Of a stretch of 41,400 nucleotides of DNA, positions 1 through 41,400 are shown piece after piece (the first letter of the stretch is position 1; the number at the start of each line of letters is the position of its first letter). The position numbers and the translations under genes were made by a program. Under the pieces are notes generated by a model, which did no database searches, had not been told where the DNA came from, and was given only the letters and a program-made list of their open reading frames with translations. The DNA comes from an uncultured bacterium (GTDB taxonomy: Bacteria > Bacillota > Clostridia > Oscillospirales > Oscillospiraceae), in assembly GCA_947643715.1 (NCBI GenBank), contig CANRXB010000022.1:1-41400 (forward strand). Reading direction: 5' to 3'.

Positions 1-50
1 CGGGTTTCATAACCCCGTCGGTGCCTTTCGCAGAAAGGTGGATTATACCC

Positions 51-719
51 ATGAATTTGAACACGACCGGGCTGTTCGACCTGAGCCACACCTTGGCCGG
101 GGACTATCTGGCCCGATATGGATATCCCTGGCAGGCGCTGGACGGCATCAAGGAACTGATCTTGTATTTGGGCCCCGCCCTGGGGGCAGGATATGAGGAG
201 CGCCAGCCCCAGGTGTGGGTACACGAGACGGCGAAGATCGCCCCTACCGCCTTCCTGGGCGCGCCCTGCATCATCGGACCGGACACCGAGGTGCGCCATT
301 GCGCCTTCGTCCGAGGCTCCGCCCTGGTGGGAGCGGGCTGCGTGGTGGGCAACTCAGTGGAGCTGAAGAACGTCATCCTGTTCGACGGCGTGCAGGTCCC
401 GCATTACAATTACGTGGGCGACTCCATCCTGGGCTACAAGAGCCATATGGGGGCGGGATCCATCACCTCCAACGTGAAGTCCAACAAGACCCTGGTCACC
501 GTGCAGGACGGGGACGAGAGCATCGAGACGGGCCGCAAGAAGTTCGGGGCCATCCTGGGCGATTTCGTGGAGGTGGGCTGCAACAGCGTGCTCAACCCGG
601 GCACGGTGATCGGCCCCCACACCGACATTTATCCGCTGTCCTGCGTCCGGGGCGCGGTCCCGGGGGACAGCATCTACAAGACGGGCGGCGTCATCGTCCC
701 CAAGCGGAAGGGAGAATGA
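51..719 (+). CDS. Hexapeptide-repeat (LbetaH) acyltransferase-like protein, GlmU C-domain type
   Basis: This 222-residue protein is almost entirely a left-handed beta-helix. Hexapeptide-like turns run from about residue 62 to 195. The segment PHYNYVGDSILG (117-128), followed by HMGAGSITSN (132-141), resembles the acetyltransferase core of GlmU, where a catalytic His precedes a YxGD turn and a GAGTIT-like turn; the equivalent here is His118. There is no nucleotidyltransferase domain, although clostridial homologues are often named UDP-GlcNAc pyrophosphorylase-related. I start at ATG 51 because AAGGTGG lies 9 nt upstream; an in-frame start at 21 has no such site. glmM begins 4 nt after the stop, so GlcN-1-P acetylation is the natural guess for its role. 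That is inference, and it could instead act on another sugar. Confidence 0.8.
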   Translation: MNLNTTGLFDLSHTLAGDYLARYGYPWQALDGIKELILYLGPALGAGYEERQPQVWVHETAKIAPTAFLGAPCIIGPDTEVRHCAFVRGSALVGAGCVVGNSVELKNVILFDGVQVPHYNYVGDSILGYKSHMGAGSITSNVKSNKTLVTVQDGDESIETGRKKFGAILGDFVEVGCNSVLNPGTVIGPHTDIYPLSCVRGAVPGDSIYKTGGVIVPKRKGE

Positions 720-723
720 TCCT

Positions 724-2091
724 ATGGGAAAATATTTCGGCACCGACGGTTTCCGGGGAAAAGCCAACGTCGAGCTCACCGCCGACCACGCCTATGAGGT
801 GGGCCGGTTCCTGGGCTGGTATTACGGCCGGGAACACAAGGCCCGCATCGTGGTGGGCAAGGACACCCGGCGTTCCAGCTACGTGCTGGAGTACGCCATC
901 AGCGCCGGCATGGCGGCCTCCGGGGCCGACGTGTACCTGCTCCACGTCACCACCACGCCGTCGGTGTCCTACGTCACCCGGACGGACGGCTTCGACTGCG
1001 GCGTGATGATCTCCGCCTCCCACAACCCCTACTATGACAACGGCATCAAGCTGCTGAACCGGGAGGGGGAAAAGATGGACGAGGCCACCATCCGGCTGGT
1101 GGAGGACTATCTGGACGGGCTGCTGGAGGTGGACGGACGTCCCATGTCCAAGCTGCCGTTCGCCACCAACGAGGCGGTTGGCAGCATCGTGGACCACACC
1201 GCCGGACGCAACCGGTATATGGGCTACCTCATCTCGCTGGCGGTATACTCTTTCCGGGGCAAGAAGATCGCCCTGGACTGCGCCAACGGCTCCGCGTGGT
1301 CCATCGCCCCCAACGTGTTCCGCTCTCTCGGGGCGGAGATCCACGTCATCAACGACCAGCCCGACGGCCTCAACATCAATCTGGACGCGGGTTCCACTCA
1401 TATCGACGGCCTGTGCCGGTACGTGAAGGAACACGGCTATGACGCAGGCTTCGCCTACGACGGGGACGCGGACCGCTGCCTCGCGGTGGACGAGAACGGC
1501 GCTTTGGTGGACGGCGACCAGATCATGTATCTGTACAGCGTCTACATGAAGGAGCGGGGCAAGCTGCTCACCAACACGGTGGTGACCACCGTCATGTCCA
1601 ACTTCGGCCTGTACAAAGCGCTGGACGCGGCGGGGGTGGGCTATGCCAAGACCGCCGTGGGGGACAAATACGTCTATGAGGAGATGGTCCACGGCGGCCA
1701 CCGCCTGGGCGGAGAGCAGTCGGGGCATATCATCTTCTCCAAATATGCCCGGACCGGGGACGGGATCCTCACCTCGCTGAAGATCATGGAGGTGATGATG
1801 GCCAAGAAGGAGGCCCTCAGCCGGCTGGCCGAGCCGGTGAAGATCTATCCCCAGGTGCTCATCAACGTGCGGGTGAAGGACAAGAGGACCGCTCAGGAGG
1901 ACCCCGCCGTGAAGGCCACGGTGCAGGCCGTGGCGGACGAGCTGGGTGACACGGGCCGCATCCTGGTCCGGGAATCGGGCACCGAGCCGCTGGTGCGGGT
2001 GATGGTGGAGGCCCCGGAAAAGGGACAGTGCCAGGAGCTGGCCCAGCGGGTGGTGGACACGATCGTCGCCCAGGGGCATGAGGCGGAATGA
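724..2091 (+). CDS. glmM: Phosphoglucosamine mutase GlmM
   Basis: GlmM interconverts glucosamine-6-phosphate and glucosamine-1-phosphate in the cytoplasm, on the way to UDP-GlcNAc. The 455-residue length is normal for the family. The N-terminus has KYFGTDGFRG (3-12). The active-site loop ISASHNPYYDNGIK (96-109) places the phosphoserine at Ser99. The Mg-binding loop DGDADR is at 246-251, the sugar-binding loop GGEQSG at 328-333, and the phosphate-binding RESGTEP motif is near the C-terminus. The gene begins 4 nt after the acyltransferase-like gene with GGGAG upstream, so the two should be co-transcribed. It ends in a strong bidirectional terminator. The other possible identity is a phosphomannomutase-type paralogue, but the FGTDGFRG and ASHNPYYDNG signatures favour GlmM. 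Confidence 0.93.
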   Translation: MGKYFGTDGFRGKANVELTADHAYEVGRFLGWYYGREHKARIVVGKDTRRSSYVLEYAISAGMAASGADVYLLHVTTTPSVSYVTRTDGFDCGVMISASHNPYYDNGIKLLNREGEKMDEATIRLVEDYLDGLLEVDGRPMSKLPFATNEAVGSIVDHTAGRNRYMGYLISLAVYSFRGKKIALDCANGSAWSIAPNVFRSLGAEIHVINDQPDGLNINLDAGSTHIDGLCRYVKEHGYDAGFAYDGDADRCLAVDENGALVDGDQIMYLYSVYMKERGKLLTNTVVTTVMSNFGLYKALDAAGVGYAKTAVGDKYVYEEMVHGGHRLGGEQSGHIIFSKYARTGDGILTSLKIMEVMMAKKEALSRLAEPVKIYPQVLINVRVKDKRTAQEDPAVKATVQAVADELGDTGRILVRESGTEPLVRVMVEAPEKGQCQELAQRVVDTIVAQGHEAE

Positions 2092-2092
2092 A

Positions 2093-2135
2093 AAAAAGAC
2101 GGCTGGCCGCAGAAACTGCGGCCAGCCGTCTTTTT
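2093..2135. terminator. Bidirectional intrinsic terminator after glmM
   Basis: A perfect 20-bp inverted repeat (2093-2112 and 2116-2135) has a 3-nt AAA loop. A GC-rich core (GACGGCTGGCCGCAG) is flanked by A5 and T5, so it gives a U-tract on both strands. It sits between the convergent glmM and beta-CASP RNase genes and can end both transcripts. Confidence 0.93.
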
Positions 2136-2164
2136 CGTCCTTTTCGTTGGGGAGAGGGCTGTGC

Positions 2165-3760
2165 CTATCGCTCCCACTTGGAGATGAGCGCCCGGATCTG
2201 GTCGGCGAACTTGCCCAGATCCTTGTTGGAGCCGCCCCGGTTGTGGGCGATGACCTCCATGAGCTTCTGGCCCACGTCCTCCAGCCGCCGGTAGGCGGGA
2301 GACGCCGCAGGAGCGGCCGGCGCCTTGGGCTCCAGCACGATGCCCGGAGCGATCACGCGGTCCTCCAGCAGATCGTAGACCTCTTCGTAATTGGGGGAAT
2401 GGGCCTGGAACCCCAGGTCCCTCAGCGTCTGGGCATAGGTCTCGGTGGTCTTGCTGTCCCCGTGCACCACGAACACCTGCTGGGGCTTGGGGGAATAGTT
2501 CCCGATCCATTGCAGCAGCCCGTCCCGGTCGGCGTGGGAGCTCAGGCCGTGGAAGCGGACGATCCGGGCACGCACGGCGATCTCCTCGCCGAACAGCTTG
2601 ACCCGGTCGGCCCCGTCCAGGATGCGCCGGCCTAGAGAGCCGTCCGCCTGATAGCCCACGAACAGTATCGTACACTCCGGCCTCCACAGGTTGTGCTTCA
2701 GGTGGTGGCGGATGCGCCCCGCATCGCACATGCCGGAGGCGGAGATGATGACCTTGGGGCGGGGATCCAGGTTCAGCTCCCGGGACTCCCCGGTGCTCTC
2801 GGTGATGTTCAGCCCGGGGAACCGGAACAGAGCGCCCCCGCGCAGCTTCTCCACCGACTCCTCGTCCAGATAGCCCCGCAGGTCGCCGGAGAAGATCTCA
2901 GTGGCCGCGCCCGCCAGCGGGGAGTCCACATAGACCTGGAAGTCCGGGTCGCACCGCACCAGGCCCTGCTCCTTGATCTTCCGGATGAAATAGAGCAGCT
3001 CCTGCGTGCGCCCCACGGCGAAGGAGGGCACGATCAGGTTGCCCCCCTGGGCCAGCGTCTCCTCGATGACCTGGGCCAGATCGGCGGCATAGTCGGGCTT
3101 CTCCTTCACGGAGTGGAGGCGGTCGCCGTAGGTGCTCTCGGTGACCACATAGTCCGCCTGGACGATCGGCTGGGGAGAGCGGATGATGGGCTGCTTCCGG
3201 TTGCCGATGTCGCCGGAAAAAACGATCTTCTTGGTGATCCCCTGCTCCGTGAGCCACATCTCCACACAGGCGGAGCCCAGCAGGTGTCCGGCGTCCACGA
3301 AACGCGCCCGGATGCCCTCAGCGAGCTCCAGCTCCTGGCCGTACTCGCACGTGACGATGTGCCGCAGGGCCTTCTCCACATCCACCAGGGTGTACAGCGG
3401 CTCCACCGGCTCCTTGCCGGCCCGCTTGCCCTTCTGGTTCTCCCAGGCGGCGTCGCTCTCCTGGATCTGGGCAGAGTCCCGCAGCATGATGGACAGCAGC
3501 TCCGCCGTGAGCCGGGTACAATAGATGTTCCCCGCGAAGCCCTGCTTCACCAGCAGCGGGATGCGGCCGGAGTGGTCGATGTGGGCATGCGTGACCACCA
3601 TATCATCGATGTACGACGGAGCGAAATCCAGCTCGCTGTTGTCCCGCTCGTCCTTGCCCTGTTGGAGCCCACAGTCCACGAGCACCTTATGCCCGTTGGT
3701 CTCCACGCAATGGCAGCTTCCGGTGACCGCTTTCGCCGCACCGAAAAATGTAAGCTTCAT
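2165..3760 (-). CDS. Beta-CASP metallo-beta-lactamase RNase (CPSF/YSH1-like)
   Basis: This 531-residue cytoplasmic metallo-hydrolase has the motif HAHIDHSG at 58-65 (HxHxDH zinc ligands), then AGHLLGSA and FSGDIG metal motifs. The beta-CASP insert follows (VTESTYGD, PSFAVGRTQEL, ISASGMCDAGRI), then a C-terminal GLSSHAD zinc motif and VVHGD. This architecture defines the bacterial CPSF-like exonuclease family, predicted to cleave RNA. An Ala/Pro-rich linker near residue 470 leads to a helical tail of about 50 residues that is not part of the core fold. The start is set by GGGAGGTG 8 nt upstream. The gene stands alone with its own promoter (3813-3841). It is not RNase J, which has a different C-terminal domain; the in vivo substrate cannot be told. 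Confidence 0.9.
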   Translation of the reverse strand: MKLTFFGAAKAVTGSCHCVETNGHKVLVDCGLQQGKDERDNSELDFAPSYIDDMVVTHAHIDHSGRIPLLVKQGFAGNIYCTRLTAELLSIMLRDSAQIQESDAAWENQKGKRAGKEPVEPLYTLVDVEKALRHIVTCEYGQELELAEGIRARFVDAGHLLGSACVEMWLTEQGITKKIVFSGDIGNRKQPIIRSPQPIVQADYVVTESTYGDRLHSVKEKPDYAADLAQVIEETLAQGGNLIVPSFAVGRTQELLYFIRKIKEQGLVRCDPDFQVYVDSPLAGAATEIFSGDLRGYLDEESVEKLRGGALFRFPGLNITESTGESRELNLDPRPKVIISASGMCDAGRIRHHLKHNLWRPECTILFVGYQADGSLGRRILDGADRVKLFGEEIAVRARIVRFHGLSSHADRDGLLQWIGNYSPKPQQVFVVHGDSKTTETYAQTLRDLGFQAHSPNYEEVYDLLEDRVIAPGIVLEPKAPAAPAASPAYRRLEDVGQKLMEVIAHNRGGSNKDLGKFADQIRALISKWER

Positions 3761-3812
3761 CCAAAAAGCACCTCCCTATGCAGTCTCTTTATTGTACAGT
3801 TTCCCTGATCGT

Positions 3813-3841
3813 ATTGTATACCCTTTGGGCGAAAATGTAAA
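3813..3841 (-). promoter_or_regulatory. Promoter of the beta-CASP RNase gene
   Basis: On the minus strand TTTACA (3841-3836) is followed after 17 nt by TACAAT (3818-3813), a good sigma-A-type match. This places the transcript start about 45 nt upstream of the ATG at 3760. Read from sequence only. Confidence 0.65.
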
Positions 3842-3976
3842 GAAGGGATCGAAGATCGCCGCAAAGAGATCCACTCCCCACGCCCCTGCGCCCCCCTTCC
3901 CCGGCGAGGGACCTGTGCCATCCTATCCCGGCGGCGGCGCGGCGATGCCTGCTTTTTGGATTTTTTGAAAATACGG

Positions 3977-4005
3977 TTGATAAATCTCCCCGAGCGTGAT
4001 AAAAT
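3977..4005 (+). promoter_or_regulatory. Promoter of the SRP RNA gene
   Basis: TTGATA (3977-3982), a 17-nt spacer and TAAAAT (4000-4005) form a strong sigma-A-type promoter. Transcription would begin near 4012, roughly 25 nt before the homologous part of the SRP RNA, so a short 5' leader may be trimmed as it is in Bacillus. Confidence 0.7.
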
Positions 4006-4037
4006 AACACCGGCTCATAAAGATGCTCCGGCGCGCC

Positions 4038-4314
4038 GCAAGGCCGCGCTAGTTGGGGAGTCAGCGGTGCCCTGTACCTGCAACCCGCTACAGCAGGGAT
4101 GAATCCCGGCCCCCGGAGGCAGGATGTGCCGTCTGCCCCATATAAGCAGCGATGACGGACCGGTCCCGCGCAACGCGGCCCCGTGAACCGTGTCAGGCGG
4201 GGAACCGAGCAGCACTAAGCGGACAGCCGCGTGTGCCGCGGGGCCGCCGGTCCTGAGCCGGCTGTATGGGTAACGGGCATAGTCTGTCCTTCAAAGGCCG
4301 GTGCGCGGTCTTGT
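4038..4314 (+). ncRNA. ffs: Signal recognition particle RNA, large Bacillus type
   Basis: The 5' Alu-like region, with GGTGCCCTGTACCTGCAA and a following CAGCAGGG...GAATCCC, matches the Bacillus scRNA closely. Domain IV is clear: GTGTCAGG (4190-4197), a CGG-GGAA-CCG stem-loop with a GNRA tetraloop, and AGCAGCACTAAG. The 3' part repeats the scRNA pattern GTGCCGCGGGGCCGCC...GGTGCGCGGTCTT. The ends pair: GGCCGCGC (4042-4049) with GCGCGGTC (4303-4310). The RNA is therefore the long form with an Alu domain, binding Ffh and targeting nascent membrane proteins. Its position just before dnaX is the standard Firmicutes arrangement. The ends are estimated from homology and pairing, to within about 10 nt. 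Confidence 0.93.
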
Positions 4315-4373
4315 CGTGCGCCGGAGCGTGTGAGCCATGTATCGAAACGGGCCTCTCGATGGGGCCCGGCTGA

Positions 4374-4415
4374 GCGCAGCGTGATGAAGGAGCGCTGCGC
4401 ACTTCTTTTATTCTT
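4374..4415 (+). terminator. Probable SRP RNA terminator/attenuator before dnaX
   Basis: GCGCAGCG (4374-4381) pairs with CGCTGCGC (4393-4400) across an 11-nt loop, followed by the pyrimidine-rich ACTTCTTTTATTCTTTC. Its place directly after the SRP RNA fits termination, with read-through supplying dnaX. The large loop and interrupted U-tract make it moderate. Confidence 0.5.
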
Positions 4416-4428
4416 TCGAGGTGATCCG

Positions 4429-6156
4429 ATGTATCAGGCGTTATACCGCAAGTGGCGCTCCCGCACCTTCGATCAGGTGGTGGGCCAGGACCACGTCACT
4501 CAGACCCTGAAGCGCCAGGTGCAGTCCGGGCGGCTGTCCCACGCGTACCTGTTCACCGGCACCCGGGGGACGGGCAAGACGAGCTGCGCCAAGCTGCTGG
4601 CCCGGGCGGTGAACTGCGAGCATCCGGCGGACGGGAGCCCCTGCAACGCCTGCCCCTCCTGCCAGGGCATCCTCAGCGGTTCCATCCTGGACGTGCTGGA
4701 GCTGGACGCCGCCTCCAACAACGGCGTGGACGACATCCGCGCCATCCTGGACGAAGCGGCATACACCCCCGCCACCGTGAAGAAACGGGTGTACATCATC
4801 GATGAGGTGCACATGCTATCCAACCAGGCGTTCAACGCCCTGCTCCAGATCCTGGAGGAGCCGCCGGGACACCTCATGTTCATCCTCGCCACCACCGAGA
4901 TCCATAAGGTGCCCGCCACCATCAAGAGCCGCTGCCAGCAGTTCGCCTTCAAGCGGATCCACCCGGCGGACATCGCCGCTCACCTGCTGCACATCTCCCG
5001 GGAGGAGGGCATCGCCCTCACCGAAGGCGGCGCGGCCCTGGTCGCACGGCTGTCGGACGGCGGGATGCGGGACGCGCTGTCCTTGCTGGACCAGTGCTCG
5101 GGCGGCGGGGGCAGCGTGGACGAGGAGCAGGTCCTCTCCGCCCTGGGGCTGGCGGGCAACCTGGAGGCCGCCGCGCTCCTGCAGGACGCCGCCGCCGGGG
5201 ACACCGCCGCCGCGCTGGAGCGGCTGGACCGCCTGTACGCCGCAGGCAAGGAGATGTCCGCCCTGGTGGGCGAGCTGTCTGCCCTGGTGCGGGACCTCCT
5301 GGTGTGCAAGACCGCCCCGCGCTCGGGCGCGGCGCTGATGACCGGCGGGTTCGACGCTGAGACGCTCAAGAAGCTGTCCGCCCAGTTCGACGTCCCCCGG
5401 CTGGTGCAGCTCCTGACCCTGCTCCAGCGCACAGCGGCGGACCTGGCCCGGTCGGCAAACCGCCGCACCGATATGGAGCTGTGCCTGCTGGCCCTGTGCG
5501 ATCCCACGCTGGACGGCTCTGCGGCGGGGCTCAACGCCCGCCTCACCCGGCTGGAGCAGGCAGGCGCGGCCGTCCCGGCCCCGGAGGCCGCCGCACCGAA
5601 ACGCCAAGCCCCCCCCGCTCCCCGGCGGGAGGCGCCGCCCCCGGCAGAGGAGGAGGTCCCCTGGGAGGAGCCGCCCATGCCGGAGGAAGAGCCGTCGGTC
5701 AGGGAGGAGCTGCGCCCGGCTCCTAGCCCCAAGACCAAGCCCGAGACGCCGCCCACCGCCCCGCCGCCCCCCCGGGAGGCGGCGGGAAGCGCCGCTCCCG
5801 CCCCCCAGCCGGCCGGGGCCTGGCCGGGATGGCCCGCTTTCCGCGCCCGGCTCAAGCAGCGGCTGGCTGCGGCCGACTACAGCCTCCTGGGCAACTCCGC
5901 CATGGCGGAGGGACGCTGGGACGCAGGGCAGCTCACGCTGTGGGTGGCCAACGACTTTTTGAAAGACATGCTGGACCGGCCCGCCATCACCGGCCCTATG
6001 GTGGAGCTGTGCCGGGAACTCACCGGGACCGCCCGCCAGGTGGCGGTCCGGGTGGGCGCAGCGCCGGCCGAAGCCGCGCCCGCACCAGCGGCGGACACGA
6101 TGGACGCACTGGATGCGTTCTTGGCCCAGGCGGGCAGCAATATCACCGTGGAATGA
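4429..6156 (+). CDS. dnaX: DNA polymerase III subunit gamma/tau
   Basis: DnaX is the ATPase core of the clamp loader of the replicative polymerase. The N-terminus MYQALYRKWRSRTFDQVVGQ is typical. Walker A is GTRGTGKT (44-51). The zinc-binding cysteines are at 63, 72, 75 and 78, Walker B is VYIIDE (121-126), and LATTEIHKVPATIKSRCQ contains the sensor region. A Pro/Glu/Ala-rich linker (about 380-475) leads to a C-terminal tau-like domain (480-575). At 575 residues it is a tau-length protein. I start at ATG 4429 because GAGGTGAT lies just upstream and the conserved protein begins there; the upstream in-frame extension runs into the SRP RNA. I see no A-AAA-AAG slippery site for a gamma product. 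ybaB follows 46 nt downstream. Confidence 0.95.
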   Translation: MYQALYRKWRSRTFDQVVGQDHVTQTLKRQVQSGRLSHAYLFTGTRGTGKTSCAKLLARAVNCEHPADGSPCNACPSCQGILSGSILDVLELDAASNNGVDDIRAILDEAAYTPATVKKRVYIIDEVHMLSNQAFNALLQILEEPPGHLMFILATTEIHKVPATIKSRCQQFAFKRIHPADIAAHLLHISREEGIALTEGGAALVARLSDGGMRDALSLLDQCSGGGGSVDEEQVLSALGLAGNLEAAALLQDAAAGDTAAALERLDRLYAAGKEMSALVGELSALVRDLLVCKTAPRSGAALMTGGFDAETLKKLSAQFDVPRLVQLLTLLQRTAADLARSANRRTDMELCLLALCDPTLDGSAAGLNARLTRLEQAGAAVPAPEAAAPKRQAPPAPRREAPPPAEEEVPWEEPPMPEEEPSVREELRPAPSPKTKPETPPTAPPPPREAAGSAAPAPQPAGAWPGWPAFRARLKQRLAAADYSLLGNSAMAEGRWDAGQLTLWVANDFLKDMLDRPAITGPMVELCRELTGTARQVAVRVGAAPAEAAPAPAADTMDALDAFLAQAGSNITVE

Positions 6157-6202
6157 ACCGCGGCGGATCGCCGCGCGGAATATATCAGGAGGTACACAGG
6201 AT

Positions 6203-6547
6203 ATGGCAAAGGGATTCAACAGCCGCGGGATGGGCGGCATGGGCGGCGGCATGAACAACATGATCCGTCAGGCCCAAAAGATGCAGCAGGACATGCTCAA
6301 GGCTCAGGAGGAGCTGGAGAGCAAGACCTATGAGGCCGGGGCGGGCGGCGGCATGGTCACCGCCACGGTGTCCGGCAAGAAGGAGCTGGTGAGCGTGGCC
6401 ATCGACCCGGAGGCGGTGGACCCGGAGGACGTGGAGATGCTCCAGGACCTGATCGTGGCCGCCGTCAACGAGGCTCTGCGCAAAGCCAGCGACGACGCGT
6501 CCAGCCGGATGTCCAAGCTCACCGGCGGGCTGGACCTACCGTTCTGA
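6203..6547 (+). CDS. YbaB/EbfC nucleoid-associated protein
   Basis: This 114-residue DNA-binding protein belongs to the YbaB/EbfC family, which forms small dimers with a tweezer-like shape. A Gly/Met-rich N-terminus (residues 1-20) precedes the family core: MIRQAQKMQQDMLKAQEEL, the strand region GGGMVTATVSGKKELVSVAI, and the helix beginning EDVEMLQDLIVAAVNEAL. The start at 6203 follows AGGAGG at 6187-6192. Its place immediately after dnaX is the conserved bacterial order. recR, which normally comes next, is missing; a NUDIX gene begins 1 nt after the stop instead. The exact cellular role of the family is not settled. Confidence 0.92.
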   Translation: MAKGFNSRGMGGMGGGMNNMIRQAQKMQQDMLKAQEELESKTYEAGAGGGMVTATVSGKKELVSVAIDPEAVDPEDVEMLQDLIVAAVNEALRKASDDASSRMSKLTGGLDLPF

Positions 6548-6548
6548 C

Positions 6549-7049
6549 ATGGAGATGCGCAACAGCACCCTGGGCTATCTGGAGAACGCCCGAGGCGAGT
6601 ACCTGATGATGCACCGGGTCAAAAAGAAGGCGGACATCAACAAGGACAAATGGATCGGCGTAGGCGGGCACTTCGAGCCCGGCGAGAGCCCCGACGAGTG
6701 TTTCGTCCGGGAGGTGCTGGAGGAGACCGGCCTCTCCCTCACCGGCTGGCGGTTCCGGGGCGTGGTCACCTTCCTCGATGAAGGCAACGACGGAGAGCAC
6801 ATGTACCTGTTCACCGCCACAGACTGGACAGGAGAGCTGACAGCCGACTGCGACGAGGGCGATCTGGAGTGGGTGCGCAAGGAGCAGGTGCCCGACCTCC
6901 CCGTCTGGGAAGGGGACAAGATCTTCCTCCGGCTCCTGGCGGAGGACCACCCGCCGTTCCTGCTCACCCTGGCATATCGGAACGAACGGCTCATACGGGC
7001 CGTTCTGGACGGAAAAGAGCTTTCCAAGCTCGGACAAGGAGATATCTGA
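6549..7049 (+). CDS. NUDIX hydrolase, 8-oxo-dGTP diphosphatase-like
   Basis: The 166-residue protein has a perfect NUDIX box at 40-62: Gly40, Glu46, Arg54, Glu55, Glu58, Glu59, Gly61, matching Gx5Ex7REUxEExGU. The box coordinates the divalent metal for hydrolysis of a nucleoside diphosphate linkage. The N-terminal MRNSTLGYLENARGEYLMMH and GGHFEPGESP are like MutT/YtkD-type 8-oxo-dGTP diphosphatases, so nucleotide-pool cleaning is likely, though NUDIX substrate calls from sequence are weak. The start codon lies 1 nt after the ybaB stop and the M3 peptidase starts 1 nt after its own stop, so all three are translationally linked in one transcript with dnaX. Confidence 0.88.
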   Translation: MEMRNSTLGYLENARGEYLMMHRVKKKADINKDKWIGVGGHFEPGESPDECFVREVLEETGLSLTGWRFRGVVTFLDEGNDGEHMYLFTATDWTGELTADCDEGDLEWVRKEQVPDLPVWEGDKIFLRLLAEDHPPFLLTLAYRNERLIRAVLDGKELSKLGQGDI

Positions 7050-7050
7050 C

Positions 7051-8754
7051 ATGAGATTTTCTGAGATGCCCTACGAACGCCCCGACCTGGAGGCGATGAA
7101 GCAGACGCTTGCGCAGCTCACCCAGCGCCTGAGATCCGCCCAGAGCTATGAGGAGGCCAAGGCCGTGTTCCTGGAGCGGGAGGAGGAGGGCCGGCACACC
7201 GACACCCTGGCCACTCTGGCTCAGGTCCGCAACACCATCGACACCCGGGACCAGTTCTATGACGGCGAGATGGATTTCTGGAACGCCGCCAGCCCCGAGC
7301 TGGAGGAATCCGAGCAGGATTGGAAGCTGGCCATGCTGGAGTCCCCCTTCCGGAAGGACTTCGAAGCGGAGTACGGCGACCTGATGTTCGTCAACACCGA
7401 GATCGCGCTCAAGACCTTCTCCCCGGACATCGTGCCCCAGCTCCAGAAGGAGAACGACCTGACCCTGGCCTACAGCAAGCTCATCGCCTCTGCCCAGATC
7501 CCCTTCGAGGACGGGAAGTACACCATCTCCCAGATGGGCCCCTTCCTTTCCGACGCGGACGACCAGCGCCGCCTCGCCGCCTGGAAAGCCGTGGGCCGGT
7601 GGTTCAAGGAGAATCAGCCCGAGCTGGACCGCATCTATGACGAGCTCACCCACCTGCGGGACGAGATGGGCCGCAAGCTGGGCTACGAGGGATACACCAC
7701 CCTGGGCTACTACCGCATGGGCCGCAACTGCTACGGCAAGGACGACGTGGAGAAGTTCCGCGCCGCTGTGGTGAAGTATCTGGTCCCCGTGGCGGACTCC
7801 ATCTTCCGGGCGCAGGCGGAGCGCATCGGGGTCGAGTATCCTTTGAGCTACGCCGACAACGCGCTGAAGTTCCGTTCCGGCAACCCCCGGCCCCAGGGCA
7901 CGGCGGACGATGTCCTGGCGCAAGGCATGAAGTTCTACCGTGAGCTGTCCCCGGAAACGGCCGAATTCTTCCGGACCATGCTGGACGACGAACTGATGGA
8001 CGTGCTGTCCACCGAGGGCAAGGCGGGGGGCGGCTACTGCACCTCCATCAGCGACTACAAGGTGCCCTTCATCTTCGCCAACTTCAACGGCACCCAGGGA
8101 GACGTGGAGGTGGTCACTCACGAAGCGGGCCACGCCTTCGCCTGCTGGATGAACCGGGACCGGATCCCCTCCAGCTATATCTGGCCCGGTATGGAAGCCT
8201 GCGAAGTCCACTCCATGTCCATGGAGTTCATGGCTTGGCCCTGGGCGGAGGGCTTCTTCGGCCCGGACACCAAAAAGTTCCTGTACAGCCACCTGTCCGG
8301 GGCCATCACCTTCATCCCCTATGGGACCCTGGTGGATCACTTCCAGCACGAGGTGTACGCCCACCCGGACATGACCCCCGCCCAGCGCCATGCCAAGTGG
8401 AAGGAGCTGCAAGGGATCTATATGCCCTGGGCGCGGCTGGACGGGGACATCCCCTTCTTCTCCGAGGGAGAGGCCTGGCAGCGGCAGAACCACATCTATG
8501 CCTCTCCGTTCTACTATATCGACTATTGCCTGGCTCAGACGGTGGCCTTGGAGTTCTGGGCGCTGCTGCAAAAGGACCGCAAGCTGGCCTGGGAGAAGTA
8601 TATGGCCTATACCCGCCAAGGCGGGAGCCGCACCTTCACCGAGCTGTTGGAAAACGCCGGGCTGGACAGCCCCTTCGACGAGAAGTGCCTGCGGGGGGTG
8701 TGCGAAGCCGCCAGGGCCTGGCTGGAGGACTTCGACCTCACCGGCATCGAATAA
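7051..8754 (+). CDS. M3 family oligoendopeptidase (PepF-like)
   Basis: This 567-residue zinc metallopeptidase cleaves oligopeptides in the cytoplasm. The catalytic motif HEAGH is at 357-361, and the third zinc ligand is Glu385 in EACEVHSMSMEF, 28 residues after the first His, as in thimet/PepF enzymes. GGGYCTSISDYKVPFIFANF just before the active site and the C-terminal FYYIDYCLAQTVALEFW are family hallmarks. AAGGAGAT lies 8 nt before the start. The length matches the short clostridial M3 oligoendopeptidase F-type group. It is the last gene of the dnaX transcript; a strong hairpin follows. Confidence 0.92.
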   Translation: MRFSEMPYERPDLEAMKQTLAQLTQRLRSAQSYEEAKAVFLEREEEGRHTDTLATLAQVRNTIDTRDQFYDGEMDFWNAASPELEESEQDWKLAMLESPFRKDFEAEYGDLMFVNTEIALKTFSPDIVPQLQKENDLTLAYSKLIASAQIPFEDGKYTISQMGPFLSDADDQRRLAAWKAVGRWFKENQPELDRIYDELTHLRDEMGRKLGYEGYTTLGYYRMGRNCYGKDDVEKFRAAVVKYLVPVADSIFRAQAERIGVEYPLSYADNALKFRSGNPRPQGTADDVLAQGMKFYRELSPETAEFFRTMLDDELMDVLSTEGKAGGGYCTSISDYKVPFIFANFNGTQGDVEVVTHEAGHAFACWMNRDRIPSSYIWPGMEACEVHSMSMEFMAWPWAEGFFGPDTKKFLYSHLSGAITFIPYGTLVDHFQHEVYAHPDMTPAQRHAKWKELQGIYMPWARLDGDIPFFSEGEAWQRQNHIYASPFYYIDYCLAQTVALEFWALLQKDRKLAWEKYMAYTRQGGSRTFTELLENAGLDSPFDEKCLRGVCEAARAWLEDFDLTGIE

Positions 8755-8762
8755 AGGACACG

Positions 8763-8795
8763 ACGCCCCTCTCCCGCCACGCGGGGGAGGGGCGT
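8763..8795 (+). terminator. GC-rich hairpin after the M3 peptidase
   Basis: A 15-bp stem with one G-U pair (8763-8777 with 8781-8795) and a CAC loop starts 8 nt after the stop codon. It is very stable but is followed by TCCCGG rather than a U-tract, so it may act as a weak terminator or as an RNA 3'-end stabiliser. Confidence 0.55.
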
Positions 8796-8925
8796 TCCCG
8801 GTAAGCGTCCGGCCTGTACACGGGGCCGGCTATCATATCTGGCCGCGGCGGGACATATCCTTGAGTATCACCACGAGAGCGCCTGGGGGCGCGACACCCC
8901 ATCATCACGAAACGGAGTGATACCC

Positions 8926-9465
8926 ATGTTCATCGTCACCGCACGCCTACCGAAGAAACGGCTGCTGGCCGGGGCTGTTGCCCTGTGCTGCTGCGGATTG
9001 GCAGTCCTTGCCTTGGCGTTCACCCTGGGGGGACGGGCGGTGGCCGTCTCCTCGGAGGTGAAGAACATCAAGGACAACGACGACCGGCTGGCCTACCTCA
9101 ATGGTCTGGGCTGGCAGGTGGCGTCCCAACCCATCGCCACGGAGGAGCTGCTCATCCCCGAGCAGTTCGACGACAGCTACGCGGACTATCTGAAGCTCCA
9201 GGAGGACCAAGGCTTCGACCTCACCCAATACCAGGGCAAACGGGTGAAGCGCTATACCTATCAGCTGACCAACTATCCCACCCGAAGCGAGCCGGTGCAG
9301 ATCGCGCTGCTCATCTACAAAAACCGGGTGGTCGGAGGCCAGATCCAGTCCTCCTCCGGCAGCTTCATCCACGGGCTCACCCTGCCGGAGCAGGCCCAGG
9401 GAGAGGCTCCATCGCCATCGCCGTCGCCAGCCTCTACGGGAACGGCCGGGGCGCCGTCGATCTAA
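8926..9465 (+). CDS. Membrane-anchored DUF4830-like protein
   Basis: This 179-residue protein has one N-terminal membrane segment (about residues 13-34, after KKR) and an extracellular domain. The body, from NIKDNDDRLAYLNGLGWQV through ...QGFDLTQYQGKRVKRYTYQ to VVGGQIQSSS, looks like the DUF4830 family of clostridia, which has no known function. The tail is a low-complexity Pro/Ser/Ala stretch. GGAG at 8914-8917 lies 8 nt before ATG 8926, which decides the start over the GTG at 8917. No partner is obvious: the gene lies alone after the dnaX cluster and ends at a terminator shared with the convergent nagA. The three adjacent cysteines in the membrane segment do not form a lipobox. Confidence 0.75.
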   Translation: MFIVTARLPKKRLLAGAVALCCCGLAVLALAFTLGGRAVAVSSEVKNIKDNDDRLAYLNGLGWQVASQPIATEELLIPEQFDDSYADYLKLQEDQGFDLTQYQGKRVKRYTYQLTNYPTRSEPVQIALLIYKNRVVGGQIQSSSGSFIHGLTLPEQAQGEAPSPSPSPASTGTAGAPSI

Positions 9466-9469
9466 AAAA

Positions 9470-9506
9470 CGAGGGAGACGCGGCTGCGCCTCCCTCGCTT
9501 TGTTTT
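9470..9506. terminator. Bidirectional terminator between DUF4830-like gene and nagA
   Basis: CGAGGGAGACGC (9470-9481) pairs with GCGCCTCCCTCG (9486-9497) with one A-C mismatch and a GGCT loop. The plus strand continues CTTTGTTTT and the minus strand gives T6, so both convergent genes can stop here. Confidence 0.88.
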
Positions 9507-9508
9507 CC

Positions 9509-10624
9509 TCAGATCTGTTTGCCGTGGAAGAACACGGCCTTCACGTCCAGCGCCTGGTCCAGCACCACCACGTTGGCCCGTTTGCCCGGGTCCAGGCTAC
9601 CCACCCGGTCGAAGATACCGATGGCTTGGGCAGGGGTCACCGCAGCCGAACGCACCGCGTCCGCCAGAGGGATCCCGAAGGAGACGGCGGCTTTCATGCA
9701 CGCCATCAGGTCGGTGGCCGACCCGGCGATGGTGCCGTCAGCCAACGTGGCCAGCGGCCCTTTCACCGTGACGTTCTGTCCGCCCAGATCGTATTCGCCG
9801 TCGGACATGCCCGCGGCCCGCATGGTGTCCGAGATGAGCACCACCCGGTCCGGGCCGAACATCTTGAAGGTGGCCCGCACCATGGAGGGATGGATGTGGA
9901 TGCCGTCGGAGATGAGCTCCACCCGGCTCCAGGGGCTGTCCAGCGCCGCCCCCACCACGCCGGGCGCGCGGTGCGTGAAGCCGGGCATGGCGTTGAAGAG
10001 ATGGGTGACCTCCCGCGCACCGCAGCGGAACGCCTCCAGCGCCGTGTCGTAGTCGGCGGTGGTATGGGCCACCGCCACGTTCACCTCCTCGGAGACCTCC
10101 CGGATGAACTCCATCGCCCCCGGCAGCTCCGGGGCGACGGACACCAGCTTCACCAGGCCCTGCGCGGCCTCCATGAGCCTGCGGAGCATGGCCGCGTCGG
10201 GCTCATGGAGCCAATCCCCGTTCTGGGCCCCTTTCTTGGCATAGGACAGGAAGGGGCCTTCCAGGTTGATCCCCACCAGATCCGCGCCGGGCCGCCCTTC
10301 CCGGAGATGAGCGGCCGCCGTGCGGCACACCTTCAGCAGCCGATCCTCCAGCAAGGTCATCCCCGCCGGGCAGATCTGGGTGACGCCCCGGGACAGCTCG
10401 TACTCGGCCATGGTCTGCAGGCCGTCCGGGTCGCCGTCGGACAGGTCCGCGCCCCGGCAGCCGTGGAAGTGTACATCGGTGAGCCCAGGAATCACATAGC
10501 AGCCTGCGGCGTCATAGCTCTCATCGTCCCGGCTGTCCAAGGTGAGCAGCGGTCCGTCGAAGCACACGTCCCGCTCCACGAAGCCCTTTTGCAGATCGAA
10601 TACACTACCGCCTGTTATCTTCAT
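9509..10624 (-). CDS. nagA: N-acetylglucosamine-6-phosphate deacetylase
   Basis: NagA converts GlcNAc-6-phosphate to glucosamine-6-phosphate and acetate in the cytoplasm. The 371-residue amidohydrolase shows DVHFHG near residue 50, NLEGPFLS with the metal-binding Glu, VAHTTADY and THLFNAM with metal/substrate histidines, and the catalytic Asp in LISDTM. The C-terminal GSLDPGKRANVVVLD closes the beta-sandwich typical of the family. The start codon overlaps the nagB stop by 4 nt (ATGA), so the two are translationally coupled, nagB first. Upstream lie a palindrome-covered promoter and an RpiR regulator, consistent with induction by amino sugars. Confidence 0.94.
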   Translation of the reverse strand: MKITGGSVFDLQKGFVERDVCFDGPLLTLDSRDDESYDAAGCYVIPGLTDVHFHGCRGADLSDGDPDGLQTMAEYELSRGVTQICPAGMTLLEDRLLKVCRTAAAHLREGRPGADLVGINLEGPFLSYAKKGAQNGDWLHEPDAAMLRRLMEAAQGLVKLVSVAPELPGAMEFIREVSEEVNVAVAHTTADYDTALEAFRCGAREVTHLFNAMPGFTHRAPGVVGAALDSPWSRVELISDGIHIHPSMVRATFKMFGPDRVVLISDTMRAAGMSDGEYDLGGQNVTVKGPLATLADGTIAGSATDLMACMKAAVSFGIPLADAVRSAAVTPAQAIGIFDRVGSLDPGKRANVVVLDQALDVKAVFFHGKQI

Positions 10625-11361
10625 TCATGATCCTCCGTCAATCTACTCAGTGCGCTCACGTCCCCGACCAGGGTGACGTCGGGATGGAGCTGCAGGATGG
10701 AAGCGGGCACCTCCGGAACGATGGGCCCGCGGAACGCTTTCCACACCGCCTCCGCCTTGTCCTCGCCGCTGACCACCACCAGGATCTTCCGGGCCTTCAT
10801 GATGGTGCCGATGCCCATGGTGAGGGCCTGGCGGGGCACGTCGTTCGCGCTGGCGAAGAAGCGGGCGTTGGCCTCGATGGTGCTCTCGGTCAGGTCCACG
10901 AGATGGGTGGCCAGGGGGAAGCAGTCGCAGGGCTCGTTGAAGCCGATGTGGCCGTTGCGGCCCATGCCCAGGAGCTGGAGGTCGGCATAGCCCAGCTCCC
11001 GCACCACCTGCTCATACCGGGCGCACTCTTCCGCCGGGTCTTTGGCCAGGCCGCTGGGCACGTTAGTGTTCTCGGGCACGATGTCCACATGGTCGAACAG
11101 GTTGGTCTGCATGAAATAGCGATAGCTCTGGTCATGGTCGGGGGCCAGACCATAGTACTCGTCCAGGTTCACCGAGCACACCTCGGCAAAACTCAGATCG
11201 CCCTGCTCGTGCCACTGGATGAGCTGCTTATAGGTCCCCACAGGGGAGGAACCGGTGGCCAGACCCAGCACGCAGTCCGGCTTGGACACCACTTGAGCGG
11301 CGATGACGGCCGCAGCCCGGCGGCTCATGGCGTTGTAATCCTTTTCCTGATAAATGCGCAT
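10621..11361 (-). CDS. nagB: Glucosamine-6-phosphate deaminase
   Basis: NagB converts glucosamine-6-phosphate to fructose-6-phosphate and ammonia, feeding amino sugars into glycolysis. The 246-residue length fits the short Firmicutes form, which lacks the E. coli C-terminal allosteric extension. GLATGSSPVGTYKQL binds phosphate, NLDEYYGL carries the catalytic Asp, and GMGRNGHIGFNEP is the family signature. AGAGGTG lies 8 nt before ATG 11361. It is the first gene of the nagBA transcript, with a leader of about 110 nt from the promoter at 11479-11507. Confidence 0.95.
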   Translation of the reverse strand: MRIYQEKDYNAMSRRAAAVIAAQVVSKPDCVLGLATGSSPVGTYKQLIQWHEQGDLSFAEVCSVNLDEYYGLAPDHDQSYRYFMQTNLFDHVDIVPENTNVPSGLAKDPAEECARYEQVVRELGYADLQLLGMGRNGHIGFNEPCDCFPLATHLVDLTESTIEANARFFASANDVPRQALTMGIGTIMKARKILVVVSGEDKAEAVWKAFRGPIVPEVPASILQLHPDVTLVGDVSALSRLTEDHE

Positions 11362-11474
11362 GACGAAACACCTCTAACAATAGTTTGTAGTCCGGCGTCA
11401 CGGCCGCCGGCGGGGTCTGAGAAAAAGACTTGCACCTGCGGCGGGATCTTTTATGCACGACGACAAGCCATCGT

Positions 11475-11492
11475 ATAGATTGTATGATCTAT
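11475..11492. promoter_or_regulatory. Palindromic operator candidate over the nagBA -10 box
   Basis: ATAGAT-TGTATG-ATCTAT is an inverted repeat of two 6-bp arms around a 6-nt spacer. It covers the predicted -10 hexamer of nagBA, where a bound repressor would block polymerase. The adjacent RpiR-family gene is the obvious candidate binder; this is inference. Confidence 0.5.
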
Positions 11493-11507
11493 CCCGGTGT
11501 TTGTCAA
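11479..11507 (-). promoter_or_regulatory. Promoter of the nagBA operon
   Basis: On the minus strand a consensus TTGACA (11507-11502) is separated by exactly 17 nt from TACAAT (11484-11479). The predicted transcript start is near 11472, leaving a leader of about 110 nt before nagB. Confidence 0.78.
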
Positions 11508-11563
11508 TATCTTCTGAAAAAATGATCGATGATATCCGCTGTATAGAAAATTTTTTGCGATCT

Positions 11564-12418
11564 TCACAGATGTTTGTCCGCCAGCGCGTCCGCCACCAGC
11601 CTGCGCCGCTCCCGGCACCCCTCCATGTCCCGCCGGCACACCTCGTTGAACAGCACGTCGGTCAAATAGAGCTGCGCCATGCGCGCGGCGATGGAGCCCA
11701 TCTGGAGCGGCCCCTCCTTGGCCCCGCACTCCAGCACGATGTCCGCCAGCGCGGCCCCAGGGGACTTGGGGAAACGGGTGATGAGCACCGTCCCGGCCCC
11801 TCGTTCCCGGGCCAGCTTCATCAGCTCCACCATGTCCCGGGTGGACCCGGAATAGGAGAAGTACAGGATGGCGTCCTGCTTGGTGAGCATAGCGGCCCGG
11901 ATGGCCTGGTGATGGGAATCGTCCACGGCAAAAAAGTTGGGCAGGGCGGTGGAGAAGAGATGGGCCGCCTCTCGGGCCAAGATCATGGAGCCGCCCAGCC
12001 CCATGCACAGCACCCTCTGTGCCGACAGCAGCAGGTCCGCCGCCGCAGTGACGCAGGCCGGGTCCAGCATGGTCAAGGTCTGGGTGATGGCCTCCACGTC
12101 CACCGAGCACAGCTTCCGGCACATCTCCCCCACGTCGTCCTCCGCCTCGACCTCGCCATACAGCGGGCTGACCGGCCGTGTCCCGGCGGAAGACCCGGCC
12201 ACCGCCAGCTTGAAGGTACTATAACCTCTGTACCCCAAACGCCGGCAGAACCGGGACACCGTGGCCTCCGCTACTTCCGCGGCCTCGGCCAGCTCAGAGA
12301 TGGACATGAACTGGCACTCTTGGCGCTGCAGCATGATGTGGTCCGCGATCTTCCGTTCCGCGCTGGTCAATTGATAATATTCCCGATTGATCTTAGTAAA
12401 TACATCGCCGTAAGCCAT
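11564..12418 (-). CDS. MurR/RpiR family transcriptional regulator
   Basis: The 284-residue protein has an N-terminal RpiR-type helix-turn-helix (residues 1-77, with SISELAEAAEVAEATVSRFCRRLGY as the recognition region) and a C-terminal SIS sugar-phosphate-binding domain from about 120 onward (VLCMGLGGSMILAREA and ILYFSYSGSTRDMVELMKLA). Proteins of this build sense phosphorylated sugars. The neighbouring nagBA operon suggests the ligand is an amino-sugar phosphate. AAAGGAGGAA just before ATG 12418 sets the start and rules out an in-frame extension to 12475. It has its own promoter and is separated from nagB by about 200 nt that include the nagBA promoter. Confidence 0.9.
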   Translation of the reverse strand: MAYGDVFTKINREYYQLTSAERKIADHIMLQRQECQFMSISELAEAAEVAEATVSRFCRRLGYRGYSTFKLAVAGSSAGTRPVSPLYGEVEAEDDVGEMCRKLCSVDVEAITQTLTMLDPACVTAAADLLLSAQRVLCMGLGGSMILAREAAHLFSTALPNFFAVDDSHHQAIRAAMLTKQDAILYFSYSGSTRDMVELMKLARERGAGTVLITRFPKSPGAALADIVLECGAKEGPLQMGSIAARMAQLYLTDVLFNEVCRRDMEGCRERRRLVADALADKHL

Positions 12419-12489
12419 AGTTCCTCCTTTCTGCCCGCTCCGGGAGCGGCCGGCCGCAGCCGGATGGACGGGCATCTTTCGATGCTGAT

Positions 12490-12519
12490 ATCATACTCTG
12501 TCACCCGGAACCGCGTCAA
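12490..12519 (-). promoter_or_regulatory. Promoter of the RpiR regulator gene
   Basis: On the minus strand TTGACG (12519-12514), an 18-nt spacer and TATGAT (12495-12490) lie about 70 nt upstream of the start codon. The -10 region shares GTATGAT with the nagBA palindrome, which might reflect autoregulation, but the match is short. Confidence 0.55.
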
Positions 12520-12685
12520 GGGGAAATGGAAACTTTTTTTCATTTTTTAATGCAATTGTTGGCAAAAATTCACAGCATCATCCATTTTACATGATATTCC
12601 ATGGTCAAATTTGTAAATAACGCACAAGCACTCCGGTACATTGTCCCGATCCGTCTCGGCTCCTGCCAAAAACGCCGACGAAGAA

Positions 12686-12719
12686 CGCGGGACGTACCGT
12701 CGTCTCGGTACGTCCCGCG
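12686..12719 (-). terminator. Terminator of the GTPase-NYN fusion gene
   Basis: A perfect 14-bp inverted repeat (12686-12699 with 12706-12719, core GGGACGTACC) has a 6-nt loop. It begins 4 nt after the stop codon of the minus-strand gene and is followed on that strand by TTCTTCG and later GTTTTTGG, a weak U-tract. Confidence 0.78.
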
Positions 12720-12723
12720 CTGT

Positions 12724-15312
12724 TCATCTGTTTTCGATGGTCCGGCGTATCTCCGCCTCCACCTGCCCCACCTCATACTCCAGTTCGGCGGCAGACATGC
12801 GTGTGGCCCCATGGCCCAGGATGATCAACTGCTCCAGCCCGTCGGAGGTAGCCACGCGCACCCGGTGCTCCCGGCGTTCCTTGGTCAGCGCGTAGGTAGT
12901 CTTTTCGATATACATGTCCGCTGTCTCCGCTTCCTTGGTGTACACCACGTATACCTCACCCTCCCGCTGGACGCTGCCGGGCCCCCCTTTCACCTTGTAG
13001 GCGTCGAACACCACGATGACGCGGCATTTTTTCCATCCCTGGTAGTTGCGCAGGCGGTGGATGAGCTGCGCCCGGGCGCCGTCCAGGTCCTCCCGGGCGA
13101 TGGAGCGCAGCGCCTCCCAGGCGTGGATGATGTTATAGCCGTCCACCAAAAGGTAGTCCTCCCCGGTCCGGGCCTTGGGCTCCTTCCAGGGCTTCGGCTT
13201 CGTGGGCGCGGCTTTGGGCGCGGACCGGAACGCGTGGGGTCTGACCGGGCCATAGGTCTGGCGGAAGATGGCCTCCAGCTCTTTGTCCAGCGCCGTCCGG
13301 GACTCGTAGCTCATGGCCGGACGGCGCACGGCGGGCCTTTCCTCCTGGGCCTCGCCTTGGGGCCTCCAGCCGCTGTCGAGGTGCATATGGGCGCGCACCT
13401 CGTCCCAGGGCACGTTCACGCCCGCCCCGTGTGAGCAAAAGACCGATCCGGCGGGAGCGTCCACGTCCCGCTCCGGGTCATAGGCGATAACCTCGATCGC
13501 CGTCTGGGCGTCGTGACAGGGGCGGTATCCCTCCACCACGCAGGACAGCCGCCCCCGGCCCTGGGTATATGCGGCCACCTCCGTCCAGTATCCCCCCAGC
13601 TCGGACACCGGGACGCTGCCGGTGAGGACGGCGGTCTCCCCCGCCCCCTCCGGCGGGCGGAGCTCAGCGCCCATCCGTTGGAGATCCGTCATGGCGCGGC
13701 CCATGCTGCCGGTAGGCGCCTCCAGCCGGAAGGAGTACCACGGCTCCAGCAGGATGCTTTTGGCGCTCATCAGGCCCTGCCGCACTGCCCGGTACGTGGC
13801 CTGACGGAAATCACCGCCCTCGGTGTGCTTGAGATGGGCCCGCCCGGTGAGCAGGGTGATCTTCATGTCCGTGATGGGCGAGCCGGTGAGCACCCCTAGG
13901 TGTGTCTTTTCCATCAGGTGGGTGAGCACCAGCCTCTGCCAGTGGCCGTCCAGCTCGTCCTCGGAGCAGACGGTGTCCAGCACCAGCCCCGCTCCCCGTT
14001 CCAGCGGCTCCAGCAAAAGGTGGACCTCGGCGTAGTGGCGCAAGGGTTCGAAATGGCCCACCCCCTCCACCGGCGCGGCGATGGTCTCCAGGTAGACGAT
14101 GCGCCCCGGGCCGAAGGACACTACCTGCCCGAAGCGCTGCTCCATCACATGGGAGAGGACCTCCAACTGCACTTCCCCCATGAGGTGGAGCGAGATCTCG
14201 CCCAGAGCCTCGTTCCACTCCACCTGGAGCTGCGGATCCTCCTCCTCCAACTGCCGCAGCCGGGCCAGCAGGGTGTGGACGTCCCCGCCCGCCGGAGGCA
14301 GCACCTGATAGGACAGCACAGGCCCCAGTTCAGGGCCTGTCCAGTCGTCCTCAGCGCCCAGGCCCTGGCCCACCTGGGTCCGACTCAGGCCGGTCACCGT
14401 GCACACCGTCCCCGCCGGGGCCGACTCCGCCGGGGCGTACCTGGCTCCGGAATACAGCCGGAGCTGTGTCACCTTCTCCGACCAGTCCGGCCCATCCACC
14501 ATGTCCCGGACCTTCAGGACGCCCCCGGTGATCTTCAGCCAGGTGAGCCGTTCCCCCTTCTCGTCCCGAGAGATCTTGAACACCCGGGCAGCGAACTCCG
14601 GCTGCCAGGCCGGCTCCAGCGTGTACCGTTCCAGGCCGTCCAAAAGCTCCACGACCCCCTCCAGCTTCAACGCGGAGCCGAAGAAGCAGGGGAACAGCCT
14701 GCGCTGCGCGATGAGGGCGGACAGGTCGCTGTCCGGCAGATCCCCCGTGTCGAGATACCGTTCCATGAGCGCCTCGTCACATAGAGCGGCCTGCTCCAGC
14801 ACCTCTTCCACAGGGCCGGAAAAGTCGGCGCAGCCGTCGGACAGACGCCGGCGAAGCTGGGCGATCAGCTCGCCCCGGTCCGTGTCCGGCTGGTCCATCT
14901 TGTTGATAAACAGGAACGTGGGCACCTGGTGGCGCTCCAATAGCTTCCACAAGGTCTCGGTGTGGCCCTGCACCCCGTCCGCCGCGCTGACGAGCAGCAC
15001 CGCATAGTCCAATACCTGGAGCGTCCGCTCCATCTCGGCGGAGAGGTCCACGTGGCCGGGGGTATCCAGCAGGGTGAGCTGCGTCCCCTTCCAGCTCAGC
15101 CGGGCCTGCTTGGAGAAGATGGTGATGCCCCGCTCCCGCTCCTGGACGTCGGAGTCCAGGAACGCGTCCCCGTGGTCCACCCGCCCCAGCTTCCGGACCC
15201 CGCCGGACAGGTACAGCATGGCCTCGGACAGCGTGGTCTTGCCGGAGTCCACATGGGCCAGCAGTCCTGTGCAGATCCGCTTGACCGGCTCGCCCCCTGA
15301 TCCATCGCCCAT
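12724..15312 (-). CDS. TetM/EF-G-like GTPase fused to a YacP/Rae1-type NYN ribonuclease domain
   Basis: The 862-residue protein has two parts. Residues 1-640 form a translational GTPase of the ribosomal-protection (TetM) type: P-loop AHVDSGKTT (19-27), RGITI (61-65), DTPGH (83-87), NKMD (137-140), then domains II-V, with GDFRQA...LLEPWYSFRLEAP matching the TetM domain IV/V region. After a charged Pro/Lys-rich linker (about 640-716), residues 719-862 form an NYN domain close to B. subtilis YacP/Rae1, a ribosome-associated endoribonuclease: LLVDGYNIIHAW (Asp724), VIVVFDAYKVKG (Asp770), ETADMYIEK (Asp799), VATSDGLEQ (Asp824). I start at ATG 15312 because AAAGGGAG lies 9 nt upstream; a GTG at 15321 touches that site. 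It has its own promoter and terminator. Known: each domain family acts on the ribosome. Inferred: the fusion couples factor binding to A-site mRNA cleavage. Confidence 0.9.
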   Translation of the reverse strand: MGDGSGGEPVKRICTGLLAHVDSGKTTLSEAMLYLSGGVRKLGRVDHGDAFLDSDVQERERGITIFSKQARLSWKGTQLTLLDTPGHVDLSAEMERTLQVLDYAVLLVSAADGVQGHTETLWKLLERHQVPTFLFINKMDQPDTDRGELIAQLRRRLSDGCADFSGPVEEVLEQAALCDEALMERYLDTGDLPDSDLSALIAQRRLFPCFFGSALKLEGVVELLDGLERYTLEPAWQPEFAARVFKISRDEKGERLTWLKITGGVLKVRDMVDGPDWSEKVTQLRLYSGARYAPAESAPAGTVCTVTGLSRTQVGQGLGAEDDWTGPELGPVLSYQVLPPAGGDVHTLLARLRQLEEEDPQLQVEWNEALGEISLHLMGEVQLEVLSHVMEQRFGQVVSFGPGRIVYLETIAAPVEGVGHFEPLRHYAEVHLLLEPLERGAGLVLDTVCSEDELDGHWQRLVLTHLMEKTHLGVLTGSPITDMKITLLTGRAHLKHTEGGDFRQATYRAVRQGLMSAKSILLEPWYSFRLEAPTGSMGRAMTDLQRMGAELRPPEGAGETAVLTGSVPVSELGGYWTEVAAYTQGRGRLSCVVEGYRPCHDAQTAIEVIAYDPERDVDAPAGSVFCSHGAGVNVPWDEVRAHMHLDSGWRPQGEAQEERPAVRRPAMSYESRTALDKELEAIFRQTYGPVRPHAFRSAPKAAPTKPKPWKEPKARTGEDYLLVDGYNIIHAWEALRSIAREDLDGARAQLIHRLRNYQGWKKCRVIVVFDAYKVKGGPGSVQREGEVYVVYTKEAETADMYIEKTTYALTKERREHRVRVATSDGLEQLIILGHGATRMSAAELEYEVGQVEAEIRRTIENR

Positions 15313-15360
15313 CCCTGTCACTCCCTTTCCCGGCCGTCGTCCGAAGTCGATCGCGAATGG

Positions 15361-15389
15361 ATTATATCATAAGTGGGGCCGTTCGTCGA
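15361..15389 (-). promoter_or_regulatory. Promoter of the GTPase-NYN fusion gene
   Basis: On the minus strand TCGACG (15389-15384), a 17-nt spacer and a perfect TATAAT (15366-15361) put the transcript start near 15354, about 40 nt before the ATG. Confidence 0.62.
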
Positions 15390-15423
15390 TAGGCAGTTGA
15401 CGACCGGCTCCACATGACGCAAA

Positions 15424-15459
15424 GACAGCCGCATGATACCTGAGCATCATACGGCTGTC
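15424..15459 (-). terminator. Hairpin terminator after the cold-shock gene
   Basis: GACAGCCGCATGAT (15424-15437) pairs with ATCATACGGCTGTC (15446-15459) with one mismatch and an 8-nt loop. On the minus strand TTTGCGTC follows. It lies about 60 nt past the csp stop codon; the U-tract is short. Confidence 0.6.
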
Positions 15460-15521
15460 CCGCCAAGAAAGAACATTTCCTCGTTGGCCCCGCTCATCTC
15501 CAGCAGGTCCCTTTACGGCCT

Positions 15522-15740
15522 TTACGCCTCGGACTGGGCCACCACGTTGGTGGCACGAACGCCCTTCGCGCCCCGGGGATCGGGCTCGGTCTCGAAGGTC
15601 ACCTTCTGACCCTCCAGCAGCTTCTTGTAGCCGTCGGCCACGATGGCAGAGAAGTGCACGAACACGTCCTCCGTCCCGTCGTCAGGCGTGATGAAGCCAT
15701 AGCCCTTTTCAGCGTTGAACCATTTCACTGTTCCGTTCAT
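15522..15740 (-). CDS. Cold-shock domain protein (CspA family)
   Basis: The 72-residue protein is a single cold-shock domain that binds single-stranded RNA and DNA as a chaperone. It begins [17 protein letters not shown], with RNP1 KGYGFI at 12-17 and RNP2 VFVHF at 26-30. It is slightly longer than the usual 66-67 residues, with two inserted residues around DGYKK and a short C-terminal tail. AAGGAGG about 10 nt before ATG 15740 sets the start; the in-frame ORF upstream to 15830 is leader. The gene is monocistronic, with a near-consensus promoter and a leader of about 110 nt containing a terminator-like hairpin (15785-15826), which suggests conditional expression. Confidence 0.95.
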
Positions 15741-15784
15741 TTCCTGTTTCCTCCTTATTTGTAAAAATCTGCGTTTTGAAAGTA

Positions 15785-15826
15785 GAAGAAAAAAGTCCGC
15801 CCTTTCGCATGTACGAAAGAGCGGGC
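15785..15826 (-). promoter_or_regulatory. Terminator-like hairpin (attenuator candidate) in the csp leader
   Basis: On the minus strand a 13-bp stem, with one mismatch and one G-U pair (15826-15814 with 15807-15795) and loop TACATG, is followed directly by TTTTTTCTTC. That is the form of an intrinsic terminator, yet it sits between the promoter (15858-15886) and the start codon (15740). It would stop most transcripts unless unfolded or antiterminated. Confidence 0.7.
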
Positions 15827-15857
15827 ACAAATCAGTTCATACATCAAAACCATTGTC

Positions 15858-15886
15858 AGTATAACACCCTCTAAAGAAACTGTCAA
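15858..15886 (-). promoter_or_regulatory. Promoter of the cold-shock gene
   Basis: On the minus strand a perfect TTGACA (15886-15881), a 17-nt spacer and TATACT (15863-15858) make this one of the strongest promoters in the window. An A/T-rich segment upstream (15891-15915) could act as an UP element. Confidence 0.85.
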
Positions 15887-15979
15887 GCAGGCTTTGAAAA
15901 AAAACCGAAAACCGCGACATCTTGGAACAAATTTTCACGCTTTTCCACAAAAAAGAACATCCTTCCTTTTTCTCCCAGT

Positions 15980-16756
15980 TTAATCCAGGATGTGGAAAAA
16001 ATCACGCCCATTCGCCATCGTCACCTCGGAACATTCATCCGCTGAGATCCCCTTGATCTCCGCCAACCGCCGGCAGACATAGGCCACATAGCCGGAATGG
16101 TTCCGCTCTCCTCTGTGGGGGACGGGGGCCATGTAGGGGCTGTCCGTCTCGATCATGATCCGCTCCAAGGGGACGGCCTGGGCCGCCTCCACCGCTTTGC
16201 GGGCGTTCTTATAGGTGAGCACCCCGGTGAAGGAGATCATCCACCCGAGCCGCACCAGCTCCAGCGCCATCTCAGCGCTGCCGGAAAAGCAGTGGAACAC
16301 CCCGCGCACCTTCGGGAACCGCCGCACGATGTCCAGGCAGTCCCCGTGGGCCTCCCGGTCGTGGACGATGACGGGCAGGTCCAGCTCCTGCGCCAAAGCC
16401 ATCTGTGCCTGGAAGACATGGCGCTGGAGCTCCCGGGGCGGGTTCTCCGGCCAGTAGTAGTCCAGGCCGATCTCGCCCACGGCCACTACCTTGGACCTGC
16501 GGGCCAGGGCCTCCAGCTCCTGGAGGTCCCCGTCCTGCCAACCGGCGCACTCCTCAGGATGCACGCCCACAGCGGCATACAGGAAAGGATAACGCTCCGC
16601 CAGCGCCACGGCGCTGGCGGAGGAAGGAAGGTCACATCCGGGATCGACCACCAGTTCCACCCCCTGGCCGGGGAGGGCAGACAGCACCTCGTCCCGGTCG
16701 GGGTCGAACTGGCGGGCGTCATAATGGGCGTGCGTATCGAACAGGCCGAGGCTCAT
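15980..16756 (-). CDS. TatD family metal-dependent DNase
   Basis: The 258-residue TIM-barrel hydrolase carries the TatD metal sites in order: FDTHAHYD (6-13), VGVHPEE, VGEIGLDYYW with the bridging Glu, PVIVHDREAHGD, GVFHCFSGS, and IETDSPYMAPVPHRGERN. TatD enzymes are Mg-dependent 3'-5' exonucleases or deoxyribonucleases in the cytoplasm. Its start overlaps the stop of the upstream lipoprotein gene by 4 nt. The order metG-(lipoprotein)-tatD matches the metS-yabD arrangement of Bacillus, with the lipoprotein gene inserted. It is the last gene of the long minus-strand block; I see no clear terminator hairpin after it, only A/T-rich sequence. Confidence 0.93.
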   Translation of the reverse strand: MSLGLFDTHAHYDARQFDPDRDEVLSALPGQGVELVVDPGCDLPSSASAVALAERYPFLYAAVGVHPEECAGWQDGDLQELEALARRSKVVAVGEIGLDYYWPENPPRELQRHVFQAQMALAQELDLPVIVHDREAHGDCLDIVRRFPKVRGVFHCFSGSAEMALELVRLGWMISFTGVLTYKNARKAVEAAQAVPLERIMIETDSPYMAPVPHRGERNHSGYVAYVCRRLAEIKGISADECSEVTMANGRDFFHILD

Positions 16757-17352
16757 GCGCTGAAACGGACGTAGAACGAGTCCCCATACTCGGGGTCGCC
16801 GCCCTCTTGGGACGCCTCGAAAACTTCATAGTAAGCGATGAAGTAATCCTTGCTGTCCTCGGGCACCTGATACAGCAGGACACCCTCCTCGGTCTTATGG
16901 ATGCCCAGGTCGAACTCCACCGGGATCTGCTTGTCGCTCCTGGTAGAGTACAGCGTCTCCCCGTCGGCGCCCTGGGTCTCGTCACACTCGGGCCAGGCCC
17001 AGGCGTCATCGTCGTCCTGATCCCACATCACCTCGAAATCGGTGTCGTACATGGGCTGGGTGCTGTTGGTGTGGTTGTAGATCGTGATATCGGCGACCAG
17101 GAACTTGTATCCCTCGTCGGGAGTCAGCCCGTCGTACTCCGCGCAGGTGTAAGGATCCTTCACCGTCATGTCGAAAAAGCTGGTGCGCAGCGTGTCGCCT
17201 ACGTAGCCCAGGGCATAGCCGTCGTCGTTCGGGTAGATGAGTTCGTCTTTGCTGGTGTCGCCGCCCGGCTTGAAGCTCAAGCCGTCCTCGCCGCAGGCGG
17301 TAAGGGACAGCAACATCATCAGCGCCAGGAGGAGGGAGATGGTTCGTTTCAT
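16753..17352 (-). CDS. Secreted lipoprotein of unknown function
   Basis: The 199-residue protein has a lipoprotein signal: MKRTISLLLALMMLLSLTAC with the lipidated Cys at 20. The mature part is acidic (PNDDGYALGYVG, a Trp/Asp-rich stretch near WDQDDDDAWAWPE) and probably forms a beta-sandwich; features such as a conserved hydrophobic start (SFFDMTVKDPY) and KFLVADITIYNHT resemble DUF4352/telokin-like extracellular domains. I do not recognise a specific family. An in-frame GTG at 17361 would add three residues; neither start has an ideal ribosome binding site (GTGAGG lies very close to ATG 17352). It is coupled to tatD by a 4-nt overlap and has its own promoter with a long inverted repeat. Confidence 0.78.
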   Translation of the reverse strand: MKRTISLLLALMMLLSLTACGEDGLSFKPGGDTSKDELIYPNDDGYALGYVGDTLRTSFFDMTVKDPYTCAEYDGLTPDEGYKFLVADITIYNHTNSTQPMYDTDFEVMWDQDDDDAWAWPECDETQGADGETLYSTRSDKQIPVEFDLGIHKTEEGVLLYQVPEDSKDYFIAYYEVFEASQEGGDPEYGDSFYVRFSA

Positions 17353-17373
17353 GTACCTCACTTCTTTCTCAAA

Positions 17374-17415
17374 GATATCTTCCGCCGCAGGATAGACCTT
17401 GTGGCGGAAAATATC
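17374..17415. repeat. 13-bp inverted repeat at the lipoprotein transcript start
   Basis: GATATCTTCCGCC (17374-17386) and GGCGGAAAATATC (17403-17415) are complementary apart from one G-U pair, with a 16-nt loop. The distal arm overlaps the -10 box (17413-17418). It could be a dimeric operator, or a hairpin at the very 5' end of the mRNA. Confidence 0.6.
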
Positions 17416-17441
17416 TTAGCATATCCTGGTGGAAATGTCCA
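17413..17441 (-). promoter_or_regulatory. Promoter of the lipoprotein-tatD pair
   Basis: On the minus strand TGGACA (17441-17436), a 17-nt spacer and TAAGAT (17418-17413) lie in the 123-nt gap after metG. The -35 lies in a small palindrome, GGTGGA-CATT-TCCACC. Confidence 0.55.
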
Positions 17442-17475
17442 CCGTTTTTCCTATTTTCCCAGTCTCTTCCGGCGT

Positions 17476-19449
17476 TCAGCACAGCTTGGCCCCGGCAGGG
17501 ATGGCGTCGTCCACGATGAGCAGGTGCAGCTTCTCCTCCCCCTTCTCGGTGTGGACGGCGGAGATCAGCATCCCGCAGCTCTCCAGCCCCATCATCTTCC
17601 TGGGGGGCAGGTTGACGATCGCCACCAGGGTCTTGCCGATGAGCTGCTCCGGCTCGTACCACTTGGCGATGCCGGAGAGGATCTGCCGGTCGGTCCCCGT
17701 GCCGTCCTCCAGCGTGAAGCGCAGCAGCTTGTCCGACTTCTTCACCCTCTGGCAGTCCTTGACCTTGACCGCCCGGAGATCGGACTTGCAGAAGGTGTCG
17801 AAATCGACCTGCGCGTCACACAGCGGCTCGACCTCCACGTCGGGCAGGAGGGCCTTCTTGGCCTGCTCCACGGCCTTTTCCAGCTCGGCCAGCTCTTTCT
17901 CCATGTCGATGCGGGGGAACAGGTTCTCGCCTTTGGAGACCGACACCTGTGCAGGCAGCGCGCCCCAGCGCGCGGCGCTGTCCCAGGTCCGGGCGTCCTG
18001 CTCCGCGCCGATCTGAGCGAAGATCTTCTCACAGCTCCCGGGCATGAAGGGGGTGAGCAGCACCGTGCATACCCGCACGGCCTCCAGCAGATCGTACAGC
18101 ACGCACGCCAGCCGCGGGCCGTTGGCCTGCATGTCCTTGGCCAGTACCCAGGGCGCGTTCTCATCGATATACTTGTTGGCCCGCTGGATGACCTTGAAGA
18201 TCTCCTCCAGGGCGTTCTGGAACTGGAACTTCTCCATCTGCTGCTCGTAACGCTCCCGCAGGCCGGTGACCAGAGCGATCAGCTCCCCGTCGGCCTCGGC
18301 CTCGCAGCGCGCCGCGGGCAGCGTGCCGCCGAAGTACTTCTCCGCCATGGCGGTGGTGCGGCTGACCAGATTGCCCAGGTCGTTGGCCAGGTCCACGTTG
18401 ATGGTCTGGATGAGCAGCTCGTTGGAGAAATTGCCGTCGCTGCCGAAGGGGAAGGTGCGCAGCAGGAAGAACCGCAGGGTGTCCACGCCGTACCGCTCCG
18501 CCAGCATATAGGGGTCCACCACATTGCCCTTGGACTTGGCCATCCTGCCGCCGTCCAGCATCAGCCAGCCATGGCCGTACACCTTCTTGGGCAGGGGCAG
18601 GTCCAGGCTCATGAGGAACGCGGGCCAATAGATGGCGTGGAAACGGACGATCTCCTTGCCCACGAAATGGACGTCGGCGGGCCAGAACTTTTCCAGATCG
18701 TCATATCGATCGTTTTCATGACCCAGAGCGGTCATATAATTGAACAGGGCATCCAGCCACACATAGACCACATGGCCCGGGTCGAAGTCCACGGGCACGC
18801 CCCAGGTAAAGGAGGTGCGGGACACGCACAGGTCCTGGAGGCCCCCCTCGCAGTCGATGAAGTTGTTCACCATCTCATGCACCCGGCTCTTGGGCTCCAG
18901 GAAATCGGTATCCAGCAGCAGGGAACGGATCCGATCGGCATACTTGGAGGCCCGGAAGAAGTACGCCTCCTCCTGTGCGTCGCAGACCTCCCGGCCGCAG
19001 TCGGGACACTTGCCGTCCTTGAGCTGGCTCTCGGTCCAGAAGCTCTCGCAGGGCTTGCAGTACTTGCCCTTGTAGGCCCCCTTGTAGATGTCGCCGTTGT
19101 CGTACATCTTCCGGAAGATCTTCTGGATGGCCTGCACATGGTAGTCGTCGGTGGTGCGGATGAAGCGGTCATAGGAGATGTCCATCAGCTTCCACAGATC
19201 CAGCACGCCCCCAGGGGCGGACACGATCTCGTCCACGAACTGCTGGGGGGTGACCCTGGCCTCTTTGGCCTTGTCCTCGATCTTCTGGCCGTGCTCGTCG
19301 GTGCCGGTGAGGAACATCACCTCACAGCCCTGGAGCCGCTTGTAGCGGGCCATGGCGTCGGTGGCCACGGTGCAGTAAGCGTGGCCGATGTGCAGCTTGC
19401 CCGAGGGGTAGTAGATCGGTGTGGTGATATAGAACTTCTTGTCATTCAT
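17476..19449 (-). CDS. metG: Methionyl-tRNA synthetase
   Basis: The 657-residue class I synthetase charges tRNA-Met. HIGH is at 20-23 (KLHIGHAY). A single zinc knuckle has Cys131, 134, 148 and 151. The KMSKS loop appears as MAKSK (303-307). The C-terminal 100 residues form the EMAP-II/Trbp111-like tRNA-binding domain (DFDTFCKSDLRAVKVKDC through VNLPPRKMMGLESCGMLI), which dimerises MetG in Firmicutes. The start at ATG 19449 has AGGAGGG 8 nt upstream and overlaps the preceding gene's stop by 4 nt; the same frame stays open for another 800 nt upstream, but that is the shadow of the membrane protein gene. Confidence 0.96.
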   Translation of the reverse strand: MNDKKFYITTPIYYPSGKLHIGHAYCTVATDAMARYKRLQGCEVMFLTGTDEHGQKIEDKAKEARVTPQQFVDEIVSAPGGVLDLWKLMDISYDRFIRTTDDYHVQAIQKIFRKMYDNGDIYKGAYKGKYCKPCESFWTESQLKDGKCPDCGREVCDAQEEAYFFRASKYADRIRSLLLDTDFLEPKSRVHEMVNNFIDCEGGLQDLCVSRTSFTWGVPVDFDPGHVVYVWLDALFNYMTALGHENDRYDDLEKFWPADVHFVGKEIVRFHAIYWPAFLMSLDLPLPKKVYGHGWLMLDGGRMAKSKGNVVDPYMLAERYGVDTLRFFLLRTFPFGSDGNFSNELLIQTINVDLANDLGNLVSRTTAMAEKYFGGTLPAARCEAEADGELIALVTGLRERYEQQMEKFQFQNALEEIFKVIQRANKYIDENAPWVLAKDMQANGPRLACVLYDLLEAVRVCTVLLTPFMPGSCEKIFAQIGAEQDARTWDSAARWGALPAQVSVSKGENLFPRIDMEKELAELEKAVEQAKKALLPDVEVEPLCDAQVDFDTFCKSDLRAVKVKDCQRVKKSDKLLRFTLEDGTGTDRQILSGIAKWYEPEQLIGKTLVAIVNLPPRKMMGLESCGMLISAVHTEKGEEKLHLLIVDDAIPAGAKLC

Positions 19450-20384
19450 GGGGTGGGTCCCTCCTGTATATTTGGTGCCCGGTCGGACTGGGGACCGGGG
19501 ATGTTGCGCAGCTTGGGCGGATCCTCCAGGTTGGGGGGCAGGCGCCACAGCACCGCCGCCGCCGTCAGCGTCTGTGCGGCGAGGAGCAGCAGGTCCCCCC
19601 ACGCCCCCTCCGCCGCGGCAGTGACCAGGGCCGGGGCGGACATCACGACGGTCATGGCCGACACCCATAAAAGCCGCCTGGGCCGGGACGCGCCGGCGGA
19701 CATGCCGGCGAAGTCCATGTAGAACAGCATCCCGCACACGATGGACAGCAGCAGCGGCGCATAGTCCCACTGCACCGGGTTGGCCGCATGGGCCCGGAAG
19801 CTCTCCATCAGCCAGATACATCCCGCCACACCGGGCAGCGCAGCGGAAAAGCCGCCCTTGCTCCTCCGGCCGGGGTGCAGACCGTCCCGCCCCATCTGGA
19901 GCAGGCCCAGGAACGCCAGCAGGCCCCCTGCCGCCGTGGCGATGGTGAGCATCCCGTTGTTGCTGGGGATGGTCTGCAATTCGGCCTCCACGGCGAAGCG
20001 GTACGCCTGCCACTGCTCCAGGCCCATGGGGAACAGGACGGGGACGCTGGCCAGGGCCAGGAACGCCGCCGCCACCACCAGGATGGGATACACCGGGTCC
20101 CCTGCGTCCAGGAACACCAGGTCCCACCGATGGGCCTGCCCCGCCGTCCAGGGACGTTTGGAGATGGGCTGATACATGGCCAGGATCAGGAACCATGCCC
20201 CGGCCATCACCATCGTGCACACCAGCACGACGCTGGCCTGGGCGCCGGGGATCGCCAGACCGGCCGGTCCCTCGAACGCGGTGCCGAGCTGCCACCGCCT
20301 CAGAGCGGCGGTGATGAAAGCGGCGGCCAGGGTGCAGATCAGCCAGGGCATCCGCCCGGAGATGCTTTTATTCGTCGGATCCAT
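19446..20384 (-). CDS. Multi-pass membrane protein of unknown function
   Basis: The 312-residue protein has about seven to eight hydrophobic segments, including LICTLAAAFITAAL, VVLVCTMVMAGAWFLILAM, PILVVAAAFLALASVPVLF, LTIATAAGGLLAFLGLL, APLLLSIVCGMLFYM and LLLLAAQTLTAAAVLW, and a Pro-rich cytosolic tail. No family motif is recognised. I start at ATG 20384, where GGGGAGG sits 7 nt upstream, rather than at ATG 20420, which lacks a site. It lies between lepB (53 nt away) and metG (4-nt overlap), so it is probably translated with metG. The layout recalls small clostridial membrane proteins that are conserved only among close relatives. Confidence 0.78.
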   Translation of the reverse strand: MDPTNKSISGRMPWLICTLAAAFITAALRRWQLGTAFEGPAGLAIPGAQASVVLVCTMVMAGAWFLILAMYQPISKRPWTAGQAHRWDLVFLDAGDPVYPILVVAAAFLALASVPVLFPMGLEQWQAYRFAVEAELQTIPSNNGMLTIATAAGGLLAFLGLLQMGRDGLHPGRRSKGGFSAALPGVAGCIWLMESFRAHAANPVQWDYAPLLLSIVCGMLFYMDFAGMSAGASRPRRLLWVSAMTVVMSAPALVTAAAEGAWGDLLLLAAQTLTAAAVLWRLPPNLEDPPKLRNIPGPQSDRAPNIQEGPTP

Positions 20385-20437
20385 GAGAAACCTCCCCGCG
20401 CCGGTCGGGACGCGCAACATGATCGGGGCGCATCATC

Positions 20438-21085
20438 TCACAGCCCCTTCCAGTGGCCGAACGGGAACATCACGGCCACTCCCCGGCCGATGACGCACCG
20501 CACGTCTACGATGCCGATGGAGGGGAACCGGCTGTCCGCGGAATGGTTCCGGTTGTCCCCCATGACGAAGATGCACCCCTCCGGCACGGTGACGTGGTTG
20601 ATCCCCTCTCCGTAATTGGGGATGAGCATGGGCTCCTTGGTGTAATCCTCTTTCAAGGGGACGCCGTCCACGCAGACCGTGTTTGTGTCATAGTCGATGT
20701 CCACCCGCTGGCCCTCCACGGCGATGACCCGCTTGACGATGGAATCCTCCTGATAGCTCTCCTGGGTGAGCACCACCACGTCCCCCTGTTCGGGGACATA
20801 GCCCAGGGACCACACCAGGATCAGGTCGCCGTTGTGGAGGGTGTCCTCCATGGACGGGCCGCTGACCACGATGATGCGGACCACGAAGGTGAACAGCAGG
20901 ACGAACAGCGTCATCATGCTCACCAGCATCCGCACGTTCTGATACAGCTCCCGTCCGGCGGACGCCTCCTTGCGGATCTGGGCCCCGCTGCGGCGGTCGG
21001 GCTGCTCCGGGGCGGCGTCCGGGGGCTGTCCGGGGACGCACGCCCTGTTCCGATCCTGTTCCAATTCCGATTCCCAGTTTTCCAT
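20438..21085 (-). CDS. lepB: Signal peptidase I
   Basis: The 215-residue enzyme removes signal peptides on the outer face of the membrane. One transmembrane segment (about 53-75) precedes the catalytic Ser78 in VVSGPSMEDTL. The general base is Lys118 in DSIVKRVIAVEG. The later boxes, FVMGDNRNHSADSRFPSIG and GRGVAVMFPF, are typical. A 50-residue charged N-terminal cytosolic extension is longer than in the Bacillus enzymes. GGAGAG 9 nt upstream sets the start; the gene begins 3 nt after the ftsH stop, so it is co-transcribed with ftsH. Confidence 0.94.
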   Translation of the reverse strand: MENWESELEQDRNRACVPGQPPDAAPEQPDRRSGAQIRKEASAGRELYQNVRMLVSMMTLFVLLFTFVVRIIVVSGPSMEDTLHNGDLILVWSLGYVPEQGDVVVLTQESYQEDSIVKRVIAVEGQRVDIDYDTNTVCVDGVPLKEDYTKEPMLIPNYGEGINHVTVPEGCIFVMGDNRNHSADSRFPSIGIVDVRCVIGRGVAVMFPFGHWKGL

Positions 21086-21088
21086 GCG

Positions 21089-22945
21089 TCAGCTCTCCTG
21101 CATCTCTTCGGCGGACTGGAGCGCCGCCGGGTCGTCATATACCTGCTGGAACTGTCCAGCGTCCATGGTCTCGTGCTCCAGCAGGAACCGGGCCACCAGC
21201 TCCAGCTTGTCGCGGTCCCTGGTCAGGATCTCCCGGCATCTGGCGTAGGCTCCGTCCAGCAGGGCCTTCACCTCCTGATCGATCAGGGCGGCGGTCTGCT
21301 CGGAATAGGGCTTGGCCTGGGCCATGGACCGGCCGATGAACACCTCGTCGTGGCCGGTGGTGAAGGTGGCGTGGCCCAGCTTTCCGCTCATGCCGTATTT
21401 GGTCACCATGTCCCTGGCGATGGCGGTGGCCCGCTGCAGGTCGCTCACCGCGCCGGTGCACACGAAGCCCAGCGCCGTCTCCTCGGCGCACCGCCCCCCC
21501 AGCAGGGTAGACAAGGTCTCCTCCAGCCGCTGCCGGCTGACGTGGTCCCGGTCCTCCTGGGGCCGGTTGATGGTCATGCCCGCCGCGTCCCCTCGAGGGA
21601 CGATGGTGATCTGCTGCACCGGGTCCTGGGTGGGCAGGGCGTGGCTCACCACGGCGTGGCCCGCCTCGTGATAGGCGGTGATGCGCCTGTCCTCCGCCAG
21701 CTTCACCCGGCTCTTCTTCTCCGGCCCGGCGATGACCTTGATGACGGACTGCTGCACATCGGCCAGGGTGATATAGGGCTGGTCCTTCCGGGCGGCCAGC
21801 AGGGCGGACTCGTTCATCAGGTTCTCCAGATCGGCGCCGGTGAAGCCTGTGGTCTCCCGGGCGATCTCCTTCAGGTCCACATCGTCCGCCAGGGGCTTCT
21901 TCCGGGTGTGCACCCGTAGGATCTCCTCCCGGCCCTTCATGTCCGGCCGGCCCACGTACACCTGCCGGTCGAACCGGCCGGGGCGCAGCAGAGCGGGGTC
22001 CAGGATGTCCTGCCGGTTGGTGGCGGCCAGCACGATGACCCCCTCGTTGGCGGCGAAGCCGTCCATCTCCACCAGGAGCTGGTTCAGGGTCTGCTCCCGC
22101 TCGTCATGACCGCCGCCCAGGCCCGCGCCCCGCTGCCGGCCCACCGCGTCGATCTCGTCGATGAACACGATGGCGGGGGACTCTTTCTTGGCCTGCTCGA
22201 ACAGGTCCCGCACCCGGGAAGCGCCCACGCCCACATACAGCTCCACGAAGTCGGAGCCGGAGATGGACAGGAACTTCACCCCGGCCTCTCCGGCCACGGC
22301 CCGGGCCAGCAGGGTCTTGCCGGTGCCCGGCGGGCCCACCAGCAGCACTCCCTTGGGGATCCGGGCGCCCAGGTCGATGAACTTCTGGGGCTCCTTGAGG
22401 AAGTCCACCAGCTCCTGGAGCTCCTGCTTCTCCTCCTGCGCCCCGGCCACGTCTGCGAAGGTGACCGTGCTGCCTGTGCCGTCCGACGCACGGGCGTGGC
22501 CGAAACGGCTCATGCCCTGGCCGCCGCTCTGCGCGTTCTGCTGGCGGACGTTGAGCAGCATCCACAGCAGCAGCGCCAGCATGGCGGACACCACGCAGGG
22601 CAGCAGCACCACCAGCCACAGGGGCATCTCATACCCCTGCCGGAAGTCGTAACTCTTCAGGATCCCCCGTTCGTACTGGTCCAGATACAGGGGCCCCGCC
22701 TCCCGGCGGAACGCTCCCACGTCCGCCAGGGCGTGGCGGAGGACGGAGCCGTCCGTCAGCTCCATGGACAGCATCCCGCTGTCGTCCACCACGAAGCGGA
22801 CCACCTTCTCCTGCTGGAAGCAGGCCACGGCGGCGGAATAGGAGATCTGGTCCTTCCTTCCTCCGCTGAACGCCGCCAGCCCCCACAGCAGGGCCACCAA
22901 CACCACCGCATAGAGGAATATGCTCTTCAGTCTGTTTCCTTGCAT
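21089..22945 (-). CDS. ftsH: ATP-dependent zinc metalloprotease FtsH
   Basis: The 618-residue membrane AAA protease degrades misfolded membrane proteins and short-lived regulators. Two membrane segments (about 8-27 and 108-131) flank a small extracytosolic domain. Walker A is GPPGTGKT (204-211) and Walker B is FIDEID (261-266). The second region of homology includes [20 protein letters not shown], and the zinc site is HEAGH (426-430). A TTG at 22948 lies in frame just before the ATG and has the better spacing to AAGGAG (9 rather than 12 nt), so the true start may be one codon earlier. The order tilS-hpt-ftsH is the conserved Firmicutes arrangement. Confidence 0.96.
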
Positions 22946-22984
22946 CAAATCGCTGCGCTCCTTCTAGGATGGCAGGGCCATCCG

Positions 22985-23527
22985 TCACTTGCCGTACACT
23001 GACGGCTTCAGCACGCCCACATAGGGCAGGTTGCGGTACTTCTCGTCATAGTCCAGGCCGTAGCCCACGATGAACGCGTCCGGGATGGTGAAGCCCACAT
23101 AATCGGCGGTGATGGGCTTGGTACGCCGCTCGGGCTTATCCATCAAGGTGCAGATGCGGATGGAGGCGGGCTTGCGGGCCCGGAGCACCTCCATGAGATA
23201 GTACAGAGTGTTCCCCGAGTCCAGGATATCCTCCACGATGATGAGATCCCTGCCCTCGATGGAATCGGACAGGTCCTTCTTGATCTCCACCTGGCCGGAG
23301 CTCACGGTGCCCGCGCCGTAGGAGGACACCACCATGAAGTCCACCGTCACGTCCAGGTCGATGGCCCGGGTGAGGTCCGCCATGAAGATGAACGATCCCC
23401 GCAGGACGGAGGCCAGCAGGGGCTTGCGCCCGGCATAGTCCGCGTTGATCTGCGCGCCCAGGTCCCGCACCCGCCTGCGCAGCTCCTCCTCGGTATACAA
23501 GATCTGCTCTATGTCTCGATGCATCAT
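22985..23527 (-). CDS. hpt: Hypoxanthine phosphoribosyltransferase
   Basis: The 180-residue enzyme salvages hypoxanthine (and often guanine) to IMP/GMP using PRPP. The PRPP-binding motif IIVEDILDSGNTL is at 97-109. VLRGSFIFMADL and DFMVVSSYGAGTVSSG are the other active-site loops, and the C-terminal DYVGFTIPDAFIVGYGLDY binds the purine. GAGGAG lies 5 nt before ATG 23527 and 8 nt before the adjacent ATG 23524; the first overlaps the tilS stop by 4 nt, so I use it. Coupling between tilS, hpt and ftsH is standard in Firmicutes. Confidence 0.95.
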   Translation of the reverse strand: MMHRDIEQILYTEEELRRRVRDLGAQINADYAGRKPLLASVLRGSFIFMADLTRAIDLDVTVDFMVVSSYGAGTVSSGQVEIKKDLSDSIEGRDLIIVEDILDSGNTLYYLMEVLRARKPASIRICTLMDKPERRTKPITADYVGFTIPDAFIVGYGLDYDEKYRNLPYVGVLKPSVYGK

Positions 23528-24864
23528 CCATTCTCCTCTACTTTCAAAATGATATGCAAAGCCGGCTCTCCCGGCTCGGCAAGACATCCTTTGCCCGGGC
23601 CGAAGCCGCCCACGGCGGCGGCGGTCCCCTCCCGGTCCAGCACGGGGACCAGCTCCCGCCTGCACGCGGGGACGCGGCCCTCTATCATCAGCTTCTTCAC
23701 GCTCTTCTCCGGCCGCCGCCCCAGCGCGATCCGGTCCCCCTCCCGCCGGGAGCGGATCAGGTACGCCCCCGGCCGCAGGTAGAACTCCCAGGGACTGACG
23801 TATGCTTTGGCGGGGCATACCGCCGGGACGCAGGACACGCTCCAGCGGCCCCAGCGGGCCGTCCCTTCCTCCAACGCCGCCGGCGGGGGAGGCGTGGGAG
23901 CGGGCCCGGCGGAGAACACCAGCAGATCGTATTGCCGCCGCACGCTCCCGCCCGGCACGTCCAGCCCGGCGGACGGATCCGCCCCCGCGGCCAAGGCCAA
24001 GACGCGCTCCAGGTGGACGGCCTCGCCCCCCAGCCCCGTCTGCTCCAGCAGCATGGCGCAGGCCCGCAGCGCCAGGGGCCGGGGGGCGTCCGCCAACACC
24101 CGGGCCGGCACCGCCGTCCCCTCCGGGATCTCCAGCGCCTGTGCGGCCAGGGGCGCGGACTGGCGCTCCAGCTCCTCCTCGTCCTCCCGCAGACGGGCGG
24201 CGGCGGCGCGGATGTGGGCGCACGCCTGGGGGTTCAGCTCCTCCAGCAAGGGGATCAGCCGGTGGCGCACCCGGTTCCTGGTGTATGCGGGATCGGCGTT
24301 GGTCTCGTCCTCCACATGGGGCACGCCGCGCTCGGAGAGATATGCCTCGATCTCCCTCCGGGTCACCCCCAACATGGGCCGCACGATGCTGCCGCGCCGC
24401 GGGGGGATGCCGGTGAGCCCCTTGAGGCCGCAGCCGCGCACCAGGTTCATCAGCACCGTCTCGGCGTCGTCCCCGGCGTGGTGCCCGGTGGCGATCAGCG
24501 CCAGGCCCTCCTGCCGGGCGGTGTCCTCCAGGAACGCGTACCGCAGCGTCCGGCCCGCCTCCTCCACGCACATGCCCTGCTGCCGGGCATATGCCGCCGC
24601 GTCGGCGTGGCCCACGGTGAGGGGGACGCCGCGCTGCGCGCACCACCGGCGCACCATCTCCTCGTCCCTGCCGGCGGAAACGCGCAGCCCGTGGTGGAGG
24701 TGGGCGGCCTGGACCGTCCAGCCGTGGGCCTCCCTCCCCTCCAGCAAGCGGCACAGCAGGTACATGGAGTCCGCCCCCCCGGACAGGGCGCACAGCACCC
24801 CGCTGCCCGGCGGGATGAGCTCGGCGCGGAAGCCGTCCTGCCCGTCACATGTCCTCTTCGTCAT
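23524..24864 (-). CDS. tilS: tRNA(Ile)-lysidine synthase
   Basis: TilS puts lysine on C34 of the AUA-reading tRNA-Ile. The 446-residue protein has the PP-loop SGGADS (28-33), HLHHGLR, the ATGHHAGDDAETVLMNLVRG signature, and RPMLGVTRREIEAYL; C-terminal residues 330-446 form the TilS tRNA-recognition domains (SRREGDRIALG and KSVKKLMIEGRVP). The start at ATG 24864 lies inside the dnaB end with a 20-nt overlap and no clear ribosome binding site, so translation probably depends on coupling to dnaB. The C-terminal half is unusually Ala/Pro/Gly-rich, as expected for this base composition. Confidence 0.93.
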   Translation of the reverse strand: MTKRTCDGQDGFRAELIPPGSGVLCALSGGADSMYLLCRLLEGREAHGWTVQAAHLHHGLRVSAGRDEEMVRRWCAQRGVPLTVGHADAAAYARQQGMCVEEAGRTLRYAFLEDTARQEGLALIATGHHAGDDAETVLMNLVRGCGLKGLTGIPPRRGSIVRPMLGVTRREIEAYLSERGVPHVEDETNADPAYTRNRVRHRLIPLLEELNPQACAHIRAAAARLREDEEELERQSAPLAAQALEIPEGTAVPARVLADAPRPLALRACAMLLEQTGLGGEAVHLERVLALAAGADPSAGLDVPGGSVRRQYDLLVFSAGPAPTPPPPAALEEGTARWGRWSVSCVPAVCPAKAYVSPWEFYLRPGAYLIRSRREGDRIALGRRPEKSVKKLMIEGRVPACRRELVPVLDREGTAAAVGGFGPGKGCLAEPGEPALHIILKVEENG

Positions 24865-26209
24865 ACTGATACGCCAGGTTGCGGAAGGAGGTGAACTCCG
24901 GCCTCCATTCCAGCATGACGGTGCCCGTCTCTCCATGCCGGTTCTTGGCCACGATGCACTCGGCCACGTTGGGGTTCTCCGTGTCGTCCTCATAATAGCT
25001 CTCCCGGTAGAGGAACATGACGATGTCCGCGTCCTGCTCGATGGCGCCGGAATCCCGCAGGTCGGACAGCATGGGCCTGCGCTGGCCGGTGGACCGGCTC
25101 TCGTTGGCGCGGGAGAGCTGGGACAGGCAGATCACCGGCACGTTCAGCTCCTTGGCCATGAGCTTGAGGGAGCGGGACATGTCGGACACGATCTGCTGCC
25201 GGTTCTCGTTGCCCCGCTGGGGCCCCCCGGCGGAGGTCATGAGCTGGAGGTAATCGATGATGACCAGCCCCAGATCCTCCACCCGGCGGCATTTGGCGTT
25301 GATGTCCGCCACCGACAGGGACGCGTCGTCATCGATATACATCTTGGCCTGGCTCAGCGAGGCCACCGCCATGGCCACCCGGTTCCACTCGTCCTCCCCT
25401 ACGATGCGCCCGTTGCTCAGCCTTTTGTTGTCCATGAGGCTCTCGGTGGCCACCAGGCGCATACCGAGCTGGGCGCAGCTCATCTCCAGGGAGAACACCG
25501 CCACGCTCTTGCCCGAGTGCTTGGCCGCCTCCACGCCGATGTTCATGGCCAGGGAGGACTTGCCCACGCCGGGCCGGGCGGCCAGGATGATCAGGTCGGA
25601 ATCGTTCAGGCCCGAGATGCGCCGGTCCAGGTCGATCAGGCCGGTGGAGATCCCCGGGAACTCGCCCCCCTTGGCCTGCCGCTCCTTGATGGTGTCCCAC
25701 ACCTCGTTCATCACGCTGCGGATGTGGCTCATCCCCTTGGCCGAGCGCCCCTGGCGGATGGCGTAGATGCGCTGCTCCGCCGCCTCCAGGACCTGAGCGG
25801 CGGTGCCGCTCTCGGCGCGCACCATCTCCCCCAGCTCCCCGGCGGTCTCCCCGATGCGGCGCAGCAGGGCCTTGTCCGCCACGATGTCCACATATTCCAG
25901 CACGTTGGCCGCGGTGGGCGTGATCTCCATGAGCTGGCGCAGGTAGGGCAGCGTGCTGTTCTCGTCGTACAGCCCGGCCTGCTTCATCCGGTCCACCACC
26001 GTCACCGGGTCGATGGGGTCGAAGCGGTTGAACATGGTGAACAGGACCTGGAATAGCTCCCGGTCCTGGCGCATATAGAAGTCGTCGGGCAGCAGCCGCG
26101 CCATCACCTCGGGCACGCACCGCTCGTCGATGAGCATCGCCCCCAGCACCGACTGCTCCGCCATCACAGAGTGGGGCATCTGCAATGCGTCTAGTCCCTC
26201 TCCAGGCAT
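24845..26209 (-). CDS. dnaB: Replicative DNA helicase
   Basis: This hexameric helicase (DnaB of E. coli, DnaC of Bacillus) unwinds DNA at the fork. The N-terminal domain (about 10-110) has SVLGAMLIDE. The RecA-like motor has Walker A ARPGVGKSS (211-219), SLEMS, LVIIDYLQLM as Walker B, and ICLSQLSRANE with DLRDSGAIEQDADIV. The 454-residue length is normal and no intein is present. GGGAGGACAT before ATG 26209 sets the start. The order gdpP-rplI-dnaB is conserved in Firmicutes, and the three lie 37-88 nt apart here. Confidence 0.96.
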   Translation of the reverse strand: MPGEGLDALQMPHSVMAEQSVLGAMLIDERCVPEVMARLLPDDFYMRQDRELFQVLFTMFNRFDPIDPVTVVDRMKQAGLYDENSTLPYLRQLMEITPTAANVLEYVDIVADKALLRRIGETAGELGEMVRAESGTAAQVLEAAEQRIYAIRQGRSAKGMSHIRSVMNEVWDTIKERQAKGGEFPGISTGLIDLDRRISGLNDSDLIILAARPGVGKSSLAMNIGVEAAKHSGKSVAVFSLEMSCAQLGMRLVATESLMDNKRLSNGRIVGEDEWNRVAMAVASLSQAKMYIDDDASLSVADINAKCRRVEDLGLVIIDYLQLMTSAGGPQRGNENRQQIVSDMSRSLKLMAKELNVPVICLSQLSRANESRSTGQRRPMLSDLRDSGAIEQDADIVMFLYRESYYEDDTENPNVAECIVAKNRHGETGTVMLEWRPEFTSFRNLAYQYDEEDM

Positions 26210-26246
26210 ATGTCCTCCCTCCCCCGGCGCGGTGGGCCCGCGCCTT

Positions 26247-26696
26247 TCATTTGTCCTCGATCACCAACAGGTTGATGGTCCCGCCGATCTCGCTGCCCAG
26301 CTTGCACTTCACCTCGAAGGAGCCGAAGGACTTGATGGGATCGGCCAGCACGATCTTGCTCTTGTTCACCTCGATGCCGTGCTGGGCCTTCAGCTCGTCG
26401 CTGATCTCCCGGCTGGTGATGGACCCGAACAGGCGCCCCCCCTGGCCGGCCTTGGCCCGGATCTTCACCTGGCAGCCCCGCAGCCGCTCCGCCGTCGCCT
26501 GGGCCTGGGCCTTCTCCTCGGCCAGCCGGGCCTGCTTCGCCCTGTCCTGCATCTTCATGGTGTTCAGGTTTTCGGCGGTGGCCTCCACCGCCAGCTTCCG
26601 GGGCAGGAGGAAGTTGCGGCCGTAGCCGTCAGACACCTCCACGAGCTGGCCCTTCTTGCCCTGGCCCTTCACGTCCTGCTGTAAGATCACTTTCAT
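26247..26696 (-). CDS. rplI: 50S ribosomal protein bL9
   Basis: bL9 binds 23S rRNA near the L1 stalk. The 149-residue protein has the N-terminal domain MKVILQQDVKGQGKKGQLVE with DGYGRNFLLPRKLA, the long central helix (about 40-75, rich in Ala/Glu/Gln), and the C-terminal domain GRLFGSITSREI...INLLVIED. I start at ATG 26696: GGAGG lies 8 nt upstream, whereas the in-frame ATG at 26702 would be only 2 nt from that site. It is between gdpP and dnaB in the conserved cluster. Confidence 0.95.
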   Translation of the reverse strand: MKVILQQDVKGQGKKGQLVEVSDGYGRNFLLPRKLAVEATAENLNTMKMQDRAKQARLAEEKAQAQATAERLRGCQVKIRAKAGQGGRLFGSITSREISDELKAQHGIEVNKSKIVLADPIKSFGSFEVKCKLGSEIGGTINLLVIEDK

Positions 26697-26784
26697 GTCC
26701 ATGTCCTCCAAATGATTTGATCTGGGCGGCATCGCCCAAGGATGCGGCGCCGGGCGGCGCCGCGCGATGGCTGTGTGCGGCGGT

Positions 26785-28797
26785 TCACGACGGCTGCTCG
26801 TCCGTCTCCTCGCCGGCGAAATAGTCGTCCAGGGCGGCTTTGAGGTCGCCGAGCACCTCGTCCACCGTCTTGCCCGGGATCTGGGCCCCGGCGGCCCCGG
26901 CGTTGCCGCCGCCGCCCAAGGGCTCCAGGATGACCTGGACGTTGGTGGCGCTCAGGCTCCGGGCGGACACGACCACCCGCTCCCCGTCCGGATAGAGGAC
27001 GAAGGAGGCGCCGATGCCTGCGATGTTCAGCAGCTCGTCCGCGGCCTGAGCGGCGGTCACCCGGCCCACCGGCTTGGCGGATGCGGCGATGGCGATGTCC
27101 TTGCGGTACATCTTCGCGTTCTGGATGATGCCGTATTTGGCCACCGCGTCGTTCAGGTCGGTCTGGAACAGCTTGCGGATCTCGCTGGTGTCCCCGCCCG
27201 CCCGGCGGAGCAGGGCGGCCGCCTCGAAGGTGCGGCCCCCCGTGCGCATGGTGAAGTTCTTCGTGTCCAGCATCAGCCCCGCCATCAAGGCCTCGGCCTC
27301 CCCGGTGAGCAGGTCGGTGGGCTCCATCAGGTAGCCGATCAGCTCGCTCACCAGCTCGCAGGTGGAGGAGGCGTAGGGCTCGTGGAAGTTCAGGTCCGCC
27401 CCCTCGATATAGGTGGCCGCCCGGCGGTGGTGGTCGATGACCGCCACCTTGTTGCAGCGCTCCAGCAGCTCCCGGGCCTGCACCTGCTCGGGGCGGTTGG
27501 TGTCCACCACCACCAGCAGCGAACGGGAATCCGCCCGGAGCATGGCCTCCTGGCTGTCCAGGAACACGCCCTCGTACTGGGGCAGCTTCGCCACCCGGTC
27601 ATACAGCCCATCGGCCGGGGTGGTCACATGGTCCCGGACGATGTAGTGGGGCACTCCCTTCATCCGGGCGATGGCGCACACTCCCACCGCGGCCCCCACC
27701 GCGTCCATATCGGGGGACTTGTGCCCCATGACGATGAGGCAGGAGGCGTCCGCCACCAGCTCGCCCATGGCGGAGGCCATCACCCGGCTCTTCACCTTGG
27801 TGCGCCGCTCGGCCTCCTTGCTGCGCCCGCCGAAGAACTCGAAGGTGAAGCGGTTCTTGACCACCGCCTGGTCCCCCCCTCGGGACAGGGCCATCTCCAC
27901 CGACAGATTGGCGAAACGGTACAGCTCGCCGAAGGTGTCCCCGTCCACCCCCACGCCGATGGACACGGTGGCAGGGATGCCCGCAGGATTGACCACCTCC
28001 CGCACGCTGTCCAGCAGGGAGAACCTCTCCTCCTTGTAATGGGCGAGGTACTGCTCCTCGAAGAGGAACAGATACCGGTCCCGGTCCATCCGGAGGAACA
28101 CGCCGTGGGACGGCTCCGCCCAGCGGGACAGACGCTGGATGACCTCGCTGAGCATGGCCGAGCGCACGTTCTCGTCCTGTGTCTTGATGGCGTCCTCATA
28201 GTTGTCCAGCAGCAGCAGGGCCAGCACGGGGCGCGTGGCGTCGTAGATGTCCCGGGTATCGGCCAGCTCCGTCACGTCCAGCCAGTAGGTGGTGGCCAGC
28301 AGCCCCTCCTCCTCGCCGGCGGCGGGCCGGACCGTGTCGCCGAACACCTGATAGCGCCGGTCGCCCAGCTCCACCTCTTCGGGGCACTCGTTCTTGCCCT
28401 CCAGCAGCCAGCGGCTGTCGAACGCGGGCGCCAGGTCGGCCATCTTGGTGTCGAACATCCGCTCCTGGCCGCCGGTGACACGCAGGAACCGGTCGTTGGA
28501 CCACACCACCTCGTCCGTGTCCAGCCGGAACATCACCAGGGGCAGGGGGCAATTCAAGGTGCTGTCCCGGGTGGCCTGATCGATGCTGCCCATCAGCTCT
28601 TCCAGGCAGCGGTCCATCTCCCGCTGGCGCCGGACGGTGGTGGCCACGAAGGCCGCCAGCAGCACCACCACCACGATCAGCTCCGCCACCGCCGCTTGGA
28701 CGTCCCCCAGCAGGGCCGTGACGCCCGTGAAGGCGAGCATCACGGCGAAGTACGGCCCGATACGGGGGACCATCGCCCGTTTCAGCTTCTGATACAC
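26785..28797 (-). CDS. gdpP: c-di-AMP phosphodiesterase GdpP (DHH/DHHA1)
   Basis: The 670-residue membrane enzyme hydrolyses cyclic di-AMP. Two membrane segments (about 15-55) are followed by a PAS-like domain (about 80-180), a degenerate GGDEF domain (185-320), the DHH domain with GHKSPDMDAVG (358-368), VDTNRPEQ (431-438) and IDHHRRA (454-460), and the DHHA1 domain ending GGGGNAGAAGAQI. The frame stays open to 28884, but the promoter -10 at 28856-28861 means translation begins later. I choose GTG 28797, with AGGAAGAGG 8 nt upstream; ATG 28773 is the alternative. Cyclic di-AMP controls potassium and osmotic balance, and the gene is divergent from the V-ATPase operon. Confidence 0.93.
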   Translation of the reverse strand: MYQKLKRAMVPRIGPYFAVMLAFTGVTALLGDVQAAVAELIVVVVLLAAFVATTVRRQREMDRCLEELMGSIDQATRDSTLNCPLPLVMFRLDTDEVVWSNDRFLRVTGGQERMFDTKMADLAPAFDSRWLLEGKNECPEEVELGDRRYQVFGDTVRPAAGEEEGLLATTYWLDVTELADTRDIYDATRPVLALLLLDNYEDAIKTQDENVRSAMLSEVIQRLSRWAEPSHGVFLRMDRDRYLFLFEEQYLAHYKEERFSLLDSVREVVNPAGIPATVSIGVGVDGDTFGELYRFANLSVEMALSRGGDQAVVKNRFTFEFFGGRSKEAERRTKVKSRVMASAMGELVADASCLIVMGHKSPDMDAVGAAVGVCAIARMKGVPHYIVRDHVTTPADGLYDRVAKLPQYEGVFLDSQEAMLRADSRSLLVVVDTNRPEQVQARELLERCNKVAVIDHHRRAATYIEGADLNFHEPYASSTCELVSELIGYLMEPTDLLTGEAEALMAGLMLDTKNFTMRTGGRTFEAAALLRRAGGDTSEIRKLFQTDLNDAVAKYGIIQNAKMYRKDIAIAASAKPVGRVTAAQAADELLNIAGIGASFVLYPDGERVVVSARSLSATNVQVILEPLGGGGNAGAAGAQIPGKTVDEVLGDLKAALDDYFAGEETDEQPS

Positions 28798-28855
28798 CTC
28801 GACCACCTCTTCCTGTCCGCACCCAGAGCAGGGAGCGCATCCCAATAGATAATAG

Positions 28856-28884
28856 ATTATACCAAAACCGAACGACAAAAACAA
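28856..28884 (-). promoter_or_regulatory. Promoter of the gdpP-rplI-dnaB block
   Basis: On the minus strand TTGTTT (28884-28879), a 17-nt spacer and a perfect TATAAT (28861-28856) place the transcript start near 28849, about 50 nt before the GTG start of gdpP. It may drive much of the long minus-strand block. Confidence 0.75.
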
Positions 28885-28934
28885 GGGCGGCGTGACATTT
28901 CGGCGATCGTGTCATTTTATTTTGAAAAGAAGGC

Positions 28935-28963
28935 TTGCGAACTTGGAGAATGGATGATAGAAT
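28935..28963 (+). promoter_or_regulatory. Promoter of the V-type ATPase operon
   Basis: TTGCGA (28935-28940), a 17-nt spacer and TAGAAT (28958-28963) lie about 70 nt before the first ATPase gene and divergent from the gdpP promoter. The leader contains GGGAG-GGATCGTCTCTTCGG-CTCCC, a possible short hairpin. Confidence 0.62.
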
Positions 28964-29030
28964 CGATGTTGAAAATGGGAGGGATCGTCTCTTCGGCTCT
29001 CCCGTGACAAGTTAAGAGAGGTGAAGTGTT

Positions 29031-29345
29031 ATGTCTTTAGAGGCCATCCAAAAGGTCACCGAGGCTGAACAGGCCGCGAGGGAGCGGCGGGCCGAGGCGG
29101 CGGAGGAGGCCAAGCGCATCGTAGCGGACGCGGAACGTGCGGGGCGGCAGCTCATTGCCGACGCCCGCGCCAAGGCGGAGCAGGAGGCCAAGGCCATGCT
29201 GGCCATGGCCGAGGCCCGGGCGGGACAGGAAACGGAGCAGACATTGGCGGACAACGCCGCGCAGTGCGAGGCGCTGAAGAAGGACGCCCGTAAGCGCCTG
29301 GACAAAGCCGCCGGCCTGATCGTCGGAAGGGTAGGGAGCAGCTGA
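29031..29345 (+). CDS. V-type ATPase peripheral-stalk subunit (G/H-like)
   Basis: The 104-residue protein is almost wholly a charged, Ala-rich helix (AEEAKRIVADAERAGRQLIA and a following AKAEQEAKAMLAMAEARAG), as in the NtpF/AhaH stalk subunit that pairs with subunit E as a coiled coil. Its place first in the operon, directly before subunit I, is the same as in Enterococcus hirae (ntpF-ntpI-ntpK). AGAGGTGA sets the start. Its stop overlaps the subunit I start by one base (TGATG), giving tight coupling. Sequence alone would not distinguish it from other coiled coils; position settles the call. Confidence 0.87.
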   Translation: MSLEAIQKVTEAEQAARERRAEAAEEAKRIVADAERAGRQLIADARAKAEQEAKAMLAMAEARAGQETEQTLADNAAQCEALKKDARKRLDKAAGLIVGRVGSS

Positions 29346-31324
29346 TGGCCATCGTCAAAATGAAACGGCTGCGGCTGCTGTGCCTGCGCTCCGACCGGGA
29401 ACGGCTGCTGCGCGAGCTCCAGAGCCTGGGCTGCGTGGAGATCCGCGAGCCCGCCATCGACCTGTCCGACCCGGAGTGGGCCGGCCTGGCCAAGCCGGAG
29501 AGCGCAGGGCTGGAGAAGGCCAAGCAGGACAGCCTGCTGCTCGGCGACGCCCTGGAGGTCCTGCGCCGTTACGCTCCGGCCAAGGACGGCCTGTTCGCCC
29601 AGCGCCCCGGCATCACGGAAGGGGAGCTGTTCGACGACGGCGCCTACGCCGAGGGCCTGGCCGCCGCACGGCAGGTGATGGAGGCCGAACAGGCCCTGGC
29701 CGCCAAAACGGCGGAGAAAGCCAAGCTCCAGACCCAGAAGGCTTCCCTGGAGCCGTGGTCCAGCCTGGACGTGCCGCTGGAGACGGAGGGCACCGCCACG
29801 GTGCCCGTCCACTTCTGCTGTGTGCCCGTCAGGACCGACTTCGCCGCCCTGGAGGCGGCGGTGGGCCAGGCCACGGAGCTGGCCCAGCTCGTCCGGGCGG
29901 GGAGCGACAAGGAGCTGCGGTACTACCTGCTCATCTGCCACAGCTCGGCGCTGTCCCTCTGCAGCGAGGCCATGCGGCCCTTCGGGGCCTCCCGGGTCAC
30001 CCTGCGGGGCTGGACCGGGACGGCGGCGGCGGAGATCGCCAAGCTGGACGGCCGCATCGCCGCCCTGGAACGGGAGGAGGAACGGTGCAAGGCCGACTTG
30101 GCCGCCTTCGGGCAGCAGCGGGACGCACTGCGCCGCTGTGTGGACCGGGCTACCCAGGAGATCGGCCGGGAGCAGAACAAGGCCCGGCTCATCGACACCG
30201 ACGCCGCGTTCCTGCTGGACGGCTGGCTGCCCGCCGAGAACGAGCGTGAGCTCGAGGGGCTGCTGGGCGGCTTCCAATGCGCCTGGGAGATGGCCGACCC
30301 CACCCAGGAGGAGTACCCGCAAGTCCCCATCAAGCTGAAGAACAACCCCGTGACCGGGCCCTTCAACGTCATCACCGAGATGTACGCCATGCCCGCCTAC
30401 GACACCGTGGACCCCAACCCGCTGATGGCCCCGTTCTTCATCCTCTTCTTCGGCTTCATGATGAACGACATCGGCTACGGCCTGCTCATGGTGCTGGGCA
30501 CCGCGTTCTTCCTGATGAGAGCCAAACCCAAGGGCGGCACCCGGGACATGATGTCCATGTTCTTCATGTGCGGCATCAGTTCCATCTTCTGGGGCTGCCT
30601 CACCGGCAGCTTCTTCGGCGACTTCCTGCCTAAGCTCTTCCAACTGACGGGGATCTCCAATGATTTCGTCTGGTTCTGGCCCCCCCTGTTCACCCCCATC
30701 AACGACATCATCCTGGTGATGGTCGGCTCCATGATCATGGGCGTCGTCCAGGTGTTCACCGGCATGGCCGTCAGCGTGGAGGAGAAGTTCCGCCACGGCA
30801 ATGCGCTGGACGCCGTCACCCAGGAGATCGCCTGGTGGTGCATCCTGATCGGCGCGGCCCTGGCGATCGCCGGCTCCGCAGTGGCGGGCATCCCAGCCGT
30901 CCTGGGCACCGCGGGCATCGCGCTGCTGGCCGTGGGCCTGCTGCTGCTGCTGGCGGGCAACATCGTGCGCGCCAAAGGCATCGGCGGCGTCATGGGCTTC
31001 TTCGGCGACATCTACAACGGTATCTCCGGTTACTTCAGCGACATCCTGTCCTACCTGCGTCTCATGGCCCTGATGATGGCGGGCAGCATCATCGCCTCGG
31101 TGTTCAATACCCTGGGCGCGGTGTTCGGGCTGGTCCCCTTCATCGTCGTGGCCATCATCGGCAACGCTCTGTGCCTGGTACTCAATCTGCTGGGCTGCTA
31201 CGTCCACACCATGCGCCTGCAGTGCCTGGAGTTCTTCGGGCGCTTCTATCAGGACGGGGGCAAGCCTTTCCGTCCTCTGGCAGTAGAAACGAAATATGTA
31301 GACATCTTGAAGGAGGAAATGTAA
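29345..31324 (+). CDS. ntpI: V-type ATPase subunit I (a-subunit)
   Basis: The 659-residue subunit forms the ion half-channels against the rotor. The N-terminal 335 residues are cytosolic, with coiled-coil stretches. The membrane half has about seven to eight segments, including PFFILFFGFMMNDIGYGLLM and IILVMVGSMIMGVVQVFTGM. The essential Arg of the stator falls in SYLRLMAL (Arg572), equivalent to the yeast Vph1 SYLRLWAL motif. The C-terminal HTMRLQCLEFFGRFYQDGG is also conserved. AAGGAGG for the next gene overlaps its last codons. Confidence 0.94.
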   Translation: MAIVKMKRLRLLCLRSDRERLLRELQSLGCVEIREPAIDLSDPEWAGLAKPESAGLEKAKQDSLLLGDALEVLRRYAPAKDGLFAQRPGITEGELFDDGAYAEGLAAARQVMEAEQALAAKTAEKAKLQTQKASLEPWSSLDVPLETEGTATVPVHFCCVPVRTDFAALEAAVGQATELAQLVRAGSDKELRYYLLICHSSALSLCSEAMRPFGASRVTLRGWTGTAAAEIAKLDGRIAALEREEERCKADLAAFGQQRDALRRCVDRATQEIGREQNKARLIDTDAAFLLDGWLPAENERELEGLLGGFQCAWEMADPTQEEYPQVPIKLKNNPVTGPFNVITEMYAMPAYDTVDPNPLMAPFFILFFGFMMNDIGYGLLMVLGTAFFLMRAKPKGGTRDMMSMFFMCGISSIFWGCLTGSFFGDFLPKLFQLTGISNDFVWFWPPLFTPINDIILVMVGSMIMGVVQVFTGMAVSVEEKFRHGNALDAVTQEIAWWCILIGAALAIAGSAVAGIPAVLGTAGIALLAVGLLLLLAGNIVRAKGIGGVMGFFGDIYNGISGYFSDILSYLRLMALMMAGSIIASVFNTLGAVFGLVPFIVVAIIGNALCLVLNLLGCYVHTMRLQCLEFFGRFYQDGGKPFRPLAVETKYVDILKEEM

Positions 31325-31325
31325 A

Positions 31326-31814
31326 ATGGTTGCTTTTTTTGAAATGATGGGCGGTCAGGCCCTGGCCTTCATCGGCTTCGCTCTGGCGGTCGGCCTGTGC
31401 TGTATCGGTTCCGCCAAGGGCACCGGCATGGTGGGCGAAGCCGCCACCGGCGTGCTCTCCGTGACCCCCGAGCACTTCACCAAGTGCATGATCCTGCAGG
31501 CCCTCCCCGGCACCCAGGGCCTCTACGGCCTGGCCGCCGGCTTCTTCGGCCTGTTCACCCTGGGCTTCTTCTCCGGTAATCCCGCGACCCTCTCCGTGGC
31601 CGACGGCCTGGCCGTGCTGTTCGCCTGCGTGCCCATCATGCTGGGCGGCCTGCTCTCCGCCATCGCTCAGGGCCGCGTGGCCGCCGCCTCCATCAACATC
31701 GTGGCCAAGAAGCCCGACGATTATATGAAGGGCGTCATCATGTGCGGTATCGTGGAGTTCTACGCCATCCTGTCCCTGGTGGGCACCATCCTCCTGCTGA
31801 TGAACGCCCTGTGA
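31326..31814 (+). CDS. ntpK: V-type ATPase rotor proteolipid, subunit K, Na+-type
   Basis: The 162-residue rotor subunit is a duplicated hairpin of four membrane helices. All ligands of the E. hirae Na+ site are present: Leu60, Thr63 and Gln64 in ALPGTQGLYG, Gln115 in SAIAQG, and the essential Glu144 in GIVEFYAIL, with Tyr67 able to hold the Glu. Only the second hairpin has the carboxylate, as in other 16-kDa V-type proteolipids. AAGGAGG 9 nt upstream makes translation strong, as expected for a subunit needed in many copies. Sodium use is predicted from the ligands, not shown. Confidence 0.95.
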   Translation: MVAFFEMMGGQALAFIGFALAVGLCCIGSAKGTGMVGEAATGVLSVTPEHFTKCMILQALPGTQGLYGLAAGFFGLFTLGFFSGNPATLSVADGLAVLFACVPIMLGGLLSAIAQGRVAAASINIVAKKPDDYMKGVIMCGIVEFYAILSLVGTILLLMNAL

Positions 31815-31854
31815 TGGGTCACGATTTGATTCAGAAAGGCGGTAAGCCAAATAA

Positions 31855-32538
31855 ATGAACGGTATTGAAAAGATCACCGCACGCATCGAGGAGGACGGCA
31901 GGGCGGAGAACGACGCTGTCTTGGCCCAGGCCCGCGCCCAGGCTGCGGACATCGCCGCCAAGGCCCAGGCCGACGCGAAGGCCGCGGCGGACGAAGTGCT
32001 CGCCCAGGGCCGCCGCGCAGCGGAGGACCGGGCGCGCCACCTGGGCTCCATGGCCCAGATGGAGTGCCGCAAGGCGGTGCTCGCCGCCAAGCAGGACGTG
32101 ATCGAAGAGGCGTTCCGGCTGGCGCACAAGAAGCTGCTGGAGCTCCCCCGGGAACAGTATGTGGCCCTGCTGGCGGATCTGGCCGTGAAGGCTTCCACCA
32201 CCGGGCGGGAAAAGCTGATCTTCTCCGCCCCCGACCGGGCCCAGGTGGGCAAGGCGGTGGTGATGGCGGCCAACGAGAAGCTCGCCGGGGCCGTGGCCCC
32301 CAGGGTGCCGGACGCCTCGACCTCCAAGACCAAGGCCATGCTGAACAAGGTGATCACCGGCGCCTCCGCCGTGCTCAGCGGCACCGCCATGCTCACCCTG
32401 TCGGAAGAGACCCGGCCCATGGACGGCGGGTTCATCCTCAGCGACGGCGCGGTGGAGGTCAACTGCACCTTCGACACCCTCATCCGGCTCCAGCGCGGCG
32501 CGCTGTCGGGCGAGGTGGCCAAGGTGCTGTTCGGCTGA
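31855..32538 (+). CDS. ntpE: V-type ATPase subunit E (peripheral stalk)
   Basis: The 227-residue subunit pairs with the G/H-like stalk protein and holds the catalytic head. The N-terminal 100 residues are an Ala/Glu/Gln-rich helix (RAQAADIAAKAQADAKAAAD). The C-terminal domain (about 110-227) has the conserved GGFILSDGAVEVNCTFDTLI motif. A separate small gene-free gap of 40 nt precedes it; AGAAAGGCGG lies before ATG 31855. Operon order K-E-C is standard. Confidence 0.92.
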   Translation: MNGIEKITARIEEDGRAENDAVLAQARAQAADIAAKAQADAKAAADEVLAQGRRAAEDRARHLGSMAQMECRKAVLAAKQDVIEEAFRLAHKKLLELPREQYVALLADLAVKASTTGREKLIFSAPDRAQVGKAVVMAANEKLAGAVAPRVPDASTSKTKAMLNKVITGASAVLSGTAMLTLSEETRPMDGGFILSDGAVEVNCTFDTLIRLQRGALSGEVAKVLFG

Positions 32539-32576
32539 CCGGCCCCTTTCAGATCGCCATGAAAGGGGGAAGGACC

Positions 32577-33584
32577 TTGTCGAAAATGAAAAAACTGAAG
32601 GAAAACGATTTCCTGTCCATCTCCGCCCGCATCCGGGTCATGGAGACCCGCCTGCTCACGGCGGAGCGGATGGAGCGGATGATCGACGCCAAGGACGTGA
32701 ACGACGCGGCCAAGATCCTGTCCGAATGCGGCTACCCGGACCTGGGGGACGTCACGCCCTCCTCTCTGGAGGCCATGCTGGCCCAGGCCCAGGCCGCGCT
32801 GTTCCAGGACATGGGCGAGGCGGTGGACGACCGCGCGCTGATCGACGTGTTCCGCTGCAAGTACGATTACCACAACGCCAAGACCTTGGTCAAGGCCGAG
32901 TCGCTGGGAGCGGATCAGGACCGGCTGCTGCTGGGCGGGGGCCGGTACGACCCCGCCACGCTGGCCGAGGACTACCGCCGGGAGGACCTGAGCGCATACG
33001 CCGGAACGTTCCGGGAGGCGATCGGCCTGGCCCGGGAGGTGCTGGGCTCTTCCGGCGATCCGCAGCAGGCGGACCTCATCCTGGACCGAGCCTACTTCCA
33101 GGAGCTCGCCGCGCTCGCCCAGTGCTCGGGCAGCCGGTTCCTGGCGGGCTATGTGACGGCCCTGATCGACGGGGCCAACCTGCGCGCCGCCGTGCGTGCC
33201 GCGCGGCTGGGCAAGGGCCCGGACTTCCTGCGCCAAGTGCTGGTGGCTGGGGGCAGCGTGCCCCCCGGCGACATCTGCGTGGCCCAGGGCAGCGAGCTGG
33301 CCCACCTGTTCCGAGACACCGGCCTGGCCGCCGCCGCTGAGGCGGGCGCGGAGCTGGCCGTGCCCAATGGGGGCCCGCTCACCGGGTTCGAGCGCCTGTG
33401 CGACGACGCGGTCATGGACTACCTGGACAAAGCCAAGGCGATCCCCTTCGGGGAGCAGCCCGTGGTGGCCTATCTCTACGCCCGGGAGGCGGAGGCCACC
33501 GCTGTCCGCATCATCCTCGCCGGACGCATGGCCGGGCTGGACGGCGCCACCATCCGGCAGCGCCTGCGCCGGGCCTACTGCTGA
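32577..33584 (+). CDS. ntpC: V-type ATPase subunit C
   Basis: The 335-residue subunit links the central rotor stalk to the proteolipid ring. ENDFLSISARIRVMETRLL at the N-terminus, EALIDVFRCKYDYHNAKTL-like helices and the repeated three-helix units, with YFQELAALA and FERLCDDAVMDYLDKAK, fit the V/A-type C (AC39/NtpC) family. The start is uncertain: TTG 32577 sits at good distance from AAAGGGGG, ATG 32559 lies upstream without a site, and ATG 32586 lies 12 nt past GGAAGG. I use the TTG. Whichever is right changes the protein by only a few residues. Confidence 0.88.
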   Translation: MSKMKKLKENDFLSISARIRVMETRLLTAERMERMIDAKDVNDAAKILSECGYPDLGDVTPSSLEAMLAQAQAALFQDMGEAVDDRALIDVFRCKYDYHNAKTLVKAESLGADQDRLLLGGGRYDPATLAEDYRREDLSAYAGTFREAIGLAREVLGSSGDPQQADLILDRAYFQELAALAQCSGSRFLAGYVTALIDGANLRAAVRAARLGKGPDFLRQVLVAGGSVPPGDICVAQGSELAHLFRDTGLAAAAEAGAELAVPNGGPLTGFERLCDDAVMDYLDKAKAIPFGEQPVVAYLYAREAEATAVRIILAGRMAGLDGATIRQRLRRAYC

Positions 33585-33599
33585 GAAAGGGGGAGGCAT

Positions 33600-33917
33600 A
33601 TGGCAAACAGCTATCAGATCGCCGTGTTGGGCGACAAGGACAGCGTCATGGGCTTCAAGGCCTTGGGACTGACCGTCTTCCCCGTGGAGAGCGTGGAGCA
33701 GGCCCGTTCCGCCCTGCACCGCATCGCCCGTGAGGACTTCGCGGTGGTCTATCTCACCGAGCAGTTCGCCGCCCAGATGGAGGCGGACATCGCCCGGTAC
33801 AAGGACGAGCTCACCCCCGCCATCATCCTCATCCCCGGCAAGGAGGGCAGCTTGGGCCTGGGCATGGCCAACATCAAGAGATCCGTGGAGCGTGCCGTCG
33901 GCGCGGACATCCTGTGA
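33600..33917 (+). CDS. ntpG: V-type ATPase subunit F (NtpG)
   Basis: The 105-residue central-stalk subunit has a Rossmann-like fold: YQIAVLGDKDSVMGFKALGL, FAVVYLTEQFA and PAIILIPGKEGSLGLG are the conserved strands and turns, and SVERAVGADIL forms the C-terminal helix. GGGGGAGG lies just upstream of ATG 33600. It follows subunit C as in other bacterial V-type operons; a small membrane protein gene, not subunit A, comes next. Confidence 0.93.
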   Translation: MANSYQIAVLGDKDSVMGFKALGLTVFPVESVEQARSALHRIAREDFAVVYLTEQFAAQMEADIARYKDELTPAIILIPGKEGSLGLGMANIKRSVERAVGADIL

Positions 33918-33930
33918 GGGGCTCGCCGAG

Positions 33931-34134
33931 ATGTATGCCATCCTCAGTGTCATACTGATCGCGATCGGTATCATGATGCTTTTCAAGCCGCGCTCCTTTT
34001 ACGAGCTGACGCAGAGCTGGAAGCACGAGGGCGGCAGCGGTCCGTCCGACGCTTTCCTCCTGTCCGCCAGATTCGGCGGAGCGATGTTCGTGCTGGCCGG
34101 TATCGGCGGCGCGATCGCCACGGTCCTCCTGTGA
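33931..34134 (+). CDS. 67-residue two-helix membrane protein inside the ATPase operon
   Basis: The protein has two membrane helices, YAILSVILIAIGIMMLF (2-18) and FGGAMFVLAGIGGAIATVLL (48-67), joined by a hydrophilic loop with FYELTQSWKHEGGSGPSDA. This pattern (P-R-x-x-x-x-L-T-x-x-W-K, then P-S and a second helix) looks like small DUF6199-type membrane proteins; that family match is from memory and unverified. GAGGGG lies 9 nt before ATG 33931, using the last codon of subunit F. It sits between subunits F and A, where E. hirae and most bacterial V-ATPase operons have no gene. It may be an assembly or regulatory accessory of the membrane sector; that is inference. Confidence 0.8.
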   Translation: MYAILSVILIAIGIMMLFKPRSFYELTQSWKHEGGSGPSDAFLLSARFGGAMFVLAGIGGAIATVLL

Positions 34135-34190
34135 GCGCGGCGGCGTATGAGTTTGAACGATGACCTCAAGAAAGAAGGTATGAAAAGCCT

Positions 34191-35969
34191 ATGGGAAAAG
34201 TAGTTAAGGTCTCCGGCCCCCTGGTGGTGGCCACCGGCATGGCGGACGCGAACATGTCCGACGTGGTCCGCGTGGGTCCCGAGCGCCTCATCGGTGAGAT
34301 CCTCACCATGAACGGCGACTCCGCCTCCATCCAGGTCTATGAGGAGACCTCCGGCCTGGGCCCGGGCACCGAAGTGGTGACCACCGGCTCCCCCATGAGC
34401 GTGGAGCTGGGCCCCGGCATGATCGAGAACATCTATGACGGCATCCAGCGCCCGCTGGAGGAGATCATGAAGAAGGTCCAGGGCAACAACCTCCCCCGCG
34501 GCGTGGAGGTCCCCCCCATCGACCCCGAGAAGCTGTGGGAGTTCACTCCCGTGGTCAAGGCGGGCGACAAGGTGGTGGGCGGCGATATCCTGGGCACCGT
34601 CCCGGAGACGCCGGTGGTGCTCCACAAAGTCATGGTCCCCCCGAACCTGAAGGGAACGCTCAAGAGCGTGGTGAGCGCCGGGAAGTACAACGTCAAGCAG
34701 ACGGTGGCCGTGCTGACCCGCGAGGACGGCACCGAGGTGGAGCTGTCCATGAGCCAGCGCTGGCCCGTGCGTGTGGGCCGTCCCTACAAGCACAAGTATC
34801 CCCCCATCAAGCCCCTGTCCTCTGGGCAGCGCATCGTGGACACCTTCTTCCCCGTGGCCAAGGGCGGCACCGCCGCCATCCCCGGCCCCTTCGGCTCCGG
34901 CAAGACCGTGATGCAGCACGCCCTGGCCAAGTGGTCGGACGTGGACATCGTGGTGTATATCGGCTGCGGCGAGCGCGGCAACGAGATGACCGACGTGCTC
35001 CGGGAGTTCCCCGAGCTGGTGGACCCCCGTACCGGCGAGACGCTGATGAAGCGGACGGTGCTCATCGCCAACACCTCCGACATGCCCGTGGCCGCCCGTG
35101 AGGCGTCCATCTACACCGGCATCACCATCGCCGAGTACTTCCGGGACATGGGCTACGACGTGGCCGTCATCGCCGACTCCACCTCCCGCTGGGCCGAGGC
35201 CCTGCGCGAGATGTCCGGCCGTCTGGAGGAGATGCCCGGCGAGGAAGGCTATCCCGCCTACCTTGCCTCCCGTCTGGCCCAGTTCTATGAGCGGGCCGGC
35301 AGCGTGTCCTGCCTGGGCTCTGAAGAGGACCGCCGGGGCTCCCTCACCGCCGTGGGCGCGGTCTCCCCTCCGGGCGGCGACCTGGCCGAGCCCGTCTCTC
35401 AGGGCACCATGCGTATCGTCAAGGTGTTCTGGGCCCTGGACGCGTCCCTGGCCTACAAGCGCCACTTCCCCGCCATCAACTGGCTCACCTCCCACTCCCT
35501 GTACCTGGACTCCCTGAAGCCCTGGTTCGACGAGAACTTGGGTAAGGAGTTCCTCCAGGACCGGGAGCAGGCCATGAGCGTGCTCCAGCAGGAGGCCAGC
35601 CTGAACGAGATCGTGCAGCTCGTCGGCAAGGACTCCCTGTCCCCCGCCGATCAGCTCACCCTGGAGACCGCCCGTATGGTGCGCGAGGACTTCCTCCAGC
35701 AGAACTCCTTCGTGGACATCGACTCCTTCTCCACTTACGACAGGCAGAAGAAGCTGCTGGCCATGATCCTGGATTATGACAAGCTGTGCCGGGCCGCTAT
35801 CGCCAAGGACGCCCCTGTGGCCGACCTGTTCGTCATCCCCGCCCGCGAGCGCATCGGCCGCGCCAAGAGCGTCCCCGCCGACGAGTACGTCCAGGTGTAT
35901 GCCGATATCTCCGCCTCTATGGAGAAGGAGATCGACGAGGTCGTCAGAAAGGCAGGTGAGGAGCTGTGA
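34191..35969 (+). CDS. ntpA: V-type ATPase catalytic subunit A
   Basis: The 592-residue subunit carries the ATP-hydrolysing sites. Walker A is GPFGSGKT (232-239), the catalytic Glu lies in CGERGNEM, Walker B is in [20 protein letters not shown], and the non-homologous bulge expected for A-subunits lies at about 115-185. The ribosome binding site is poor (AGAAGG 13 nt upstream). An 18-codon ORF from ATG 34147 overlaps the start and may couple translation. The stop overlaps the GTG of subunit B by 3 bases. Confidence 0.96.
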
Positions 35970-37348
35970 TCCGAGAGTATAAGACCATCCAGGAGATCGC
36001 GTCCCCGCTGATGATGGTCAAGATGGTGGAGAACGTCACCTATGATGAGCTGGCCGAGGTCGAGCTGCCCGACGGCAGCATCCGCCGCGGCCAGGTGCTG
36101 GAGGTCAACGGCGACACCGCCGTGGTCCAGCTCTTCGAGTCCGCCGCGGGCATCAACCTGGCCCAGTCCAAGGTCCGTTTCCTGGGCCATCCCCTCCAGC
36201 TCGGCGTATCCGGCGACATGCTGGGCCGGGTGTTCAACGGCATGGGCGTGCCCATCGACGGCGGCCCCGCCATCCTGGCCGAAGAATACCGGGACATCAA
36301 CGGCCTGCCCATGAACCCCGCCGCCCGGGACTATCCCAACGAATTCATCCAGACGGGCATCTCCACCATCGACGGCCTGAACACCCTGGTGCGCGGGCAG
36401 AAGCTGCCCATCTTCTCCGGTTCCGGCCTGCCCCACGCCAACCTGGCCGCTCAGATCGCCCGCCAGGCAAAGGTGCTGGGGGACGAGAGCGCCAACTTCG
36501 CCGTGGTGTTCGCCGCCATCGGCATCACCTTCGAAGAGTCCGAGTTCTTCGTGCAGGAGTTCAAGCGCACCGGCGCCATCGACCGCACCGTGCTGTTCAC
36601 CAACCTGGCCGACGACCCGGCCGTCGAGCGTATCGCCACCCCGCGCATGGCGCTTACGGCGGCGGAGTACCTGGCCTTTGAGAAAGACATGCACGTGCTG
36701 GTCATCCTCACCGACATCACCAACTATGCCGAGGCCCTGCGCGAAGTGTCCGCCGCCAAGAAGGAGGTCCCGGGCCGCCGCGGCTTCCCCGGCTACCTGT
36801 ACACCAACCTGGCCACCATCTATGAGCGGGCCGGGCGTCAGCTCGGTAAGGCGGGGTCCATCACCATGATCCCCATCCTCACCATGCCCGAGGACGACAA
36901 GACCCACCCCATCCCCGACCTGACCGGGTATATCACCGAGGGCCAGATCATCCTGTCCCGGTCCCTGTACCGTCAGGGCATCAATCCCCCGGTGGACGTG
37001 CTGCCCTCCCTGTCCCGTCTGAAGGACAAGGGCATCGGCGTAGGCAAGACCCGGGAGGACCATGCCAACACCATGAACCAGCTCTTCGCCGCTTACTCCA
37101 CCGGTAAGGACAACAAGGAGCTGATGTCCATCCTGGGCGAAGCGGCGCTGACCCCCACGGACCTGCTGTACGCCAAGTTCGCCGACGAGTTCGAAAAACG
37201 CTATGTCAACCAGGGCTATGAGGAGAACCGCTCCATCGAGGAGACGCTGGACCTGGGCTGGGAGCTGCTGAGCATCCTGCCCACTGCCGAGTTGAAACGT
37301 ATCAAGCAGGAGTTCATCGAAAAGTATCTGCCCAAGAAAGACCAGTAA
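35966..37348 (+). CDS. ntpB: V-type ATPase subunit B
   Basis: The 460-residue non-catalytic subunit alternates with A in the head. It begins with GTG at 35966 overlapping the subunit A stop (GTGA), and GAGGAG precedes it. Conserved stretches include [20 protein letters not shown]-like [29 protein letters not shown] in place of a P-loop, and [20 protein letters not shown]. The last residues, [12 protein letters not shown], match the usual C-terminus. The degenerate P-loop is normal for B subunits. Confidence 0.96.
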
Positions 37349-37361
37349 GGAGGGGCGAGAC

Positions 37362-38075
37362 ATGGCAAACACCGTGGTCAACCCCACCCGGATGGAGCTC
37401 ACCCGGCTCAAGGGCAAGCTCAAGACCGCCCAGCGGGGCCATAAGCTGCTCAAGGACAAACGGGACGAGCTGATGAAGCAGTTCCTGGACACCGTGCGGG
37501 AGCTGCGCTCCCTGCGTTCCCAGGTGGAGGCGGAGCTCATGCGGGTGCACAGCTCCTTCACCGTGGCCTCCGCACTGATGAGCGCCCAGGCCATGGAGCA
37601 GGCGCTGATGTACCCCAAGCAGAGCGTGGAGCTCACCATGACGTTCCAAAACATCATGAGCGTCAACGTGCCCGTCTATCACTACCAGACCCGCACCGAC
37701 GACACCGGCGACATCTTCCCCTACGGCTTCGCCGCCACCTCGGGCGAGCTGGACGGGGCGGTGGCCGCTCTGGGCGAGGTGTTCCAGTCCATGCTGAAGC
37801 TGGCCCAGACGGAAAAGGCCGCTCAGCTCATGGCGGAGGAGATCGAAAAGACCCGCCGCCGGGTGAACGCCCTGGAATATGTGGTCATCCCCCAGACCCA
37901 GGAGAACATCCGGTATATCACCATGAAGCTGGACGAGAACGACCGCTCTACCACGACCCGCTTGATGAAGGTGAAGGACATGATCTTGAAGGAAGCCATC
38001 GAGGAACGGCAGGCGAAGGACGCCAGGGCCGTAAAGGCTTTCGGCGGATCGAGCGAGACGCCCACAGAGGTCTGA
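37362..38075 (+). CDS. ntpD: V-type ATPase central-stalk subunit D
   Basis: The 237-residue subunit is the rotor shaft inside the A/B head. NPTRMELTRLKGKLKTAQRG at the N-terminus and the C-terminal helix KTRRRVNALEYVVIPQT are family signatures; both ends form one long coiled coil. AGGAGGGG precedes ATG 37362. It is the last gene of the operon, with a clear terminator 33 nt after the stop. The tail after residue 215 is variable in the family. Confidence 0.95.
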   Translation: MANTVVNPTRMELTRLKGKLKTAQRGHKLLKDKRDELMKQFLDTVRELRSLRSQVEAELMRVHSSFTVASALMSAQAMEQALMYPKQSVELTMTFQNIMSVNVPVYHYQTRTDDTGDIFPYGFAATSGELDGAVAALGEVFQSMLKLAQTEKAAQLMAEEIEKTRRRVNALEYVVIPQTQENIRYITMKLDENDRSTTTRLMKVKDMILKEAIEERQAKDARAVKAFGGSSETPTEV

Positions 38076-38107
38076 GGACCGGCCGCATCGTGCGCTCACT
38101 TGGACCG

Positions 38108-38154
38108 AAAAAGACGGTACTGCTCGGGAACGCTCCCGGGCAGTACCTCTTTTT
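38108..38154 (+). terminator. Terminator of the V-type ATPase operon
   Basis: GGTACTGCTCGGG (38116-38128) pairs with CCCGGGCAGTACC (38135-38147) with one G-U pair; outside it A5GA and TCT5 extend the stem, followed by T5. It closely resembles the hairpin at 38556-38594. Confidence 0.92.
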
Positions 38155-38271
38155 GCGCCGGACGGCCGATCTTCGCCCATGAGATACGGTCGGAGAAAAG
38201 ATCCTGGCAGGCAAAGGGATGCGGACCAAGCCCTCGCCGGCAGGGGCATCCATCGCGGCGGACCTGTACCA

Positions 38272-38300
38272 TTGACACAGCACGAAGATCGTGTTACCAT
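38272..38300 (+). promoter_or_regulatory. Promoter of the small gene at 38361
   Basis: A perfect TTGACA (38272-38277), a 17-nt spacer and TACCAT (38295-38300) lie about 60 nt before the start. This makes the small gene an independent transcription unit. Confidence 0.7.
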
Positions 38301-38360
38301 GATGTGGTAGGAAGAGATCGACAGGAGAACGGACCAAAGATGAAAGGAAGGTCGAACGTC

Positions 38361-38531
38361 ATGTGCTATTTCGATCCAGACGAATACGTCCGCAGCCACT
38401 GTGAGAGCTACCGCTCTGGGACCATATCCGACCGGGACATCGAGACGATCAAGTGCGACCCTGATCTGACCTACGATCAAAGGGAAGCCGCGATCAGCCA
38501 GCTCAACTATCTGTCCGGCATGTATTATTGA
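38361..38531 (+). CDS. Small hypothetical protein (56 residues)
   Basis: The protein begins MCYFDPDEYVRSHCESYRSG and continues as an acidic, probably helical chain (SDRDIETIKCDPDLTYDQRE, then AAISQLNYLSGMYY). It has three cysteines, no membrane segment and no signal peptide, and I recognise no family. AAGGAAGG lies 10 nt before ATG 38361; an in-frame ATG at 38340, 12 nt after AGGAG, would add seven residues. A consensus promoter before it and a perfect terminator after it argue that it is a real gene. It stands between the ATPase operon and convergent mutS. Confidence 0.65.
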   Translation: MCYFDPDEYVRSHCESYRSGTISDRDIETIKCDPDLTYDQREAAISQLNYLSGMYY

Positions 38532-38555
38532 GCCGGACACTGGCGTGAGGATGAA

Positions 38556-38600
38556 AAAAGTACTGCTCAGGGAGACTTCCTGAGCAGTACTTTTCTTTTT
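38556..38600. terminator. Bidirectional terminator between the small gene and mutS
   Basis: AAAAGTACTGCTCAGG (38556-38571) pairs perfectly with CCTGAGCAGTACTTTT (38579-38594) around a 7-nt loop; TTTTCTTTTT follows on the plus strand and T6 on the minus strand, serving the convergent mutS. Confidence 0.93.
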
Positions 38601-38611
38601 CATGCCGACGG

Positions 38612-41245
38612 TCACAACTGGCTCTTCAGCTTGTGGAGCAGGTTCATGGCCTCGATGAGCGTCATCGTCTCCAGCGAAGCGGCGCGCAGCGCGTCCAGCA
38701 CTGCCGCTCCGGCCATGTCGTCCAAGGACACCTGTCCGTCCTCCGGCGGGCGGGCGCCAGCCGGAGGAAGAGGCGCGGGCATCCCGTGGGCCTCCAGCTC
38801 CTCCAGGATCTCCCGGGCGCGCTCCACCACCCGCCCCGGCACTCCGGCCAGCCGGGCCACCTCCACGCCGTAGCTCTGGTCCGCACCGCCGGGGACGATC
38901 TTGCGCAGGAACACGATGCCCTCCCCCCGCTTTTTCACCGCGATGTGGTAGTTGCGCACCCCCTCGATGGTGTGCTCCACTTCGGTGAGCTCGTGATAAT
39001 GGGTGGCGAACAGCGTCTTGGCCCCCAACCGTTTCCTGTCCGCGCAGTACTCCAGCACCGCCCGGGCGATGGACATGCCGTCGTAGGTGGAGGTGCCCCG
39101 GCCGATCTCGTCCAGGACGAGCAGGGAGCGCGAGGTGGCGTTCTTCAGCATCTGGGCCACCTCCACCATCTCCACCATGAAGGTGGACTGGCCTGCCGAC
39201 AGGTCGTCGGAGGCCCCGATGCGGGTGAACACCCGGTCCACCACCCCGATGCGGGCCGAACGGGCAGGGACGAAGGAGCCCATCTGGGCCATGAGTACGA
39301 TGAGGGCCACCTGGCGCATGTAGGTGGATTTACCGGCCATGTTGGGTCCCGTGATGATGGACAGGCGGTCCGCGCCCGTGTCCATATGGGTGTCGTTGGG
39401 CACGAACAGGGCGTCCTTCAGCATCCGCTCCACCACCGGGTGACGGCCCTCCCGTATGTCGATCACGCCGCTGGCATCCACCTCCGGGCGGCAATAGCCG
39501 TTGTCCACCGCCGACGCGGCGAACGAGACCAGCACGTCCAGCCGGCCCACGCAGGCCGCGGCCTGCTGCACCTGGCGCACCTGGCCGGAGGCGGTCTCCC
39601 GCAGCTTGCAGAAGAGCTGGTATTCCAGAGCGGTGACCCGGGTCTGCGCCGACAGGATCTCGTGCTCCAGGTCCTTGAGCTCCTGGGTGATGAACCGTTC
39701 GCAGTTCACCAGGGTCTGCTTGCGGACATAATCCTCCGGCACCATGCTGTAATAGCTCTTGGACACCTCGATATAATAGCCGAACACCTTGTTGAAGCGC
39801 ACCTTCAGGCTCTTGATGCCGGTGCGCTCCTTTTCCCGCCCCTCCAGCGCGGCCACCATGTCCGTCCCATGCGCCAGGATATCGCGCAGACGGTCCACCT
39901 CTTCGTCATAGCCGGGGCGGATGAAGTCCCCCTCTCGGATGGTGAAGGGCAGGCGGTGCTTCTCATCGTCCTCCCGGATGGCGCGGTGCAGGGTCTGCTG
40001 GAGCTCTTCCAGGCCGTCCAGCCCCTGGACGATGGAAGCCAGGGCACGGCCTGCCAGCTCATGGGCCTGCTGTGCCAGTTGCGGCAGTACCGACAGCCCG
40101 TCGGCCAAGGCCAGCATGTCGCGGGCGTTGGCGCTGCCGTACACCACCTTGCCGATCAGCCGCTCCAGGTCGGGGATGCGCCGCAGGGTCAGGGAGAGCT
40201 CTTCCCGGGCCACGCCGTCCCGGGCCAGCTCCTCCACCGCGTCCTGCCGCCGCGCGATCGCGGCGGGAGAGCGCAGGGGCTGCTCCAGCCAGGCGCGGAT
40301 GAGCCGGTGGCCCATGGGCGTCCTGGTCTTGTCCAGCACCCACAGCAGCGAGCCGCGCTTCTCCTTCCCCCGGAAGGTCTCGGTGAGCTCCAGCGTGCGC
40401 CGGGCGGTGAGGTCCAGTTCCATGTATTCCTGGCTCATCTCCTCGTCGATGGTCAGCGGGCCGAGATGGCTCAGGTCGGTCTTTTGCGTCTCCGTCAGGT
40501 ACGCCGCCAGCGCCCCCGCCGCCTGTAGGCACAGCCGTGGGCCGTCCTCCTCCGGGAAGGGCTCGTCCGCGCCGCGCAGCCCGCACGCGGCCAGCGCCTC
40601 CCCGGCCTGGGCCGGGCGGAACCGGGCCTCCCCGGCGGGCTGGCATAGACAGCCCAGCCGCTCCCGCAGGAACTCGACGAGCTCCCCCTCTCCCGCCGCG
40701 CCGTCGGACAAGATCGCCTCGCTGGGCGGACAGGCGGACAGCGCGTTGATCAGGTGGGAAAGACGGTCCTTCCCCCGGAAAGGCGCCGCGGTGAACTGGC
40801 CGGTGGACAGGTCGCACCGGGCCAGCGCGGCCCCCGTATCGTCCTGATGGATGGCTATGATGTAGTTGTTCCGGCTCTCGTCCAGCATCTCGTCCGCCAT
40901 GGCGGTGCCGGGTGTCACGATGCGGATCACGTCCCGGTCCACCAGCCCCTTGGCGGACGCGGGATCCTCGAGCTGCTCGCACACGGCCACCTTGTACCCC
41001 CGCTTGATCAGCCGGGCGATATAGCTCTGCGCGGAGTGATAGGGCACGCCGCACATGGGCGTGCGCTCGTCCTCCGACTTGCTCCGGTCCCGGGAGGTGA
41101 GGGTGAGCCCCAGCTCCTGAGCGCCCAGCTTGGCGTCGTCATGGAACATCTCATAAAAATCGCCCAGCCGGAAGAACAGCAGGCAGTCCGGGTGGGACTC
41201 CTTCACCTTCCAATACTGCTTCATCATGGGGGTCATCTCGGCCAT
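38612..41245 (-). CDS. mutS: DNA mismatch repair protein MutS
   Basis: The 877-residue protein detects mismatches. The mismatch-reading motif DFYEMF gives Phe30 and Glu32. The connector, lever and clamp domains follow, then the ATPase with Walker A GPNMAGKST, the STFMVEMVEVAQML signature and Walker B LLVLDEIGRGTSTYDG. The C-terminal tail carries a Pro-rich linker and a helix-turn-helix dimerisation end (LETMTLIEAMNLLHKLKSQL). I start at ATG 41245; ATG 41236 is the alternative, and neither has an ideal ribosome binding site. The frame runs on to 41380 but through low-complexity sequence that should not be trusted. mutL, the usual neighbour, would lie downstream on this strand, but unrelated genes are there. 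Confidence 0.95.
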   Translation of the reverse strand: MAEMTPMMKQYWKVKESHPDCLLFFRLGDFYEMFHDDAKLGAQELGLTLTSRDRSKSEDERTPMCGVPYHSAQSYIARLIKRGYKVAVCEQLEDPASAKGLVDRDVIRIVTPGTAMADEMLDESRNNYIIAIHQDDTGAALARCDLSTGQFTAAPFRGKDRLSHLINALSACPPSEAILSDGAAGEGELVEFLRERLGCLCQPAGEARFRPAQAGEALAACGLRGADEPFPEEDGPRLCLQAAGALAAYLTETQKTDLSHLGPLTIDEEMSQEYMELDLTARRTLELTETFRGKEKRGSLLWVLDKTRTPMGHRLIRAWLEQPLRSPAAIARRQDAVEELARDGVAREELSLTLRRIPDLERLIGKVVYGSANARDMLALADGLSVLPQLAQQAHELAGRALASIVQGLDGLEELQQTLHRAIREDDEKHRLPFTIREGDFIRPGYDEEVDRLRDILAHGTDMVAALEGREKERTGIKSLKVRFNKVFGYYIEVSKSYYSMVPEDYVRKQTLVNCERFITQELKDLEHEILSAQTRVTALEYQLFCKLRETASGQVRQVQQAAACVGRLDVLVSFAASAVDNGYCRPEVDASGVIDIREGRHPVVERMLKDALFVPNDTHMDTGADRLSIITGPNMAGKSTYMRQVALIVLMAQMGSFVPARSARIGVVDRVFTRIGASDDLSAGQSTFMVEMVEVAQMLKNATSRSLLVLDEIGRGTSTYDGMSIARAVLEYCADRKRLGAKTLFATHYHELTEVEHTIEGVRNYHIAVKKRGEGIVFLRKIVPGGADQSYGVEVARLAGVPGRVVERAREILEELEAHGMPAPLPPAGARPPEDGQVSLDDMAGAAVLDALRAASLETMTLIEAMNLLHKLKSQL

Positions 41246-41281
41246 AGCCTCACACGCTCTCTTTCTTTTAGAAGCGCGGCG

Positions 41282-41370
41282 GGGTGCCCCCCCCCCCCCC
41301 CCCCCCAAAAAACCCAAATAAAAGAGAAAAAAAAAACAAAACCCCCCCCCCCAATAAGCCCCCCGCACCC
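41282..41370. other. Low-complexity contig end, probable assembly artefact
   Basis: A run of 20 C (41287-41306) is followed by A-rich and then another C-rich run (41342-41352). Such sequence is unlike anything else in the window and interrupts the mutS upstream region. It looks like a poor-quality read end rather than real DNA, so no promoter or gene is called here. Confidence 0.7.
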
Positions 41371-41400
41371 CCAGGGCCAAAAATCACACCACCGGCCACA

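Follow-up and report, generated by a model that had tools for sequence, protein, structure and literature searches.

In the window (the whole stretch of 41,400 nucleotides that was analysed), one gene encodes an EF-G-like GTPase joined to a nuclease domain of the Rae1/YacP type, and comparison of genomes suggests that in many Clostridia the fused gene has replaced the separate Rae1 gene (yacP). The near one-for-one exchange with yacP is the main new result; the fusion architecture itself is already in print (2015). Judged from its sequence, the most fitting description of the protein is a variant of Rae1 tethered to a GTPase, not a proven tetracycline resistance protein.

The gene lies on the minus strand, which the first-pass annotation of this DNA had not given, and the plus strand across coordinates 12724..15312 is interrupted by stops. 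That annotation had claimed a GTPase and an NYN nuclease domain joined in one continuous frame, and this was borne out: Pfam matches to GTP_EFTU, EF-G_D2, EFG_III, EFG_IV, EFG_C, and NYN_YacP, each above its own cut-off, fall within a single open reading frame. In the 862-residue numbering the P-loop AHVDSGKTT (residues 19-27), DTPGH (83-87), and NKMD (137-140) stand where they had been placed, and a G domain with these motifs plus domains II-V identifies the GTPase half as an EF-2 superfamily translational GTPase. The features are given below.

12724..15321, minus strand: entire fusion gene, 862 residues from the ATG at 15312 or 865 from the GTG at 15321, stop codon 12724-12726
13378..15285, minus strand: EF-G/TetM-like GTPase, residues 10-645 (G domain, domains II-V, C-terminal extension), from Pfam, with block-mean pLDDT mostly above 85
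13804..13845, minus strand: domain IV tip (loop III), residues 490-503, GRAHLKHTEGGDFR, from alignments
13378..13527, minus strand: C-terminal extension GYxPCHN...SVFCxHGAGxxVxW...MH, residues 596-645, from an alignment judged by eye
13159..13377, minus strand: linker, residues 646-718, with pLDDT below 50 at 655-673 and 692-712
13249..13281, minus strand: short linker motif, residues 678-688, consensus E-L-x-x-I-F-E-R-T-Y-G, from alignments and a predicted helix
12727..13158, minus strand: Rae1/YacP-type NYN nuclease domain, residues 719-862, from Pfam, alignment to structure chains, conserved residues, and the model
15361..15389, minus strand: promoter-like site upstream of the gene (TCGACG, 17 nt, TATAAT, with TG ahead of the second hexamer), a consensus match only

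An assembly error as the source of the join was rejected. Among named genomes, the best 80 of 591 relatives by similarity to the fused query were taken and 78 of these loci were read (L146 and L176 were left out, their matches beginning late, at a contig end); in each of the 78 the match lies within one uninterrupted frame that contains HTxGGDF and DGYN. Because the search relied on a fused query and on the patterns AHVD[AS]GKT and HT[EQD]GGDFR, the fused share among these best 80 of 591 establishes the join as real in many genomes but gives no frequency. Named carriers include Intestinimonas butyriciproducens, Ruminococcus flavefaciens FD-1, Anaerovorax odorimutans, and Fusibacter sp. 3D3. 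Twenty fusions, that of the window among them, were collected independently by way of their NYN half, and in these HT, GGDFR, DTPGH, DGYN, FDAY, and TAD are invariant.

The genome count proposed in the first-pass annotation was made on an even draw of 393 genomes from the window's class, own genome included, with completeness of 90% or more; the named relatives are Clostridia, and all counts are without correction for shared ancestry. NYN_YacP matched in 250 of them, and a close relative of the GTPase half (E 1e-100) was present in 162. Frame length sorted 148 of the 162 into 126 fused (a frame of at least 780 residues in a genome with an NYN match), 19 unfused (640-675 residues), and three broken or short, with the other 14 unclassified. 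By this measure the fusion occurs in 126/393 class genomes, about a third, which span 26 family codes and 69 genera. The NYN match itself was listed for 80 of the 126, 79 times in frames of at least 780 residues and once in a frame of 734 (G062), and for the remaining 46 the fused call rests on frame length plus NYN presence; in five of the 126 the match is interrupted by one stop. Among the 19 genomes with an unfused GTPase, 13 have a separate NYN and six have no NYN_YacP match. A phylum sample of 299 genomes searched at E 1e-150 gave 18 frames of 857-917 residues, 12 of them labelled outside the window's class, and three unfused frames.

Assignment of the nuclease half to the Rae1 type holds on several grounds. 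The NYN_YacP match has an E value of 2.3e-46 and 158.3 bits against a cut-off of 24.6, and the domain aligns with residues 2-139 of the chains of B. subtilis YacP/Rae1 (PDB 5mq8/5mq9) with an E value of about 1e-26. Alignment to these structure chains confirmed the proposed equivalence of two aspartates, D724 lying opposite Asp7 and D799 opposite Asp81 of Rae1 (residue numbers counted by hand). D724, N727, D770, D799, E803, and D824 are present in all 79 fusions aligned, and the acidic residues matching Asp7 and Asp81 are found in 79/79 fused and 25/25 standalone sequences compared (29 standalone loci were collected). NYN_YacP spans most of Rae1 and the invariant acidic residues are common to both, whereas Rae1 occurs on its own, as 181-residue chains in 5mq8/5mq9, and its gene lies beside rlmB. 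In the fusion, NYN forms the C-terminal part of a GTPase whose gene is located elsewhere, and is not a free protein of about 170 residues, the size of the free relatives here, encoded between rlmB and sigH.

Available text on B. subtilis Rae1 describes it as a translation-dependent mRNA endonuclease that acts in the A site (PMC12320835, PMC6613710), and loss of yacO (rlmB) or rae1 is reported to suppress an efp mutant through the same pathway (PMC6613710). These observations bear on a reading, close to a suggestion of Atkinson 2015, in which the protein takes part in rRNA or tRNA maturation or decay, its NYN domain trimming RNA while the GTPase provides docking to ribosomes or pre-ribosomes. 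The usual position of yacP beside rlmB, which is named as a 23S rRNA methyltransferase gene, would agree with such a role, as would the shared suppression of the efp mutant. We nevertheless think it unlikely, given the description of Rae1 as an mRNA endonuclease and the fact that the invariant residues of free YacP are retained in the fused NYN domain.

The first-pass annotation had raised the question of whether fusion genomes lack a separate yacP. That they do is strongly supported. In the window's own genome (96% complete, 93 contigs) no other NYN_YacP was found, and of the 126 fused genomes five have more than one NYN match and only one (G284) has a second full-length yacP. The rlmB-sigH slot was then inspected, using rlmB plus 1.5 kb on each side, in a hand-picked set of 49 fused and 35 standalone genomes plus G284. 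No yacP was found at this slot in any of the 49 fused genomes. In 24 of them sigH follows rlmB with no NYN match in the stretch, and in the other 25, own genome among them, neither sigH nor yacP lies within reach of rlmB. Standalone genomes have the order rlmB-yacP-sigH in 29/35 cases and neither gene in reach in the other six. In G284, which has both the fusion and the free gene, yacP and sigH are both beside rlmB.

Gene order was rechecked for all 24 fused stretches and for 27 of the 29 standalone ones. In the fused stretches the rlmB match ends near 2220 of the oriented stretch and the sigH match starts at 2215-2823, whereas in the standalone stretches yacP starts at 2235-2286 and sigH at 2841-2986. 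NCBIfam names sigH in eight of nine proteins tried, five of six among those from fused genomes; the protein of L201 (G039) matched nothing in NCBIfam and was not counted. Fisher tests on the slot gave extreme values, which ignore shared ancestry and the hand picking of genomes. The exchange can be seen within a single genus (g30), where G047 is fused with rlmB-sigH lacking yacP, and G206 has rlmB-yacP-sigH and no GTPase match (the G206 assembly is 7% contaminated). Unfused GTPase and free yacP co-occur weakly, free yacP accompanying the GTPase in 13/19 genomes versus 94/231 (p 0.03, uncorrected for ancestry). Given a slot without yacP and the lack of a second copy, the fusion looks like the only Rae1 of its genome, moved onto a GTPase. 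That the fused protein holds the place of Rae1, in near one-for-one exchange with yacP, is well supported by these gene-content comparisons.

In the unrooted GTPase tree the fusions together with the L. salivarius protein form one side of a branch with support of 100/100, and a clade of the fusions without that protein is weakly rejected (p-AU 0.048). When the tree is rooted on Tet(M)/Tet(O) the order of fused and unfused members is not resolved. In the NYN tree the fused domains group with three standalone ones (98/97), of which G209 and G225 are not beside rlmB and G140 is. A single fusion event appears likely because of the GTPase branch and the NYN grouping, and the simplest reading of the trees would be one fusion followed by a few separations or exchanges. 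The L. salivarius protein, an unfused member encoded on a megaplasmid, falls within the fused group on a long branch, which fits transfer with loss of the nuclease; no nuclease relic was found near its gene (best E 0.27).

The GTPase half had been labelled as of the ribosomal-protection type, and three sequence tests failed to sustain this label. First, tet_protect (NF012153) is the best NCBIfam model, but the score of 385.4 bits is about half the cut-off of 775. Relatives behave alike, six unfused members scoring 379-468 bits and two fused members 384 and 397, all below the cut-off. Second, identity to Tet(M)/Tet(O) is about 29%. Third, the domain IV tip differs: LKHTEGGDF stands against SPVSTPADF of Tet(M), and Lys495 is aligned with Tet(M) Pro509, the loop III residue described as contacting C1054 in the drug site (PMC8161019). 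The Pro509 comparison is a weak criterion, since Tet(M) loop III mutants can stay active. The protein shares with Tet(M)/Tet(O) a five-domain EF-G-like layout and a similar length, but in addition to these differences it has the C-terminal extension (residues 596-645), which is common to fused and unfused members and was not seen, by eye, in Tet(M)/Tet(O). It also scores 280.7 bits on the EF-G equivalog TIGR00484, against a cut-off of 659.4. Domain order is identical to that of EF-G and EF-G2, and the tip His H493 (96% of 79 sequences) aligns with a His of the EF-G-like protein of the same genome, whereas the remaining tip loop is unlike.

This tip has a conservation of its own. No variation is seen at H496, T497, and G499-R503 in the 20 fusions collected by way of their NYN half, and K495-R503 is conserved at 97-100% per position in the 79 sequences of set A2, partly by construction, as that set was fetched in part by this motif. 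KHTEGGDFR replaces PVSTPADFR of Tet(M), and the core HTxGGD is kept in the 19 unfused members compared. On these sequence features the GTPase is a clostridial subfamily of its own and not a typical Tet(M)-type resistance protein.

Drug protection would nonetheless be compatible with the three failed tests, because Tet(M) is described as tolerating some loop III changes, an S508A/P509A/V510A mutant being active in the available text of that study (PMC4750697). The protein might thus remove tetracycline or a similar A-site drug, with the nuclease clearing mRNA from drug-stalled ribosomes. The Tet-like domain layout, tet_protect as best model, the tolerance of changes that include Pro509 to Ala, and the classing of such proteins as Tet by Atkinson 2015 (PMC4342817) all speak for this reading, but we regard it as very improbable. 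The scores of the protein and of the eight relatives tried fall far short of the family cut-off, Lys stands in place of Pro509, and the nearest named genes are not drug genes: csp-like, tatD, and metG flank the fusion gene at one end, and MurR/RpiR-like, nagB, and nagA at the other (matches below cut-off for csp and MurR/RpiR). Nor was a mobile resistance gene supported for the fused form, only two of 1280 matching plasmid records covering at least 80% of the query, one of them a 518-kb Monoglobus replicon. The suggestion that such proteins may already carry a tetracycline resistance annotation held for one unfused relative but not for the one annotated fusion encountered, which the PLSDB record of Monoglobus pectinilyticus calls a "translation factor GTPase family protein". 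The single positive case warns that an unstudied subfamily of GTPases can end up labelled as tetracycline resistance.

Atkinson 2015 (PMC4342817) reported, from ten species, clostridial "Tet" proteins that carry an NYN domain resembling YacP and, treating them as Tet proteins with an acquired domain, proposed rRNA cleavage or resistance. These have the identical domain architecture and come from the same bacterial group. The available text of that paper makes no mention of missing yacP, the empty rlmB-sigH slot, the unfused sister group, or the linker motif. A literature search, largely at the level of records, tied no other paper to the fusion. The fusion is real and widespread, noticed in print but little explored in the literature covered.

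An AlphaFold2 model built with 79 sequences (mean pLDDT 88.9, pTM 0.71) gave confident GTPase and NYN domains. The linker has pLDDT below 50 at 655-673 and 692-712, and between these lies a helix (672-687) of medium confidence which holds the linker motif. The nuclease is thus predicted to hang on a long, largely disordered linker, a tether that in principle is long enough to reach the A site. From W636 to D724 the distance is 75-159 residues among fusions and conservation is poor. The motif ELxxIFERTYG is present in most of set A2, is looser in some lineages of set A1, and was absent from the 19 unfused members compared.

Such a linker might merely hold together two independent halves, the NYN domain acting as free Rae1 does and the GTPase doing its own job, with the fusion only co-locating them near ribosomes or ensuring co-expression. 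The length and variability of the linker are what this would predict, lone GTPases and lone nucleases are both common, and the L. salivarius GTPase sits within the fused group without NYN. Occurrence of the fusion across 26 family codes and a linker motif conserved in fusions only argue against independence, and we consider it a rather unlikely explanation. The same variable linker and separate existence of each half also count against tight coupling. The GTPase probably has a role of its own, because in six of the 19 unfused cases the genome has no NYN_YacP match.

To our knowledge, the route of Rae1 to the A site and its choice of stalled ribosomes are unsettled. A Rae1 tied to a translational GTPase, with the free copy dropped, points to a GTP-driven step, and the fusion is a single protein on which such a step can be examined. 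Action on ribosomes is likely by homology, and A-site delivery of the nuclease is plausible; the sequence comparisons suggest that mRNA cutting on ribosomes is tied to a GTP-driven factor in many Clostridia. From these features we infer ribosome binding, mRNA as substrate, GTP control, and a hand-over between the halves. We give about an even chance to a model in which the protein, as sole Rae1 of its genome and linker-tethered to an EF-G-like GTPase that is not a typical Tet(M)-type protein, acts under GTP control, sensing a stalled A site and handing it over to the nuclease. In its GTP form the protein would bind at the factor site when an elongation stall has left the A site of a ribosome empty, and the domain IV tip (KHTEGGDF) would test the decoding centre. 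GTP hydrolysis would withdraw domain IV, and the NYN domain, tethered nearby, would enter the A site and cut the mRNA there, after which the cut mRNA would be degraded and the ribosome rescued. A hand-over would be needed, a point that the first-pass annotation had not raised: Rae1 and a domain IV of the Tet/EF-G type are assigned to the same place, the A site, and would clash if there together; overlap of Tet-type factors with the A site is described in the available text of PMC8161019.

Eukaryotic no-go decay combines a recognition GTPase with an endonuclease. A more far-reaching proposal, possible though somewhat short of an even chance, is that about a third of the sampled class genomes encode a GTP-gated mRNA-cutting ribosome factor that would be a one-polypeptide bacterial counterpart of that system. 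Its translational GTPase would recognise the stall and pass the A site to the tethered nuclease after hydrolysis, and before the switch the nuclease would be docked or held back by the linker motif.

Several other associations were examined. The NYN half was matched in none of 49 viral loci returned by a pattern-limited search, a defence system was rejected as PADLOC gave no match, and an RNA leader was likewise rejected, the sole Rfam hit in the window at gathering thresholds being an SRP RNA distant from the gene. No conserved gene neighbourhood, and with it no hint of a pathway, was seen among 63 loci. The largest other neighbour cluster (15 of the 63 loci) appeared by eye to consist of ABC transporter ATPases, scattered on both sides of the gene.

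Genomes encoding the GTPase were not always found to encode the nuclease. Six of them (G178, G288, G028, G025, G054 and G068) have an unfused member of the GTPase family and gave no match to NYN_YacP, indicating that the GTPase has a role independent of the nuclease. An unfused member is also carried by an L. salivarius megaplasmid (locus L096, positions 5530-7920), where it adjoins an rpsN gene and is annotated as a TetM/TetW/TetO/TetS resistance protein. Unfused relatives (44-50% identical) were detected at loci L205, L206 and L233 on predicted virus contigs, all close to the ends of the available stretches of these contigs, and are possibly host genes. Genome G284 encodes the fusion plus a full free yacP located in the rlmB-sigH slot, a gene content that perhaps represents an intermediate state.

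The linker of the fusions carries a conserved motif that was restricted to fusions in the sequences compared. Its position in the window and that of an RNA gene are as follows.

13249-13281, minus strand: linker motif E-L-x-x-I-F-E-R-T-Y-G (residues 678-688)
4044-4308, plus strand: large bacterial SRP RNA (RF01854; 195.9 bits)

One fusion, that of genome G371 (locus L024, positions 9638-12724), has a longer linker and DGCN in place of DGYN at the NYN active site.
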